Assembly: GCA_900317055.1 (NCBI GenBank)
Contig: ONFF01000008.1
Span: 1-64,000 of the forward strand
From: an uncultured Bacteroidales bacterium
Lineage (GTDB): Bacteria; Bacteroidota; Bacteroidia; Bacteroidales; F082
Direction of reading: 5' to 3'
Length of the DNA stretch: 64,000 bases
The notes beneath the pieces were generated by a model that searched no databases, was not told where the DNA came from, and saw only the letters and a list, made by a program, of their open reading frames with translations. Position numbers and translations under genes: made by a program. Each line of letters opens with the position of its first letter. Position 1 is the stretch's first letter. Of the stretch, positions 1 through 64,000 are shown in pieces.

Positions 1-478
1 CGGACACGTGTGGTAATTAAATTGTTGTACCTTTGTACCAAATAATCTGCAGTATTTAAGAAAATAAATACAGGGATGCCTTTAAACGTATGTTTAAAAT
101 CACCTAATTTATACGAGACTGTAAACTCATATTTACGTAATACCGGATTTCCATGAATATTTCTATTAAGTTTTCCGTGTTGATTGTAGGAATAAATATA
201 AGCACGAGTACCCATCAACACCATCTAGAAAACAACCGAACGTCTTACTATCCTTGGTAAAATTATTTTACTACCATCATCATATTTGCCATATTGTTTT
301 TTATCATACCAAGAGTGATATGGAAGTAATTTATTAATCTAAAATTCAAAACCATACATTGCTTCTGAGTCGGGAGATGGCATATCGCCAGATTGTAATC
401 CAGTAATTACAAAATTATTAGCTCGATACAAATTAAATCCCTTTTTATTTCCATGTTGTTGGTCGGTGGCAGGCTCCA
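1..478 (-). pseudogene. Decayed or amber-interrupted reading frame, cut by the window edge
   Basis: Read on the minus strand, one frame stays open from about 478 to position 1 except for two TAG codons (near 339 and 226). The text on both sides of each TAG reads like real protein (for example SWYDKKQYGKYDDGSKIILP and YSYNQHGKLNRNIHGNPVLR), with no frame change. No family is recognised. Upstream it runs into the hairpin at 461-490 and an in-frame TAA, so the start is missing. The stretch is clearly richer in A/T than the gene to its right. The simplest reading is a pseudogene with two nonsense mutations; a TAG-recoded phage fragment is the alternative. Confidence 0.4.
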
Positions 479-490
479 CTGCCACCGACC
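461..490. repeat. Perfect 10-bp inverted repeat with 10-nt loop
   Basis: Arms GGTCGGTGGC and GCCACCGACC are separated by ten bases. It lies 35 bp before the CoA-transferase start and overlaps the 5' end of the decayed minus-strand frame. It has no T-run on the plus strand, so it looks more like a palindromic intergenic repeat than a terminator. Confidence 0.55.
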
Positions 491-525
491 TTTAAAACCA
501 CCGATAATAACTGTAGGGCAGGAAC

Positions 526-1842
526 ATGAAGAAACAGTATCAAGCAGTCACGGCCGAAGAAGCCGTCAAAGTCATCAAGTCGGGCGACCACGTCCACATC
601 AGTTCGGTATCGAACGTTCCTCAATGTCTGGTGAAAGCCTTGTGTGACAGAGGTCGCGCCGGCGAGCTCAAGAATGTCTATATCCATCACCTGCACACCG
701 AGGGTGCCGCGCCCTATGTCAACCCCGAGTTTGAGGGTATCTTCCAACACAACGCCTTCTTCGTGGGTGCCAATGTGCGCGAAAGCGTCCAAAAAGGATT
801 GGCCGATTACATCCCCGTTTTCCTCGGTGAGACCTCGAAGCTCTACCGTGAACGTTACATCAAGTGCAATGTAGCAATGATTCAAGTGTGTCCGCCCGAC
901 AAGTTCGGCTATGTGTCGTTAGGCTCGTCGGTGGATGCCACCTTGGCTGCCATGGAGAGCGCCGAGTTCGTCATCGCTGTGGTCAACAAGCACGTGCCGC
1001 GCACTTTTGGCGATGCATTGGTCCACATCAGCAGGATCAATATCTTTGTCGAAGATGACACCCCTTTACTCACTGTAGATATGCCCGAACCCAATGAAGT
1101 GGAGAAAACCATCGGACGCTACTGCGCCGAACTCATCGAAGACGGCGCCTGCCTGCAGATGGGCATTGGTTCTATACCGAATGCCATTCTTTCGTGCCTC
1201 CACAACCACAAGGACATCGGCATCCACACCGAGATGTTCTCCGACGGCATCCTGCCTCTGGTGAAGGAAGGGGTCATCACGGGTAACAATAAGAAACTCA
1301 ACAAGGGCAAGATAGTCTCCACCTTCGTGATGGGCTCGCAAAAAATCTACAATTTCATTGACGGCAACCACGAAGTGCTGCTGATGGATGTGGAATACAC
1401 CAACGATCCTTTCATCATCGCACAGCAACCCAAGATGACTTCCATCAACTCGGGCATCCAGATTGACCTATCGGGACAGGTATGTGCCGACTCCTTGGGT
1501 GAGCGCATCTATTCGGGGGTGGGCGGACAGATCGACTATGTCTACGGTGCCTCGCGTTCCAAAGGGGGCAAGGCCATCATCGCCATGCCATCCACCACAC
1601 GCAAGGGCATCAACAAAATCGTGCCTACCTTGGACTTAGGCTCAGGTGCTGTCACCACGCGCAACCACATCCATTGGTTTGTCACCGAATACGGCGCTGT
1701 GAACCTTTACGGACGCTCATTGCAGGAAAGGGCCAAACTCATCATCTCCGTAGCGCATCCACAGTTCCAAGAACAGCTGGACGAGGCCGCTTTTAAGCGT
1801 TTCGGACCGCATTTCCATTATTTGTGGAATAGTATTGTTTAA
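526..1842 (+). CDS. Acetyl-CoA hydrolase/transferase family CoA-transferase
   Basis: A 438-residue family I CoA-transferase of the acetyl-CoA hydrolase / 4-hydroxybutyrate or butyryl-CoA:acetate type, moving CoA between acyl groups in the cytoplasm. The family hallmark GIHTEMFSDG is at residues 232-241, with Glu236 the expected catalytic glutamate that forms the glutamyl-CoA thioester. The C-terminal CoA-binding signature (GVGGQIDYVYGASRSKGGKA, 331-350) is intact. Length matches the family. The ATG follows a GGCAGGA element. In Bacteroidales such enzymes end fermentative routes to acetate, butyrate or propionate; the acyl substrate cannot be told from sequence. It has no obvious operon partner: a repeat separates it from marC. 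Confidence 0.9.
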   Translation: MKKQYQAVTAEEAVKVIKSGDHVHISSVSNVPQCLVKALCDRGRAGELKNVYIHHLHTEGAAPYVNPEFEGIFQHNAFFVGANVRESVQKGLADYIPVFLGETSKLYRERYIKCNVAMIQVCPPDKFGYVSLGSSVDATLAAMESAEFVIAVVNKHVPRTFGDALVHISRINIFVEDDTPLLTVDMPEPNEVEKTIGRYCAELIEDGACLQMGIGSIPNAILSCLHNHKDIGIHTEMFSDGILPLVKEGVITGNNKKLNKGKIVSTFVMGSQKIYNFIDGNHEVLLMDVEYTNDPFIIAQQPKMTSINSGIQIDLSGQVCADSLGERIYSGVGGQIDYVYGASRSKGGKAIIAMPSTTRKGINKIVPTLDLGSGAVTTRNHIHWFVTEYGAVNLYGRSLQERAKLIISVAHPQFQEQLDEAAFKRFGPHFHYLWNSIV

Positions 1843-1877
1843 ATCCAACTGTGGGATGCACCGCCCTAACACTTCAG

Positions 1878-1965
1878 CGTCATGGCGGACAAGGATCCGC
1901 CATCTCCTACGCTGGAAGGAGTCCTTCTCGATAAGGAGATTGCGGGTCAAGCCCGCAATGACGGT
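1878..1965. repeat. GGCGGA/GCGGGT two-hairpin intergenic repeat, copy 1
   Basis: Two short palindromes, GGCGGA-CAAGGA-TCCGCC and TTGCGGGT-CAAG-CCCGCAA, are separated by a variable spacer. The same two-part element recurs at 10478-10563, in altered form at 31513-31653, and its first half at 49858-49895. Here it supplies a false in-frame ATG upstream of marC. Confidence 0.75.
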
Positions 1966-2007
1966 TTAAGGTTGGGCATTAGATTCCCCAGTCAAAAAAG
2001 GAAAACC

Positions 2008-2604
2008 ATGTTCACTCAAATCAACTTCGTAGAAATCTTCGGTGCCTTCATCGTGATGGCCGCCATCATCGACATCTTCGGCTCTATCCCCATCTTCATG
2101 AGCATGAAAGAGCAAAACAAGACCATCAAGGCGGGACAGGCTTGCCTGACGGCTTTGGGATTGTTTCTTGCCTTCTTCTTCGCCGGGGACGCGCTGCTGA
2201 AACTGTTCGGCATCGATGCAGCCTCCTTTGCCGTGGCAGGTGCTTTCGTGCTATTCATCCTCGCCGTCGAGATGATCCTCGGAAGAGAAATCATCAAAAA
2301 CGAGGGCGGCAAAGGTGGTGCCAGCATCGTTCCCATTGCCTTCCCGCTGATTGCGGGTCCAGGGGCATTGACGGCTTTGCTCTCGCTGCGCGCCGATTAC
2401 GCCGTGGTCAACATCATCATCGCACTGTTGCTCAACATCTTGTTGGACTACATCGTTATCAGCCAACTCGACAGAATCCACAAACTCTTGGGTGAGAACC
2501 TGATCTTCATTTTGAGGAAATTCTTCGGGGTTATTTTGTTGGCCATTGCGGTGAACATGTTTGTGAACAACATTACCGTCATTATCTCGCAGGTCCCAAG
2601 ATAA
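2008..2604 (+). CDS. marC: MarC family (UPF0056) integral membrane protein
   Basis: A 198-residue inner-membrane protein of the MarC/UPF0056 family. About six hydrophobic helices are visible, and the polar loop typical of the family (GREIIKNEGGKGG) is followed by IAFPLIAGPGALTALL, a strongly conserved family stretch. The role of MarC proteins is unsettled; an early link to multiple antibiotic resistance was not upheld. The open frame begins earlier at 1882, but those 42 codons are encoded by an intergenic repeat; the ATG at 2008 follows AAAAAGGAAAACC and starts where homology would be expected. A hairpin terminator follows. Confidence 0.88.
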   Translation: MFTQINFVEIFGAFIVMAAIIDIFGSIPIFMSMKEQNKTIKAGQACLTALGLFLAFFFAGDALLKLFGIDAASFAVAGAFVLFILAVEMILGREIIKNEGGKGGASIVPIAFPLIAGPGALTALLSLRADYAVVNIIIALLLNILLDYIVISQLDRIHKLLGENLIFILRKFFGVILLAIAVNMFVNNITVIISQVPR

Positions 2605-2638
2605 CCGTAGAGATACTTTTTTTCTTTCATATTGTTGC

Positions 2639-2672
2639 GCCGGTGGTAGTTGTGACTGTCACCGGCATTTTT
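2639..2672 (+). terminator. Rho-independent terminator after marC
   Basis: Stem GCCGGTG / CACCGGC followed by ATTTTT, 35 bp after the marC stop. Confidence 0.7.
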
Positions 2673-2686
2673 GTGGCACTCAAAGA

Positions 2687-2714
2687 AGAAGCGACCCCAA
2701 ACGGAGCCGCTTCC
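2687..2714 (-). terminator. Probable terminator of the DUF4465/beta-helix gene
   Basis: On the minus strand a GAAGCGG...TCGCTTC hairpin lies about 30 nt past the stop and is followed by TTCTTTG, a weak T-tract. Confidence 0.45.
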
Positions 2715-2744
2715 TCACACTCAAAAATCTATATGTACCATTGC

Positions 2745-5342
2745 TTATTGGACGATCACTTTCTGCGTCAAACACTTGGCATCACACTTCACTGAAATGA
2801 AATAGACTCCTTTGACAATACCACTCAAATCAAGTGTCATTACTGGGCTTAGGCATTTGCCTTTTATAACAGTTCTTCCTGAAAGGTCAAGCACCTGATA
2901 TTCAAAGGCTGAATCCTCGCCAATGGCGATTGTGACCACACCTTGAGTTGGATTGGGATATACGGACAGGTTTCCAGCCGTTTCCTGCTCACCAAGGGCA
3001 TAGATTTCATTATACTCATCGGCACCTGCGCAAGGCGTGTTGGAACGCGTTTCGCCATCGATGTCAGTGGCAACATAATCCAAAGGATGTGCCACGGTGA
3101 GGCCTTCGGGGCTGGTCAAGTGGTAATCACCGTTGCCGGCAAAATGAGGTGAGCAAGTGGCAGTTTGGGCATCAAAACCCGAAGTGGAAGTCCATTCGGC
3201 CAATGTCGCACAATCTGTACCAGCGAAAATGCCAACATAACCGCCCGTGAACGAAACGCGATTGTAGTCGCAATACCGAGCCTCACTCTCATTATTGAAG
3301 CGGAACACATAGCCATCCGTCTCGTTGACAAACAGGTTGTTATAAACATAGAGATTCGACCATTCCTTTTGCACCATCAGATTGCCCGATGCTCCCGTGC
3401 CGCTACATAAGCCCGTGTTGTGGACAAAATAGATATAATCGCTGTCGGCATTGTCAAAAGAATAGCACCAACTTGAGGCAGCGCCTCGAAAATCAACAAT
3501 GTTGTTGCGCACAATCACTGGCTCTGCCGCCGTGCCCGTGCAAGGACGGAGCTTCATCACTGTAGCATATTTGGTGGGATGGTTCACGGTCATCACATTG
3601 TTTTCGACAAGGCAACCGTAACGGCAACGGAACATATCGATGGCATTGAAGTCGGTGTGCGTGTCGTTGTTGTTGTCAATCGTGTTTCCGCTGAGGGTCA
3701 CATGGTCGGTGAAGGTGGTATAGATAGCCTTGCTGCACTGGTTGGTGAACGAGCAGCTCTGCACCATGAGACCATCGTTGAATTGGGTCATGTCGGTGCC
3801 CTGGTAATAGAGGCCGATGAAGCCGTTGATAAACTCACAGCCTACAAAAGCATTATCGGTATCCATCCAGCCACCAGAGACACGATAAACCAGGTTCTTG
3901 TCGTTGTCGGTATTGGAAGCCTCAGAATAGCAGCCTTCAAAGCGCACCTTTTCAAAACGGTCGTTTGAAAGTCCCCCACGCAAGGTCACCACAACGGCAT
4001 TTTCTTCCGAAGTGGATGACAGGGTCATGTTTTCGAAGGTCACATAATCGGCACCATCGAGTGTGAGAGTGCTGTTTTGGGTATAACCTGCATTGCTGGT
4101 CAACACGACTTGTTGGTTGTCGGCTCCCGTGCCACGGAAGATAACGCGGTCGGTGGCGCTTGCCCCGGAGATGGCATTAAGCGTAACATATTCCTCGTAT
4201 GTGCCTGAGGCAACTTCAAAAACCACTTCACCAGCAATACCCGCTGACAAGGCTGATACCGCCGCACCAAATGAAGTGAAATCAGGGTTTTGAGAAGCAT
4301 CGGAATTGATAGTATAGACGCCACTGAGTTGTGATACGATGGCATTAATGACCACATGCACGGTGAAGTCGACCGACTGGCCATCGCTGGTGGCACGCAT
4401 TGTGAGGTTGGCGGTGGCTTGGTTGGCATTTTGGCGTGTCATGACCAAGATCTTACCGCTCATCGTGGCTGTCAAAGCAGAGGGATTCGAGTTGCTCACA
4501 ATGCTGTAAACGATGTTCTCATCAGGGTCGTCAGGGTCGGTGGCCACACCGTTGAGGTTGACCTGAATGGTTTGCGGATAGTTGTTGAAGACCACATCCT
4601 GCACGGGATTGACGATATAAGGCGGCAGGTCGGGAGCGGCGCCACCACCATTGAAGTTGTCCATGCAGAAATAAGCCGGCGTAATCATATTGTAGCCACT
4701 GCCTCTTGATGACGAAAGGCTAAAGGAAATGGTGGCCACATTACCCAAGGGGCTGAGATCGAACCACTCCCAAGTATTAAGGACATAGTCTTCCTCATTG
4801 TTGGCAAAGCGATAGTCGGCAAGGTAGAAATCCAATGTACCCACAGTTTGTCCACTGGCATTCTTACCTGTCGCTGTCACCTTGAACCAGTCTGGGTCGT
4901 TGCCTGTAGATCCTCCGTAAGGTAGCTCGCCATACCCGCCTTGAAGAATGTCTTGATAAGTCCACAGATTGTTGGTGACATAGCATCCTGTGACGGTATG
5001 TGATTGTCCATCGGTGGCATAGACATCCGTCTGCACGCCCATGGTATATGCCACGGCATATTGGGCAGAGCCATCATAGCCACAGCCTGAAGCCGCAGTA
5101 TATTGGGCATTAAGACCCGTTTGACTCAAATCCGTGCGGTTGGAGGCCGTGAAACCGCCCCAATAGCCGTATTGGGTAGAATTGGTAAAGCGCCAGCCGC
5201 CGCTGGGCATCTCATTTTCGCCAACAGGGGGTTGCCAGATACCACCGCTGCCAAGCGGCACATCTTCGAAAGTGGCTGGTTCTTGCGCCATGGCAAATGC
5301 AGCCATGATAAGCACAAAGGATAATAGTAAACATTTACGCAT
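2745..5342 (-). CDS. DUF4465 / right-handed beta-helix protein secreted by T9SS, under a B12 riboswitch
   Basis: An 865-residue secreted protein. The start is set at MRKCLLLSFVLIMA, giving a clean Sec signal peptide; the longer frame to 5396 adds 18 implausible residues. In order: signal peptide (1-20); a DUF4465-type domain (about 20-235; marks NRTDLSQTG, DFYLADYRF, WFDLSPLGNVATISFSLSSS, PAYFCMDNF); an Ig/cadherin-like linker; parallel beta-helix repeats (about 345-780); and a C-terminal T9SS type A sorting domain starting at LSVYPNPTQG. The cobalamin riboswitch upstream implies expression when B12 is scarce, so a role in capturing corrinoids outside the cell is likely. From memory, DUF4465-type proteins occur in Bacteroidetes B12-uptake loci; that link and the ligand are inference. 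Confidence 0.85.
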   Translation of the reverse strand: MRKCLLLSFVLIMAAFAMAQEPATFEDVPLGSGGIWQPPVGENEMPSGGWRFTNSTQYGYWGGFTASNRTDLSQTGLNAQYTAASGCGYDGSAQYAVAYTMGVQTDVYATDGQSHTVTGCYVTNNLWTYQDILQGGYGELPYGGSTGNDPDWFKVTATGKNASGQTVGTLDFYLADYRFANNEEDYVLNTWEWFDLSPLGNVATISFSLSSSRGSGYNMITPAYFCMDNFNGGGAAPDLPPYIVNPVQDVVFNNYPQTIQVNLNGVATDPDDPDENIVYSIVSNSNPSALTATMSGKILVMTRQNANQATANLTMRATSDGQSVDFTVHVVINAIVSQLSGVYTINSDASQNPDFTSFGAAVSALSAGIAGEVVFEVASGTYEEYVTLNAISGASATDRVIFRGTGADNQQVVLTSNAGYTQNSTLTLDGADYVTFENMTLSSTSEENAVVVTLRGGLSNDRFEKVRFEGCYSEASNTDNDKNLVYRVSGGWMDTDNAFVGCEFINGFIGLYYQGTDMTQFNDGLMVQSCSFTNQCSKAIYTTFTDHVTLSGNTIDNNNDTHTDFNAIDMFRCRYGCLVENNVMTVNHPTKYATVMKLRPCTGTAAEPVIVRNNIVDFRGAASSWCYSFDNADSDYIYFVHNTGLCSGTGASGNLMVQKEWSNLYVYNNLFVNETDGYVFRFNNESEARYCDYNRVSFTGGYVGIFAGTDCATLAEWTSTSGFDAQTATCSPHFAGNGDYHLTSPEGLTVAHPLDYVATDIDGETRSNTPCAGADEYNEIYALGEQETAGNLSVYPNPTQGVVTIAIGEDSAFEYQVLDLSGRTVIKGKCLSPVMTLDLSGIVKGVYFISVKCDAKCLTQKVIVQ

Positions 5343-5457
5343 AAAAATGGTTATTACGCATGAAACAAATACTGCAAGACCATCGCAAGAAGCCATGCTA
5401 ATTGCCGCGCTTAGCGTCGCCCTTGTTCCCGAAGGCTTGCAATTGAACTCACGGTTT

Positions 5458-5670
5458 GGCAGGTCTTCTGACTTGTCCGAGCCCTGAAAAGGCGACCCGA
5501 CAATATGCGAGCGGTTTTAACCCTCGCATAAAAAGGCAGGTCCCTTGCAGGGGTGAGCCTGTCGCCTTCCCATACGGATGAGCCGTACAGTGGCTGGGTT
5601 GACAGACCTTACACGGGCTTACAGCAGCGGGCACTGTTGCCGACTTTCACGGCATTCCCTTGGCCAAACT
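5458..5670 (-). promoter_or_regulatory. Cobalamin (AdoCbl) riboswitch
   Basis: On the minus strand the order is GGGAATGCCGTGAAAGTCGGC, CCCGCTGCTGTAAGC, CAGCCACTGT, ATGGGAAGGCG and finally the B12 box AGTCAGAAGACCTGCC (5458-5473). This is the full set of conserved cobalamin-riboswitch blocks in the right order. About 115 nt separate it from the ATG at 5342, room enough for an expression platform. Confidence 0.93.
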
Positions 5671-5675
5671 GGGTG

Positions 5676-5706
5676 CAAAGGTACGCTTTTTCCGACAGTC
5701 ACGCAA
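5676..5706 (-). promoter_or_regulatory. Promoter of the riboswitch transcript
   Basis: On the minus strand TACCTTTG (5676-5683) matches the Bacteroidetes -7 box TAnnTTTG, with TTG 20 bp upstream as the -33 element. The start point would fall just before the first riboswitch helix. Confidence 0.6.
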
Positions 5707-5749
5707 AACATCTTTTTCTTACCCAATAATTAGTGATTAAAAAGCCGTC

Positions 5750-5772
5750 AAAATCCCAAAATATGGGGATTT
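5750..5772. promoter_or_regulatory. ATCCC(C)A palindrome, copy A
   Basis: AAAATCCC and GGGGATTT flank an A/T centre. It is preceded by AAGCCG, like the copy at 7739-7761, and followed some 20 bp later by a TTACTTTGCAGCAG promoter-like stretch, as at 13297-13350. Confidence 0.45.
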
Positions 5773-5852
5773 CACAGTTTCCGGAATGGTCGTTACTTTG
5801 CAGCAGATTTTTGTCATACAATTTGGATGAGTTTTGAGTTAGTTTTACCAAG

Positions 5853-5886
5853 TGCGAGACGGAGCCATCTGTCTCGCATGTTTTTT
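5853..5886 (+). terminator. Hairpin with T-run
   Basis: TGCGAGAC / GTCTCGCA stem followed by TGTTTTTT. There is no protein-coding gene just before it on this strand; it may end a short transcript begun near 5800, or be a relic. Confidence 0.45.
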
Positions 5887-5938
5887 GTACTTTTGCAACA
5901 ACTATGCTCAAAGGTTTCGTTGATGACCAACGACCAAC

Positions 5939-6031
5939 ATGTGCTCGCACTTGCAAAAGATACTATTCAATAAGGGCGGCAATTATCATGAAGGTAACGG
6001 TAAATTACATGGAAATAAAGCAAGAATATGA
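5939..6031 (+). pseudogene. C-terminal remnant of a polymorphic toxin (30 codons)
   Basis: A short frame reads FNKGGNYHEGNGKLHGNKAR before TGA. The Gly/His/Asn-rich end resembles the C-terminal tips of Rhs-type and related toxins. Its stop overlaps the next gene's start as ATGA, the usual toxin-immunity arrangement. In-frame TGA codons lie immediately upstream, so the rest of the toxin is gone. A -7-like TACTTTTG lies at 5888-5895. The toxin family cannot be named from so little. Confidence 0.45.
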
Positions 6032-6339
6032 AGCTATCAGTAATATTTGAAGAAAAACCTAAAAGATGGGGGTTCAGGGGAGATCCGTATTTCTGGGATT
6101 ACCTTAAAGAACTCGCGGAGAATATGGATATCATTCCTCCTGACGAACTGGAAAACTGGATAAAAGAGGAATACTTTTCACTTTCAGGCAAGGTCATGAC
6201 CGACAAATATGGCGATTTTGCCGTAATAGAGCAGTTTGCTCATGGCGGAATGAGTTCCGGCGGCGTTGATAACCTATGGTGGATAGAAGAAGGAATTCCA
6301 CTGCTGAAAAGCAGGTTGACTGTCATCAATAAGAAATAG
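6028..6339 (+). CDS. Small acidic protein, probable orphan immunity protein
   Basis: A 103-residue soluble protein with no signal peptide or membrane segment. It contains RWGFRGDPYFWDYL near the N-terminus and QFAHGGMSSGGVDNLWW near the C-terminus; I associate this pattern with small uncharacterised proteins encoded directly after polymorphic toxin genes. The 4-bp ATGA overlap with a toxin-tail remnant supports that role. Its last 14 bp overlap the convergent phosphatase gene. The immunity assignment rests on context and family memory, not on a demonstrated domain. Confidence 0.6.
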   Translation: MKLSVIFEEKPKRWGFRGDPYFWDYLKELAENMDIIPPDELENWIKEEYFSLSGKVMTDKYGDFAVIEQFAHGGMSSGGVDNLWWIEEGIPLLKSRLTVINKK

Positions 6340-7600
6340 TGGCAGTTTTTATCCGTTGAACCAGCGCATCAAAGGGATAAAGACCATCTCTATTGGCGTT
6401 CATGCCTTTGAGATGAACAGAAAACACCATCGGTGGGTTTTCCAAATCCAGCAAGGTCATGTTGCGCAGTTGCTCAGTGCTTTGGTACACAAGGTTGAGT
6501 GCGACAAAAGGATGTCCCTCGGTGTCTTCCCATTTCTCAATGACTAACTTACTACCTATGGGAGTCTTTTTCTCGATGGTGTAAGACAAGCTATAGTCTT
6601 CTACATCCAGTGATGCCAGCACGCTACCGATGTTGGAGTCATGGCCGCAAAGGAAGGTAAACTTTCTGCCATCTTTCTGCAGTTCTTCGAGCATCGTCAG
6701 TAAGAGCGGTCGAGCCACTTGGCGGGCTACCACAGGTGCGGTGAACAACACATCACCATACCAGTCCTTGATAGCAGAAATGCTTTCCCAGTCTTCCCAT
6801 GTCAATGTATGACCAAAGGCGGCCTTCACTGTATCAGGTTCCTCGTAGTATTGCAAAACAAGTGCATCAGCTGCTTGACAAGCGAGGCGCAACGAACCAC
6901 CCATGCCAGGTTCGCGGTATTTAACAAGGTAGACATGCGCATCATCTGTGCGGAAGTGGCAGGTGTCGCCTTCAAGACAGGCTTTGCTTTGGTCCATGTC
7001 GAGTACACGCTCCAGCACCATGTAATTTTCCGCCATCTTCTCTCCTATTCCGACCAATCCATTCTTACCTCCCATTGCCGTAATCTGCTGTTGGGCAAGG
7101 GCTTTGAAACCCTCGCTGTCGTCGGTAATCTGCGGTGCAAATACGGAATCCATCTTGCCCACTTCACAATGGTGCTCAATGCGGACATTGGCTACAGGAA
7201 GCATCCCCGAGGAGAAATACTGTGCCGTGGCTATGGTGCGCTGAAGGGAGTTGGCATAGAAACGCATGGTACCCTCTGCAGGGATTTCGTTTTCTCGTAT
7301 CATTCCCTCACTCACGAGCCATTTTCGGAAATACTGACCCATCATCGTCTCCAATGTGCCTCCGCGCAGCGACAGCTCGCTGGGAGCCGATGACCAATGA
7401 TACCATTCATGGGGCGTTATTCGCTGCAGCGTCGAGCGTCTTCCCGAAAGAGGTGAGCGGATGTTGTGGCGGCTCAGCACCACGACTTGTTTGAGTGTGT
7501 AGCGTTCCCTAAAATCGCCATCACGCTTGACTTGGGAGAATGCAGTAAACGAGACGCCCAGCAAAAGGAAAAGCAGTATGGTTTTAGATAATTTTGACAT
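6326..7600 (-). CDS. Histidine-type acid phosphatase (branch 2)
   Basis: A 424-residue exported phosphatase of histidine phosphatase clade 2 (AppA/Agp/phytase-like). After a signal peptide (MSKLSKTILLFLLLGVSFTA) comes SRHNIRSPLSG, the RHGxRxP catalytic motif with Gly replaced by Asn; the nucleophilic His and both Arg remain. The C-terminal HD proton-donor motif is CGHDSNI. The likely site is the periplasm or outer surface, with phosphate esters such as inositol phosphates or sugar phosphates as substrate. ATG 7600 is chosen over 7618 because the -7 box lies at 7616-7623. Confidence 0.85.
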   Translation of the reverse strand: MSKLSKTILLFLLLGVSFTAFSQVKRDGDFRERYTLKQVVVLSRHNIRSPLSGRRSTLQRITPHEWYHWSSAPSELSLRGGTLETMMGQYFRKWLVSEGMIRENEIPAEGTMRFYANSLQRTIATAQYFSSGMLPVANVRIEHHCEVGKMDSVFAPQITDDSEGFKALAQQQITAMGGKNGLVGIGEKMAENYMVLERVLDMDQSKACLEGDTCHFRTDDAHVYLVKYREPGMGGSLRLACQAADALVLQYYEEPDTVKAAFGHTLTWEDWESISAIKDWYGDVLFTAPVVARQVARPLLLTMLEELQKDGRKFTFLCGHDSNIGSVLASLDVEDYSLSYTIEKKTPIGSKLVIEKWEDTEGHPFVALNLVYQSTEQLRNMTLLDLENPPMVFSVHLKGMNANRDGLYPFDALVQRIKTATISY

Positions 7601-7615
7601 AGGCTTAGTTTGCTG

Positions 7616-7623
7616 CAAAAATA
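7616..7623 (-). promoter_or_regulatory. -7 box of the acid phosphatase
   Basis: TATTTTTG on the minus strand, 16 bp before the chosen ATG. Confidence 0.5.
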
Positions 7624-7706
7624 CGCTTTTTTGGCGACCCGAAAAGTAATTTTTGAGTTTGTATTACTGTGCGGGAAGGAAGACAATCCTTGCTGTACGG
7701 TGTTTC

Positions 7707-7763
7707 TACATCCTCATTATTAATGAGGCATGAAGCCGAAAATCCCCAATGATGGGGATTGGT
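7707..7763. promoter_or_regulatory. Composite palindromic leader, copy B
   Basis: CCTCATTATTAATGAGG is followed by AAGCCG and the palindrome AAAATCCCCAATGATGGGGATT. It lies between the divergent phosphatase and porin genes. The same two-part layout recurs at 13266-13322, before the cytochrome assembly gene. Confidence 0.5.
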
Positions 7764-7819
7764 CTGCGAGGACAAAACCAAGAGTTTTGCAATCGATTTT
7801 GAACGAATAGTATCCAACT

Positions 7820-9115
7820 ATGAAACTGAAAACGATTGCAAAATGTGCTGCATTAGCTTTGACATTGTGTGTCAGCTCTTTGCAGGCTCAAGATTCCATC
7901 ACGACAAAGCCTCGCTTGACCATTGGCGGTTACGGTGAGGCCGTCTACACCCGCAACTTCTATAGCGACAATATGTTCCGCTACTCCCATGCCGAGCGTT
8001 ACCGCGACGCCAAAGGCCACGGACGCATCGACTTGCCCCATGTGGTCATCAACTTAGGCTACAACTTCGGCAAGGGCTGGAGCATGGGCTCAGAGATTGA
8101 GTTTGAACACGGAGGCAGCGAAGTAGCCATGGAGATTGAGGCCGAAGAGACCGGCGAGTTCGAGCACGAGATTGAGCACGGCGGCGAGGTGGCTTTGGAA
8201 CAATTCTGGCTGCAAAAGTCATTCGGCAAGGGCTTCAACATTCGTATGGGACACATCGTGGTGCCCGTTGGACAGACCAATAACGCCCACTTGCCCACCG
8301 AGTTCTTCACCTGCTACCGCCCCGAAGGCGAGTTCAACATCCTGCCCTGCACCTGGCACGAGACGGGCATCAGCCTGTGGGGCAAGCTCGGCGACTGGCG
8401 CTACGAGGCCATGGTCATCCCCGCTTTGAACTCCAACATGTTCAACAACGCCAACTGGGTGAAGAATGGCTCCGCATCAGGCTATGAGTTCCGCGTGGCC
8501 AACAACCTGGCAGGTGCCTTGCGCATCGACAACTACAGCATCAAAAACCTGCATCTCGGTGTGAGCGGCTACATCGGCAACACCTTTAATAATGACATCG
8601 TCACCAACGAGTTCAGCGAGACTAGCCAATATAAAGATGTGAAAGGCACCGTTGTCATCGGAACAGCCGAGTTTGACTACAAAGGTCACGGCCTCGTGGT
8701 GCGCGGCAACTTCGACTACGGCTACCTCAGCGATGCCAACCTCATCTCATCATGGAACAAGAACCAAAACCATCAGAGTTTCTCACCCTATCCGCGCTCC
8801 TTGGTCGGAGAGAAAGCCATCGCCTATGGCGGTGAGGTTGCCTACGACATCATGCATCCCATGCACAACACCGGCGACCAAAAGCTCTACCTCTTTGGCC
8901 GCTACGATTACTACGACACCTATATCCCCACCGCCAACGCCCTCACTGACTACCAATGGACCGACCGTCACGTGATGACCCTCGGCATGAACTACTATCC
9001 CATCAAGCAGGTCGTCATCAAGGCGGAATATGCCAAACGCTTCCTGAAGGAGCAGTACAACGATGAGCCGATGTTCTCGTTGGGTGTGGCTTATAGCGGG
9101 TTTTTCACGAGATAA
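7820..9115 (+). CDS. Outer-membrane porin-like beta-barrel of an iron/haem locus
   Basis: A 431-residue protein with a signal peptide cleaved after LQAQ, then alternating amphipathic strands rich in Tyr, Trp and Gly and a C-terminal aromatic residue pattern (VAYSGFFTR) typical of outer-membrane barrels. Gly-Tyr-Gly starts (IGGYGEAVYTRNFY) and a long acidic, His-containing loop (EIEAEETGEFEHEIEHGGEV, about 94-113) stand out; the loop could bind metal. It is followed by imelysin and di-haem oxidoreductase genes on the same strand, pointing to metal or electron-transfer physiology. The transported substrate is unknown. Confidence 0.7.
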   Translation: MKLKTIAKCAALALTLCVSSLQAQDSITTKPRLTIGGYGEAVYTRNFYSDNMFRYSHAERYRDAKGHGRIDLPHVVINLGYNFGKGWSMGSEIEFEHGGSEVAMEIEAEETGEFEHEIEHGGEVALEQFWLQKSFGKGFNIRMGHIVVPVGQTNNAHLPTEFFTCYRPEGEFNILPCTWHETGISLWGKLGDWRYEAMVIPALNSNMFNNANWVKNGSASGYEFRVANNLAGALRIDNYSIKNLHLGVSGYIGNTFNNDIVTNEFSETSQYKDVKGTVVIGTAEFDYKGHGLVVRGNFDYGYLSDANLISSWNKNQNHQSFSPYPRSLVGEKAIAYGGEVAYDIMHPMHNTGDQKLYLFGRYDYYDTYIPTANALTDYQWTDRHVMTLGMNYYPIKQVVIKAEYAKRFLKEQYNDEPMFSLGVAYSGFFTR

Positions 9116-9121
9116 AATTAA

Positions 9122-9216
9122 ACGGCCCTTCGACCCTTCGATGGACCTCAGGGACCTGCAAAAGTTAAGGTCGTTGAGCTGGTCGAAATCGAAGATTCAA
9201 TGTAGTTAAACGCAGA
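9122..9216. repeat. TTCGAC/CTCAGGGACCT intergenic repeat, copy 1
   Basis: GGCCCTTCGAC and CTCAGGGACCTG recur at 62941-63010. It is followed by TCGAAATCGAAGATTCAATG, related to the repeats at 28700-28746 and 49288-49322. This fills most of the gap before the imelysin gene. Confidence 0.6.
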
Positions 9217-9256
9217 AAAAAAAGTAAAAGCATACAAAACATCAAAATCAAATAAA

Positions 9257-10429
9257 ATGAAGAAATTATTCAAATCCGCAGCCATAGTCGCTGCATCCCT
9301 CCTGCTCGCAGTGAACTTCAGCTCCTGCAGCAAAGATCCTCAAACCAACACCGAGGAGGCTAACAAGACCCAAAAAGAGGCCATCGTGAAACAGTACCTC
9401 AACCACACGGTGTATCCCACTTACGCCAATTTAGCTGAGAAAACCGAAAAGCTAGTTGAAAACTTGGAGGCTTTGAAGGCCAACAAGACCCAAGCCAACA
9501 TGAATTCCGCCACGGTCACCTTCCTCGAAGCCCGTAAGTGGTGGGAAATGAGCGAGGCCTTCCTCTTTGGCGCCGCCTCCGACTTCGGCATCGACCCACA
9601 CATCGACTCGTGGCCGCTCGATGAAGACGCCTTCAACAACCTGATGGCCAGTCCCAACATGATTGCCGCCCTCGCCACCGATGAAGATGGCATGGTGGCC
9701 GGAGAGCAACTCGGCAACGCCCTACTCGGCTTCCACGGCATCGAGTTCATCCTCTTCCGTGAGGGTCAGCCCCGCAATGTGAATGAGATCACCGATGACA
9801 TGATGACCTACATCGTTGCCGTGTCGCGCGACTTGCGCAACCGCTGCTTCCAACTTGAAGTGAGCTGGAACGCCAATGCCCCTCAAGCCCACAAAGACCT
9901 AATGGAAGAACTTGAGTTCAACACCACCGTCAACGGAGGCGACAACACCTACGGCGAGAACATGACCCAAGCAGGTCAAGCCGGTAGCACCTTCGCCACC
10001 TTCACCAATGCCCTCGAAGCCATCGCCGACGGCTGCATCGACATTGCCGACGAGGTAGGCACCTCCAAGATTGGCAAATGCCACACGGGTGAAGACGTGA
10101 CCTACGTAGAGTCACCCTACAGCCAGAAGTCCATCACCGACTTCTACGACAACATCACCAGCATCAAGAACGCCTACATGGGCGGTATGGAAAGCCAACG
10201 CGATGAAGCCCTCTCGCTGCATACCTATATTAAGGACAACAACAAGGAACTTGACACGAAGGCCATGAATGCCATCGAAAACGCCATGAAGAAAATCCAA
10301 GCCATGAAGGCTCCTTTCGTGCAGTTCTATGCCGATGCCAGCGCTGGCGAAGCCATGGAAGCCTGCCAAGACCTCTCCGATGTGATGGCCGAAGTGAAGG
10401 CGGAGTTTGGAAAGATCGACAGGAAATAA
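9257..10429 (+). CDS. Imelysin-family (M75-like) lipoprotein
   Basis: A 390-residue lipoprotein (lipobox FSSC, Cys about 24). The imelysin signature GFHGIEF (GxHxxE) is present near residue 161, preceded by the conserved HIDSWPLDEDAF segment. Imelysins (ICMP, EfeO relatives) are iron-regulated surface proteins thought to bind iron or haem; protease activity is not accepted for most. The adjacent porin and di-haem oxidoreductase resemble imelysin/DHOR pairs in other bacteria. Role in metal acquisition is inferred. Confidence 0.88.
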   Translation: MKKLFKSAAIVAASLLLAVNFSSCSKDPQTNTEEANKTQKEAIVKQYLNHTVYPTYANLAEKTEKLVENLEALKANKTQANMNSATVTFLEARKWWEMSEAFLFGAASDFGIDPHIDSWPLDEDAFNNLMASPNMIAALATDEDGMVAGEQLGNALLGFHGIEFILFREGQPRNVNEITDDMMTYIVAVSRDLRNRCFQLEVSWNANAPQAHKDLMEELEFNTTVNGGDNTYGENMTQAGQAGSTFATFTNALEAIADGCIDIADEVGTSKIGKCHTGEDVTYVESPYSQKSITDFYDNITSIKNAYMGGMESQRDEALSLHTYIKDNNKELDTKAMNAIENAMKKIQAMKAPFVQFYADASAGEAMEACQDLSDVMAEVKAEFGKIDRK

Positions 10430-10477
10430 TATTGACACACATGAGACCAAAAAACACACAATCGATCCCATAGCCCT

Positions 10478-10563
10478 CATGGCGGACAAGGATCCGCCAT
10501 CTTCTGAACGCGAAGACGACACCCTTCCGTTCAGGAGATTGCGGGTCAAGCCCGCAATGAGGG
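10478..10563. repeat. GGCGGA/GCGGGT two-hairpin intergenic repeat, copy 2
   Basis: CATGGCGGACAAGGATCC and the TTGCGGGTCAAGCCCGCAA palindrome match the element at 1878-1965, with a diverged spacer. It separates the imelysin gene from the oxidoreductase gene. Confidence 0.75.
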
Positions 10564-10633
10564 CAAAGGGCGTTTGAGTAGTGATTCCCGGACTCATATC
10601 ATAACAATCAGCAACCCACAAAACCCAAATATC

Positions 10634-12229
10634 ATGATAAATTACAAACATTTAAGCATCTTTGCCCTTGCCGGCCTTATGGCTTTGGCCGCCTGTAATT
10701 CCAAGGACCCCATCCCCGAGGTCATCAGCGAAGAGACCTACGCCGGCGGCGAACTGGGCACCACCTTCAACACTTCCCAATCCGCCTACGAAGACCCCAC
10801 CCCCGCCGTTGAGCAGGCTGGCTTGACCACTGCCTTCAAATATGGCGAGTACTTCTTTGAGCGCACCTACACACAAAACAACGAGCCTTTCAACGGCTTA
10901 GGCCCTCTTTACATCCGCAGCAGCTGCATCGCCTGCCATCCTGGCTATGGCCACGGCATGCGCATGAACCGTTATCGCGCCGATGACTGGGGCAACGGCT
11001 ACCTGCTCGTTTTTACTGACAAAAACGACACCTACCTCAGCTCCTACACTGGAATGCCTCAAACCAAGGCCGTCGCGCCTTTCAAGGCACCCTTGGATGA
11101 GACCCAAATCCAAATCAACTGGCTGAGCTACACCGACGAATGGGGCAACCAGTTCCCCGACGGGGAAAAGTACAACCTTACCTATCCTGAGGTCTACATC
11201 CCCGAAGAGGCTTTCTATGCGCCCCTCGAGGTGGGTGGCCAACCCATCCCCTACAGCGATTTTGTCTGCCGTCTCGAATCGACCATCGGCATCTATGGCA
11301 CTGGTTTGATCGATGCCATCCCCGATGACTCGCTGAGAGCACAATACCAAAAGGAATACAATGACGGCTACATGCCCAATGGCCTCAATCCCGCCATGTG
11401 GGCTGGCTCCGACTTCGCCCCGACAGGCTATTATGGCAACACCACCCATCCCAAGAAGTACACCTACGCCCTCACGCGTGGTCCCTTGCAGGATGCTCCC
11501 GGTGCCAACGCCATCTGGAACATCACCAATGTGACGCACCGCACCAAGATGGGTCACTATATGACCGCTGCCTACGCCACCAAGGCTTCGCAAGACCCAG
11601 ATGTGCAGGCTGAGTTCTACAACTACTTCCCGCAGTACAACCTTACAGGCAATGTGGAAACCGACATCTACAACTATCTGATGATGAACGACCAAATTCC
11701 CGAATCCCTGAAGGTTCCCGAGATGAAGGATGAGGACTATGTCAACTTCATGGTTTGGCACCGTGGCTTGGCTGTCCCTGCCGCACGTAATATGGACGAT
11801 CCCGAGGTGCAACGAGGCAAGGAACTCTTCAACAACATGGGTTGCGCCTACTGCCACCGTCCGTCGTGGAAGACCGGCGATGATATGTTCACCGACCCGA
11901 CGGGGTTCTTCGCCGATGGCGACGCCCGTCTGCCCCGCTATCCCAACCAGAAGATTTGGCCTTATAGCGACTACATCCAGCACAAGCTCCACATGGAGAA
12001 CGACATCCGCACAGGCTGGTGTCGCACCACCCCACTCTGGGGTCGTGGTTTGAGTGCCAGATGCACCGGACGCAGCGACCGCTTGCACGACTGCCGCGCA
12101 CAAACCGTCATCGAGGCCATTATGTGGCACGGCAACGCCCAAAGCGATGCCCGTCGCACGGTGGAGAAATTCCGCGAATTGCCAAAGAAAGACCGCGACG
12201 CTGTCGTGAAATTCATCGACGCAATTTAA
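10634..12229 (+). CDS. Di-haem oxidoreductase lipoprotein (DHOR, DUF1111 type)
   Basis: A 531-residue putative c-type cytochrome of the thiol oxidoreductase-like/DHOR family. Two haem-binding CxxCH motifs are seen: CIACH at 98-102 and CAYCH at 404-408. The family end motif HDxRAxTxxEAIxWHG appears as HDCRAQTVIEAIMWHG, with a Cys where Gly is usual. ATG 10634 gives a lipoprotein signal (LAAC, Cys21); the 20 codons further upstream in frame are not credible. Partner of imelysins in iron loci; it may oxidise or release bound metal. It needs cytochrome c assembly, and a CcsA-type gene lies 1.1 kb downstream. Confidence 0.85.
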   Translation: MINYKHLSIFALAGLMALAACNSKDPIPEVISEETYAGGELGTTFNTSQSAYEDPTPAVEQAGLTTAFKYGEYFFERTYTQNNEPFNGLGPLYIRSSCIACHPGYGHGMRMNRYRADDWGNGYLLVFTDKNDTYLSSYTGMPQTKAVAPFKAPLDETQIQINWLSYTDEWGNQFPDGEKYNLTYPEVYIPEEAFYAPLEVGGQPIPYSDFVCRLESTIGIYGTGLIDAIPDDSLRAQYQKEYNDGYMPNGLNPAMWAGSDFAPTGYYGNTTHPKKYTYALTRGPLQDAPGANAIWNITNVTHRTKMGHYMTAAYATKASQDPDVQAEFYNYFPQYNLTGNVETDIYNYLMMNDQIPESLKVPEMKDEDYVNFMVWHRGLAVPAARNMDDPEVQRGKELFNNMGCAYCHRPSWKTGDDMFTDPTGFFADGDARLPRYPNQKIWPYSDYIQHKLHMENDIRTGWCRTTPLWGRGLSARCTGRSDRLHDCRAQTVIEAIMWHGNAQSDARRTVEKFRELPKKDRDAVVKFIDAI

Positions 12230-12236
12230 CCAACAT

Positions 12237-12268
12237 TTGTAGAGACTTGGCGTGCCAAGTTTCTACAA
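12237..12268. repeat. GTAGAGAC-type palindrome, copy 1
   Basis: TTGTAGA-GACTTGGC-GT-GCCAAGT-TTCTACAA forms a near-perfect hairpin. A related perfect palindrome lies inside the transposase gene at 51563-51590. Confidence 0.6.
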
Positions 12269-12283
12269 TGTGAAACCGAAAAG

Positions 12284-12312
12284 AAAAATCCCACCGCTGG
12301 TGGGATTTTTCT
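12284..12312 (+). terminator. Terminator after the di-haem oxidoreductase
   Basis: AAAAATCCCACC-GCT-GGTGGGATTTTTC: strong stem with A- and T-tracts, usable in both directions. Confidence 0.8.
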
Positions 12313-12346
12313 TTCTTTTGCTTTTCCTGTTTCAAAAAGAAAAAAC

Positions 12347-12354
12347 TATCTTTG
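12347..12354 (+). promoter_or_regulatory. -7 box for the 12380 gene
   Basis: TATCTTTG, 26 bp before the ATG. Confidence 0.5.
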
Positions 12355-12379
12355 CCGTTTTCAACAAATATTTTGTTTT

Positions 12380-13237
12380 ATGGAAAATATTGATCCACCT
12401 GAGGCCAAAACAGTGAAAGGCGGCAAGAATTTCTGGGGAAACCTATTACGCACCGTCTTGGGTACTACCATCTCTATCCTTCTCACTTTCGGCACCAATG
12501 CCCTAATACAGCAACATCGAAAGGCCCAAGACCGCAAAATGACTGCCATGATGGTGATGAGCAACATCGAGAGCTTCGCCCGAACCCTTGAGACGCGCTC
12601 CGAGCGCATGGCTCCCAACGACAGCATCGCAGCCTGGCTCCTCTGTATGTCCTACGAAGACCTCGAACTGCTTCCCTCAAATGAGCTCAATAAACTAATT
12701 GACCGAGCCACCAATGTCGCCACCATTAACCATGACCACACAGCCGAAAACGTCTTCTCCAACAACATCGAGACCTGGAAGAACGTCAACAACGTGCAAT
12801 TCATCGACAATGTGGGATCCTGTTTCTCAGCCCTCAATGGTGTCGAGGAGCAATTCAACCAATGGGTAATGGGAGTGCCTGATGCCTTGCACGATGTCAA
12901 AATCAACCCTGACAAATACGAGGGTAGCACTCTCCCCATGAAGATGATGCACTCTGATCGTGTGCGTACCGCCATGAAAGCCATTCACAATCGTCGGTGC
13001 TGGCTACGCTATGCCGCCGCCTCCCTCCGCTATTTCAACTTGCAAAACATGGCCGCCATCGGCATCTCTGAGCAGGAAGTGATAGAATACACCAATGTTC
13101 TCGAGGAAGAGAGCGAAGATACGGGTACACCTCCCGATGCCAACTCGTTCTACACTAGCGCCTACACCCTTGACAGCCTTACTACACTTACCCACCTCAC
13201 CGAACGCATTGAAGAACTGAAAGCGGAAAAGGAATAA
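12380..13237 (+). CDS. Unknown single-pass membrane protein
   Basis: A 285-residue protein with a short cytoplasmic N-terminus, one clear membrane helix (VLGTTISILLTFGTNAL, about 26-42) and a helical extracytoplasmic domain. I recognise no family. It has its own promoter and a terminator before it, so it is a separate unit between the DHOR and CcsA genes. The last residues (ERIEELKAEKE) are charged and probably helical. No function is proposed. Confidence 0.6.
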   Translation: MENIDPPEAKTVKGGKNFWGNLLRTVLGTTISILLTFGTNALIQQHRKAQDRKMTAMMVMSNIESFARTLETRSERMAPNDSIAAWLLCMSYEDLELLPSNELNKLIDRATNVATINHDHTAENVFSNNIETWKNVNNVQFIDNVGSCFSALNGVEEQFNQWVMGVPDALHDVKINPDKYEGSTLPMKMMHSDRVRTAMKAIHNRRCWLRYAAASLRYFNLQNMAAIGISEQEVIEYTNVLEEESEDTGTPPDANSFYTSAYTLDSLTTLTHLTERIEELKAEKE

Positions 13238-13265
13238 AACAGTGGTGCCATAGTACAACCGCCCC

Positions 13266-13322
13266 ACATCCTTATTAATGAGGACATACCTGCCCAAAAA
13301 TCGCCAAACATGGGGAGATTGG
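13266..13322. promoter_or_regulatory. Composite palindromic leader, copy C
   Basis: CCTTATTAATGAGGACATA followed by AAAATCGCCAAACATGGGGA: the same two blocks as at 7707-7763. About 20 nt later comes GGACATTTGCAGCAG, a weak -7-like region for the next gene. Confidence 0.45.
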
Positions 13323-13372
13323 ACAATTATTTTTTTTCGGACATTTGCAGCAGTAATTGAAACTATACTGCA

Positions 13373-14545
13373 ATGAAATACATTCGTCACATCACATCAG
13401 TCCTAGTCATCATACTCATCACCGTCCTTGCCGTTGGAACGGTTGTCGAGAAACTGCATGGTTCGGAATTCGCTTTGGCTCATGTCTATTCGACATGGTG
13501 GTTCGTTGGTCTGTGGGCTATGATGGCGGGGCTCATCATCTATATGGCGGTGAAATGCCGAATGTGGAAACGGATGGCGGTATGTGCCCTGCATGCGTCT
13601 ATCCTGCTCATCCTCCTTGGTGCCTTGCTCACCATGCTCACGGGTCAACACGGCAGGATGAAACTCGAACCCAACCGCCCCAACAGCCAGTTCTTCATCC
13701 AAGACAAGGGCGAGATCACAAAAGAAGCGCTACCTTTCAGCCTCACTTTGGACCGCTTTGAGATAGAGACCTACCCCGACTCAAAAAAACCTAAGGACTA
13801 CATCAGCCATCTTCATATCACTGACGGCAACACCACATCGGAGACCGTTATCTCGATGAACAACATATTGAGGCACAAACATTACCGTTTTTACCAAAGC
13901 GATTTCGATGAGCAAGGCAATTCCATCCTCGACGTCGCCCGCGACCCTTGGGGCATCGGAGTGACCTACACTGGTTATGTATTGCTTTTCATCGCATTGG
14001 TAGCGATACTTATTGAGCGACGAAAGTCCTTCCGTGCTGTCACATGGTCGTGGCTTGCGGTGCTCATAGTATTGATGGTGGTGCTCTACATCAGGATGCT
14101 CACCCATCCTCTGCTGCCCGTGCTGCGCTCACCTTTCTTCAGCTTCCACATCTCAACCATTGTCACAGCCTACGCCTTGTTGCTCGGCATTCTGGTAGTT
14201 GGCATCATCGCACTCATCAAGCCGAAAGACAAAGTTCGTATGGAACGATTGAAAGGTCTCAGTACAGCGATGCTTTATCCAGCAGTGGCTTTGTTGGCCA
14301 TTGGCATTTTCATCGGTGCCATTTGGGCCAATGTCTCTTGGGGTAACTATTGGTCGTGGGACCCGAAGGAAGTTTGGGCACTTATCACCCTGCTCATCTA
14401 CGCCGCCCCGCTACACGAAAAGCTATGGAAATCGTTCCAAAAGCCTATGTTTTTCCATATCTATGGCATCTTTGCCTTCCTGAGTGTGCTGTTCACCTAT
14501 TTTGGCGTGAACCTGATTTTAGGCGGAGTACATGCCTATAATTGA
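13373..14545 (+). CDS. ccsA: Compact ResB/CcsA-type cytochrome c assembly protein
   Basis: A 390-residue polytopic membrane protein. The first part (about 1-195) looks like a reduced ResB/CcsB: two to three N-terminal helices and one extracytoplasmic domain. The second part holds the CcsA tryptophan-rich WWD signature (WGNYWSWDPKEVWALI, about 323-338) and ends FGVNLILGGVHAYN, the usual CcsA C-terminus. System II CcsAB carries haem across the membrane and attaches it to CxxCH proteins such as the DHOR encoded upstream. The fusion is shorter than many ResB-ResC fusions. Confidence 0.82.
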   Translation: MKYIRHITSVLVIILITVLAVGTVVEKLHGSEFALAHVYSTWWFVGLWAMMAGLIIYMAVKCRMWKRMAVCALHASILLILLGALLTMLTGQHGRMKLEPNRPNSQFFIQDKGEITKEALPFSLTLDRFEIETYPDSKKPKDYISHLHITDGNTTSETVISMNNILRHKHYRFYQSDFDEQGNSILDVARDPWGIGVTYTGYVLLFIALVAILIERRKSFRAVTWSWLAVLIVLMVVLYIRMLTHPLLPVLRSPFFSFHISTIVTAYALLLGILVVGIIALIKPKDKVRMERLKGLSTAMLYPAVALLAIGIFIGAIWANVSWGNYWSWDPKEVWALITLLIYAAPLHEKLWKSFQKPMFFHIYGIFAFLSVLFTYFGVNLILGGVHAYN

Positions 14546-14582
14546 TAGCTGAGACATAATATTGCATTACTCAAATAATTCC

Positions 14583-14612
14583 TTTTGCAATGATAGTTTT
14601 TTCTTACTTTTG
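14583..14612 (+). promoter_or_regulatory. Promoter of the C69 dipeptidase
   Basis: TACTTTTG (14605-14612) is a good -7 box, with TTTTGC about 17 bp upstream. The ATG is 24 bp downstream. Confidence 0.6.
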
Positions 14613-14635
14613 CAAAGAATAAAACCTATCATTCT

Positions 14636-16333
14636 ATGAAAAGACTATTATTTGTTACGCTGATGGCCATCATGGGCTGGGAGCCTGTGATGGCTTGCAC
14701 TAACTTAATCGTAGGCAAGAAAGCATCTGCCGATGGCAGCGTGATGTGTACCTACAACTGCGATGGATTCGGCTTCTCTGGATCACTGTCTTACAGTCCT
14801 TCAGGACAACATGAAAAAGGCGAACTCATTGCCATTCACGGCTGGGGTCCATCCCACGAAGGACAATATGTGAAACAAGTGGAATATACCTATAATGTGG
14901 TTGGCCTGATGAACGAAAAGCAAGTGACCATCGTGGAGACCACCTTCGACGGGCGATTGGAACTGGTTAACCAAGAAGGCCTGTTGGACTATTTCTCACT
15001 GATGCGTTTGGCTTTGCAGCGCTCCTCGACCGCTCGAGAAGCTATTCGTTGCATGGTGGAACTCGTTGATGAATACGGTTATAACAGCAGCGGCGAGACC
15101 CTCACCATCTGCGACCCCAGCGAAGCTTGGATCATGGAAATCATCGGCAAGGGCCCTGGCCGCAAAGGTGCCGTTTGGGTGGCCTTGCGCATCCCCGACG
15201 ACTGCATTTGCGCCCATGCCAACCTAAGCCGCATCCGTCAGTTCCCGTTAGAGAAACGGTCAAAAAACAGCATCAGCAGCAAAAACCTCAAGAAAATCAA
15301 CAATCCTGAGATTGAATGTGTCTATGCCGCTGATGTGATCAGTTTCGCCAAGGAATGGGGCTATTTCAAGGGCAAGGATGAGGACTTCTCGTTCCGCGAT
15401 GCCTACTGCCCTATCGACTTCGAAAATGTGCGCTATGCCGATGCCCGCGTATGGAGTTTCTTCCGTCACCACTATAGCCACGAGGAAATGGACAAATACC
15501 TGCCCTATATCAATGGCGAGTTTGATGTCTGCGACCATTTGCCACTCTGGATCAAACCGGACAAACCCTTGTCCTTACGCGACTTGCAGAATGACATGCG
15601 CGACCATTTTGAAGGCACGCCCCTTGATATGACCTCCGACATGACCGCTGGCCCTTGGGGCATGCCCATCCGTCCGCTGCCGATGCATTTCAAGGATAAC
15701 GACAGCGTCAACTACTACCGTGAGCGTCCCATCGCCACGCAACAATCCGGCTTCACCATGACTTGCCAGATGCGTTCGTGGTTGCCCAACGATGTGGGTG
15801 GCGTGACTTGGTTCAACTGCGACGATGCTAACATGGTGGCCTATGTACCGCTCTATTGCTGCATCACGCAAGTGCCCGATTGTTTCCGTCAGGAAAACAA
15901 CCCACGCAATGAGTTCAGCGACAAGTCAGCATTTTGGATGAACAACTGGGTGGCCAACATGGTCTATCCCCGCTATTCGATGATGATTGGCGACCTCCGC
16001 AAGGCTCAAAACGAGCTGGAGGACTATTATTTCGCCGACCAAGACAGTGTGCTCACCGCCATCGAAAAGATGACGCCTGCCGACCGTCAAGGCTACCTGA
16101 ACCGCAAGAGCATTGCCTACGCCGACAAGATGATGCAGCGCTGGGACAAATTGGCCAAATACCTCATTGTGAAATACAATGACCAAGTGGTAAAACATGT
16201 CGACAAAGACGGAAACTTCGTGCGTTGGGGCTACGAAACGCCTGGCTACGACCTACAATTCATCGATGCCATCGGCAAATCCACAGGCGACCGTTACAAA
16301 CTGAAAAAGGTCATTGAACGCAGGGAAAGGTAA
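14636..16333 (+). CDS. C69 family dipeptidase (PepD-like)
   Basis: A 565-residue exported peptidase of family C69 (Ntn hydrolase). A signal peptide ends at MA, directly followed by CTNLIVGKKASADGSVM; Cys21 is the expected N-terminal nucleophile freed by processing. SSGETLTICDPSEAWIMEII and the GPGRKGAVWVALRIPDDCI stretch are family blocks. It probably cleaves dipeptides in the periplasm. Monocistronic: a promoter precedes it and a convergent gene follows after 10 bp. Confidence 0.88.
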   Translation: MKRLLFVTLMAIMGWEPVMACTNLIVGKKASADGSVMCTYNCDGFGFSGSLSYSPSGQHEKGELIAIHGWGPSHEGQYVKQVEYTYNVVGLMNEKQVTIVETTFDGRLELVNQEGLLDYFSLMRLALQRSSTAREAIRCMVELVDEYGYNSSGETLTICDPSEAWIMEIIGKGPGRKGAVWVALRIPDDCICAHANLSRIRQFPLEKRSKNSISSKNLKKINNPEIECVYAADVISFAKEWGYFKGKDEDFSFRDAYCPIDFENVRYADARVWSFFRHHYSHEEMDKYLPYINGEFDVCDHLPLWIKPDKPLSLRDLQNDMRDHFEGTPLDMTSDMTAGPWGMPIRPLPMHFKDNDSVNYYRERPIATQQSGFTMTCQMRSWLPNDVGGVTWFNCDDANMVAYVPLYCCITQVPDCFRQENNPRNEFSDKSAFWMNNWVANMVYPRYSMMIGDLRKAQNELEDYYFADQDSVLTAIEKMTPADRQGYLNRKSIAYADKMMQRWDKLAKYLIVKYNDQVVKHVDKDGNFVRWGYETPGYDLQFIDAIGKSTGDRYKLKKVIERRER

Positions 16334-16343
16334 GTACCTTCTT

Positions 16344-17183
16344 TTACTTTACTGCCTTGATCTTTCCACCCTTACGCATCATAGCATCCCACCAACGGGC
16401 AGGCATGAGCGCATGCATAACTCTGCCGGAAATCGAAAAACGACCGCGGGAATAGCGTGCTTTTGGGTGACGGCTGTTGACAGCGCGACTGATGGCCTTG
16501 GTGATGACGGATGGCTTTGACAGGAAATTGGTCTTATAGAACCAATCAATGTTTTTGGCCCATTGTGTGCCGACCTCTTCGTAAGCCGTGCCCGCCGACG
16601 CTTCCATCAGATGTTTGGCTGCGATGGGACCCCAATCGGTCTTGATGGCACCCGGCTCAATCATCACCACATCGATACCAAAGGGTCTCATCTCCATGCG
16701 CAAGGCATCACTGAAGGCCTCAACGGAGTATTTGGTCACATTGTACCAGCCACCCATGTAAATCACCATCTTGCCTGCTATCGATGAGGTGTTGATGATG
16801 CGCCCGCTCCCCTGCTTGCGCATATAGGGCAGCACCAACTGCGTCAGTCGCGCCAAGCCGAAGACATTCACTTCCACCTGCCGACGCGCATCCTCAAGCG
16901 GCACAGTCTCGATAGTACCGAAGTAACCATATCCCGCATTGTTGACCAACACATCAATTCGACCTTCTGCTTGTATGACAGCCTCAACGCCTTGATTCAT
17001 AGACGCTTCATCGGTGACATCCATCTTAATCACCTTCACACCGTATGTCTTCAAAGGCTCCATCAGCTCCACCCGGCGGGCGGCAGCATAAACTTTATGG
17101 CCTTGTTGGGCCAAAGTCTGGGCAGCGTCGAAACCGATGCCACTGCTGGCCCCTGTGATAAGAATTACCTTGTCATGCTTCAT
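16344..17183 (-). CDS. Short-chain dehydrogenase/reductase
   Basis: A 279-residue classical SDR. The Rossmann motif TGASSGIG is at residues 10-17, NNAGYG at about 86-91, the catalytic Ser in NTSSIAG, and YNVTK (YxxxK) near 153-157. The C-terminus is long and basic (ARYSRGRFSISGRVMHALMP). It resembles cytoplasmic oxidoreductases of DltE/YqjQ style; the substrate is unknown. It is expressed from its own promoter, divergent from the thioesterase gene. Confidence 0.88.
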   Translation of the reverse strand: MKHDKVILITGASSGIGFDAAQTLAQQGHKVYAAARRVELMEPLKTYGVKVIKMDVTDEASMNQGVEAVIQAEGRIDVLVNNAGYGYFGTIETVPLEDARRQVEVNVFGLARLTQLVLPYMRKQGSGRIINTSSIAGKMVIYMGGWYNVTKYSVEAFSDALRMEMRPFGIDVVMIEPGAIKTDWGPIAAKHLMEASAGTAYEEVGTQWAKNIDWFYKTNFLSKPSVITKAISRAVNSRHPKARYSRGRFSISGRVMHALMPARWWDAMMRKGGKIKAVK

Positions 17184-17191
17184 AATGCTTG

Positions 17192-17249
17192 CAAAATTAC
17201 AAATTCCCGCAACGATTCCGCAAGGATTCGTGTTTTTTCTGTAATTTTG
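17192..17249. promoter_or_regulatory. Divergent -7 boxes between the SDR and thioesterase genes
   Basis: On the minus strand TAATTTTG (17192-17199) lies 9 bp before the SDR ATG. On the plus strand TAATTTTG (17242-17249) serves the thioesterase-MMPL unit. Confidence 0.5.
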
Positions 17250-17280
17250 CCGCTTCTTTTTAAATAAAGGATATGAGAGT

Positions 17281-17378
17281 TATTTTACATAAAATATGAC
17301 CATGACTTGTGACAATGACTATGACCGCTCCAACGAAAATAAAAGCGGTCATTGTCATAGTCACTGGTCATAGTAGAA
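17281..17378. repeat. Long imperfect palindrome in the thioesterase leader
   Basis: Arms of about 32 bp built from TGACAATGAC and ATGACCGCT units meet around a 14-nt loop (CCAACGAAAATAAA). Just after it comes AAGTCCTGAAGTCAAAAC, close to the end of the repeat at 30522-30594. It lies in the 5' leader of the 17432 gene. Confidence 0.6.
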
Positions 17379-17431
17379 AAAGTCCTGAAGTCAAAACTAA
17401 TGTAGCTTATTTCGAACAGTTTAATACTATA

Positions 17432-17839
17432 ATGATCACCTACAAACACGAAGTAAAATATTATGAATGCGACCGTATGGGTGTGACGCATCACTCCAAC
17501 TATGTTCGCTTCATGGAAGAGGCCCGTGTCGACTGGCTCGACCAACTGGGATTCGGCTTTGAGAAAATCGAAGCGGAGAATGTCTTCTCCCCTGTAATTT
17601 CCATCTCATGCGAATACAAACACCCTACGACTTTCAAGGACATCATTGAAATTGAGGTGAAAATCAGCAAGATGAGCGAGATGAAGTTTGAATTCGACTA
17701 TACGATGCGCTCCAACGGCAAGTTGGTCTGCCTCGGACACAGTGCTCATTGCTTCATCGAAAACGGTCGCCCCGTGGCTATCTCAAAGCGCCTCCCCGAC
17801 TTTTATCAATCACTAAAAAGTTATTTATCAGTTGAATAA
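17432..17839 (+). CDS. YbgC/4HBT-like acyl-CoA thioesterase
   Basis: A 135-residue hot-dog thioesterase. YYECDRMGVTHHSNYVRFME carries the YbgC-type active site (Asp in ECDRMG, then HHSNY), and YKHPTTFKDIIEIEV is the next family strand. ATG 17432 is chosen; the 41 upstream in-frame codons are encoded by the palindromic repeat. The stop overlaps the next start (TAATG), so it is translationally coupled to the MMPL exporter, suggesting a joint role in acyl-lipid release or export. Confidence 0.87.
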   Translation: MITYKHEVKYYECDRMGVTHHSNYVRFMEEARVDWLDQLGFGFEKIEAENVFSPVISISCEYKHPTTFKDIIEIEVKISKMSEMKFEFDYTMRSNGKLVCLGHSAHCFIENGRPVAISKRLPDFYQSLKSYLSVE

Positions 17840-20313
17840 TGCATAAAATCTTTGTTCCCATATACCATTACTTCAAAAATCACAAGGTCCTGATGTACCT
17901 GATCATGGTCATCTCGTTCTTGGTATTCCTCTTTTTCGGGCTGCGACTCCATTTCGAGGAGGACATCTCTAAGCTTTTGCCTACCTCAAGTGTAGAGAGC
18001 CAGCTGGCCTTCACCTCAATCCAACTCAAGGACAAGATTTACCTTCAAGTGACCTCAGCCGATGAGCCAGTCTCCCCCAACATCCTTGCCGAACGGACTG
18101 ATGAGTTCGTCAACCTGCTCTACGAGAAGGATTCCACGACCCATTACATTGGCAATGTGCTGTACAAAATGGAGCCTGAGGTGGCCATCAATGCCTTGGA
18201 CTTTGTGCTTGAGCATATCCCTTCCTTCATCGACACCTCAGCCTACAGTAACTTTGAGAAAGCCCTTGAGCCTGAGGCCATCCAGAACCAGATGTGGGTC
18301 AACTACGAGCAGATGATGGAAGACGAGACGGGCGACATCACCCAAGCCATCATGTATGACCCGCTCAACTTGCGCAATGTGGTGCTCGGCGATGTGATGC
18401 AAGGCGCTGTCAACGGCTTCAACATCATCGACGGACAACTCTTCTGCCCCGACAGCACCGTAGCCATCGCCTATCTTGCTCCCGCTTTCCAATCCTTGGA
18501 TTCGAAGGCGGCCAACAAATTCTCCAAAATGCTGAAACAAACGCAAGAGGAATTCGAGACAATCCACCCAGACATAAAAGTGCATGCCCACGGCGACCCC
18601 ATCGGCAGTGTTTCGAATGCCGGACGCATCCGCTCCGACCTTGTCGTGACCGTGGGTATTTCCCTGGTTTTGATATTGATCCTTATCGGCTTGTGTTTCA
18701 GAAACCTTTCTTTCATCTGGGAGCTGTTGTTACCTATCATCTATGGCACAGCCTTCTCGTTGGCGGGCATCTTCTGGATTAAGGGCGAGATGTCGCTCAT
18801 GGCCTTAGGATTGGGAGCCATCGTGCTAGGTGTGGCCATCAGCTACAGCCTGCATGTGCTCATCCACCATTTCTTTGTCGGCGACCCCGAAAAACTGCTA
18901 CAAGACGAGTCTACACCTGTGTTCTTGAGCTGCATCACCACAGTGGGCGCCTTCTGCAGCCTGCTCTTCACCGATAGCGACCTGCTCCGCGACTTCGGAC
19001 TGTTCGCCTCATTCGCCTTGATAGGCTCCACCCTTTTCGCCTTGATCTTCCTGCCTCATTTCTTGCCTGCCCGCAAGGCCGACAGCAACAGCAAGACCTT
19101 CCGCCGCATCTCGCGCCTCAACAACCTGCCCTTCGACAAAAAGCCTTGGTTCTTGATAATGATTGCAGTCATTGTAGTGATAGGCATCATATTCTCACCC
19201 AAGGTGAAATTCGACAATGACCTCCGCAACCTCGACTACAACTCACCCGAGGAAATCATGGCCGAGGGTCTTTATAATACGAAGAATAACGATGGCTTTT
19301 ATCACTTGTATTTTGCTACCGTTTCCACCAACCTCGACGAGGCCTTGGAAGCCGACAAGACGCTCATGGTACTGCTTGATTCCCTGAAGCAAGAAGGTGC
19401 GGTGCATAGTTATACCGATTTCATCCCCAAGCTCTTCGTCACCCAGGCCGACCAAGAGCAACGCATTGCCGCATGGAACGACTTCTGGACCGAAGAAAGG
19501 AAAGCCTACGCCATCTCACGCGTTGAGAAAGGCGCTTTGGAATTCGGCCTCGACCCGATGATGTTCTACGACTTCAAGGAGCTTCTCGATGCCGACTACG
19601 AAACCGCCTCGCTGATGGAAAGCGGTGTGGTACCCGATAACCTTTTGGGCAACTTCATCGAATGCAATGCCGACAACCAATACATGGTGTTCACCGATGT
19701 CTCCATGAACTTCGACGAAAAAGACATCGCCACCGATGCCTTGGTCACCAACCCCAAGACCTTTGTTTTGGAGCCGTTCTATTATTGCAAGAGCATGGTG
19801 GAGGTCATCAACGATGACTTCAACATCGCCGTGTGGATTTCCTCGCTGTTTGTGCTGTTGATCCTCTTGATTTCCTTCCGTAACATCATCACTGCCCTGC
19901 TGTCGTTCCTTCCCATGGTACTCAGTTGGTTCATGGTGCAGGGCTACATGGCCATCATCGGGCTGGAGTTCAACCTCATCAACATCATCATCTCCACCTT
20001 CATTTTTGGTGTGGGTGTCGACTACAGCATCTTCATCACCGAAGGTTTACTTAAGCAAGCGCGCACGGGCGACCGCGATGTACTCACCTGGCACAAGGTG
20101 GCCATCTTCTTCTCGGCCATCATCCTGGTTATCGTGGTGGCCTCGCTCCTCTTCGCCGTCCATCCCGCCATCCGTTCCATCGGTCTCAGCACCCTCATCG
20201 GAATGGCCTCAACCATAATGATTTCTTACTCATTGTTGCCCTTCGCGTTCTGGAGGTTGATGAAATGGCCGTGGTATAAGAGGAATGTGATGAAAAAGGT
20301 CCAAAAGAAATGA
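17839..20313 (+). CDS. MMPL/RND-superfamily lipid exporter
   Basis: An 824-residue RND-type membrane protein with two repeats, each one membrane helix, a large extracytoplasmic domain, then five helices. The first half holds MALGLGAIVLGVAISYSLHV, the second FIFGVGVDYSIFITEGLL; these GxxxD-like helix 4 motifs mark MMPL/HpnN-type lipid transporters that use the proton gradient. Partner of the coupled thioesterase. Similar thioesterase-MMPL pairs occur in Bacteroidetes aryl-polyene or flexirubin-like clusters, but no ketosynthase lies here. The substrate is probably a lipid or acyl conjugate. Confidence 0.85.
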   Translation: MHKIFVPIYHYFKNHKVLMYLIMVISFLVFLFFGLRLHFEEDISKLLPTSSVESQLAFTSIQLKDKIYLQVTSADEPVSPNILAERTDEFVNLLYEKDSTTHYIGNVLYKMEPEVAINALDFVLEHIPSFIDTSAYSNFEKALEPEAIQNQMWVNYEQMMEDETGDITQAIMYDPLNLRNVVLGDVMQGAVNGFNIIDGQLFCPDSTVAIAYLAPAFQSLDSKAANKFSKMLKQTQEEFETIHPDIKVHAHGDPIGSVSNAGRIRSDLVVTVGISLVLILILIGLCFRNLSFIWELLLPIIYGTAFSLAGIFWIKGEMSLMALGLGAIVLGVAISYSLHVLIHHFFVGDPEKLLQDESTPVFLSCITTVGAFCSLLFTDSDLLRDFGLFASFALIGSTLFALIFLPHFLPARKADSNSKTFRRISRLNNLPFDKKPWFLIMIAVIVVIGIIFSPKVKFDNDLRNLDYNSPEEIMAEGLYNTKNNDGFYHLYFATVSTNLDEALEADKTLMVLLDSLKQEGAVHSYTDFIPKLFVTQADQEQRIAAWNDFWTEERKAYAISRVEKGALEFGLDPMMFYDFKELLDADYETASLMESGVVPDNLLGNFIECNADNQYMVFTDVSMNFDEKDIATDALVTNPKTFVLEPFYYCKSMVEVINDDFNIAVWISSLFVLLILLISFRNIITALLSFLPMVLSWFMVQGYMAIIGLEFNLINIIISTFIFGVGVDYSIFITEGLLKQARTGDRDVLTWHKVAIFFSAIILVIVVASLLFAVHPAIRSIGLSTLIGMASTIMISYSLLPFAFWRLMKWPWYKRNVMKKVQKK

Positions 20314-20314
20314 G

Positions 20315-20566
20315 CTATTCCTCGCCCATTCGCGTCTTCATTGCCGCATTGACCTCGGCTGAATAGTATTGGAAGAAGTTGAAACTCATGGCGATGGAGA
20401 TTTTGAGAATTAAATCGGCATCGAGCGAAGGCCTATTGAAGATTTTGTAGACATGGTTGCGGGTGCAGCCAATCTCACGCGAAAGCCAGCCCACGCTGCG
20501 CTGGTCTTTGCGTAGCTGCTCTTGGATGAGGTGCCCGATGTGGATGTTGCTTTGAAGGTTTTCCAT
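20315..20566 (-). CDS. XRE-like helix-turn-helix protein
   Basis: An 83-residue DNA-binding protein. VGWLSREIGCTRNHVYKIFN is a clear HTH with the second helix at TRNHVYKIF. It begins from a divergent promoter with the 20697 regulator gene and ends 1 bp from the MMPL stop (convergent). Probable local repressor; target unknown. Confidence 0.75.
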   Translation of the reverse strand: MENLQSNIHIGHLIQEQLRKDQRSVGWLSREIGCTRNHVYKIFNRPSLDADLILKISIAMSFNFFQYYSAEVNAAMKTRMGEE

Positions 20567-20588
20567 CTGCTCACATAATCGAATAGCG

Positions 20589-20678
20589 CAAAAGTAGCCC
20601 TTAACAGACCTTCATTTTTCATCCATTTCATCCATTTGCATTTTCTTTCGATTCCTAACATGAAAATGCTTATTTTTG
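20589..20678. promoter_or_regulatory. Divergent promoters of the HTH and kinase-associated genes
   Basis: On the minus strand TACTTTTG is at 20589-20596; on the plus strand TATTTTTG is at 20671-20678. Between them lie TTTCATCCATTTCATCCATT repeats, related to those at 27646 and 28616. Confidence 0.5.
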
Positions 20679-20696
20679 CCCAAAATAAGCGAAACC

Positions 20697-21260
20697 ATGT
20701 TATCCCTTCCCGTCATAGCAATGATCAAGAAGAAATCGGGGCTGGACTTCAGTAATGCCAAGGACTTTGAGGTGTTGTCGGAGTCGTTTCCGGCCAGCGA
20801 CCGTTTGGGAGTCAATACCCTGAAGCGGTTGATGGGTTATGCCAAGTCACCCATAGCACCACGTAAAGCCACGCTTGATGCTTTGGCGCATTATCTGGGT
20901 TCGTCCTCTTGGGAGGTGCTGACAGGTATGCAGCCTGTGGAAAGCGACTGGATGGAAAAGGCTTTCTTCGCCGATGAGATTCGCGAAGGCACAACGGTAG
21001 AGGCATCATGGCTACCCAACCGTCATATCGCTTTGCTGTGTATCGGTGAAAACAAGTTTAGGGTGACCGAAAGCCTTAATGGCAAGTTGCAAGTCAACGA
21101 TGAGGTGACCATCCTTAGTTTTCGTTTGGAGTATCCTTTACAGGTGTACCAAGTCATCCGCAATGGCGAGATTGTGCGCGATGCCGCCGGTAACGAGTTG
21201 GGTTATGTAGCAGGCCGACAGAATGGATTGACTGAACTATTCATCAAGGAGGCAGCCTAA
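20697..21260 (+). CDS. Kinase-associated regulator of unknown fold
   Basis: A 187-residue cytoplasmic protein. Its N-terminal third (IKKKSGLDFSNAKDFEVLSE to TLDALAHYLGSSSWEVL) is a block I know from Bacteroidetes, linked to kinase or sensor genes; the APRKATLDALAHYLG part looks like a helix-turn-helix. The rest appears beta-rich. ATG 20697 is used because an earlier in-frame ATG at 20676 sits inside the -7 box. Its TAA overlaps the kinase ATG (TAATG), so the two are coupled. Confidence 0.65.
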   Translation: MLSLPVIAMIKKKSGLDFSNAKDFEVLSESFPASDRLGVNTLKRLMGYAKSPIAPRKATLDALAHYLGSSSWEVLTGMQPVESDWMEKAFFADEIREGTTVEASWLPNRHIALLCIGENKFRVTESLNGKLQVNDEVTILSFRLEYPLQVYQVIRNGEIVRDAAGNELGYVAGRQNGLTELFIKEAA

Positions 21261-22393
21261 TGAGCGATTCCGATTTCATCAATCCTGTACAACACAACCA
21301 AGATGAAGTGTTGTTTGACAGTGGTGGCACCTGTGATTGCTATCGTCTCGTCAAAGACAATCGTGTGTATTGTGTCAAACGGCCCAAGAAGGACATGCGT
21401 TCCTCGGAGGCATACATGAGTTTGTTCCGCAAGGAGTTTGAACTCGGCATCGAGTTGGAGCATCCCAACATTGTGCGTTATTTTGCCTACGATGAGGACG
21501 AACAAGGCCCTTTCATCCGTATGGATTACATTGATGGCGACAGCCTTGATGCTTTTGTGGCCCAGCATCCTGACTATTTCAAAGATAAAGGACATAGGAA
21601 ACAATTCTGCGACGAGTTGTTTTCTGCTTTGTCCTATCTCCACGACAAAAAGATGTTGCACCTCGACCTTAAGCCCAGCAACATCCTCATCACCAACAAA
21701 GGCCATCATGTAAAGCTTATTGATTTAGGTTTCGGTTGGAGCGAGAGATTTCTGCATGATTTGGGTTTCACTCGTGAGTATTGTGCGCCAGAGCAGCAGG
21801 CCGCTAAGACCGAGTTGTTTGGCCCTGCCACCGACATCTATGCCTTGGGCAAGATTTTGCAACATTATGGATTGACCAAGAATTCAGTAACGCAACATTG
21901 TCTGAAGGAAGATCCAAGAGACCGTTACCAAAGCGTTGACGCATTGCGAAAAGCCATGCAACGAAACGAGATGATAGGAATTGCCTCAAGGATGGGGCTA
22001 TGTCTAATTGCAGCAATGCTGATAGGTGCCATTGTTTGGCTGGTAGGCTTCAGGGAAGAGCCACTACCGCCGCGTCCCCCTGCGCCTGAAGGAGCCATCA
22101 ACGGGTTGTTTACCATCAACGAAGCTGGCGACCAGGTGTATTTCTCGAAGGGCAACTTGCAATACAAGCCCTCAATCAACACATGGCGTTTTACTGAAAA
22201 CCAGTTTGACTATATCGGAGGTGACAATGCCAACCTGGGTTCTGCTGAGAAATGCTGCAATTGGTTGGATTTGTTCGCTTGGGGTGCCAGTGGGCGTGAG
22301 CATGGAGCGATTTGTTACCAACCGTGGTGCACAGCCGCGATGTTTTTGAAGACGACGCTTGGCAATATAACGCCTATGGCGTTGACACGCTGA
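21260..22393 (+). CDS. Membrane Ser/Thr kinase, N-terminal part of a frameshifted kinase-FISUMP gene
   Basis: Hanks-type kinase: the ATP lysine in YCVKRPKK, HLDLKPSN as the catalytic loop (HRD with Arg changed to Leu), DLGFG in place of DFG, and APEQ. A membrane helix (MGLCLIAAMLIGAIVWLVGF, about 247-266) leads to an external domain starting INGLFTINEAGDQVYFSKGN, the opening of a FISUMP domain. The frame runs on to GAICYQPW and then loses homology; the rest of the domain is in the next frame. The last 20 or so residues are therefore out-of-frame. The altered catalytic loop suggests low or atypical activity. Confidence 0.8.
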   Translation: MSDSDFINPVQHNQDEVLFDSGGTCDCYRLVKDNRVYCVKRPKKDMRSSEAYMSLFRKEFELGIELEHPNIVRYFAYDEDEQGPFIRMDYIDGDSLDAFVAQHPDYFKDKGHRKQFCDELFSALSYLHDKKMLHLDLKPSNILITNKGHHVKLIDLGFGWSERFLHDLGFTREYCAPEQQAAKTELFGPATDIYALGKILQHYGLTKNSVTQHCLKEDPRDRYQSVDALRKAMQRNEMIGIASRMGLCLIAAMLIGAIVWLVGFREEPLPPRPPAPEGAINGLFTINEAGDQVYFSKGNLQYKPSINTWRFTENQFDYIGGDNANLGSAEKCCNWLDLFAWGASGREHGAICYQPWCTAAMFLKTTLGNITPMALTR

Positions 22394-22896
22394 ACCTATT
22401 TGATGGCGACGGTCAGGCTGACTGGGGTTACAATGCCATCAGCAATGGTGGAAATGAGGAAAACTTATGGCGCACTTTAACCATCGAGGAATGGGATTAC
22501 ATTCTTGAGAAGCGGACTACAGCTTCGGGCATCCGTTATGCAAAAGCAAATGTTGACGGTGTATGGGGCTTGTTATTGCTGCCTGACGACTGGGACAGCA
22601 CCTATTGTCCACTACGGAAATATAACGATGATGATGTTGACTACATTCCCAACAACCTTACCGAGCCTTTCTGGACAGAGAAGGCAGAGGCTCAAGGAGC
22701 GGTGTTTCTTCCGGCGGCAGGAATACGCGATATCTATATTGTAGGCTTGGCAGGCAAGTATGGTCACTATTGGTCGTCATCCTGCCTAAACCCCAAAGAA
22801 GCCTTGGGCATCTACTTCAGCAACAGCTTCTTCTATCATTCCATCACCACCGATAAATGCAGTGGCCGCAGCGTGAGGTTGGTGAGGGATAAATAA
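22312..22896 (+). pseudogene. C-terminal half of the FISUMP domain, frameshifted from the kinase
   Basis: From about 22330 this frame continues the domain: LFDGDGQADWGYNAISNGGN, WRTLTIEEWDYILEKRT, GIRYAKANVDGVWGLLLLPD, VFLPAAG and YWSSSCLNPK, ending SGRSVRLVRDK, all in the order of the Fibrobacter succinogenes major paralogous domain. A -1 shift (loss of one base, or gain of two) near the GTGGTG at 22334 would join it to the kinase. It has no own start or ribosome site. Either a real mutation or a sequencing/assembly error. Confidence 0.8.
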
Positions 22897-22900
22897 GAGT

Positions 22901-22938
22901 CGGGCGAAATCGACCTCAAAACAGGTAGATTTCGCCCG
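22901..22938. terminator. Hairpin between convergent units
   Basis: CGGGCGAAATC / GATTTCGCCCG stem with a 16-nt loop, between the FISUMP frame (+) and the mini zinc-ribbon gene (-). It has no long T-run, so its terminator activity is uncertain. Confidence 0.5.
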
Positions 22939-22945
22939 AAAGGGT

Positions 22946-23041
22946 TCATTTCTTGAAATGCTGGTAGTCTTCAGACATCGGTAGGGGCTGATGATAAGTT
23001 GGGCGCAGCTTCACTTCGGAGCCGCATTTGGGACATTTCAT
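22946..23041 (-). CDS. 31-residue mini zinc-ribbon-like protein
   Basis: A very short frame, MKCPKCGSEVKLRP onward, with one CPKCG knuckle and a C-terminal EDYQHFKK. It starts 5 bp after the Sel1 gene stop on the same strand, as the last member of the operon. With only one CxxC it may bind zinc as a dimer or be a fragment. Two sister genes upstream also carry CxxC knuckles. Confidence 0.45.
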   Translation of the reverse strand: MKCPKCGSEVKLRPTYHQPLPMSEDYQHFKK

Positions 23042-23046
23042 TTCTG

Positions 23047-24978
23047 TTATTTTTGAACTTTATTTGTTAATTCTTCTATTTCCTTTGATATTCGTTCCAA
23101 TTCAACAGTCATTTCATTAATTTGTTCGTTAAATGCTTTTTTATCTTGATTTGCAAGTAAAAGTCTGTTGTTTTTAAAAACTCGGAGCTCATAAACAACC
23201 TTATATCTAATCCAATAACTACCTAAGCAATTATTTGAGCTATCGTATGCAAACAACTCTGTTTGTAACTCGAACGGATAATCCTCAAAACGCAACTTAT
23301 TCTTAATGTCAGATTCATTAAGCAAATACCTCCAATCGTCCCAACGTGTATCGTCCCAATTCAGGGCAGCGGATTTTTCTTCGTGAACTTGTATCACATC
23401 AGTGCTTTTGTCAAATGTGGAACCTGGAGAAAGCGATCTTGTTACGCATTTAAACGAGACGACCTTTCCACGTTGATTTTCAATGTGCAAAGACCAATGA
23501 ACGCCTATGGTTTGTTCATTGTCCTGGGTAACCCATGCTTTTTCAAAAACAGCTTTAGGAAGATTTGGTATTTTTTGGCAATCGTGAGTGGTTATGGCTG
23601 TTGGTTTTAGTTTTGATTCTATCCTTTGAATATGCGCTTCTGTATCGTCACCCAATTCTTTGGCTTTTCGGTACCATTTAAGTGCTTCTGCCAAATCCAC
23701 AGAGACACCATACCCAGTCTCATAACAATAGGCTATACAGCTAATGCTATAAACATCGCCCAATTCCGCAGCTTTGCGATACCACTTGAAAGCTTCTGCT
23801 TCGTTTTGGGTCTCATCATAATAAGCGCTTAGATTAAGCATCGCTGTTACATCGCCCAAATCAGCCGCCTTGCGGAACCATTTGATGGATTCTACTTTAT
23901 CTTGGCCTACGCCTTGACCATTTACATAACAAACGCCTAGATTATACATAGCTTTAGAATTGCCCAAATCAGTAGCCTTACGATACCACTTGACGGCTTC
24001 GGCATGGTCTTGGCTCACACCTTGGCCGTTTTCATAACACCAGCCTAGATTATTCATAGCATCTGCATTGCCCAATTCAGCTGCCTTTCGGTACCATTTG
24101 ACAGCTTCGGAATAGTCTTGATGTACTCCTTGGCCGTTTTCATAATATTGACCTAAATTATACATTGCAACCGCATTGCCCAATTCAACCGCCTTCCAGT
24201 TCCACCTGATGGCTTCATCATAATCTTGGGGTACTCCTTGACCATAACCATAACAAACGCCGATTTTACAAATTGCTACAGCATTGTTTCTTTCAGCCAA
24301 TCGGTTCCAAATGGACAATGCCGTTTCATAATCCTTGTTGTCGTATGCTTCCTGTGCTTTTTTCAACTCGGCATCTTCGTCTGAATTGGCGAAGTCAACA
24401 AAATAGTGATAGGCTCGTTTCATGGCCCATTGTATTCCTTCGATTTGGCAACTTCCATTGCCATTACGTAAAGCAATAGTGCCCCCATTGACATTATACT
24501 CACCATTAGAGTCAAAATAGATACAAACATTTTTGGCTTCGGCTATGCGTTGGATGTCTTTAGGCTGAAGGTCAAACATCATATTAAAATAAACTGTATT
24601 ATTAACTGCATATCCATTTATGCCGGTTATTTCTTCCGACGAATAGTTACATTCTTCATCAAAGGCTCTGTAGCTGTGCTTTGATATACGCTCTTCAGAT
24701 GCCTCCATTTCCATTCTTTCTCCATCAATTTCAAATACAACTTTATTTTGTAATTCAGGGCATACACTATTGAATTTTATAGAAATAACGAACCCGATTT
24801 TAGCTTCGCCATTAGGCGTTTTTCCCTCATAATGGCGAGCAGGGACAATATCCATAACCAAGTCTGCTTTATCAAAGCCAATATCGGCATAAATCACACC
24901 TCTTTTTAAACATTCATAAGTAATGTTATTCATGCCATCATATTTCACTTTAATGGCGTTGTTGGCCGTTCTATTCAT
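23047..24978 (-). CDS. Sel1-like repeat protein
   Basis: A 643-residue protein without a signal peptide. The first ~200 residues are beta-rich and unassigned. From about 215 to 455 there are seven Sel1/TPR-like repeats, each close to AMYNLGxxYENGQGVxQDxxEAVKWYRKAAELG. The last ~190 residues form another beta-rich domain and end in a coiled coil (EQINEMTVELERISKEIEEL). Sel1 repeats bind proteins, so it may be a scaffold. It follows the mini zinc-ribbon genes in the operon with the radical SAM enzyme; a link to peptide maturation is only contextual. Confidence 0.8.
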   Translation of the reverse strand: MNRTANNAIKVKYDGMNNITYECLKRGVIYADIGFDKADLVMDIVPARHYEGKTPNGEAKIGFVISIKFNSVCPELQNKVVFEIDGERMEMEASEERISKHSYRAFDEECNYSSEEITGINGYAVNNTVYFNMMFDLQPKDIQRIAEAKNVCIYFDSNGEYNVNGGTIALRNGNGSCQIEGIQWAMKRAYHYFVDFANSDEDAELKKAQEAYDNKDYETALSIWNRLAERNNAVAICKIGVCYGYGQGVPQDYDEAIRWNWKAVELGNAVAMYNLGQYYENGQGVHQDYSEAVKWYRKAAELGNADAMNNLGWCYENGQGVSQDHAEAVKWYRKATDLGNSKAMYNLGVCYVNGQGVGQDKVESIKWFRKAADLGDVTAMLNLSAYYDETQNEAEAFKWYRKAAELGDVYSISCIAYCYETGYGVSVDLAEALKWYRKAKELGDDTEAHIQRIESKLKPTAITTHDCQKIPNLPKAVFEKAWVTQDNEQTIGVHWSLHIENQRGKVVSFKCVTRSLSPGSTFDKSTDVIQVHEEKSAALNWDDTRWDDWRYLLNESDIKNKLRFEDYPFELQTELFAYDSSNNCLGSYWIRYKVVYELRVFKNNRLLLANQDKKAFNEQINEMTVELERISKEIEELTNKVQK

Positions 24979-24999
24979 ATTTCTGTATGTTTAAGTTTG

Positions 25000-25182
25000 C
25001 TATTTACGTTCTTTCAAATACCCGAAGGCGCATTGGCTGCACTTGAAGCCGCCGCTGCTGTATTTGCCTTGGTGGTGGGGTAGGCAATAGGGACAAATCC
25101 GATAGCCGCATTTGTCGCAAACGTACCATTTGCTTGTGTTGGGAAACTCTTTCCCGCAGCTTTGACAGGGAATATAAACCAT
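25000..25182 (-). CDS. 60-residue zinc-ribbon protein
   Basis: Four CxxC knuckles: CQSCGKEF, CDKCGY, CPYC and CSQC, with HH between the third and fourth, enough for two zinc sites. ATG 25182 is chosen over the upstream TTG at 25191. It lies 21 bp before the Sel1 gene. Function unknown; a double zinc ribbon of this size could bind RNA or protein. Confidence 0.6.
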   Translation of the reverse strand: MVYIPCQSCGKEFPNTSKWYVCDKCGYRICPYCLPHHQGKYSSGGFKCSQCAFGYLKERK

Positions 25183-25221
25183 GATTGTCAAGTTTTGTTT
25201 TTACTAGTTAAAGCAAGTGTG

Positions 25222-25252
25222 AGGAGGGTAGAAATTTCTACCCTCCTTTTTC
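25222..25252 (+). terminator. Strong hairpin with T-run on the plus strand
   Basis: AGGAGGGTAGAAA / TTTCTACCCTCCT is a near-perfect palindrome followed by TTTTT. It lies between two minus-strand zinc-ribbon genes, so its T-run faces the wrong way for them; it could stop antisense reading or stabilise mRNA ends. Confidence 0.5.
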
Positions 25253-25279
25253 ACTTGGAATCGTTGTGAGGGAAACCCA

Positions 25280-25459
25280 TCACTTTTTAACCTCATAGAT
25301 AGTTGGTTCGCTATGACCTCCAGGCCACGAATAACGAACGAGGAACTGGCGTCCACATCTTGAACATTGTGGAGCTGCATTGGTGGTGTATCCTTGTTGA
25401 AATCCCACCTGGGTTGAACTTCCGCAATGCGGACAATTTACATAAAAGAATGCTGTCAT
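25280..25459 (-). CDS. 59-residue zinc-ribbon protein
   Basis: A short frame starting MTAFFYVNCPHCGSSTQVGF, with two knuckles, CPHCG and CSRCG, 20 residues apart, and a C-terminal tail ending IYEVKK. It is a single zinc ribbon by pattern. It begins 25 bp after the putative precursor peptide on the same strand. Confidence 0.55.
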   Translation of the reverse strand: MTAFFYVNCPHCGSSTQVGFQQGYTTNAAPQCSRCGRQFLVRYSWPGGHSEPTIYEVKK

Positions 25460-25484
25460 TTTAATACAATATTATTTACAACAA

Positions 25485-25592
25485 TCATTTCATTGGTGCA
25501 AAATACCAAGAGCAGTGAGCTTGTTGGGTGAAGTTTACGCCGCCTGGATTGGCAACATTGCTAATTTTTGAAACTTTCAATTCGATTTTCAT
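25485..25592 (-). CDS. Putative RiPP precursor peptide (35 residues)
   Basis: ATG at 25592, stop TGA at 25485, 55 bp downstream of the radical SAM/SPASM gene and on the same strand. The first 18 residues (MKIELKVSKISNVANPGG) look like a leader, with Lys/Val/Ile-rich sequence ending in GG. The following 17 (VNFTQQAHCSWYFAPMK) form a core with one Cys, one Trp, one Tyr and two Phe, the sorts of residues radical SAM enzymes cross-link. Too short for a stable fold. Codons are ordinary. No homologue is known to me; the assignment rests on position, size and GG/aromatic pattern. Confidence 0.55.
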   Translation of the reverse strand: MKIELKVSKISNVANPGGVNFTQQAHCSWYFAPMK

Positions 25593-25647
25593 AACTTAAT
25601 GATTTAAAATGTTTTGGTTCGTTTACAGGAAGAACCATTTGTCCTTT

Positions 25648-27171
25648 TTATTGATGTAATAGTTTTCTCTTAAGTAAAGGTGTGTTTATTTTTAGTGATG
25701 ACAAGGCATCTTCAAAACTCTTCCCATCTAACAAGTCTTCTCCCTTTAACAAACTCATCTGTAGACGATACCTTATCTTTGCCAAATCACAAGAACTTTC
25801 GGCAGGTTTGAGATAGTCGCCGTGTTCGATGTAATTCAATCCAGCACAGGGCTTGCAACATTTACAATATTCATAATCACCACAATGCTCATATTCCTCC
25901 ATTGTACAATGACGCCAGCTTTCAAGAAGCGCATTGTTTTCTACAATTTCCTTCCATGTTTTTTCTTTCAGTGAACCAAATGACATCGGGAAGGCAGCAC
26001 ATGCCTGAACTTCTCCATCAGGGGTTATTGAGAAGTCGACAAGACCGACCGTACAGCAGTTCTGATCCATCTTGCATTTTCTTTCAGTAAAAGAATCCAA
26101 ATCAGACAAAAGATTGTCAGATATTCTTTTATCCATCCAAACTACCTTGAATTGCTCTTCCGTCAATCGAAGTTGTCTTGAAAGGCAATCTCCATCGTTG
26201 GACTCTCGGATATTGATTTCAAACTGCGGCTCGGCACCATATTTCTTTGCCAAGTCTGCCACCATATAATAACTATGCAGGTTGGGCTGCATAATACAAC
26301 ATTTCAGGTTCATGGGAACGGCTAAATCGGATAGTTGCTCCACCACTTTCATCGAGCGTTCCCAAGAGCCTTTCACGCGGGTGATAGCATCATGATCTTC
26401 GGCAATGCCGCTGTAGATACTCACACCCACCAAGCGGGGAAAGTAGTTGGCCAAGCGTTCCACCATATCCACAATGCGTTGCCCGTTGGTGAAGACATCA
26501 AAGGCGACCTCTTTTTGGTAGAGATAGTCGATAATGTCCCACACAATGGGTTTCGAGAAGGGGTCGCCACCCGAGAGGCACACCTTCACCAAACCATGCT
26601 CATTTAGGTCGTCAATGATGCGTTTATAGTCGTCGAGGTTCAATTCGTCGCGGTCGCCACGGTGCGACACTTCCTCATCGTTGCGCGTGGCCCCCGGATT
26701 GTAGCAATGGATGCACTTCTCACTGCAGTTGTAAGTCAGCTCAAACATGACCGAAGTCACTGTTTTGCCATCGTCCACGGCATTGTAGTAATCCTGTTCC
26801 GCCGAGGAATTGTCAAAAGGCAGCTTCTCTTTGGTGGTTCTCTCCGTGGTCATTGAGGCCTTGCGTTTAGCTTGAGCCAATTGAGAGCGCATCCGTTTGA
26901 TGTCTTCATCGGTGGGAATGAAGTCCGTCAGTAGGCCTGCATCAATTAAGGTGTCGAAAAACGCCAAGATGGATTCCTCGGCAATGCCCGTGGCAGAGGC
27001 TATCTTTTCCACTTCAACAAGGCCGCTTCGTGGCACGGCAAGCACCTGCCCGATGACATCTGCCGAATACGACTCGAAGAAATAGCTGTAGCCAGCCAAG
27101 AGGTTGTACATCAGGGCTACATGTTTTTTGGCGTTGTAGCGGCCGCAAGTCCAGATGGGTCTATAGTTCAT
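25648..27171 (-). CDS. Radical SAM/SPASM peptide maturase with RRE-like N-terminus
   Basis: A 507-residue enzyme. Residues ~15-85 resemble a PqqD-like winged-helix recognition domain (LVEVEKIASATGIAEESILA then FFDTLIDAGLL). The radical SAM core has CSEKCIHC (Cys149, 153, 156) for the SAM-bound cluster and LSGGDPF (199-205). The C-terminal SPASM-like region has CCTVGLVDFSITPDGEVQAC, then HCTMEEYEHCGDYEYCKCC and a CAGL/SSC end, enough cysteines for two extra 4Fe-4S clusters. Such enzymes modify ribosomal peptides (thioether, cyclophane or epimer chemistry). The adjacent 35-codon frame is the likely substrate. Confidence 0.85.
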   Translation of the reverse strand: MNYRPIWTCGRYNAKKHVALMYNLLAGYSYFFESYSADVIGQVLAVPRSGLVEVEKIASATGIAEESILAFFDTLIDAGLLTDFIPTDEDIKRMRSQLAQAKRKASMTTERTTKEKLPFDNSSAEQDYYNAVDDGKTVTSVMFELTYNCSEKCIHCYNPGATRNDEEVSHRGDRDELNLDDYKRIIDDLNEHGLVKVCLSGGDPFSKPIVWDIIDYLYQKEVAFDVFTNGQRIVDMVERLANYFPRLVGVSIYSGIAEDHDAITRVKGSWERSMKVVEQLSDLAVPMNLKCCIMQPNLHSYYMVADLAKKYGAEPQFEINIRESNDGDCLSRQLRLTEEQFKVVWMDKRISDNLLSDLDSFTERKCKMDQNCCTVGLVDFSITPDGEVQACAAFPMSFGSLKEKTWKEIVENNALLESWRHCTMEEYEHCGDYEYCKCCKPCAGLNYIEHGDYLKPAESSCDLAKIRYRLQMSLLKGEDLLDGKSFEDALSSLKINTPLLKRKLLHQ

Positions 27172-27233
27172 ACTTTCCCTATTATATTAGCATCTTGTTA
27201 AACCAACAAAATCTCTATTAAGCAAAATAATTA

Positions 27234-27521
27234 TTAAGTGAAAATAATCAAAAAACCAGCGATAACAACCGTGGCTACACGGACCCAACCCATAGTTTCA
27301 TCGTCACGTGTATTGGGTAATATCAAATTCACGGCAGCTAATATCGAATACACTATGGATAGCCATAAAGGGATGTTTGTGATCCATGCAATTAACAGTA
27401 ACATGATTGTGCACCAAAGTTTTTTGCTGAAAAACAAAATTATGAACAAACATCCTTTGTTTTCATTGTCTACTTCAGGATTATTATCCAGTTCGTTTTT
27501 TATCTCATCAAAAGTACTCAT
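27234..27521 (-). CDS. Small membrane protein opening the RiPP operon
   Basis: A 95-residue protein with an acidic N-terminus (MSTFDEIKNELDNNPEVDNE) and three hydrophobic stretches (about 24-44, 47-64, 78-94). No family recognised. It is the first gene behind the 27564-27594 promoter and lies 62 bp before the radical SAM gene. A role in export or immunity for the mature peptide is possible but unproven. Confidence 0.6.
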   Translation of the reverse strand: MSTFDEIKNELDNNPEVDNENKGCLFIILFFSKKLWCTIMLLLIAWITNIPLWLSIVYSILAAVNLILPNTRDDETMGWVRVATVVIAGFLIIFT

Positions 27522-27563
27522 AGTTTAAAAGTTTAGACATGAAATCATGTCTATTAGTGAATG

Positions 27564-27594
27564 CAAAAATACAACAATTTTCAAAACAAACAAA
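27564..27594 (-). promoter_or_regulatory. Promoter of the RiPP operon
   Basis: On the minus strand TATTTTTG (27564-27571) with TTTG 19 bp upstream (27591-27594), a good Bacteroidetes -7/-33 pair, about 43 bp before the first ATG. Confidence 0.6.
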
Positions 27595-27645
27595 CTAATT
27601 ATTTGATAATCAATACTTTATTTATCTAAATCAGATACAGAAATT

Positions 27646-27693
27646 GTATCCAAAATGGATAATTTAGGATGGGAATGGATGAAGTGGATGGGG
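27646..27693. repeat. TATCCAAAATGGATAAT direct repeat, copy 1
   Basis: TATCCAAAATGGATAAT, ten variable bases, then ATGGATGAAGTGGATGG. The same 45-bp layout at 28616-28662 lies on the other side of the truncated ATPase gene. Confidence 0.7.
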
Positions 27694-27730
27694 AAAATCG
27701 GTTATGTTTTTCTTTTAGGAAGTCCAAGGC

Positions 27731-28468
27731 TTATAATCCCAAATCGAGGCACCACTCGTAAACGGGTTGCACTTTGATTTGGCGACCGTCTTCTTCAATT
27801 GTGGCTCTTTCGTGGTCGGTAAGCAAAAGAAGATTGGTACATCCTGTTTGTCGGGCGGCAAGCAAAAGCCCTCCAATTTCCCTTTTTCGTGTTTTTTCGG
27901 CCACGATGTCGTATGACACCTGTATGGCTTGAATCACAATGTTTCCTTTGCACACCACAAAGTCGCATTCACCATATCGTTCGTTTAGGTAATACACGTC
28001 CAAATCGTCCATCTTGCATTTGCGCACAAGGTGGATTAACACGATGGTTTCAAGCCGGTGGCCGAGGTTGTCGCCTGCGAAAGCATTGTCCCGTTGGTTC
28101 ATCATGGCTACATCAACGGCATACACTTTCTCTTGCACGACCCTCACCTTACTTTTCTGTGAGTATTTCTCCACCCCTATCAACAAATAGGCTTGTTTTA
28201 GATGTTCCACATAGTTTTTTGCCGTATGCTCCGATTTGAAGTGGAACACTTCGGCCAAAGTTTTCGGTACTACTATTGTTGGCGAGATATTCAACAAATG
28301 GTGCGCCAGCCTTTCAAATGCCGCTTTATAAGCAATCTTGTATCTCTGTTCAATGTCGCGTTTCAATATGTTGTCGACAAGGGTCTTGACATAGGTCTTG
28401 TTGTCACTTATGGAAAGAAGTTCGGGGACAAAAAATCTAAAACGCGTTATTTTACCAAATTTAATCAT
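27731..28468 (-). pseudogene. Truncated AAA_14/DUF4143 ATPase (C-terminal half)
   Basis: A 245-codon frame containing only the DUF4143 domain: YVKTLVDNILKRDIEQRYKI, the switch helix region, LGHRLETIVLIHLVRK, ECDFVV and IQVSYDIVAEKTRKREIGGL, ending PVYEWCLDLGL. Full-length relatives have about 390-400 residues with an N-terminal P-loop ATPase, absent here. The first dozen codons come from a 23-bp repeat that sits where the ATPase domain should join. It may still be translated but cannot hydrolyse ATP. Confidence 0.75.
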
Positions 28469-28491
28469 CTAAAACGCGTTATTTTACCAAA
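28437..28491. repeat. 23-bp direct repeat pair at the break of the DUF4143 gene
   Basis: Two exact copies starting CTAAAACGCGTTATTTTACC (28437-28459 and 28469-28491) with a 9-bp spacer that contains the ATG of the truncated gene. Confidence 0.85.
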
Positions 28492-28615
28492 TTTTTGAGC
28501 TTTTCAATGCATTATTTTCCATCATAAATCAGCGAAATGTATCTTGATTTCGACGATTCGCGATGTAATTCCTCATTTTATCACTCAAACCAAATATGCC
28601 TCCGACCATATAAAC

Positions 28616-28662
28616 CATATCCAAAATGGATAATCAGGCATAGAAATGGATGAAATGGATGG
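28616..28662. repeat. TATCCAAAATGGATAAT direct repeat, copy 2
   Basis: Partner of 27646-27693, same orientation, about 970 bp away; the ATGGATGAAATGGATGG half also resembles 20617-20640. Confidence 0.7.
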
Positions 28663-28699
28663 ATTTTAAGAAACAAATGCTCTGCATTGGCTCCACCGA

Positions 28700-28746
28700 A
28701 ATCCTCGATTCAGCGTAGCTAATCTTCGATTTCAACATAGTTAAAT
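28700..28746. repeat. GATTCAGCGTAGCTAATC repeat
   Basis: ATTCAGCGTAGCTAATCTTC followed by GATTTCAACATAG; related copies at 49288-49322 and (inverted and diverged) 9181-9216. Apart from this, the repeats above and the promoter below, I see nothing in the 400-bp gap 28469-28870. Confidence 0.6.
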
Positions 28747-28838
28747 CTTACAAAAATCTGTCAAAAATCACTTTTCAAGTCAACTTCTCGAAACAGGTAC
28801 AGGCAGAAATGCCACTTATATACGTTCAAAAAAATCCG

Positions 28839-28846
28839 TATTTTTG
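28839..28846 (+). promoter_or_regulatory. -7 box of the fakA unit
   Basis: TATTTTTG, 25 bp before the ATG. Confidence 0.55.
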
Positions 28847-28870
28847 CAGACTTTTTGAAAAACATTCTGC

Positions 28871-30508
28871 ATGCAGAAAACCACTGAACTCGATAGCCTG
28901 ACTTTCGCCGCTATGCTGCGCCAAGGCGCGGTGCAACTGGGCAGGGACAAAAAGGTCATCAACGACCTCAACGTCTTCCCTATCCCCGACGGCGACACGG
29001 GCGACAACATGCTGATGACCCTCAAGGCAGGATGTACTGCCTTGAACGACCAACTCGGTACCCTTTCTGAACTAGCCTCAGCAGCTTCTTCGGGTATGCT
29101 GCTCGGCGCAAGAGGTAACTCTGGCGTCATACTCTCACGAATCTTCGCTGGCCTCGCCAAAGGTCTGCAAGGCGTCATCGAAGCCGACACAAAGGCCCTC
29201 GCCAATGCCATGCAATCCGCTGTGGAAGAGGCTTACAAATCCGTACCCGTTCCCGTGGAAGGCACCATCATCACCGTACTGCGCGAAGGCGTGGCAGGCG
29301 CAGATAGCAGTGTCGACTTGAACCATTATTTTGAGACCTTATTGGAGGCCATGCAGGTCTCCTTAGACCATACGCCCGAACTGCTCCAAGTGCTGAAAGA
29401 CGCAGGCGTGGTCGATAGCGGCGGCGCTGGACTAGTGAGCATCTTCCGAGGCATGAACGAGGCTTTGAACGGCATCATTTCAGAAGAAGAAATTGCACCT
29501 ACTTCGGCCGCTACACCTACCGTTGAACTCGACAAGTTCACCGAAGACAGCACCCTGGAATACGGCTACTGCACGGAATTCCTACTCCGTTTGATGCGTT
29601 CAAAAGTCGACCTCAACACCTTTGACGAAAAAGAAATCTTTGACTATCTGAACCGCGTCGGTGAGTCGGTGGTGGCCTTCCGCGAAGGCACCATCGTGAA
29701 AGTGCACGTGCATACCTTCACACCTGGTGAGATCCTTAATGAGATGCAGAAATATGGCGAGTTCCTGACCATCAAGATCGAGAACATGGCCCTGCAACAC
29801 CACCAATCGACGAACCAAAACAACGCCTCGTTCAAGCTACCGCCCAAGCCTTACGGCATCGTGACCGTAGCCTCAGGTGGCGGGCTCATCCAAGCCTTCC
29901 ACGAGATTGGCGCGGATGAAGTGATTGCTGGTGGTCAGACCATGAACCCATCGACACAGGACTTCCTGGACGCCTTTGCCCGCATCAACGCGCAACACAT
30001 CCTTGTCTTCCCCAACAACAAGAACATCAAGATGGCCGCCGACCAGGCTGCCGAACTCTATAAAGACGCTGACATCCATGTGCTTCCATCGACCACTATC
30101 GGCGAAGGCTACTATGGTATCGGCTACATCGACCGCGACAATCCCAATGTTGATGAAATCATCGCCAGCGTCACGGAAATCATGCAATCCGTGGTGACAG
30201 GCATGGTCTCTACCGCCATCCGCGATGCCGAAGGCGACCAAGTGAGCGTCCACACGGGCGACTTTGTGGGATACAGCGGCAAACAAATCCTTTCCGACAG
30301 TCCCGACCGCGAAACGGCCACCAAAGCCCTCATTGAACGCCTTGGTGCAGCTTCGCGTGATGTGATGCTGGTATTCTATGGCGAGGATGTCCCTTCAGAA
30401 GAAGCGGAACGCCTCGTCGCCGACCTGCAAACCCAATACAAAAACCTTGAAATTATGCTGAACAACGGCGCACAGCCGGTTTACGATTATATAATTGTTT
30501 GTATATGA
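28871..30508 (+). CDS. fakA: Fatty acid kinase catalytic subunit FakA-like (DAK2/YloV)
   Basis: A 545-residue DhaL-domain protein. NVFPIPDGDTGDNML (about 36-50) is the ATP/Mg site of DhaL kinases, and ARGNSGVILSRIFAG the next conserved block. The middle and C-terminal parts match the FakA/YloV layout (ILVFPNNKNIKMAADQAAEL, TTIGEGYYG). FakA phosphorylates fatty acids held by FakB to acyl-phosphate. A FakB-like gene follows 100 bp later, separated by a repeat, and PlsX lies 2.4 kb on. Confidence 0.88.
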   Translation: MQKTTELDSLTFAAMLRQGAVQLGRDKKVINDLNVFPIPDGDTGDNMLMTLKAGCTALNDQLGTLSELASAASSGMLLGARGNSGVILSRIFAGLAKGLQGVIEADTKALANAMQSAVEEAYKSVPVPVEGTIITVLREGVAGADSSVDLNHYFETLLEAMQVSLDHTPELLQVLKDAGVVDSGGAGLVSIFRGMNEALNGIISEEEIAPTSAATPTVELDKFTEDSTLEYGYCTEFLLRLMRSKVDLNTFDEKEIFDYLNRVGESVVAFREGTIVKVHVHTFTPGEILNEMQKYGEFLTIKIENMALQHHQSTNQNNASFKLPPKPYGIVTVASGGGLIQAFHEIGADEVIAGGQTMNPSTQDFLDAFARINAQHILVFPNNKNIKMAADQAAELYKDADIHVLPSTTIGEGYYGIGYIDRDNPNVDEIIASVTEIMQSVVTGMVSTAIRDAEGDQVSVHTGDFVGYSGKQILSDSPDRETATKALIERLGAASRDVMLVFYGEDVPSEEAERLVADLQTQYKNLEIMLNNGAQPVYDYIIVCI

Positions 30509-30521
30509 ACATCTTGACACA

Positions 30522-30594
30522 AGACTGCGAGACTACGAGACTGCGAGACGAGCAATGTCCCGAAGTCCCGTGTCTCGAAGTCCCGAAGTCAAAA
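30522..30594. repeat. GAGACTGCGAGAC / CCCGAAGTC mosaic repeat
   Basis: Tandem ACTGCGAGAC and CGAAGTCCCG units with inverted matches (CGAGAC / GTCTCG), between fakA and fakB. Its end AAGTCCCGAAGTCAAAAC matches 17382-17398. Confidence 0.6.
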
Positions 30595-30608
30595 CAAAAC
30601 CCCATACC

Positions 30609-31478
30609 ATGTTGACATTTTTTTCCGACACCGATTGCGACATCACTCCCAAGGAGTGTGCCGAGTATGGCATCAAACTCATCAGCATGCCTTACACTGT
30701 GGGTGAACAAGTGATTTACCCCTATATCGACTTCCAAGAATTCGACTTCCACAAGTTCTACGATATGCTTCGCGCAGGTACCATGCCGACCACCAGCGCC
30801 ATGAGTGAAGAGGCTTATATCCAATATTTTGAGCCTGAATATGCTGCTGGCAATGACATCCTTTATGTGCATTTCTCATCGGGTACCTCCAACACCTTCA
30901 CCATCATGAGACAGGCTTTGGAGAAACTGAAGCAGAAATACCCCGAACGCAAGTTCTATGAAATCGACACGTTGGGCATTACGGCTTTGTCTTATAATGT
31001 AGTGCTTGAAGCCGCTGAATTGTACAAAGCGGGCAAGACTGCCGAGGAAATCGTGGAATGGGCCAAGGTGGAAGTGCCGAAGTTCCCGATGTACTTCTTC
31101 GCCGATGACCTGAAGTTCTTCCGTCGTAGCGGCCGTGTGAGCGGTCTGGCAGCCACCATGGGCGGCTTCATCGGCATCCGTCCCATCATCTACCTTGACA
31201 ACGAAGGCAAGATGATCTCCATCGGCAAAGAGACGGGGCGCGCCAAGGCCATCGCCCGTCTGGTGAAGTTTGTCGAAGAACTGGGCGAAGACGTGAAGGC
31301 ACACCGTGTGGTCATCGGTCATTCGGATGCTCTCGACATTGCCACCGAAGCCGAACGCCAACTGAAAGAGAAGTTTGGCGACGACCTGAATGTCATCATC
31401 ACCCCCGTCAACCCGACCATCGGAAGCCATTGCGGCCCCAACGCCATCGGCATCTGCTTCCATGCGAAACATCGTTGA
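30609..31478 (+). CDS. fakB: DegV family fatty-acid-binding protein (FakB-like)
   Basis: A 289-residue DegV protein. SDTDCDITPKEC opens the fold, followed by YVHFSSGTSNTFTIM (the Thr/Ser that contacts the carboxyl head) and FFADDLKFFRRSGRVSGLAA, a family signature; the end HCGPNAIGICFHAK matches. ATG 30609 is chosen since the 38 codons before it are repeat-derived. FakB presents fatty acid to FakA. Confidence 0.88.
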   Translation: MLTFFSDTDCDITPKECAEYGIKLISMPYTVGEQVIYPYIDFQEFDFHKFYDMLRAGTMPTTSAMSEEAYIQYFEPEYAAGNDILYVHFSSGTSNTFTIMRQALEKLKQKYPERKFYEIDTLGITALSYNVVLEAAELYKAGKTAEEIVEWAKVEVPKFPMYFFADDLKFFRRSGRVSGLAATMGGFIGIRPIIYLDNEGKMISIGKETGRAKAIARLVKFVEELGEDVKAHRVVIGHSDALDIATEAERQLKEKFGDDLNVIITPVNPTIGSHCGPNAIGICFHAKHR

Positions 31479-31512
31479 TGCGTGGCTGGGCTGCACTATC
31501 ATAAGCCTTTAC

Positions 31513-31653
31513 CGTCATGGCGGAGGAACCGTCATTCCGCGTAGGCGGAACGCCATCTCTCGAGCGCGAAGACAACACCCTCATAGCAGGAGAGATTGCG
31601 GGTCAAGCCCGCAAATCCCCGATTCGACGATGCGAAGCGAGTCAATGACGGTT
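31513..31653. repeat. Expanded GGCGGA/GCGGGT intergenic repeat, copy 3
   Basis: GTCATGGCGGA, a GTAGGCGGAACGCCATC insert, then TTGCGGGTCAAGCCCGCAA and GTCAATGACGG. A longer variant of 1878-1965 that fills the fakB-31694 gap. Confidence 0.65.
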
Positions 31654-31693
31654 AAGAAGAAAAACAGAATACCAAACAATTGAGTGACTTGAT

Positions 31694-32809
31694 ATGATAA
31701 TGGTTGTAGAAGTTCTGACAAAAAAACAACAGAAGGATTTCTTGAACTTCCCGCTGAATCTCTATAAGGGCAATCCTTACTTCACGCCACCTCTGTACAT
31801 GGATGAGAAGAAGATCTTCCGCAAGGACTTCGTTTACAATGACATGTGCGACTCCATCCATTTCAACGCCTACAAGGACGGCAAGATGTCGGGACGCATC
31901 TCAGGCATTGTGCAACGAGCCGCCAACGAAAAGACTGGCAAGAAACAAGTGCGTTTTACCCATTTCGATGTCATTGAAGATGAGGAAATCGCGCGTGAAC
32001 TCTTCAAAGCCATTGAGGCTTGGGCCATCGAGAAAGGCATGAACGAGGTCGTGGGACCACTGAGCTATTCCGACCTCGAACGCGAAGGATTGCTCATTGA
32101 CGGTTTCGACTATCCTGCCACCTTCGAGGAGACCTACAACCATCCATATTATCAGACCTTTATCGAGAATTTAGGTTACCAAAAAGAAGTAGACTGGACG
32201 GGTAGCCGACTGCGCATCCCTAAGGATTACGATGGCGAGGTCGACAAGCTGGCCAAATTCGTGATGAAACGCTACAACCTGCATCTCGGACCGGCACGCA
32301 ACACCAATGATTTCCTCCAGAAATACGCTGACGGCATCTTCGAGCTGCTCGACAAATCCTACGAACTGCTTTACGGCACCGTACCTTTCACCGAGGGCAT
32401 GAAAAAGATGATGATCGACAATTTCAAGCTTGTCATCGACATCAGATATGTGGCTGCCATCCTCGATGAGAACGACAAGATGGTCTGCTTCGGATTGGCC
32501 TTCCCTGCCATTGCCGACGCGGTGCGTCCTTCGGGCGGCAGACTGACTCCAACTACCCTGGTTCGACTGCTCAAAGCCTTGAAGAAGCCCGATGTCATCG
32601 ACCTCTGCCTCATCGGCGTCGACCCCGAATGGCTCAACCGCGGCGTGAGCATCATCATTTCCGCCGAGATGATGAAGATGCTCAAAAACGTCAAGTACGC
32701 CGAGACCAACATGAACCTTGAAGACAACTACGCGATACAAAACCAGTGGAAACGCTTTGATGAAGAGAAGATTAAGCGCCATAGGTGTTATATTAAAAAG
32801 TTAGTTTAG
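31694..32809 (+). CDS. YghO/GNAT-like protein
   Basis: A 371-residue cytoplasmic protein. PLNLYKGNPYFTPPLYMDEK (about 21-40) is the opening of YghO-like proteins; the centre (ELFKAIEAWAIEKGMNEVVG) and C-terminus (VDPEWLNRGVSIIISAEMMK) look like GNAT acetyltransferase pieces. The reaction is unknown. Its position between FakB and PlsX suggests a link to acyl or lipid metabolism, but this is context only. A second ATG at 31700 is possible. Confidence 0.7.
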   Translation: MIMVVEVLTKKQQKDFLNFPLNLYKGNPYFTPPLYMDEKKIFRKDFVYNDMCDSIHFNAYKDGKMSGRISGIVQRAANEKTGKKQVRFTHFDVIEDEEIARELFKAIEAWAIEKGMNEVVGPLSYSDLEREGLLIDGFDYPATFEETYNHPYYQTFIENLGYQKEVDWTGSRLRIPKDYDGEVDKLAKFVMKRYNLHLGPARNTNDFLQKYADGIFELLDKSYELLYGTVPFTEGMKKMMIDNFKLVIDIRYVAAILDENDKMVCFGLAFPAIADAVRPSGGRLTPTTLVRLLKALKKPDVIDLCLIGVDPEWLNRGVSIIISAEMMKMLKNVKYAETNMNLEDNYAIQNQWKRFDEEKIKRHRCYIKKLV

Positions 32810-32810
32810 G

Positions 32811-32912
32811 GCTTCTAGCCGCTGGCTACTGGCTACTGGCAGCTCCAACAGAAATGGATAAAATTCCTTTTCATAAAGCTGCCAGAGGCCAGAAGCCAAG
32901 AGCCAAAGGCCA
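32811..32912. repeat. GGCTTCTGGC-type long inverted repeat, copy 1
   Basis: GGCTACTGGCTACTGGCAGC and, 40 bp later, the inverse AGCTGCCAGAGGCCAGAAGC. A second copy at 33973-34076 lies on the other side of plsX. It also provides 25 false codons ahead of plsX. Confidence 0.7.
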
Positions 32913-32928
32913 TAATAAGAATACAACA

Positions 32929-33948
32929 ATGATCAAAATCCTAATAGACTGTTTCGGGGGCGACCACAGCCCCGAGGCCAACGTGGACGGCGCCATGGCA
33001 GCCATGGAAAAAATGCCCGACCTGTATCTCATCCTTACGGGTGATGAGACCATCCTGCAGAACTACCTGAAAGGCAAAACCTACGACAGTTCGCGTCTTG
33101 AGATTGTCCACGCGCCCGAGGTCATTGGCTGTGAGGAGCGTCCCATCGACGTCATCCGACTGAAAAAGGAAAGCTCGATGATCAAGGCCGTGAGGATGTT
33201 GCGTGACAACGACGACATCAACGCGATGGTGAGCACGGGTTCCACGGGCGCTCTCGTGGCGGCAGCCTTGACGCGCATCGGGCGCGTGAAAGGGGTCATC
33301 CGTCCGGCCTTCTGCCCTATCCTTCCCACCATGGATGGCGGCATCGTCGGTATCTGCGACAGTGGAGCCAACGTGGAGGTCACACCCGAGCATCTGCGAC
33401 AGTTTGCCATCATGTCGAGCCTATACATGAAGTATGTCTACAACATTGAAAATCCGCGCATTGCACTGCTCAATGTGGGAAAAGAAGCAGAAAAAGGCGA
33501 TGAAATCCGACAAAAGGCACACATTTTGTTAAGTGAGACCCCGGAAATCCATTTTGTGGGCAACATGGAGAGCCGCGATTTGCTGTCGGGCAACTACGAT
33601 GTGGTGGTTTGCGACGGTTTCTCGGGCAATGTGCTGGTGAAGACTACGGAAGGTACGGCCTTGGAGTTGCTGAAGAAGTTGAAGAAGGACATTTATTCGA
33701 GACCTCTCTACAAGCTCGGCGCCTTGCTAATGAAGAGGATGTTTATGGAGGAGAAAGCGTTCATGAACTACCAGAACTACGGCGGCAGTGTACTGCTCGG
33801 CACCTCGAAGACAGTCGTGAAAGGCCACGGTTCCAGCAAGGCGACAGCAGTGGAGAAATGCATCGAACAAGCCTACAAGATGGAAGTCAGTTCATTGTCA
33901 TTGAAGATGGAAGAGATTATTATGAAGTATGAACACTATGAATATTGA
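32929..33948 (+). CDS. plsX: Phosphate acyltransferase PlsX
   Basis: A 339-residue PlsX. MIKILIDCFGGDHSPEANVD (DxxGGD) opens the protein, then AMVSTGSTGALVAAALTRIG, RPAFCPILPT and VCDGFSGNVLVKTTEG, all PlsX signatures; the C-terminus KGHGSSKATAVEKCIEQAY matches too. PlsX converts acyl-ACP and phosphate to acyl-phosphate for PlsY, or runs in reverse on FakAB product. ATG 32929 avoids the repeat-derived extension. Confidence 0.95.
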   Translation: MIKILIDCFGGDHSPEANVDGAMAAMEKMPDLYLILTGDETILQNYLKGKTYDSSRLEIVHAPEVIGCEERPIDVIRLKKESSMIKAVRMLRDNDDINAMVSTGSTGALVAAALTRIGRVKGVIRPAFCPILPTMDGGIVGICDSGANVEVTPEHLRQFAIMSSLYMKYVYNIENPRIALLNVGKEAEKGDEIRQKAHILLSETPEIHFVGNMESRDLLSGNYDVVVCDGFSGNVLVKTTEGTALELLKKLKKDIYSRPLYKLGALLMKRMFMEEKAFMNYQNYGGSVLLGTSKTVVKGHGSSKATAVEKCIEQAYKMEVSSLSLKMEEIIMKYEHYEY

Positions 33949-33972
33949 ATGCTGAATGAGGAATGCTGAATG

Positions 33973-34076
33973 GGCTTCTGGCCTCTGGCTTTTGGCTTCT
34001 GGCAGCTTCACAAAATGCTGAAAGTTCAAGCTTCGGTCAAAGCTGCCAATGGCCAGTAGCCAGCAGCCAGTAGCCA
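33973..34076. repeat. GGCTTCTGGC-type long inverted repeat, copy 2
   Basis: GGCTTCTGGCCTCTGGCTTT...GGCAGCTT pairs with AAGCTGCCAATGGCCAGTAG further on. It is the partner of the element at 32811-32912. Confidence 0.7.
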
Positions 34077-34125
34077 ATTTTGAAAACAGAAATCTTTAAA
34101 TTTTAAATCTTTGAATCTGTATAAT

Positions 34126-34353
34126 ATGTACGAAATTGTAAAAACCACCCTAGCGCGTCAGTTGCGCATCGACCCAGAACGAGTCACGCTCGACGCACAA
34201 ATCAAGAAAGACCTCGGTGCCGATTCCGTCGACATCCTGCAACTGCTCATGCGTCTCGAAGACGACTATGGCATCACCATTCCCGACCAGGCCTTGGCCA
34301 AGTTTGAAACCGTCAACGATGTAGTCACCTATTTAGACAACCTTAAAAAATGA
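34126..34353 (+). CDS. Acyl carrier protein
   Basis: A 75-residue ACP. GADSVDILQLLMRLEDDYGI carries the phosphopantetheine serine (DSV, about Ser38 by position) and the acidic helix II. ATG 34126 is preferred over a TTG at 34111. It overlaps the LolA-like start as ATGA, so both are translated together. Confidence 0.9.
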   Translation: MYEIVKTTLARQLRIDPERVTLDAQIKKDLGADSVDILQLLMRLEDDYGITIPDQALAKFETVNDVVTYLDNLKK

Positions 34354-34874
34354 AACACATTACATTGATTATCATTGCGGTATTGTTTTCCATAACCGCA
34401 TTCGCACAACAAACTTTCAACACTGATTTCACCCAAACCAAGATGATGAAACTGTCGGGCAAGACCACCAACAAGGTCGGCCACATCGTTTTCGATGGCA
34501 AGGACCAACTCAAGATGATCTACTCCGAGCCTGAAGGCGATTATTTCATCATCGAAGGCAACTTGGTGAGAATCAACATGGACGGCAAAAAAGCCGACCT
34601 CGATGCCAGCAAGGTCAAGATGGTTGGACTGCAACGCGCCACCTTACTGAATTGTCTTTCCGGCAATTGGGAACAGGCCGCTGCCGACAACAAAGCCGAG
34701 ACGACCATCACGGAAGACAATGGCTTAAAAACCATCTCCATCAACGCCAAAGGCAAAGTGCCGAAAGGCGGATACAAATCGGTGGAACTGACTTATCGCA
34801 TTTCCGATGGTAAAATGGTCAAGATGGTGCTGGAAGAGGCCATCGGCATCATCAACACCTACGAAATCAAGTGA
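34350..34874 (+). CDS. LolA-like periplasmic lipoprotein carrier
   Basis: A 174-residue exported protein with a signal peptide ending AFAQ. FNTDFTQTKMMKLSGKTTNK and GHIVFDGKDQLKMIYSEPEG are LolA-type blocks. LolA folds carry lipids or lipoproteins across the periplasm. The ATGA overlap with the ACP is unusual for housekeeping lolA and recalls LolA-like genes in polyene or lipid clusters. Confidence 0.75.
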   Translation: MKHITLIIIAVLFSITAFAQQTFNTDFTQTKMMKLSGKTTNKVGHIVFDGKDQLKMIYSEPEGDYFIIEGNLVRINMDGKKADLDASKVKMVGLQRATLLNCLSGNWEQAAADNKAETTITEDNGLKTISINAKGKVPKGGYKSVELTYRISDGKMVKMVLEEAIGIINTYEIK

Positions 34875-34892
34875 GTAAATCACAATACAATT

Positions 34893-34925
34893 GAAAAGCG
34901 CACCTCGTTGAGATGCGCTTTTTTC
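34893..34925. terminator. Bidirectional terminator
   Basis: GAAAAGCGCACCTC-GTT-GAGATGCGCTTTTTTC between the convergent LolA-like and GH3 genes. Confidence 0.8.
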
Positions 34926-37914
34926 ATTCCGTTATCGGATAGGCCTCATACAGGATGTCGTGCAAAGCCGTCCTGATGTTTTGGCGCGCCAACCTGTTGG
35001 GTTCGGGATCGGGATGCACGCGGTTCGAGAGGAAAATGAGCACCGTTTTGTTTTTCGGGTCTGCCCAAACGAAAGTGCCCGTAAAACCCGTATGTCCAAA
35101 GCCTTTCATCGAGCCCGATTTGGAAGCCGTGCTCGAACCTTTCTTGTTGACGGGCAACTTGTCGAAACCGATGCCACGACGGTTATCATTACTAGAGAAA
35201 GGCGCTCTAGTGAAATAGCGTACCGTCTCAGGTTTCAGGTATTGCACACCGTTGTAGGTACCTTCGTCAAGAAGCATCTGCATGAGTACCGCCAAGTCGC
35301 GGGCATTGGCAAACAAGCCAGCATGACCTGCCACGCCACCAAACATGGCCGCAGCCTGGTCATGCACGTCGCCCCAAATCAGCTGTTTACGAAAAACCGT
35401 GTCGTTTTCGGTAGGGGCAATCTGCTCACGAATAAAATGGTTCAAAGGTTGGTAACAGATATGCCACAGATTCATGGGATGGTAGAACTTCTCGTTCAAA
35501 TAGTCTTCGATGTTCTGGTTCGTCAGCTGCTTGACGATTTTCGGCATGTAATAGAAACCCATGTCGCTGTAGAGGTATTTCTTCTTCCCCAACGGCGTCT
35601 TTGAAACGGAATCGAAAATGCGGTCGGCATAATCATTCACGAGGTAAAGGTTTTCAGCCACCCTGACACTGTGGCTTTTATCTATCTCATTACTATAGAA
35701 TGCCTCCATCGGCCCGTTTTCGTCCACCGTCACCTTGTAAAAAGGGATCCATGCCTTCAGTCCAGCCTGGTGCGTCATGATGTCGATGAGTTTCAGCTTA
35801 CCGTGAGCCTTACCCTTCAAATAGGGAAAAAAATCGGCTAATGTCTTATTGAGGTCGATCAAGCCGTCGTCATACAACTTCATGATAGCCAAAGTGGAAG
35901 CGAAAATTTTGGTGCATGAAGCGATGTCATACAAGTCATCAGGCTGCACACGATGGCCACCACCGTAGGTGAAAGTGCCGAAGCAGGTGTCGTAAACCAC
36001 TTGCCCGTCCTTCAGAGCCACTATTTGGCACCCTGGATAAGCTTTCCCTTTGATGCCCGCCTTGGCTACCGAATCCAAACGAAGGGCATACTTCTCGTCC
36101 AACTTTGATACGGGCATCGTTTGAAAAGGATTGCTTTCAACGGGTTCATTCTGCATCAGCTGTCCTTTCACGCGTTCAGGCCGCGCAGGTGCTTCCTTGA
36201 ACGGAAGGGTGTAAGTCGGTTCCTTGGGCAGGCCAATAACGATGCCGTCGCCACATTTGAACTTCGACACCGAAACGGGCAATGTGCCATGCGGCTCCAA
36301 CTCACCGGCCAACAGCTGCACCACTGCATCCACGGCAGGCACCTCGTCCTGATAGGCCACCACCAAACCCTTCACGCTATTGTTGATGCGGAACATATCC
36401 AATGCGTATGGGCATGCAAACAAATTGAGAATCACATCATTCTGAGCAACCAATCGATTGAAAAACTTCACAGTCTCGTTGTTGATACCATAGTTCTTAC
36501 TCGCAAACATCGTGGTCTTTTCGATGTTGACCACCACCAAATCATAGGCTTCCAGCTTTTTCAGCCAGTTGGCGGACTTGGAAGCGATCTTATCCTTTTC
36601 CACCACAAACGAAGTTGTGCTGTATCCTCTCTCAATCAAGCCATTATTCACATCGTTTTTGGTGTTTCCAATGGTCACCACGGCAATCTTCTTGTTGTTG
36701 GCCAAGGGAATCACCTGGTCGTCATTGCGCAACATGGTGACAGCCTCTTCAAACAGTTGTCGGCGCAGGTCGACATATGATTTCTTCTTCAAGTCGCTCA
36801 TCAGGTTCTCCGTCGACAATGCTTTATATTGGGTAAGTCCAGCACGATACTTGTAGCGCAGGATTTTCTTGCAGCTCTCCTCCAATCTCGCCGCTGCCAC
36901 AGTGTCACGTTCTGCCGCTGCCTTGATGGTTTTGATGGCAAAGGGCACATCGTGGGGCAGAATCAACACATCGTTGCCGGCCATGAAGGCAACATAAGGC
37001 ACGCTATCGTTGCGCACCTTCTCCGACACGCCCTTCATATCGAGACCGTCGGTGAAAATCAAGCCCTCAAAGCCCATTTCCTCCTTCAACAAGCCTGTGA
37101 CCACACCATGCGACAACGACGAAGATGTGTTCTTAACCTTTTCAATGGCAGGGAAATACAAGTGGCCAACCATCGCTCCGTTCACTCCTTGATCAATCAT
37201 ATATTGGAAAGGCGCCAACTCGATATCACGCACCTCCTCAATCGGACGGGTCACTGTGGGTAGGGTCAAATGGGAGTCCGTGGATGTGTTACCATGCCCC
37301 GGAAAATGTTTCATCGTGGTGACCAAGCCTTTACTTTGCATCCCAAGTGCGTACGACGTGGCTTTCTCTCCCACTTTCTGCGGATTCTCACCAAAGCTAC
37401 GCATTCCGATGATGGGATTGGCTGCATTGGAATTGACATCCGCGACAGGGGCAAAATTCACATGAATGCCCATGCGCTGGCATTGTTCGGCTACCTGTTG
37501 TCCCATCTCATAAATCAGCTGGTCATCGGCGACAGCACCCAAAGTCATCTGATAAGGATAGGCCAAAGTCTTGTTGACACGCATGGCCAAGCCCCATTCA
37601 GCATCGATGGAAACCATCAAAGGGGTCTGCGCCATTGATTGCCATTCGTTAGTCTTTTTGACTTGAGCCTCGGCATCGGCACGGAAGAAACACACGCCAC
37701 CGATGTTGTACTTCTTGATGTATTTTGCCACATCGTCATAAAACGGCTTGTCTGGCTGATTGGCACGCATGCAAATCAACTGACCCACCCGCTGCTCCAA
37801 AGTAAGGCTGTTGTACACCGAATCCACCCAGCGCGACTCCGCATCCTGGGCAAAGCATTGTGCGGCTGAAAAGAGCAACACAAAGCAACCTAATAAATGT
37901 TTTTTGATATTCAT
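34924..37914 (-). CDS. GH3 beta-N-acetylhexosaminidase fused to class C beta-lactamase-like domain
   Basis: A 996-residue exported fusion. Signal peptide (1-22). GH3 domain: KHFPGHGNTSTDSH (202-215) and nucleophile Asp289 in FTDGLDMKGV, the pattern of NagZ-type enzymes; a GH3 C-terminal domain follows to about 600. The C-terminal serine hydrolase domain has SCTK (SxxK, about 663), YSD (YxN-like) and HTG (KTG-like). The join suggests peptidoglycan recycling: removing GlcNAc and acting on stem peptides or esters. Last gene of the ahcY operon, 16 bp after the TlpA-like gene. Confidence 0.9.
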   Translation of the reverse strand: MNIKKHLLGCFVLLFSAAQCFAQDAESRWVDSVYNSLTLEQRVGQLICMRANQPDKPFYDDVAKYIKKYNIGGVCFFRADAEAQVKKTNEWQSMAQTPLMVSIDAEWGLAMRVNKTLAYPYQMTLGAVADDQLIYEMGQQVAEQCQRMGIHVNFAPVADVNSNAANPIIGMRSFGENPQKVGEKATSYALGMQSKGLVTTMKHFPGHGNTSTDSHLTLPTVTRPIEEVRDIELAPFQYMIDQGVNGAMVGHLYFPAIEKVKNTSSSLSHGVVTGLLKEEMGFEGLIFTDGLDMKGVSEKVRNDSVPYVAFMAGNDVLILPHDVPFAIKTIKAAAERDTVAAARLEESCKKILRYKYRAGLTQYKALSTENLMSDLKKKSYVDLRRQLFEEAVTMLRNDDQVIPLANNKKIAVVTIGNTKNDVNNGLIERGYSTTSFVVEKDKIASKSANWLKKLEAYDLVVVNIEKTTMFASKNYGINNETVKFFNRLVAQNDVILNLFACPYALDMFRINNSVKGLVVAYQDEVPAVDAVVQLLAGELEPHGTLPVSVSKFKCGDGIVIGLPKEPTYTLPFKEAPARPERVKGQLMQNEPVESNPFQTMPVSKLDEKYALRLDSVAKAGIKGKAYPGCQIVALKDGQVVYDTCFGTFTYGGGHRVQPDDLYDIASCTKIFASTLAIMKLYDDGLIDLNKTLADFFPYLKGKAHGKLKLIDIMTHQAGLKAWIPFYKVTVDENGPMEAFYSNEIDKSHSVRVAENLYLVNDYADRIFDSVSKTPLGKKKYLYSDMGFYYMPKIVKQLTNQNIEDYLNEKFYHPMNLWHICYQPLNHFIREQIAPTENDTVFRKQLIWGDVHDQAAAMFGGVAGHAGLFANARDLAVLMQMLLDEGTYNGVQYLKPETVRYFTRAPFSSNDNRRGIGFDKLPVNKKGSSTASKSGSMKGFGHTGFTGTFVWADPKNKTVLIFLSNRVHPDPEPNRLARQNIRTALHDILYEAYPITE

Positions 37915-37930
37915 ATAACTATACTATTTT

Positions 37931-38767
37931 TCAATAAGAAATATTATTAGATCTGAACCAATCCTTTAACTCTTGCCAATCGTAAGGTTTGCAAACGATG
38001 GTCTTGTTTTCGTCCAACACAAACACCGTTGGCGTAGAAGTGATATGGTAATCCAAAAAGGCTTTGCTATCCCAACGCAATTCATCATAGAAATGGTATC
38101 CGGGCAAACGCATTTTTTTTACCGTTTTCACCACATCATCTTTATCCTCAGCCAAAGCAAAGGTAACCAATTCAAAATCAGACTTCAAGTCAAGATGTTT
38201 GCGGATTTGCGTCAAAAAATCATGGCAGTATTCGCAGTCCGTCGACCAAAAGACAACAATGGTATGCGATGCTTGGGAATCATACAAACAATAGGATTTC
38301 CCATCGATAGTAACCCCTTCAAAGTCAGGGGCTTTTGCACCCATTCTCACCTTCTGATATGGCTCCGAGATGGAATCCAAGCGCAGGCCTTCTTCCATAG
38401 TTATCTCACCCTCAGCAAGTTGAGGATAATTCAAGAGATAATCCGTCACCGCATCCCTACCCATTGAGGCATAGCCGTTCAAGGCAAACTCCAGCACATG
38501 CTCATATACGCTCATATTGACTTTGGCCTTGTTGAGCAGCACACCCAAGCCCGCAATGGACAGACTGTCGAAGCGACGCTCGTCGCCATCAGTAAAAGAA
38601 TAGAAGTAACTGACCATCTTATCGGAGAAAGCCTTTGAGGTGACCAAGGTCGTATCGCTGAAATCCACATCATCCCAATAACCCGACATCACATCGGCTT
38701 GTGCCTTCATAGACACCCCTGAAAGCATCAAAACGACAAGAAATGTGATATGGATTATCTTTTTCAT
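37931..38767 (-). CDS. TlpA-like thioredoxin-fold protein
   Basis: A 278-residue periplasmic protein. Signal peptide (to KAQA), an all-helical middle region (about 40-140) as in DUF5106/DUF4369-like relatives, then a TlpA-like domain: GAKAPDFEGVTIDGKSYCLY, FWSTDCEYCHDFL with the CEYC active site, and a cis-Pro in TSTPTVFVLD. Thiol-disulfide exchange in the periplasm is the expected role. Operon member. Confidence 0.85.
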   Translation of the reverse strand: MKKIIHITFLVVLMLSGVSMKAQADVMSGYWDDVDFSDTTLVTSKAFSDKMVSYFYSFTDGDERRFDSLSIAGLGVLLNKAKVNMSVYEHVLEFALNGYASMGRDAVTDYLLNYPQLAEGEITMEEGLRLDSISEPYQKVRMGAKAPDFEGVTIDGKSYCLYDSQASHTIVVFWSTDCEYCHDFLTQIRKHLDLKSDFELVTFALAEDKDDVVKTVKKMRLPGYHFYDELRWDSKAFLDYHITSTPTVFVLDENKTIVCKPYDWQELKDWFRSNNISY

Positions 38768-38790
38768 ACTCTATGCTTTATGATATTTTA

Positions 38791-39387
38791 TTACAAGTCT
38801 AACTTTAACTGAATAGCCATGTTGAATGTCATTCGATGCAAAGGCGTGGTGCCATGGTCGGCTATGGCTTGTTTATGTTCAGGTGTAGGATAACCCTTGT
38901 TCTTTTTCCAGTTGTAAACGGGATATTGTTCCCCGTACTCCACCATCATCATGTCCCTCGTGGTCTTGGCTAAAATGGAAGCTGCCGCTATGGATTGATA
39001 TTTGGCGTCGCCGCCTACGATGCAGACATGCTTCACCTTTTTATAGGGATTGAAGCGGTTACCGTCAATCAGCAGCAACTCCGGACGTACTTTCAGCTGG
39101 TCCAAAGCCCTGTGCATGGCTAAGAATGAAGCATTCAGGATATTGATCTCATCAATCTCTTGTGCCGTGACAATGCCGATGCCATAGCTCAAGGCTTCTT
39201 TCATGACCAATTCCCGCAATTGCATCCTTTTCTTCTCCGTAAGTTGCTTGGAATCATTGAGTTCAGGATAATCCACATCCTTCTTCAAGATGACAGCAGC
39301 GGCCACCACAGGACCTGCCAAACAGCCACGCCCAGCCTCATCGCAGCCTGCTTCAATCTTATCCGAATAATGCGTCAACAGTCCCAT
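38791..39387 (-). CDS. rnhB: Ribonuclease HII
   Basis: A 198-residue RNase [23 protein letters not shown] carries the DEAGRG active site; LLIDGNRF and [20 protein letters not shown] provide further acidic residues. It removes RNA from RNA-DNA hybrids, including single ribonucleotides. It starts 3 bp after the DUF6427 stop. Confidence 0.95.
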
Positions 39388-39390
39388 GGT

Positions 39391-40371
39391 TTAGAGCCAT
39401 TTAAAGTAATACTGATTGGCAAAGACCAAGAGGATAAACAGCGTCAGAAACAGATTGGCCCAACCCGTGTTGCCCATATAGGAAAAAGCGTACGACACAA
39501 GGATGGACAAGACGATGAAAACCAAACCGTTCATCAACACATTGCCTTCTAAGAACAAGGTCAACAAGGCAAAAATGGCAAGGATGAACGTCATCGAAAT
39601 CTTGGTGCGCACGGCAACCGTCTTCTCAAAACCAGAATTATTGCCAAAGAACATCATCACGGTCGGAACAATAAGGACGGCCAACAAGATGATATTCCGC
39701 AAGTCAAATCCTTCCACAGTGAAATGGAAAGAGGTAAAATAGTCCTTATACCCCTCCAACAAGGCACCGAAGTCACCAAAGAGGAACACACAGACAAAAT
39801 ACACAAAGTAGACAAACAGGAACCCGAAAATCGGAATCAACTGCAAGCGCAACGAGCCTTTCTTGGCGATGGGAAGCACGATGATTGCCCATAGTAACAA
39901 CAAGATAGAAGGGAAATAACAAAGGGAAGCCAAAGCGATGAAAACACCCGACTTCAGCAACTTCATCTCAGGATTGGGCAACAGATAGGTATCATATAAA
40001 TTACTGATTGACAATAAGATGAACAATACAGAAAAGGCAAAGGGATAAAAGTTGGTCTGAGTCACAGTGAGGCTCATCAACAGGACGAAAACGAAGGCGC
40101 CCATCGAGCTCACCTTGCCGACAATCTGGTTTTTCACCATGACGGAGTTGAAAACCAAGGTGCCAAGCACCAACAGCACAAAAGCAACAGCATGTTGTGC
40201 AATAGCCGAACCGCGCAACAGCTTGTCCACAAGGTTGAAGAGCGGCGTGACCGGCTCATCCAAGCCCACGATGGCCTTTCCCGACACAAACGCAGGAATC
40301 CAGAGGGCAATCGCTAATAAGGCAACCACCACATACTGAACGGCATAGCTCTGTCTGAAAAACTTTATCAT
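39391..40371 (-). CDS. DUF6427 polytopic membrane protein
   Basis: A 326-residue inner-membrane protein with about nine to ten helices and few charged residues, matching the Bacteroidetes DUF6427 family in size and in its usual place beside purD. The start overlaps the purD stop (ATGA). Function unknown. Confidence 0.75.
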   Translation of the reverse strand: MIKFFRQSYAVQYVVVALLAIALWIPAFVSGKAIVGLDEPVTPLFNLVDKLLRGSAIAQHAVAFVLLVLGTLVFNSVMVKNQIVGKVSSMGAFVFVLLMSLTVTQTNFYPFAFSVLFILLSISNLYDTYLLPNPEMKLLKSGVFIALASLCYFPSILLLLWAIIVLPIAKKGSLRLQLIPIFGFLFVYFVYFVCVFLFGDFGALLEGYKDYFTSFHFTVEGFDLRNIILLAVLIVPTVMMFFGNNSGFEKTVAVRTKISMTFILAIFALLTLFLEGNVLMNGLVFIVLSILVSYAFSYMGNTGWANLFLTLFILLVFANQYYFKWL

Positions 40372-41738
40372 TGCATTCTCATCAAATCAAGTCCAATGTC
40401 GTGGCGGTAGTTAACGCCTTCGAAATGAATCTTTTCCACCTCGCGGTAGGCGATGCCCCTCGCCTCTTCAATCGAATCGCCATGGGCCGTCACTGCGATG
40501 ACGCGCCCGCCCGCTGTGACCACATTGTTTTCGGCATCAAATGCCGTGCCAGCATGGAAGGCGACCACCTCCTTGAGGTTGTCTAACCCACTCATTTTCA
40601 TGCCTTTCTTGTAAGCCTCAGGATATCCACCAGAGACCATCATCACCGTAACAGCGGTCTTATCACTCTTGGCGTAATGCACCTCGTTCAAGCGGCCATT
40701 GGCACAAGCCATGAGCAAGTCAGCGAAGTCGCCCTCGATACGGGTCATCACGGCTTCGGTCTCGGGGTCGCCCATACGAACATTGTATTCAATGACATAA
40801 GGATTGCCACCATCGTTCATCAAGCCCAAGAAAATGAAACCTTTATAGTCGATGCCTTCGGCTTTCAAGCCCTTAAGCGTAGGCTTCACAATTCGTTCTT
40901 CCACCCTGTTCAAGAACTCGGGGGTGCAGAACGGCACCGGCGATACGGCACCCATGCCACCCGTGTTCAAGCCTTGGTCACCGTCACCGATGCGCTTGTA
41001 GTCCTTAGCCTCGGGCAACAGCACATAATGCTCGCCGTCAGTCAAAACGAACACCGACACCTCGATGCCTTTCAGGAACTCCTCAATGACCACCGTGGCA
41101 GAGGCCGCACCAAACTTGCCGTCGAGCATCTTGTCCAACTCATCCTTGGTTTCCTGCAAGTCGTTGAGAATCAATACACCCTTGCCTGCAGCCAGACCAT
41201 CGGCCTTCAGCACATATGGGGCTTTCACACTTTCGAGAAACTTGTAACCTTCGTTGAGGTTATCCTTGTTGACTTTGAAACACTTCGCTGTCGGCACACC
41301 ATATTTAGCCATAAAGTCCTTGGCAAAGGCCTTGCTACCTTCCAACTGAGCACCACGCTTGTCGGGCCCGATAATCTTCACAGCTTTAAGGTCGGCATCA
41401 CCTTTGAAGAAATCCACAATACCATCCACCAAAGGCTGCTCTGGGCCTACCACAACAAGGTTAATCTCTTGCTTTAAGCAAAAGTCCTTTACAGCTTCAG
41501 AATCAGAAGGTTTTACATCTACATTGACACCGACTTGAGCCGTTCCTGCATTGCCAGGAGCAATGAAAACATGGGCTCCTTCGCTCTGGGCCAGTTTCCA
41601 TGCCAAGGCATGTTCGCGGCCACCCGAACCGAGCACTAAAATGTTGCGTCTCACAGCAGTGATGTGTTGTCCTTGGACTTCTTTCCAATCGACTGCATCT
41701 TTCTTGGCTTCGCCAGGATACATTATTATTTTTGCCAT
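40368..41738 (-). CDS. purD: Phosphoribosylamine-glycine ligase PurD
   Basis: A 456-residue GAR synthetase (purine pathway step 2, ATP-grasp). RNILVLGSGGREHALAWKLA is the normal N-terminus, then IAPGNAGTAQVGVNVDV, KADGLAAGKGVLIL and GGMGAVSPVPFCTP. About 30 residues (MAKIIMYPGEAKKDAVDWKE and on) precede the usual start; ATG 41738 is only 3 bp after the glycosyltransferase stop, which supports it, but a GTG at 41654 would give the standard length. Confidence 0.93.
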   Translation of the reverse strand: MAKIIMYPGEAKKDAVDWKEVQGQHITAVRRNILVLGSGGREHALAWKLAQSEGAHVFIAPGNAGTAQVGVNVDVKPSDSEAVKDFCLKQEINLVVVGPEQPLVDGIVDFFKGDADLKAVKIIGPDKRGAQLEGSKAFAKDFMAKYGVPTAKCFKVNKDNLNEGYKFLESVKAPYVLKADGLAAGKGVLILNDLQETKDELDKMLDGKFGAASATVVIEEFLKGIEVSVFVLTDGEHYVLLPEAKDYKRIGDGDQGLNTGGMGAVSPVPFCTPEFLNRVEERIVKPTLKGLKAEGIDYKGFIFLGLMNDGGNPYVIEYNVRMGDPETEAVMTRIEGDFADLLMACANGRLNEVHYAKSDKTAVTVMMVSGGYPEAYKKGMKMSGLDNLKEVVAFHAGTAFDAENNVVTAGGRVIAVTAHGDSIEEARGIAYREVEKIHFEGVNYRHDIGLDLMRMQ

Positions 41739-41741
41739 ATC

Positions 41742-42866
41742 TTATTCGTTTATTGCCTTAATTAAAGAATTCCAAATGTCCTCAGCAGCCTTATCCCAAG
41801 AGAAATCCTTGGCACGTTGGCGGCCTTTTTCAACCAACGCCTCACGCACCTTCTCATCAAGCATCTCCGTCATGCCTTCGGCGATGGAGGTCTCGCTGAA
41901 TGGGTCGACAAGCAGTGCCGCATCCTCAGCCACCTCGGGCATAGAGGTCACATTGGAGGTGATGACCGGCGTGTCGCACTTGAAGGCCTCCAAAATCGGG
42001 ATGCCAAAACCCTCAAAATAAGACACATACACCGATGCCAAGGCAGCTGCCGTCACCAAGTGCAAATCCTCAGCACTCAAGCGTCCAGCGAAGACCACCT
42101 CATCCTTGAACCGCATGGAGCTATAGGCCTGCTCAATAGGTTCCGACCACCAGCGCTTCTCCCCTACAATCAGCAACTTGACATTGGATGGTGTCTGGCT
42201 CTTGAACAAATCGAAGGCCGTGAACAAACGCGCCAAGTTTTTGCGTGGATGCAGCGAGCCAACGAACATGAAATAAGGATTTCCGTTCGTATACTTGGCT
42301 CGGATGGTTTCCTGCTCCTCTTCAGATATGGGCGCAAATTTTTCATTCACACCATTGTACGCCACATCAATCTTCTCAGGTTCTATGCCGTAGCATTCCA
42401 CAATGTCCTGTTTGGAGAACTCCGACACCGTCACGATGCGCTTGGCCTTGCGGGCAAACTTCGGGAAGTATTTCTTGTAATGCCAAAGATGGATTTTCGG
42501 CATGTCCTTCGGAAAATGCTCGAAGTTAAGGTCATGGAACTGTGTCACTTGTGGCACATCAGAGCGAAGACTCAAGTAGCCGTCGGGCGAGAAGAACAAG
42601 TCGGGCTTGATCTTCTTCAAGGCCTTGGTCACCGAAAACTCGAAGAACCAAATGAACAGGAATGGGTGTCGTGCCTGCGGGAACAGCACTATGGGTTTCA
42701 CATTGTCGCCGAAGATGAACATCGGGTCGGGCTCTCGGTCGAAGATGAAGTAGAACTCCACCTTGGGATGGTCTTTGACCATGCGACGCAAAGTCTCATA
42801 GGCCACCCACCCGATGCCTTCCAACTTGTTTTTCAGCAACAAACGCGTATTTACCGCAATTTTCAT
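41742..42866 (-). CDS. GT4-type glycosyltransferase
   Basis: A 374-residue GT-B glycosyltransferase. The N-domain ends near VTVSEFSKQDIVECYGI; the C-domain has FVGSLHPRKNLARLFTAF (donor-phosphate contact) and the EX7E-type stretch YFEGFGIPILEAFKCDTPVI. No membrane segments. Likely adds a sugar to lipid- or polymer-linked glycan on the cytoplasmic face; the acceptor is unknown. Between ahcY and purD in the operon. Confidence 0.85.
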   Translation of the reverse strand: MKIAVNTRLLLKNKLEGIGWVAYETLRRMVKDHPKVEFYFIFDREPDPMFIFGDNVKPIVLFPQARHPFLFIWFFEFSVTKALKKIKPDLFFSPDGYLSLRSDVPQVTQFHDLNFEHFPKDMPKIHLWHYKKYFPKFARKAKRIVTVSEFSKQDIVECYGIEPEKIDVAYNGVNEKFAPISEEEQETIRAKYTNGNPYFMFVGSLHPRKNLARLFTAFDLFKSQTPSNVKLLIVGEKRWWSEPIEQAYSSMRFKDEVVFAGRLSAEDLHLVTAAALASVYVSYFEGFGIPILEAFKCDTPVITSNVTSMPEVAEDAALLVDPFSETSIAEGMTEMLDEKVREALVEKGRQRAKDFSWDKAAEDIWNSLIKAINE

Positions 42867-42875
42867 AGCGGCATC

Positions 42876-44306
42876 TTAATAGCGGTAGATGTCCGACTTG
42901 TAGGGTCCCTCGACGGGCACGCCGATGTAGTCGGCCTGCTTCTGCGTGAGCTTGGTGAGCTTCACGCCAATCTTTTCGAGGTGCAAGCGGGCGACTTCCT
43001 CGTCCAAATACTTGGGCAGGCAGTAGACACCTACTTTATATTGTCCGCGCTTCTCCCAAAGGTCCATCTGGGCCAAGGTCTGGTTGGTGAACGAGTTGCT
43101 CATCACAAAGCTGGCGTGACCCGTGGCGCAACCGAGGTTGACCAAACGACCTGAAGCCAGCAGAAAGATGCAGTGACCGTCATCGAAGACATATTTGTCA
43201 ACCTGCGGCTTGATGTTGATCTTCTCCTTCAGATGCTCGGTCTTTTCAAGGCGGTCCACCTGGATTTCGTTATCGAAGTGGCCGATATTGCACACGATAG
43301 CCTGATCTTTCATCTTCAGGATGTGCTCCAATGTAATGACATCGCAGTTGCCCGTGGTGGTGACAAAAATGTTGCCTTCCTTGACGGCCTCCTCCATCGT
43401 CGTGACCTCGAAGCCTTCCATAGCGGCTTGCAAGGCACAGATGGGGTCGATTTCGGTGACAAGCACGCGGGCACCATAGCTCTTCATGGAGTGTGAGCAC
43501 CCCTTGCCCACTTCGCCGTAACCACAAACGACCACGACCTTACCAGCAATCATCACATCGGTGGCGCGCTTGATGCCGTCGGCCAACGACTCACGGCAAC
43601 CGTAGAGGTTGTCGAACTTCGACTTGGTCACCGAGTCGTTCACATTGATAGCGGGCACCAGCAACTCGCCGCGCTCGTGCATCTGATACAGACGGTGTAC
43701 GCCTGTAGTGGTCTCTTCCGAGACGCCTTTCCAACCAGCCACAACCGTATGCCAGAAGGTAGGATTCTCTTTATAGGTGGCCTTAATGACGCTCATCAAT
43801 GCCCTTTCTTCTTCGCTGCCCGTAGGCGCGTCAAGGAGTTTGGGGTCGTTCTCGCAAGCATAGCCCTTGTGAATCAGCAAAGTGGCATCGCCGCCGTCAT
43901 CCACGATCAGGTCAGGACCCGTGCCATCGGGGAAGGTGATGGCGCGTTTGGTGCACCACCAATAGTCTTCCAGCGTCTCGCCTTTCCAGGCAAAGACGGC
44001 GGTACCCGTCTCGGCAATGGCCGCAGCAGCGTGGTCTTGCGTGGAATAGATGTTACACGAGCACCAACGCACCGTGGCACCCAACTTGACCAAAGTCTCA
44101 ATCAGGCAGGCTGTTTGGATGGTCATGTGCAGCGAACCCATGATCTTGGCGCCTTTCAGCGGCTTCGTGTCGCCGTATTTCTTGCGCAGCGACATCAGGC
44201 CGGGCATTTCGTGTTCCGATACTTCAATTTCCTTGCGTCCCCAAGCGGCCAAGTCCATGTCGGCCACCAAATACGGGAGTTTGCTATCTAAAAGTCTGTT
44301 ATCCAT
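42876..44306 (-). CDS. ahcY: Adenosylhomocysteinase
   Basis: A 476-residue S-adenosylhomocysteine hydrolase that splits SAH to adenosine and homocysteine in the methyl cycle. [20 protein letters not shown] and [16 protein letters not shown] bind substrate; [20 protein letters not shown] is the NAD site; the C-terminus [13 protein letters not shown] is the family end. First gene of the seven-gene operon. Confidence 0.97.
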
Positions 44307-44344
44307 TGTTTTAAGTATTTTGTATTCGTATTAGTATGAAAAGG

Positions 44345-44410
44345 CAAAGATAAACAAATTTCCGACACAAATAGAAAAAGGCCGAGATTTCAAATAAATG
44401 TGTACTTTTG
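44345..44410. promoter_or_regulatory. Divergent promoters of the ahcY operon and the SPFH gene
   Basis: On the minus strand TATCTTTG is at 44345-44352; on the plus strand TACTTTTG is at 44403-44410. Confidence 0.55.
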
Positions 44411-44442
44411 CCATCAAAACAACAATTTAAAACAGTACTACC

Positions 44443-45258
44443 ATGAATCAACCTTACAACATCAACATCAACCCCAACAAAAAGAAAATCGGACGCTACA
44501 TCGTTTGGGGCATTGTGGGACTCTTCGCCATTCTCGTGTTCTTCTCCTCGTTCTACACCATCCGTTCATCGGAGCGCGGGGTGCTCGCCACCTTCGGCAA
44601 GATGAGTGACGAGGTCATTGGGGACGGCCTTCACATGAAAATACCGTTTATCCAAACCATCAAGCGCGTGAACGTGCAGCAGAAGAAGTTCGACGGCAAA
44701 GAAAACAGCTACACCCGCGACGTGCAGACTTCGGAAGTGGAATACACCATCAACTATGACTTGGTGCGCGAAAACGTCAGCAAGCTGATGAAGAATGTCG
44801 GCGACGACTACCACAACCGCATCGTGGTGCCCTTCATCCGCTCGGCCATGAAACAAAGCTTTGGTAATTTTGCGGCAACAGAAATCGTTGAAAACCGTGA
44901 CGCTGTACGACGCGAAATCGAGATTTCTCTCCGGGAGGCTCTTGACAGCAACTATTTCATGAATGTCCAATTCCAAATCACCAACATCGACTTCGACGAC
45001 GACTTCGAGACCGCCATCAAGGAGAAACAGGTGGCCGAACAGAATGCCTTGAAGGCCAAGAATGTCACCATCCAAGTGGAAGAGCAGGCCAAGCAGACCA
45101 AAATCAAGGCCCAAGCCGAGGCCGAGGCCATGAGCATCAAGGCGGCTGCTTTGGAGAGCAACCCCAAGTTGGTGAACTACGAGGCTGTACAGAAATGGGA
45201 CGGCAAAATGCCCCAGTACATGCTCGGCAACTCAGTGCCTTTCATTGATTTGAAGTAA
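44443..45258 (+). CDS. SPFH/prohibitin-like membrane protein
   Basis: A 271-residue protein with a membrane helix at about 20-41 and a following SPFH domain (SSERGVLATFGKMSDEVIGD; DVQTSEVEYTINYDLVRENV). A heptad-rich, Ala/Lys/Gln/Glu C-terminal helix (EEQAKQTKIKAQAEAEAMSI) supports ring formation as in prohibitins and HflC. It probably acts as a membrane scaffold or modulates FtsH-type proteases. Stand-alone gene. Confidence 0.85.
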   Translation: MNQPYNININPNKKKIGRYIVWGIVGLFAILVFFSSFYTIRSSERGVLATFGKMSDEVIGDGLHMKIPFIQTIKRVNVQQKKFDGKENSYTRDVQTSEVEYTINYDLVRENVSKLMKNVGDDYHNRIVVPFIRSAMKQSFGNFAATEIVENRDAVRREIEISLREALDSNYFMNVQFQITNIDFDDDFETAIKEKQVAEQNALKAKNVTIQVEEQAKQTKIKAQAEAEAMSIKAAALESNPKLVNYEAVQKWDGKMPQYMLGNSVPFIDLK

Positions 45259-45268
45259 AAGACTATTG

Positions 45269-45398
45269 AGATTCCCTTACAGGGAATGGAATATTATCAT
45301 CAATCAATACGCGGCGGCTTTTAGAGCTTACGACCTGCTAATTTGTTGATGCCGCCGCTTGATAAACCATGGCTTAACTCCATTCCCGTAAGGGAATC
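45269..45398. repeat. 130-bp nested inverted repeat
   Basis: Outer arms AGATTCCCTTACAGGGAATG and its near-inverse CATTCCCGTAAGGGAATCT; inner arms GCGGCGGC and GCCGCCGC. It lies between the SPFH gene and the metalloprotease gene. No coding content. It could be a small mobile element or a folded 5' leader. Confidence 0.65.
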
Positions 45399-45460
45399 TT
45401 TTGAGACACTCGCAAATACAAAGTTTAATCTTAAACAATTACTTGAACACATACTAAAAC

Positions 45461-48400
45461 ATGAAAAAACTAACTTTACTACTCGTCCTGTTTTTGGGCA
45501 CTTTCCAATGGGCTTTTGCCGCTCCTCTAAAAAACATCCCTGTTCGCCTCACCCAACCCGATGGTCAGGTCATCGAATGCTTTGCCTCGGGCGATGAGTT
45601 CTACAACTATGTGCATGATGCCAATGGCTTCACCTTCGCGAAAGACAAAGATGGCTACTATTGCTATGCGATTCATGACAGTAAAGGTGAAGTGGTCGCC
45701 TCCACATACCGCGTCAACAGCGTTGACCCTGCCAAGGTCGGGCTTCAACCTTATGTGAAGATTTCCGAAAAAGCCTATCAGCAGCGTCGTCATGAACGCG
45801 AGCAACACATCAGGCCCATCAAACGGCCCAAAAACCGTGAGATCAACCATGGCATTTACAACAATTTGGTCGTCTTCATCCGTTTTGCGGGCGACACCTA
45901 CCACAGCACGCATTTTTCGACCGTCGACTCGATGTTCAATGCCTCGAACTACGAGTCCATCTCGCTGCGCAACTATTTCCATCATGCTTCCTATAACCAA
46001 CTCGACATCCGCTCCTATTGCTACCCCGAACCCGACGGCGAGACCATCCTTTCCTACGAAGACGACTATCCGAAAGAATACTACATGCCTTTCGACCCCG
46101 TGACCAATCCCTTGGGTTATCAGGAAGGTGAAAACGCCGAACGCGAGTTCTCCTTGTTAGAGCGCGCCATCTACTATGTGGCCGACCAAGTGCCCGACAC
46201 CCTCGACCTCGACTACAACGATGACGGCATGGTCGACAATGTGGTGTTTGTCATCAAGGGTCAGCCCGGCGAATGGGCATCATTGCTCTGGCCCCATCGT
46301 TGGTGCATCTACGACCGTTATGTGCCGCTGAACGGCCTTCAGGTTTACGATTTCAACTTCCAACTTGAAATCGGTGGCTATTTCAATGTCAGCACACTCT
46401 GCCATGAGATGAACCATTCCTTGGGTGCGCCTGACTTGTACCATTATAGCGATGGTCCTGACCCAATAGGTCCTTGGGACCTCATGGGTGGCACCACCGA
46501 GCCTCCGCAACAAATGAGCACATACATGAAATACAAATATGGTCACTGGGTGGATGAGATTCCCGTCATCAACCCAGAAACTGACGCTTTCGGCACTTAC
46601 GAGCTGGAATCTGTCTCTTGGGAAGGCGGTCGCCGCAACGGCTATATGATTCCTTTGACAAATGACCAGTACTTTTTCGTTGAATACCGCGACAAGAACA
46701 ATATTTTCGAAAGCCAGATTCCAGGTAGTGGTATGCTTATCTACCTCATCGACACCCGATTTGACGGCAATGCCGGATGGAACGGCAACGACTATCTTGA
46801 CGAAGTTTATCTCTTCCGCCCCGGCGGAACCCCTAATGCTGTTGGCGACCTCGACCACGCCTATTTCAGCGAAGAATCGGGAAGAACATCCTTCAATACG
46901 GGCACCGACCCGCATCCCTTCATCCACAACCAACCCTATCAGTTTTACGACCCAGGCTTTGAAATCACCAACATCAGCAGAACTGGCGACAGGATGAGTT
47001 TCGACATTTTGCCTTCACCCGAGGGAGAGGGTGGCGGTCCATTAATCGAGAATTTCAATGTCAATGTCAACAGTATAGACCATCAGTTGGAATTCTCTTG
47101 GAATGCCATGCCTTATGCTGACTACTACAAACTGTTTTGCGACGGTTCGGGCATCTCCCAGGGTATCACAGACACCACTTTCGTTTTCCCCTATACCGAA
47201 GCCGACAACGGGTATCACGACTACAGCGTAATGTATGTCACTGGAGGGATGATGCACATTTATCACGCCGAAACCCACGCTTGGGCCATCCTAGGCAACT
47301 ACGAGACCATCCATCTCTCGCTCAGCTGCGAATCGCCATACGGCACCAAAGGCGGCGAGTTGGAAGTGAGTTTCAACCATCCACAGATGCCTACACAGTA
47401 TTTCACCATTTACGAAGGTAGCTTGAAGGATGCCGAACTATATGTACCCGCTAACACCGAGGTCACTTTCCGCTGGAATCCAGGCTTCGACCCTGACAGT
47501 GAAGGTATCCACCTCATGGCCAAGCATTTCAACGAAAACGGCGAAGGTACCATTTTTGACCTCGACCGTCCCCAAGCTGGTGTGGTGGCCACCTATACCG
47601 TAGCCGACTCTAGCTTAGGCTTAATCGCCCCACAGCATCTGACCGCCACCTCCAACGGCCAGAGCATCCAACTCAAATGGTCAATACCTACTGAAAACCG
47701 TAGTTTCGACATCTATCGCGACGGCAGAAAGATAGCTTCACAAGAAAGCTACGGCTATCTCGACGACAAATTCACGCGTTCGGGCACCCATAACTACCAT
47801 GTGGAAACCACCATCGGAGACAATTCCTCATGGAACCCCGACAATTTAGCCTATGCCACCGCGATGAACTACTATTGTGAGCCACCGCAAAACCTCGAAG
47901 GCACCTACAATGACGGCCATGTGGAACTCAGCTGGGAAGCGCCCGAGTCCGTTGGGCAAGGCATGTTAGCCTACGACGACAACGAGTTTATCGAAAAAGT
48001 CGCTAATAACAAATGGGGCATCAAGATTGAGCCTAACCTCTTGGCTCATTTTGCTGGCCATCCGCTCACACACATCGAGATGTTCGACTGTTCCTCAGGA
48101 CATTATACCTTCACCATTTACAATGGCGTGACGGCCCACGACAGCACAACCCTTTACGAACAGGGACACGACATGGAAGCCAGCCATAGCTTCGTGAAGT
48201 TCGCCTTGGACGAGCCCGTCGAGTTCGACCCCACACTTCCTTTGTGGATTTGCGTCTCTACCTCGGGTGTCAACAAGCCCATCCCCTGCTGCAACTATGT
48301 CGGCGAGAGCAACAGCTGCCTATTCAAACAAGGTTCCACATGGAAACCCGCTGTTGATGCCGGATTACACCGTTCATGGTTGCTGCGTGCCTACACCAGC

Positions 48401-48859
48401 CCCATCGACGGTGGCAGCGACTTTACCTATAATGTCTATTGGGGTCCTGAGGAAGGCGGCGATGAACAATTGAATCTGGGTTACGAGAACCTCATGGCCA
48501 CGCAGGCCAGCTACAACACCACAGAGAACCAGAGATACAATGTGACCGCTATCTGGAACGGTCGCGAGACCGAACTTTCCAATACCATCTATCTCGGTCC
48601 CAGTGTTGGCATTGAGGAGACAGCTGCACAAGACAATGCCTTTGTGGCCTATCCCAACCTTGTCAGCGACCAGCTCATTTTGCAGGGTGAAGGGCTACGC
48701 CATGTCAGCCTCATCTCCATTACGGGAGCCACAGTCTTCGACAGTGACATTACTGGCGATAAGTTTGTGATTGACATGGAAAGAATGCCTCAAGGGCTTT
48801 ATCTGCTGAGGGTTTGCACCGATGAGGGAGTGAAAGTTGAAAAAGTGGTGAAGCGGTAA
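45461..48859 (+). CDS. M6-like metalloprotease secreted by T9SS
   Basis: An 1132-residue secreted protease. Signal peptide (1-20), propeptide, then the catalytic domain: NHGIYNNLVVFIRFAGD, and CHEMNHSLGAPDLYHY with HExxH (about 314-318), followed by GPWDLMGG, the M6 met-turn region. Beta-sandwich domains, including fibronectin III-like ones, fill 500-1040. The C-terminus (VAYPNLVSDQLILQGEG to MPQGLYLLRV) is a T9SS type A sorting domain. Comparable to gingipain-era proteases of Bacteroidales; it would degrade proteins outside the cell. Confidence 0.9.
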   Translation: MKKLTLLLVLFLGTFQWAFAAPLKNIPVRLTQPDGQVIECFASGDEFYNYVHDANGFTFAKDKDGYYCYAIHDSKGEVVASTYRVNSVDPAKVGLQPYVKISEKAYQQRRHEREQHIRPIKRPKNREINHGIYNNLVVFIRFAGDTYHSTHFSTVDSMFNASNYESISLRNYFHHASYNQLDIRSYCYPEPDGETILSYEDDYPKEYYMPFDPVTNPLGYQEGENAEREFSLLERAIYYVADQVPDTLDLDYNDDGMVDNVVFVIKGQPGEWASLLWPHRWCIYDRYVPLNGLQVYDFNFQLEIGGYFNVSTLCHEMNHSLGAPDLYHYSDGPDPIGPWDLMGGTTEPPQQMSTYMKYKYGHWVDEIPVINPETDAFGTYELESVSWEGGRRNGYMIPLTNDQYFFVEYRDKNNIFESQIPGSGMLIYLIDTRFDGNAGWNGNDYLDEVYLFRPGGTPNAVGDLDHAYFSEESGRTSFNTGTDPHPFIHNQPYQFYDPGFEITNISRTGDRMSFDILPSPEGEGGGPLIENFNVNVNSIDHQLEFSWNAMPYADYYKLFCDGSGISQGITDTTFVFPYTEADNGYHDYSVMYVTGGMMHIYHAETHAWAILGNYETIHLSLSCESPYGTKGGELEVSFNHPQMPTQYFTIYEGSLKDAELYVPANTEVTFRWNPGFDPDSEGIHLMAKHFNENGEGTIFDLDRPQAGVVATYTVADSSLGLIAPQHLTATSNGQSIQLKWSIPTENRSFDIYRDGRKIASQESYGYLDDKFTRSGTHNYHVETTIGDNSSWNPDNLAYATAMNYYCEPPQNLEGTYNDGHVELSWEAPESVGQGMLAYDDNEFIEKVANNKWGIKIEPNLLAHFAGHPLTHIEMFDCSSGHYTFTIYNGVTAHDSTTLYEQGHDMEASHSFVKFALDEPVEFDPTLPLWICVSTSGVNKPIPCCNYVGESNSCLFKQGSTWKPAVDAGLHRSWLLRAYTSPIDGGSDFTYNVYWGPEEGGDEQLNLGYENLMATQASYNTTENQRYNVTAIWNGRETELSNTIYLGPSVGIEETAAQDNAFVAYPNLVSDQLILQGEGLRHVSLISITGATVFDSDITGDKFVIDMERMPQGLYLLRVCTDEGVKVEKVVKR

Positions 48860-48862
48860 TCT

Positions 48863-49060
48863 TCAGAATTCCTCTTCGCGCACAATGCCCATGAAGCCGA
48901 AGAGGCAGAGCAAGAGATAGACAGGAAGCAATCCCACCAGGAAGGAAATGATACCACCCTTCCAGGTGGGTTTGTTCATTACAGGGCGTCCCATGGCCTT
49001 CGCCACCATGATGCCGACAATAGTCAGCGCGACCAATACTGTTGCAATGATTAACCACAT
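48863..49060 (-). CDS. Small two-helix membrane protein
   Basis: A 65-residue protein with two membrane helices (LIIATVLVALTIVGIMVA and GIISFLVGLLPVYLLLCLFG), separated by a short basic loop, and an acidic tail VREEEF. ATG 49060 is used. Family unknown. It ends 3 bp from the metalloprotease stop (convergent). Confidence 0.6.
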   Translation of the reverse strand: MWLIIATVLVALTIVGIMVAKAMGRPVMNKPTWKGGIISFLVGLLPVYLLLCLFGFMGIVREEEF

Positions 49061-49065
49061 AATGC

Positions 49066-49158
49066 TCAATTGTTTTTGTTAGGTTCGGCTTTGGAGGTGC
49101 AATAATCGTACCAGAGCATTAAGGGCTGAAGCTGTTTATCCTGTAGTTCAGCAGGCAT
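49066..49158 (-). CDS. 30-codon frame before the small membrane protein, possibly truncated
   Basis: MPAELQDKQLQPLMLWYDYC and a ten-residue tail, ending 5 bp before the 49060 start. AAGGAGG lies 3 bp upstream of the ATG. The upstream edge is a REP-like element (49149-49206), so it may be the remaining C-terminus of a longer gene. Reading looks protein-like but too short to be sure. Confidence 0.35.
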   Translation of the reverse strand: MPAELQDKQLQPLMLWYDYCTSKAEPNKNN

Positions 49159-49921
49159 GTCCTCCTTGCGTTGGCCTGTGCGTGGGCTTGGGATCTATGC
49201 CTGCGGCTTGTCATTGTCATCCGTCTTATTATGAAAACCCGACATTGCATATCGGGGTGTGATAGGGTCGTCCTTTGACCACGTCGAAATCTCTGATTCA
49301 GCGTAGCTAATCTTCGATTTCAGGACTTTGATGAACCACCCCTCATTCTCACGGAACGACAACACCTGCGCCCCTTGCCGTCATCGCGGGCACAGACCCG
49401 CGATCTCCCTCACCGCAAGAGGGCTATCCCCTTGTCGTCGCTTCGCGTCATAGAGCGAAGCAGGCATGTCATCCCTGCGCTGGCCTGTGCGGGGGCATGG
49501 GATCTATGCCTGCGGCTGTCTATTTCCGTCCCTTCTCCTTGATGAGAAGGGACCGAAGAATCAAGGCCGACATCAAGGGCCCTACACACATGGCAACCGC
49601 CCCTCCCCCATGTCGGCCGGGCCCGCGCGCCCAACCCAATCTGTCTTTGGCGTTCCCATTCACTCAGAGCGAAGCAGCCATGTCATTCCTGCGTTGGCAT
49701 GTGTGTTGGCTAGGAATCTATGGCTGCGGCACCTAGAAATCTGCCCATCTTATTATGAAAACCCGACATTGCATATCGGGGTGTGGTGGGGTCGTCCTTT
49801 CAGGACTCTGATGCTCTACCCCTCATTCTCATGGAACGACAATGCCCTCGCCCCTTGCCGTCATGGCGGACAAGGATCCGCCATCTCCTACGCTCTTGGG
49901 ACTCACTCCTGTCGTCGCTTC
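49149..49921. repeat. REP-like nest, left block (three copies)
   Basis: Copies at 49149-49206, 49459-49516 and 49674-49730 share GCAG(G/C)CATGTC at one end and CTATG(C/G)CTGCGGC at the other, an inverted pair. Between them are other palindromes: CCCGACATTGCATATCGGG (twice), TCGCGGGCACAGACCCGCGA, CCCTTCTC/GAGAAGGG, and GGCGGACAAGGATCCGCC. Open frames here are repeat-derived. With the 49922-50152 leader this accounts for the 1.1-kb gap; I see no gene in it beyond the 49066 frame. Confidence 0.75.
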
Positions 49922-50152
49922 GCGTCATCGCGAGGAGGAACAACGAAGCGATCCATTTATGACAGATTGATGTAAGATTTGACTATGTCGAATGCAGAGC
50001 ATTTATTTCCAAAAATAAACATCCATTTCATTTCCAACCACTTACCCGACAGCAAACGACAGCAAACGACTACTGTCGACTACAAATGTTTAATCAACGG
50101 GTATGTCTTGACAGATGGCGTTTCTTTGTGGTAAAAAAATAAACGAACCACT

Positions 50153-50551
50153 ATGGAAGCACAAGACAACAAGACCGTTGTAGTCCCTATGGGTAATGCC
50201 ATAGAAGACATCAAAGCAAGAGAAGCCATTATTTCCGATGTCTATAGATGTTGGTATGAGGCGAACCCTTCAAAAGCAGCGTATAACACAAACTTGAAAG
50301 ACTATATCAACGTACGATTCCTGTCAATAAATGAAACCATTCACCATGCTTCAATGTCATATTTATCAACATTAGCAGTTCTTCAATTAGATCTGATTTT
50401 GAAAACAGCTCATCAAGTTGGAAAACCAGTGAAACCAAAACCAGACAACAAAAACCAAGCTGATTTTTCGAAAATACTCATCATGGAGTGTCCTTTAATT
50501 GGCATTGGCATAGCTAAACTAACCGTTGGGGTGAAAAAAAAACTGGCATGA
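50153..50551 (+). CDS. Hypothetical 132-residue protein within the REP nest
   Basis: A soluble, mostly helical protein (KAREAIISDVYRCWYEANPS; INVRFLSINETIHHASMSYL) with a Lys/Pro-rich linker (GKPVKPKPDNKNQ). No family recognised. A/T-rich compared with flanks. GACAGCAAACGAC repeats precede it and a hairpin terminator follows, so it is a single-gene unit, probably accessory. Confidence 0.55.
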   Translation: MEAQDNKTVVVPMGNAIEDIKAREAIISDVYRCWYEANPSKAAYNTNLKDYINVRFLSINETIHHASMSYLSTLAVLQLDLILKTAHQVGKPVKPKPDNKNQADFSKILIMECPLIGIGIAKLTVGVKKKLA

Positions 50552-50592
50552 AAATCCAATACTGCATTACAGCGATAGAGACATAAAAAAGA

Positions 50593-50646
50593 CCGTCGGA
50601 GTTATAAAGGGCTTGGCAGTCGCCATTTCCCGTCCGACGGTGTTTT
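50593..50646 (+). terminator. Long-loop terminator after the 50153 gene
   Basis: ACCGTCGGA / TCCGACGGT stem with about 33 nt between, followed by GTTTTAT. Confidence 0.55.
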
Positions 50647-50762
50647 ATCTAAAACGCAGTAAATCCATGCAAAAGCCAATCTGCGTTTCACGCTGCAAAA
50701 ATACAACTTTTCCACAAACCCGCAAGGGGGATGGGCGGTTTTTCTCTTTTTACCGATGCTCC

Positions 50763-51206
50763 AGCAGCCATGTCATGCCAACGCTGGCCTGTGCGTGGGC
50801 TTGGGATCTATGGCTGCGGCTGTATATTTCCGTCCCTTCTCCTTGATGAGAAGGGACCGAAGAATCAAGGCCGACATCAAGGGCCTACCGCACTTGGCAA
50901 CCACTCCTCCCCCATGTTGGCCAGGCCCGCGCGCCCAACCCGGTCGAGATTTGGCGTTCCCGCTCACGGCATAAGGACAGAAAACAGCACGACAACGGAT
51001 AACACTCCCGCCCCTTGCCGTCATCGCGGGCACAGACCCGCGATCTCCCTCACCGCAAGAGGGCTACCCCTTGTCGCGCATCATAGAGCGAAGCAGCCAT
51101 GTCATCCCTGCGCTGGCCTGTGCGTGGGCTTGGGATCTATGCCTGCGGCCTGTCATTGTCATCCGTCTTATTATGAAAACCCGACATTGCATATCGGGGT
51201 GTGATA
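50763..51206. repeat. REP-like nest, middle block (two copies)
   Basis: REP-like copies at 50763-50820 and 51091-51149. The stretch 50763-50975 closely repeats 49459-49672, and 51017-51130 closely repeats 49378-49500; 51160-51206 repeats the CCCGACATTGCATATCGGG hairpin. Accounts for the gap 50647-51224. Confidence 0.75.
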
Positions 51207-51224
51207 GGGTCGGTCGCCTGTTTT

Positions 51225-51926
51225 TCATTCCTCATTCGATTCCTCATCCTTCCATTCCATCGGATTACGGACAATGTATTCAGCAATGTATTGGTATTCT
51301 ATTACATCGCGGATGATATGGTCATAATAATTCGATTGCCACAGGGGATTGTTTTTGTTGAATTTTGCCATGGTCGGTTGGTTCGCATCAATCCAATCGT
51401 CAATCCGTTTGACCGTTGCCGATTTGAAACCGGCCACAAACGACGATATGGATTTGGGTTGGCGTTGGAATTGTGTGGGCATCAACGGTGTTGGGGCACA
51501 TGTCCGTTGGGGTGTCGGTATCGGTGTCGGTTGGGTTTGTTGGGTTTGGGGTTGCGATTGGGGTAGAGACGCACGGCCGTGCGTCTCTACAGGGCCGAAC
51601 GACACATCCCCATGCGAACCATCCCCACACGCCCCAACATCCATGCATTTCGTTTTGTCCAATATGACAATGGCATGCAAATGGTCGGGCATCAAAACGA
51701 ATTCGCCCAAAAACAATTCCGTGCGCATCTCGAACGATTTGAAAAATTCGTCATAAACGATTTGTCCCCATTCGTTCAATACCATTTCGCCGTTCACGAT
51801 TTCCCCGAACAACCTCTTACGGCCAGCGGTGACGATGGTGATGTAATAATGCCCGTTGCGGGCATAATCCCATCCCCGCAAACGATTCGACGGAATCCTG
51901 TATTTGTCTTTGAATCTGTCTGGCAT
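51225..51926 (-). CDS. REP-associated tyrosine transposase (RAYT, Y1 HUH)
   Basis: A 233-residue IS200-like Y1 transposase. RLRGWDYARNGHYYITIVTA opens the fold; VLMPDHLHAIVIL holds the HUH motif (HLH); the nucleophilic Tyr is expected in SNYYDHIIRDVIEYQYI. ATG 51926 is chosen over a TTG at 51932. A low-complexity Gln/Pro/Thr insert and an in-frame palindrome (VETHGRASL) sit in the middle. REP-like elements lie on both sides (51091-51149 and 52039-52095), as expected for RAYTs, which cut and join REP hairpins as single strands. Confidence 0.88.
   Translation of the reverse strand: MPDRFKDKYRIPSNRLRGWDYARNGHYYITIVTAGRKRLFGEIVNGEMVLNEWGQIVYDEFFKSFEMRTELFLGEFVLMPDHLHAIVILDKTKCMDVGACGDGSHGDVSFGPVETHGRASLPQSQPQTQQTQPTPIPTPQRTCAPTPLMPTQFQRQPKSISSFVAGFKSATVKRIDDWIDANQPTMAKFNKNNPLWQSNYYDHIIRDVIEYQYIAEYIVRNPMEWKDEESNEE
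51563..51590. repeat. Perfect 28-bp palindrome inside the RAYT gene
   Basis: Arms GTAGAGACGCACGG and CCGTGCGTCTCTAC. It keeps the frame and encodes VETHGRASL in the transposase. A relative lies at 12237-12268. Confidence 0.9.
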
Positions 51927-52038
51927 GTTCAATTCGAGGTCTCTTGATCATTATCGTTTTCGATGCAAAGATAATGGTTTTATCGTCCGTGGAATAGCTG
52001 AAAGCATCCTTTTTTGGCAGAGGGCACACAGCCAACTC

Positions 52039-52095
52039 AGCAGCCATGTCATGCCAGCGTTGGCTTGCGCGATGGCGGGCATCTATGGCTGCGGC
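52039..52095. repeat. REP-like element, right copy
   Basis: CAGCAGCCATGTCATGCCAG ... CTATGGCTGCGGCC, same orientation as the other five copies, upstream of the RAYT gene. A CCCTTTTGTCTT/ACAAAAGG hairpin follows. Confidence 0.75.
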
Positions 52096-52153
52096 CTTCT
52101 ATTTTCGCCCTTTTGTCTTGAAACAAAAGGACCAACTTTGAACATGATGAGCA

Positions 52154-53170
52154 TTATATTTTCCCCATATTAAGAGCTCTCTCTAATGCAATTATTTCTC
52201 CTTCAGCAGTTACTACTCCAGATGACAAAAGACCAACAAATCTTTTACTATTGATGATGGGGTATAAAGACTCTAAAGAATAATCATTGATTGAAATGTA
52301 CAACTTTTGCAAACCAAGCGCGAGTAGAGCGTTGGCTGAAAAGAAGAATAGTTCGTGTTTACGTAGAACGTTGTAAAACAAATCCGCTCGAGGACCTGAC
52401 GTAGAGCCTTGTACCGATGATGGGAGCAGGTCACATTCACGGCCTCCAATCACTAGAAACTTGGCTCGTTTAATACGGTCATCTACCAGCCCCAATTCTG
52501 TTTCATAAGCAATCATTTGGGACTCATATCTGCCTTCTGCCATCATGTGATTAAAGTCTACTTTTGTCTCTGCTATAAAAAGATAATTGTCTCTAGTATT
52601 CAGTAGGCTCACATCCAGCCTCCCTCCTCGATCTCTTTGGTTAATTTTCAGTCCCACCTCTAAAGAAAGCCGTGGCTCCAACGATACGCTAAGAAATTTC
52701 ATTGCATTTGCTGTCCAGACAGCAATGTTTTTTGTTTCGTCGACAGATGTGAAGGACTCAAAACTTTTATATTTTACAGTCAATTGGCTAATGGGAACTT
52801 TGGGCAATTGAATAAATGTTCCTTTAAAAAGTTTCGAAGCAGTCTTCTCTAATTCTAATAATTCTTCTGCCGTGATATCATAACAGAACTTCTCTGGATG
52901 GAATCTATTAGACAAAAGAATCCTATTGCCCACACAACCAAACACACAAAACATGCAGTTTATACAACACTCATCTTTAACTGAGAACTTGCTAACCATG
53001 TCTTCGCCCTTCTTTAGGCAACTGACTACTAATGGAACACTATGAGATGATTTACCTTTACTATGCTTTTCATCCTCTATAAAATTAGCAAGATACGAGT
53101 ACTTGTACATTTGTAAATATGCGCAAGGGGCATCAAGCTGGTTGTCTGCGTATAAACAAAACTTGCCCAT
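52154..53170 (-). CDS. PD-(D/E)XK nuclease-like protein with ferredoxin-type Cys motif
   Basis: A 338-residue protein. Residues 69-79 read CINCMFCVFGC, that is CxxCxxCxxxC, the spacing of a 4Fe-4S ferredoxin site (Cys69, 72, 75, 79; Cys68 adjacent); further Cys are at 5, 16, 51 and 96. The C-terminal half has RGGRLDVSLL (Asp186) and FIAETKVDF (Glu201, Lys203), a PD-(D/E)XK active-site pattern, and a following helix. Predicted to be the nuclease of the operon, perhaps cluster-bound as in Cas4/AddB. Its start overlaps the 392-residue gene's stop (TAATG). Specific family not recognised. Confidence 0.65.
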   Translation of the reverse strand: MGKFCLYADNQLDAPCAYLQMYKYSYLANFIEDEKHSKGKSSHSVPLVVSCLKKGEDMVSKFSVKDECCINCMFCVFGCVGNRILLSNRFHPEKFCYDITAEELLELEKTASKLFKGTFIQLPKVPISQLTVKYKSFESFTSVDETKNIAVWTANAMKFLSVSLEPRLSLEVGLKINQRDRGGRLDVSLLNTRDNYLFIAETKVDFNHMMAEGRYESQMIAYETELGLVDDRIKRAKFLVIGGRECDLLPSSVQGSTSGPRADLFYNVLRKHELFFFSANALLALGLQKLYISINDYSLESLYPIINSKRFVGLLSSGVVTAEGEIIALERALNMGKI

Positions 53171-54348
53171 TAATAGCTAAATTGATTTAGAAAGTTAATA
53201 ACATCTTGCGGGGCGCCCACCTCCAACTCATCCAGATTAAGCCCTTTTGCTGGTTGTAGATACAATTTCCCATTCATATATCTTCTTATGAACGGTATTC
53301 CTGCCATGAAGGCGATCTCTATCTCTGTCGATATAGTTTCTTCCAAATCCTCTTCTGAAACCACAAATTTGTCTTTATCTTCTTTCAAAACATCGATAAT
53401 ATCACATAGAGAAATAGCAGTTTTGTTTTGAAAGGCGAGGTTAAGAAGAAACAGGATGGCGAATCGACGATTTTTAATTTTTGCTTCAAAAAACATCGTA
53501 GCTTCACGAATAACTGACTGGCCATTCTCTCTTAAACAGAAATTCATTTTTGTAAGATTATCATAATTGAGAGGTCTATCCGTTATCTCTGCATTAGGAA
53601 ACTCAACAATTTCATATACCTGCTCCGTTCGATGCTCACTGTTGATATAATCACGGTAAGCGATGTGTGGATAAGGGGAATAATTTGAAGGTATAAAATG
53701 AACAGGCCTGATATAACCTCCCTGAATCAACCATGCTAATATGCACGATTTTGTTCTTGTATTTGAATCTTGCGTGGAACCAGCCGAAAGCTCTACCATT
53801 GAACCATTATATTTTACAAATTCTGTAGGAGATGGATAACCCACATTTATTTCGCTGACATTAAAGGTGTCACCAGGGTTATAGCTTGAAAGACCATACA
53901 TTACCCCAACGACTGGACCATAATTCAATACCGCCTTTTTAATGATAGCTTGCATGTCAGCCGTTCCGTATTTGGCTTTAGCGAACCTGATGCCAAAAGA
54001 AGATATTCTAACCTTTCTTCCCACTCGTTCAACAAAGCCAAGTGCGTGCATTGCATTTATAGTGTTGCTTACTTCTTTTGACTTTGTCGTGTCGCTAAGA
54101 ACACCATTTGTGATAGAGCATCCAGCGTCATCAAGTGGATTTTCTTTGAATCGACAGTACTTGCCAACAAGATCGTCTTCGTTGAGCAATGTACAATACT
54201 GATGGATATTGATGGCATCGCGGTCAAACTTAACGTCTTTCAAATTAAACGAGTTTCCGTAGACACCAAATTTCTTTACAATTAACTGGGCGAGCGCATG
54301 CAAACACTCTATTCTAGCTGCAGCAGTACGATTGATAAGAAATGCCAT
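53170..54348 (-). CDS. Island protein with winged-helix-like region
   Basis: A 392-residue soluble protein. EVSNTINAMHALGFVERVGR followed by KVRISSFGIRFAKAK (about 91-125) reads like a winged helix. No catalytic motif is visible. It sits between the 147-residue gene (2-bp gap) and the nuclease gene (1-bp overlap), so it is probably a subunit that recognises DNA or joins the complex. Confidence 0.6.
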   Translation of the reverse strand: MAFLINRTAAARIECLHALAQLIVKKFGVYGNSFNLKDVKFDRDAINIHQYCTLLNEDDLVGKYCRFKENPLDDAGCSITNGVLSDTTKSKEVSNTINAMHALGFVERVGRKVRISSFGIRFAKAKYGTADMQAIIKKAVLNYGPVVGVMYGLSSYNPGDTFNVSEINVGYPSPTEFVKYNGSMVELSAGSTQDSNTRTKSCILAWLIQGGYIRPVHFIPSNYSPYPHIAYRDYINSEHRTEQVYEIVEFPNAEITDRPLNYDNLTKMNFCLRENGQSVIREATMFFEAKIKNRRFAILFLLNLAFQNKTAISLCDIIDVLKEDKDKFVVSEEDLEETISTEIEIAFMAGIPFIRRYMNGKLYLQPAKGLNLDELEVGAPQDVINFLNQFSY

Positions 54349-54350
54349 AA

Positions 54351-54794
54351 TTACATTATTGTCATGAATTCCACGTCAAGTTTTAATGAATCTAATGTCT
54401 GACGTATGCTCTGCTCTTCAATGGCGTCTGAATATAAAAGCATACACTTGACATTCAATTGAGGAAAAGAATCTGAAACACTTTCCTTAAGTCGAGACAA
54501 GTCAATAGCATTACTATCTGTCGCGAACTTTGTTGATTTCTTATATAAGGTAATTGTATTTGCTTCCTTTGAAACCAAATCTATTCGTCGCGCCCTTAAA
54601 CCATATTTCCATTCATAGTTTACCCGTATAAACACAGAACGGTCTTCCGATTCTAAACTGCTGGCGAAATACACTAAGGTATCCAACTCTTTCTTACAAG
54701 GCATGTGATAAAAGAATTGTTTTTCCTCACCGTCTGACGAGTTAGCTACAATCGAAGCCAGCGTACTATTTATATTTCCTTTGTAAATAGGCAT
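54351..54794 (-). CDS. Island protein of unknown function, 147 residues
   Basis: A small soluble protein. Its N-terminus overlaps the methyltransferase end by 25 bp. It contains RARRIDLVSKEANTITLYKK; this faintly recalls a degenerate restriction-nuclease core, but the acidic residue before Lys is missing. No family recognised. Confidence 0.55.
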   Translation of the reverse strand: MPIYKGNINSTLASIVANSSDGEEKQFFYHMPCKKELDTLVYFASSLESEDRSVFIRVNYEWKYGLRARRIDLVSKEANTITLYKKSTKFATDSNAIDLSRLKESVSDSFPQLNVKCMLLYSDAIEEQSIRQTLDSLKLDVEFMTIM

Positions 54795-55612
54795 TGTTGG
54801 GAAACAATAGGGGTTAGTTTATTTTTAATGAGCTTTATGTACTCTGAGTTCAACTCAAAACCTATGGATTTTCGTCCCAGTTCTTGAGCCGCTAAAAGAG
54901 TTGTTCCTGTTCCAGCAAATGGGTCTAATACAGTATCACCCAAAAAACTATATAGTTTGATCAGACGAATGGGAAGCTCCTTGGGGAACGGAGCTGGATG
55001 ACCTTCTGCTTTTGCCTTTGCTGGTTGCATCTCCCAAATAGAATTGATAGCCCATTTTTGCCACTCTTCGGTCGTGAGTTTTGATTTCTCTTTTATTTCT
55101 TTAGAAACAGGTGGGCGTTTCCCTTCTTTTGAGAAAACCGTAATCCATTCGTAAGGATATGTTGAGAAGATATTGGGCGGATAAGGGTAGCTGCCAAACG
55201 AACTAAATCTTGCTATCTTTCTCTTGTCCCAGATGTATAATCCGAATTGATACATACATCCAGTTGAATTCATGAACGATTCGATATCGCCCAACACCAA
55301 TCTGGTTTCACGCCGGCCAAATCTTGCGGCCTTACCTGTAAGAAGGAATGGCATGATGTTAATGCAAATTTTTCCATCAGGAACAAGAACTCGAACGCAT
55401 TCTTTCCATACTTTATTCAGTTCACTAAGATAGTAGTCGTATGAGCTGCTGCCTTTACCAATTTGACCGTCAACATCGTAATCTTTTAATGTCCAATAAG
55501 GAGGACTGGTTATTATCAGATGAACACTCTCGTCTGGGACAGCGCTCATATCACTTGAATCATGATTGAACACCGTAGCTTCACCTAATACCAATTTGCT
55601 TATTTTGTCCAT
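54770..55612 (-). CDS. DNA (N4-cytosine/N6-adenine) methyltransferase, beta-type order
   Basis: A 280-residue amino-methyltransferase. The catalytic SPPYW is at 36-40 and the SAM-binding DPFAGTG at 230-236, so motif IV precedes motif I (class beta). HPAPFPKELPIRLIKLYSFL is typical of N4/N6 enzymes. It overlaps the upstream methyltransferase by 13 bp and the downstream gene by 25 bp. Confidence 0.9.
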   Translation of the reverse strand: MDKISKLVLGEATVFNHDSSDMSAVPDESVHLIITSPPYWTLKDYDVDGQIGKGSSSYDYYLSELNKVWKECVRVLVPDGKICINIMPFLLTGKAARFGRRETRLVLGDIESFMNSTGCMYQFGLYIWDKRKIARFSSFGSYPYPPNIFSTYPYEWITVFSKEGKRPPVSKEIKEKSKLTTEEWQKWAINSIWEMQPAKAKAEGHPAPFPKELPIRLIKLYSFLGDTVLDPFAGTGTTLLAAQELGRKSIGFELNSEYIKLIKNKLTPIVSQQCLFTKEI

Positions 55613-56634
55613 ATTACAATCTGCTCCTTTCTTTCTGTTTTATTAATTGCATCAAAAACTTTTGAACTTGTACCAGAATAGGATCGTTCCACAATGGAGT
55701 AGTGTTCGAATGGACTTATGGCTTGGAAGTACTCGGCGCCATTAATCACTTTTCCGTGTATTTTCTTGTCGCCTACCACAAATATAACCTGCCCTCCAGG
55801 TTTGAGAACTTTGTAAAGTTTGTTAAGGACAGTTTTCATATCCTCTTTGTAGTTCTCAAAGTTCTGTATAAGACGTGATCTAATCTGAATCCTTTCGTAG
55901 CCTAAGATATCGTAAATAATTCTTGCGTAATAGGCTGTATAGTCAAGACAATCGAAATATGGTGGACTTGAAAATATGAAATCTACAGAATTAGGTTTGA
56001 TGATCTTGTCGAGATTTCTACTGTCTTCATAATAAACTGTACTGTCATTTGCTATCGGAAGGAAATGCTTTTTTACCTTCAATTGAAGCTTTTCATAAAA
56101 AGGAATGTATCTCTTAGGCTCAATGTTCTTTCCAACCGTACTCGATGTCCACTTGTAGTCATTGCACCCTCTTGCCGTTAAAGCAATTGTGCCAAGAAAA
56201 CACGCCTTCACATAATCAGACATTTTATCATAGAAAACAGAAAGCCTCATGATTTCATCAAGAGACTTCTCATGAAAAAGACTTGTTGGATAGTCTGCTG
56301 CGGTTGGCACCTCAGAAAGAGCATTTGCTTTATTGATTAAACTATCGACTTCGTCTTTCACTTCATGGAAAGACAAGGGAATGTGTATTTTCCCATTTGA
56401 CAAAGTAACAGCGATAGGGTTAGCGTCAACACCAATTGTATGCAAGCCATATTTCAAGCCTTCATACACAATTGTCCCTGAACCACAGAAGGGGTCGAGA
56501 ACAACACTGCCTTTTGGCATTTGAGACAAAATCTGCTCCGCATCTAATGCAGCAATTTTCCCACGATATGGATATATTCCATGTATAGAACATGGATTAT
56601 TGACTGATTTTAGTTCTTTGATTATAAAATCCAT
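55600..56634 (-). CDS. DNA methyltransferase with motif I first
   Basis: A 344-residue amino-methyltransferase. DPFCGSG is at 47-53 and SPPYFDCLDYT near 222, so motif I precedes IV, unlike its neighbour. A C-terminal LKPGGQVIFVVGDKKIHGK strand follows. First gene of a five-gene operon. Two different methyltransferases suggest protection of both strands of an asymmetric site, as in many type IIS systems. Confidence 0.88.
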   Translation of the reverse strand: MDFIIKELKSVNNPCSIHGIYPYRGKIAALDAEQILSQMPKGSVVLDPFCGSGTIVYEGLKYGLHTIGVDANPIAVTLSNGKIHIPLSFHEVKDEVDSLINKANALSEVPTAADYPTSLFHEKSLDEIMRLSVFYDKMSDYVKACFLGTIALTARGCNDYKWTSSTVGKNIEPKRYIPFYEKLQLKVKKHFLPIANDSTVYYEDSRNLDKIIKPNSVDFIFSSPPYFDCLDYTAYYARIIYDILGYERIQIRSRLIQNFENYKEDMKTVLNKLYKVLKPGGQVIFVVGDKKIHGKVINGAEYFQAISPFEHYSIVERSYSGTSSKVFDAINKTERKEQIVIWTK

Positions 56635-56639
56635 CTACG

Positions 56640-56966
56640 CATATAGCTTTATAAGCGAATGGACTTCTATTCGAATGACAATGGGTTCGCAAAAAAGGAC
56701 CTCAGGACACAATAAAAGCGTGAACCGCCCTTATCGATGTCCTAAGGTCCTCGGATGACCCATTTCTAATCATAAGTCCAGCCCACGCTATTGCGTAGGC
56801 GCTGGTACCTATTCGAATTAGAAATGTCGTTTGAATTTCCGAGGTTCTAGGACATCATCGAATATAGCACAAACGCTGTGTTATTATTTAGTTGTTTATC
56901 GTTGTTTTATCTCTTCTTCGTTATCGGTTTTGTTAGTATTTGGAGTTGTATTTTGCTGCAAAGATA
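56640..56966 (-). promoter_or_regulatory. Structured ~320-nt leader of the methyltransferase operon
   Basis: On the minus strand a TATCTTTG -7 box is at 56959-56966. Before the ATG lie several inverted pairs: AGGACCTCAGGACA with TGTCCTAAGGTCCT, a further CCGAGGTTCTAGGACATC, CATTTCTAAT with ATTAGAAATG around CCAGC...GCTGG, and GCGAA...TTCGC. No gene is visible. It may be a regulatory leader or operator set for the operon. Confidence 0.5.
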
Positions 56967-56992
56967 GTAAAAATCTTCACTTCATATAATTG

Positions 56993-57136
56993 TTATTTCT
57001 TAGTTTTAGTACCGAAGAGCATATGCTGCTGGTAGAATTCTTCGTTAATGAGTTCTTCGGCAACGACTTTCTTGGTGATATTATCACAATGCTTACTGAT
57101 GGCTAGCACATTTTCGGGATTGTAGTTGCCATCTAC
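56993..57136 (-). pseudogene. C-terminal gene remnant (47 codons)
   Basis: A short frame, VDGNYNPENVLAISKHCDNI then KKVVAEELINEEFYQQHMLF and a basic end, with an in-frame TAA directly upstream and no start. It reads like the tail of a lost gene; family unknown. Confidence 0.4.
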
Positions 57137-57144
57137 TTAGTCTA

Positions 57145-57183
57145 TAAAAAGTCTCCCCACAAGCCAAACGGCTCATGGGGAGG
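57145..57183 (-). terminator. Terminator of the 57226 gene
   Basis: On the minus strand CTCCCCATGAGCC-GTTT-GGCTTGTGGGGAG is followed by ACTTTTTAT. Confidence 0.75.
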
Positions 57184-57225
57184 CAAAAGGCAGCAGTGAC
57201 CGAAGTCAAGCTGCTGCCTCGGGCA

Positions 57226-57657
57226 TTACGCTACTCTTGTGGAGTCAGCGTTTTCGGGAAGGTCGTTGGAGGTGCGCTCGTCGGTGTTTTGCTCATCGAC
57301 GTTTTCGGGCGATTCCTCATCTTCCAAGTCCTCGTCACTCTCGTCCTCATCGAAGTCTTCCATCGCTTTCCTGACCTTGTGCTTGTAGGTCTTGTTGAGG
57401 TCGGTGATTAGGCCAACCACATAACCGTAGTCCTTGCCGTAGGTGTCAGGGTCTTTGAAGGCCATGCCGTCGAGATAGACTAACAGCCTCTCCAATTTGG
57501 CAGCGGCCTCACGCTTCAGTTCGAGCTTGCACTTCTGAGGCTTGGCCTCATTGCGCAAATCCTGAACTGTCATAAGCCTTTGTAACAAGGCTTCCATCGC
57601 GCTTCTGACATTCTTGATGCGTGCTTCCAAGCCCGGGATCTCTTTCGACGCCCGCAC
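57226..57657 (-). CDS. Acidic-tail hypothetical protein, probably 5'-truncated
   Basis: A frame of 143 codons (GTG start; first ATG at about 57597). The front is helical and basic (KCKLELKREAAAKLERLLVY), then YGYVVGLITDLNKTYKHKVR, and the last 45 residues are strongly acidic (DFDEDESDEDLEDEESPENV). Its 5' end runs into a T9SS-protein fragment on the other strand at about 57640, so the original start is probably lost. Family unknown. Confidence 0.5.
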   Translation of the reverse strand: MRASKEIPGLEARIKNVRSAMEALLQRLMTVQDLRNEAKPQKCKLELKREAAAKLERLLVYLDGMAFKDPDTYGKDYGYVVGLITDLNKTYKHKVRKAMEDFDEDESDEDLEDEESPENVDEQNTDERTSNDLPENADSTRVA

Positions 57658-57782
57658 GACCGATTACGAGAGCCGCTTCAAGCTGGTGTTCGTTTGCGTG
57701 GACAAATGACGACAATGATTTTGCCTTCTATAGCAATGGCAGCTTCGCTGATAACTGCAAACTGAACAACTCCCAACTCTAA
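57641..57782 (+). pseudogene. Frameshifted C-terminal scrap of a Bacteroidales surface protein
   Basis: One frame gives FDARTTDYESRFKLVFVCVD then TGA; a +1 frame gives DNDFAFYSNGSFADNCKLNN. Both are recognisable parts of the linker before T9SS or similar C-terminal domains. No upstream gene remains. Confidence 0.5.
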
Positions 57783-57829
57783 ACTCTAAACTGACTCTAA
57801 ACTCTAAACTCTAAACCCTAAACTCTCAA
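57774..57829. repeat. Heptamer tandem repeat (ACTCTAA)
   Basis: About seven copies of AACTCTA with small variations (one AAACCCT, one ACTGACT) end one base before the beta-galactosidase stop. Confidence 0.75.
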
Positions 57830-61774
<3,945 letters not shown>

Positions 61775-62170
61775 TTAGTCGGCATGCATCATTTTTTCCC
61801 TGTCGGCATCAGGTATCCGCTCCGATTGGTTCGTTTCTCGATTAAAATACACCACCACGGAATGGCACAAGGTCTTGACTTCGCCCGTTTCAGCATCTTT
61901 CAGGCATTGCTCCATCTTGAAGCTGGAGTTGCCTATCTCGAGGACGCGACTTTCACAAACAATGGGGTCGTGGAACAACACGGGATGGCGGAAGTCCAAG
62001 TCCACATGGACGAGGACATATTTAAAGGTCAGCCAGTCAATTTTGGCTTGGAAGACATGCTCAAAGTATCGGCTTCGACCCATGTCGAAAAAGTTGCATT
62101 GCGCCCCGTTGTTGACATGGTTATACGGGTCGAGGTCGCTCATGCGGATTTGTATGGGACAAGAGAACAT
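61775..62170 (-). CDS. 4HBT-family acyl-CoA thioesterase
   Basis: A 131-residue hot-dog protein. IRMSDLDPYNHVNNGAQCNF holds the Asp active-site motif (DxDPYNHVN), and FKYVLVHVDLDFRHPVLFHD the second strand. It likely hydrolyses acyl-CoA in the cytoplasm. It starts 7 bp after nadE and may be coupled to it. Confidence 0.87.
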   Translation of the reverse strand: MFSCPIQIRMSDLDPYNHVNNGAQCNFFDMGRSRYFEHVFQAKIDWLTFKYVLVHVDLDFRHPVLFHDPIVCESRVLEIGNSSFKMEQCLKDAETGEVKTLCHSVVVYFNRETNQSERIPDADREKMMHAD

Positions 62171-62177
62171 AAGCTTC

Positions 62178-62927
62178 TTATTTCATCTCAAAATGCGGTA
62201 TCGGCTGCAGTTTGAAGAGATTGGTGATGTGCTTGTGATCGATGAGGGCCTTGGTCTTGGGGTCATTGCAAACGCCAGTACGGATGTAGTTGTCCAACAC
62301 GGCATAGGTAAAGCCCAGATTGTCCTCATCGCTCTTGTTGGTAAGGCCATCCGAGGGTGTCTTATCCACCAGCTCAATGGGCAAGCCCAACTCCTTCCCT
62401 ATCGCCTTGACTTCCTGCACGGTGAGACCTCCCAAAGGGGCGAAGTCGCCGGCTGCATCACCATAACGCGTCGAATAGCCTACCCAGTCCTCAGAGAGGT
62501 TGCAGGTGTTGGCTACACGGCCGTTCATCGACTGCGAAACAGCATACAAAGTGCTCATACGCAGGCGTGGAGGCAGATTAATCGTGGTCTGACGGCTGAC
62601 TTCGGCATCCAAAGTGCCAAGTTGCTCCTTTACGGCAGCTATCAGCGTATTATAGGTGTCGCCGATGTTGACGCAGCAATAACGAATACCCAGATGGTTG
62701 ATGAGCTTCATACTGTCGTCGATGTCGGGTTGCACACCATTGGGCATGGTCACGCCGATGACGCGATCCTTGCCGAGGGCTTCGGCACAAAGGCCTGCTA
62801 CGACGCTGCTATCCTTGCCGCCCGAGATACCGATGACGGCATTGCAGCCTATTCCGTTCACTTCAAACCAGTCGCGAATCCACTGCACGACTTGGTCTTT
62901 TACTTGTTTTGCGTTAAATGTATACAT
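62178..62927 (-). CDS. nadE: NH3-dependent NAD+ synthetase
   Basis: A 249-residue NadE. The ATP-pyrophosphatase P-loop SGGKDSS is at 34-40; RLRMSTLYAVSQ, GDAAGDFAPLGGLTVQEVKA and PSDGLTNKSDEDNLGFTYAV are family blocks. It amidates deamido-NAD with ammonia. No glutaminase domain is present. Confidence 0.93.
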   Translation of the reverse strand: MYTFNAKQVKDQVVQWIRDWFEVNGIGCNAVIGISGGKDSSVVAGLCAEALGKDRVIGVTMPNGVQPDIDDSMKLINHLGIRYCCVNIGDTYNTLIAAVKEQLGTLDAEVSRQTTINLPPRLRMSTLYAVSQSMNGRVANTCNLSEDWVGYSTRYGDAAGDFAPLGGLTVQEVKAIGKELGLPIELVDKTPSDGLTNKSDEDNLGFTYAVLDNYIRTGVCNDPKTKALIDHKHITNLFKLQPIPHFEMK

Positions 62928-62940
62928 GTTGTTATGGTTT

Positions 62941-63010
62941 AGTCAGGTTGCTGAGCCTGTCGAAGCACCAACATTTAGCTGTCGGCCCTTCGACGGGCTC
63001 AGGGACCTTA
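62941..63010. repeat. TTCGAC/CTCAGGGACCT inverted repeat, copy 2
   Basis: AGGTTGCTGAGCCTGTCGAAG pairs imperfectly with CCCTTCGACGGGCTCAGGGA around an 18-nt loop; relative of 9122-9170. Lies in the 87-bp gap before nadE. Confidence 0.65.
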
Positions 63011-63014
63011 GGTT

Positions 63015-64000
63015 TTACATGAAACTGCTGCCGCCGATGAACTGGCGCAGCATGGATGTGGCCGGAATCTCCTTGTCGGAGACGGGCGTGAAATAATGCA
63101 GGAAACGCAACAGACGATGCGCCTCGGTGTATTCTGGACAGTTGTTCGGCACGGTGGCCAAGATGCTCTCGGCGTGGTTGCGCATGACGGCAAACTCCAA
63201 GAGATAGGCAGAGTTGAACATCACATCGGCATTCTCCTGGTAAGGATTAATCCACTTTTCCTCGGCTGCACGCACACTTGCCCATTGGCTGATGGTCTGA
63301 CGCGCCGTAAACGCACCCTTGTTGTAGTCACGCACGATGCGGCGCAACAATCGATTGTCATCCGTCGGAATGGCGTTGTGGTCATCCAGCGCAGTACTGG
63401 TCAAAGTGGAGATAAAGATGCGGAACTTGGTCGACTCGGGAATCTGGTCCGTAAGCATGGGGTTCAATGCATGAATGCCTTCCAACAGCAAAACAGTTCC
63501 TTCTTTCAGCTGTAGTTTCTTGCCATTGTATTCGCGCATGCCCGTGACGAAATTGTACTCCGGCACTTCTATCTCCTCACCTTTCAACAAGGCAATCAAG
63601 TCGCTTTCGAGGGCGGCATGGTCTACGGTATCGAAATTGTCGAAGTCGTATGTGCCGTCAGGCAGTTTGGGCGTGTCCACACGGTTCACGAAATAGTCAT
63701 CCGTCGAGAACGAAATAGGCTTCAACCCACAGGCTTTCAACTGGATGCTGACGCGACTGCAGAAAGTGGTCTTGCCACTGCTACTTGGTCCCGTAATCAG
63801 CACCAAGCGTACAGGGTTCTCACTATGATAGCGTCGATTAATCTCCTCGGCAATTTGCACGATCTTCTTCTCCTGCAATGCCTCAGCCACTTGCACCAAC
63901 TCCCTCGCCATCCCATTTTGACAGGCATGGTTGACATCGCCAACCGTACTCAAGCCCATGATGTCATTCCATTTCAGGCTTTCCGAAAACACCTCGAAGG
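63015..64000 (-). CDS. Uridine kinase-like nucleoside kinase (5' end outside window)
   Basis: C-terminal ~328 residues of a P-loop nucleoside kinase. ITGPSSSGKTTFCSRVSIQL is the Walker A, STDDYFVNRVDTPKLPDGTY the substrate region, and LLEGIHALNP the Walker B/lid. The frame is open to the edge (FEVFSESLKW upstream of a GTG), so the N-terminal part, which in Bacteroides relatives carries a TGS/ThrRS-like domain, lies beyond 64000. It would phosphorylate uridine or cytidine. Confidence 0.88.
   Translation of the reverse strand, partial: FEVFSESLKWNDIMGLSTVGDVNHACQNGMARELVQVAEALQEKKIVQIAEEINRRYHSENPVRLVLITGPSSSGKTTFCSRVSIQLKACGLKPISFSTDDYFVNRVDTPKLPDGTYDFDNFDTVDHAALESDLIALLKGEEIEVPEYNFVTGMREYNGKKLQLKEGTVLLLEGIHALNPMLTDQIPESTKFRIFISTLTSTALDDHNAIPTDDNRLLRRIVRDYNKGAFTARQTISQWASVRAAEEKWINPYQENADVMFNSAYLLEFAVMRNHAESILATVPNNCPEYTEAHRLLRFLHYFTPVSDKEIPATSMLRQFIGGSSFM

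Follow-up and report, generated by a model that had tools for sequence, protein, structure and literature searches.

All parts of the unit lie on the minus strand of the window (the whole 64,000-nt stretch that was analysed), in the order promoter-like site, 95-aa membrane protein, 507-aa enzyme, and 35-codon frame (Table 1). The first-pass annotation had placed the membrane gene, the radical SAM/SPASM enzyme, and the short frame at the correct positions, and their strand is minus. In the window, 55 bp separate the enzyme from the short frame. The enzyme and peptide are read here as a two-gene pathway for a ribosomally made, post-translationally modified peptide (RiPP), in which the peptide leader would dock and the enzyme would modify the core, with a probability of about 0.83.

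Table 1. Features of the unit and its surroundings, in positions of the window
Feature	Positions	Strand	Sequence or residues	Basis
Precursor peptide gene, 35 codons + stop	25485..25592	-	MKIELKVSKISNVANPGG followed by VNFTQQAHCSWYFAPMK	Homologous frames, dN/dS, cross-validated profile
Probable core	25488..25538	-	Last 17 residues, VNFTQQAHCSWYFAPMK	Register by position; unchanged vs L015
Radical SAM/SPASM peptide maturase	25648..27171	-	507 aa	Pfam, AF2, Foldseek/VIA, hmmsearch
RRE-like N-terminal domain	26941..27171	-	Residues 1-77	AF2 secondary structure; SuiB 5v1t alignment
CxxxCxxC	26704..26727	-	C149, C153, C156	Invariant, 63 aligned enzymes
SPASM cysteines C373-C461	25789..26055	-	C-x12-G-x4-C, then C430, C436, C439, C442, C461	
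Exchanged unit, SPASM half to precursor gene; right end approximate	25485..26211	-	From about residue 320	
Small membrane protein, hydrophobic	27234..27521	-	95 aa	Sequence, by eye
Bacteroidetes-type promoter-like site	27564..27594	-	TTTG-n-TAnnTTTG	Pattern
Palindrome upstream of unit, possible operator	27647..27661	-	TATCCATTTTGGATA	Genome pattern count

At E 1e-40, 12/99 genomes of the genus had the enzyme, the genome of the window among them; at E 1e-70, it was present in 7/393 evenly drawn genomes of the order (5/206 genera). A scan of named genomes gave 65 enzyme loci on Bacteroidales contigs; L079, which had 41 residues only, was dropped before all counts, and the other 64 together with the window make up the 65 loci analysed. 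L004 is the same locus as L015. Where titles give a source site, it was rumen, reticulum, abomasum, hindgut, or faeces. The enzyme alignment (A4) had 63 rows, L056 (a stop inside the enzyme) and L072 being excluded.

A frame of 27-41 residues follows the enzyme in 63/65 loci (34 residues in 36 of them, usually about 50 bp downstream), which is an upper count in which a few frames may be wrong, because the best candidate per locus was taken. Frames were chosen in each locus by the highest score against a seed profile; those of L051, L058, L065, and L076 scored below 10 bits. As picked, the frame started no more than 80 bp past the enzyme stop in 60/63 loci, and the two loci with no frame were L028, where the contig ends, and L072, where the enzyme is cut short. 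L049 and L064 have two precursor-like frames each; the script took the second, and the other copy also lies within 80 bp of the enzyme stop. In L049 the copies are near-identical and about 170 bp apart, and in L064 the two peptides differ.

For cross-validation, a precursor profile was built from alternate loci and run against every ATG-started short frame of the remaining loci (about 5,000 per half). The frame just 3' of the enzyme ranked first in 61/63 loci, the misses being L057 and L065, although the halves are not independent because relatives stand in both. The scores had a median of 47.7 bits (window, 20.5), and the best decoys had a median of 5.3 and a maximum of 12.0. Between the window and L015, the codon changes show purifying selection on the short peptide, the outcome that the first-pass annotation's own check called for: ten are synonymous and two replace a codon (dN 0.036, dS 0.81), both replacements fall in the leader, and none lies within the last 17 residues. 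The frame is short and the first reading of it had no relatives to draw on, which had left room for a chance reading frame. Conservation in 63/65 loci and the codon changes against L015 refute that reading, the cross-validated profile also speaks against it, and its remaining probability is negligible. Judged by these comparisons of sequence, the 35-codon frame is a real gene and chance is excluded.

Pfam assigned Radical_SAM (5.6e-17) and SPASM (1.9e-06) to the enzyme, and the CxxxCxxC and SPASM cysteines were invariant in the 63 aligned enzymes (C436 nearly so), both in line with the cysteine motifs first noted. An RRE domain is generally composed of three strands and three helices. In the AF2 model, computed from the 63-row alignment (mean pLDDT 92.3), residues 8-77 form three strands and then three helices, the RRE arrangement as also described in the available part of PMC10352776. 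Chain 1-439 of SuiB (5v1t) aligned with residues 1-465 of the model, that is, from residue 1. The PqqD/RRE-like N-terminus that had been proposed is thus supported by topology and by the SuiB alignment but not by a sequence profile, as the Pfam scan of the N-terminus gave no PqqD match and only a sub-threshold wHTH at 43-83 (E 0.07). The predicted model shows the three expected domains in one enzyme, an RRE-like N-terminus, a radical SAM barrel, and a SPASM domain.

The nearest solved folds (Foldseek/VIA) included CteB, SkfB, ChlB, anSME, SuiB, and PqqE, and the best folds were mostly peptide or protein maturases. By sequence, the nearest were SkfB (hmmsearch 1e-16), PqqE, and CteB. The cut-off was reached by none of the best 25 of 53 NCBIfam models matching the window enzyme; the AlbA model, for example, gave 85 bits against a cut-off of 850. 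For the enzymes of three relatives, no model among the NCBIfam matches listed reached its cut-off.

Across the family the leader is conserved and the core is variable, with 61 distinct peptides among 63. Shared leader positions (gap-free) were Lys2 (52/63), Leu5 (41/63), Ser8 (36/63), Ser11 (42/63), and Val13 (37/63). A C-x7-C-G-I/V core occurs in 39/63 peptides, and all 39 CG[IV] peptides keep the spacing of 7; in these, Tyr stands two residues past I/V in 33/39 and Arg at the next place in 38/39. The remaining cores are, for example, more Cys-rich or SSCPTVLVK-like. At least two Cys are found in 59/63 peptides, and the window core has a single one, in register with the second Cys of C-x7-C-G-I/V, with Val at the place of the first. 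The window and L015 have CSWYF where the usual core has CGIMY. This type, with one Cys and HCSWYF, is confined to these two of the 63 peptides, so the conserved HCSWYF core expected at first did not emerge; what is conserved instead is the leader and, in 39/63, C-x7-C-G-I/V.

The GG that had been proposed as the leader end proved not to be a family feature. It occurs anywhere in 7/63 peptides and at residues 17-18 in 3/63 (window, L015, and L039, the last with Cys directly after GG), so that a GG protease is not a family feature and GG cleavage is unsupported; the GG-leader reading was ruled out on this ground. As far as the family shows, the leader would not be removed by a GG-specific (C39) protease. 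No C39 exporter was identified at the locus, nor any dedicated exporter or protease near the unit.

In the proposed pathway, the ribosome would make the 35-residue peptide, its N-terminal leader (approximately MKIELKVSKISNVANP) would dock on the RRE-like N-terminus of the enzyme, and the radical SAM/SPASM enzyme would then alter the C-terminal core by radical chemistry. Both the role of the peptide as substrate and the nature of the change, a crosslink, are inferred here. For the usual core, we would expect thioether or C-C links in which the two cysteines or residues of the Ile/Tyr/Arg tail take part. The window core has lost the first Cys and the Arg, so its link would be expected to fall inside HCSWYF, either on Cys27 or on the aromatic residues. 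The idea of a ribosomal peptide modified by radical SAM chemistry is therefore retained on the conserved pair, the domains, and the folds, and gives up the GG leader end and the conserved HCSWYF core. The fixed C-x7-C-G-I/V core in most loci makes the chemistry testable.

Two other roles were weighed for the pair. The peptide may be processed into a small redox cofactor or a signal that stays in the cell and is not exported, as for PQQ and mycofactocin. Such a product would suit a single small peptide with no obvious exporter (an ABC signature lay on the same strand no more than 4 kb away in 4/65 loci, one of these being the kinase frame of cluster 3), and the mycofactocin maturase was the third-best NCBIfam match among the best 25 of 53, though far below its cut-off (96.8 vs 265 bits). 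The highly variable core (61/63 distinct) and the patchy occurrence in 12/99 genus and 7/393 order genomes argue against it, as does the lack of a dehydrogenase among the ten neighbour proteins scanned by Pfam, and we consider a cofactor or retained signal unlikely. Alternatively, the enzyme may act on another protein or on a small molecule, with the peptide as its allosteric or structural partner. The RRE-like domain, the SPASM domain, best folds that are mostly peptide or protein maturases, and a peptide gene that travels with the SPASM half all weigh against this role, for which it can be said that there is no known product and that other small frames trail the peptide at many loci; it is a very improbable one.

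The window enzyme combines two histories. DNA identity between the window and L016 falls from 78-97% to 43-67% at residue 320/321, and protein identity with the sisters L005-L009 is 70-100% per block up to alignment column 300 and 30-55% past column 340, where L004 is still 87-100% identical to the window enzyme. In trees of 15 of the 63 rows, the N-terminal half placed the window with L016 and L019 (98/97) and rejected a window+L015 clade (p-AU 9.5e-5), whereas the C-terminal half gave a window+L015 clade (100/100) and rejected window+L016 (p-AU 1.8e-4). These AU p values are somewhat generous, because the test clades were named after the identities were known; the log-likelihood differences of the rejected clades, 68 and 373, are large. 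The window peptide is 94% identical to that of L004/L015 and 26-35% identical to nine other aligned peptides.

Partial Mantel tests were restricted to 40 of the 63 rows (38 CG[IV] peptides, the window, and L015), because the other cores could not be set in register. The core correlated with the SPASM half given the RRE at 0.54 (0/2000 permutations) and with the RRE given SPASM at -0.38; the leader correlated with the RRE given SPASM at 0.35 (0/2000) and with SPASM given the RRE at 0.33 (5/2000). When the window pair was removed, the core-SPASM correlation was weak (0.19, reached by 48/2000 permutations). A near-identical core is found in L016, L018, and L023, yet the SPASM half of L023 groups elsewhere, which counts against strict coupling. 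Relative to the N-terminal half of the enzyme, the SPASM half and the peptide gene of the window lineage have been exchanged jointly (AU p about 1e-4), moving as one 3' module. In the window, the RRE and barrel are thus the same and the SPASM half and core are different, which makes it a natural experiment that can reveal which part of the maturase sets the site and type of modification.

The rest of the pathway differs by locus; some other loci have a SelO-fold protein or an M42-type peptidase behind the peptide. The SelO-fold protein gene is found in 29/64 related loci, on the same strand in 29/29. The SelO-like protein is absent from the window genome, and no M42-type peptidase was found at the window locus. 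The predicted model of the accessory protein adopts the SelO fold; compared with the SelO/YdiU protein adenylyltransferase it has 283 vs 478 residues, and unlike in SelO, the Asp before Asn is replaced by Gln (27/29) or Glu (2/29). One representative gave no Pfam PF02696 (SelO) match at E 0.5, and an hhalign comparison with E. coli SelO fell short of significance (E 0.17, probability 0.4%), so the link to SelO is based on the fold and the spacing of motifs. When 60 genomes of the order were searched with Pfam SelO, none had a match (0/60). The modelled fold of this partner suggests a second modification, unseen for RiPPs in the literature searched, where nothing was found on SelO combined with radical SAM and RiPP.

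Among other neighbours, L059, L063, L066, L070, and L071 have a 194-225-aa protein upstream whose end abuts the enzyme start, and one representative of it gave no significant Pfam family. A 97-aa membrane protein lies downstream in the same five loci and in L065 and L069. Neither protein co-occurs with the SelO-like gene.

No curated family naming this enzyme and peptide family was found: the window peptide had no match in Pfam or NCBIfam, and ten other precursors (eleven with the window) had none in NCBIfam. The literature searched covered few subscription journals and included the available parts of PMC10352776, PMC12599244, PMC13289728, and PMC8241843; no description of the family was recognised in it, and the original statement that no described family has such a core holds to that extent. 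The sactipeptide and ranthipeptide maturases (SkfB, CteB, AlbA) are near in fold, but no curated NCBIfam cut-off was reached among the best 25 of 53 models, and their Cys-to-carbon thioether is a prediction for the window family. The streptide synthase SuiB is 13% identical to the window enzyme, and to our knowledge SuiA is dissimilar to the window peptide. The Bacteroidales GG-leader RiPPs with C39 exporters, as described in the available part of PMC10352776, share the order, a radical SAM maturase, and a small precursor; unlike these, the window family has a leader-end GG in 3/63 peptides only and no C39 exporter at the locus. The pair apparently belongs to an undescribed radical SAM RiPP family, marked by an unusual partner and by a domain exchange that can be seen in its sequences. 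With 63 loci found, the family is a sizeable, as yet unnamed addition to the modified peptides of uncultured gut Bacteroidales. More speculatively, this may be a new RiPP class in which, where present, a SelO-fold pseudokinase nucleotidylates the crosslinked peptide, and in which a cassette of the SPASM half and peptide gene hops onto a resident RRE-barrel half and yields the window-type chemistry in one step; we regard this extended proposal as doubtful, with a modest chance of being right.

The small membrane protein does precede the enzyme, as originally noted, and its membership in the unit is uncertain: by eye, a similar frame stands before the enzyme in just the window and L004 among the 12 genus loci. 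The Bacteroidetes promoter proposed for the start of the unit was recovered as a pattern match, which is weak evidence, as four TTTG-n-TAnnTTTG matches were observed in the window against 1.48 expected, and the promoter region also precedes other genes in the islands of G061 and G052, both of which lack the enzyme. The 3.5-Mb genome contains the palindrome TATCCATTTTGGATA twice without mismatch, both times here, and once more, with a mismatch, at another place; the reversed control pattern gave 1 hit. With up to two mismatches allowed, the palindrome was found in the 1.5 kb upstream of the enzyme at 9/65 loci.

An 8.5-kb island contains the unit; the genes on its two sides, at 17839-20313 and 28871-30508, we take to be an MMPL-type exporter and a FakA/DAK-like protein, respectively. 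Both flanking genes were searched in 60 genus genomes, and in 10 of these the two matches end no more than 11 bp apart. The 20313-28871 junction holds islands of 7-10 kb with different content in G061, G052, and the window. The junction looks like an insertion hot spot. In G061, an assembly that is 77% complete, the DNA of both flanks is 95% identical to that of the window; the island there has the kinase, the zinc ribbons, and the promoter region, and 39 other bases replace window positions 25463-27550 (membrane gene, enzyme, and peptide). By this DNA alignment, G061 is an empty site for the cassette of these three genes.

The range first annotated also includes a 59-aa zinc-ribbon-like frame at 25280-25459, which is probably outside the system because the near relative keeps it without the enzyme. 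Both this protein and a 63-aa zinc-ribbon-like protein at 25000-25191 were rejected as parts, both being in the G061 island without the enzyme. The 63-aa protein lies near the enzyme in L004, L007, L009, and L010.

A plasmid origin was discarded, since plasmid matches were all below 60% identity and none covered 80%, and so was a virus origin, as the viral_contigs set held no relative of the enzyme or the SelO-like protein. A defence system was likewise rejected: the PADLOC matches of the enzyme are to general radical SAM models (viperin, 2e-13), and those of the nearby kinase are to kinase models.

At 20676-22393, a gene for a 194-aa protein overlaps a Ser/Thr kinase gene. On either strand, members of the 194-aa family were found no more than 8 kb from the enzyme in 22/65 loci and members of the kinase family in 21/65. 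The pair looks like a hallmark of the island, because the islands of G061 and G052, which lack the enzyme, have it too; other relatives of the kinase are found elsewhere in the genome. At 27647-28662, a DUF4143 protein (27731-28468) is flanked by 45-nt direct repeats that are 84% alike. It is PADLOC PDC-S01-like, matching the later part of the profile only. The repeats hold the only two exact copies of the palindrome in the genome, and G061 is without the DUF4143 insert.
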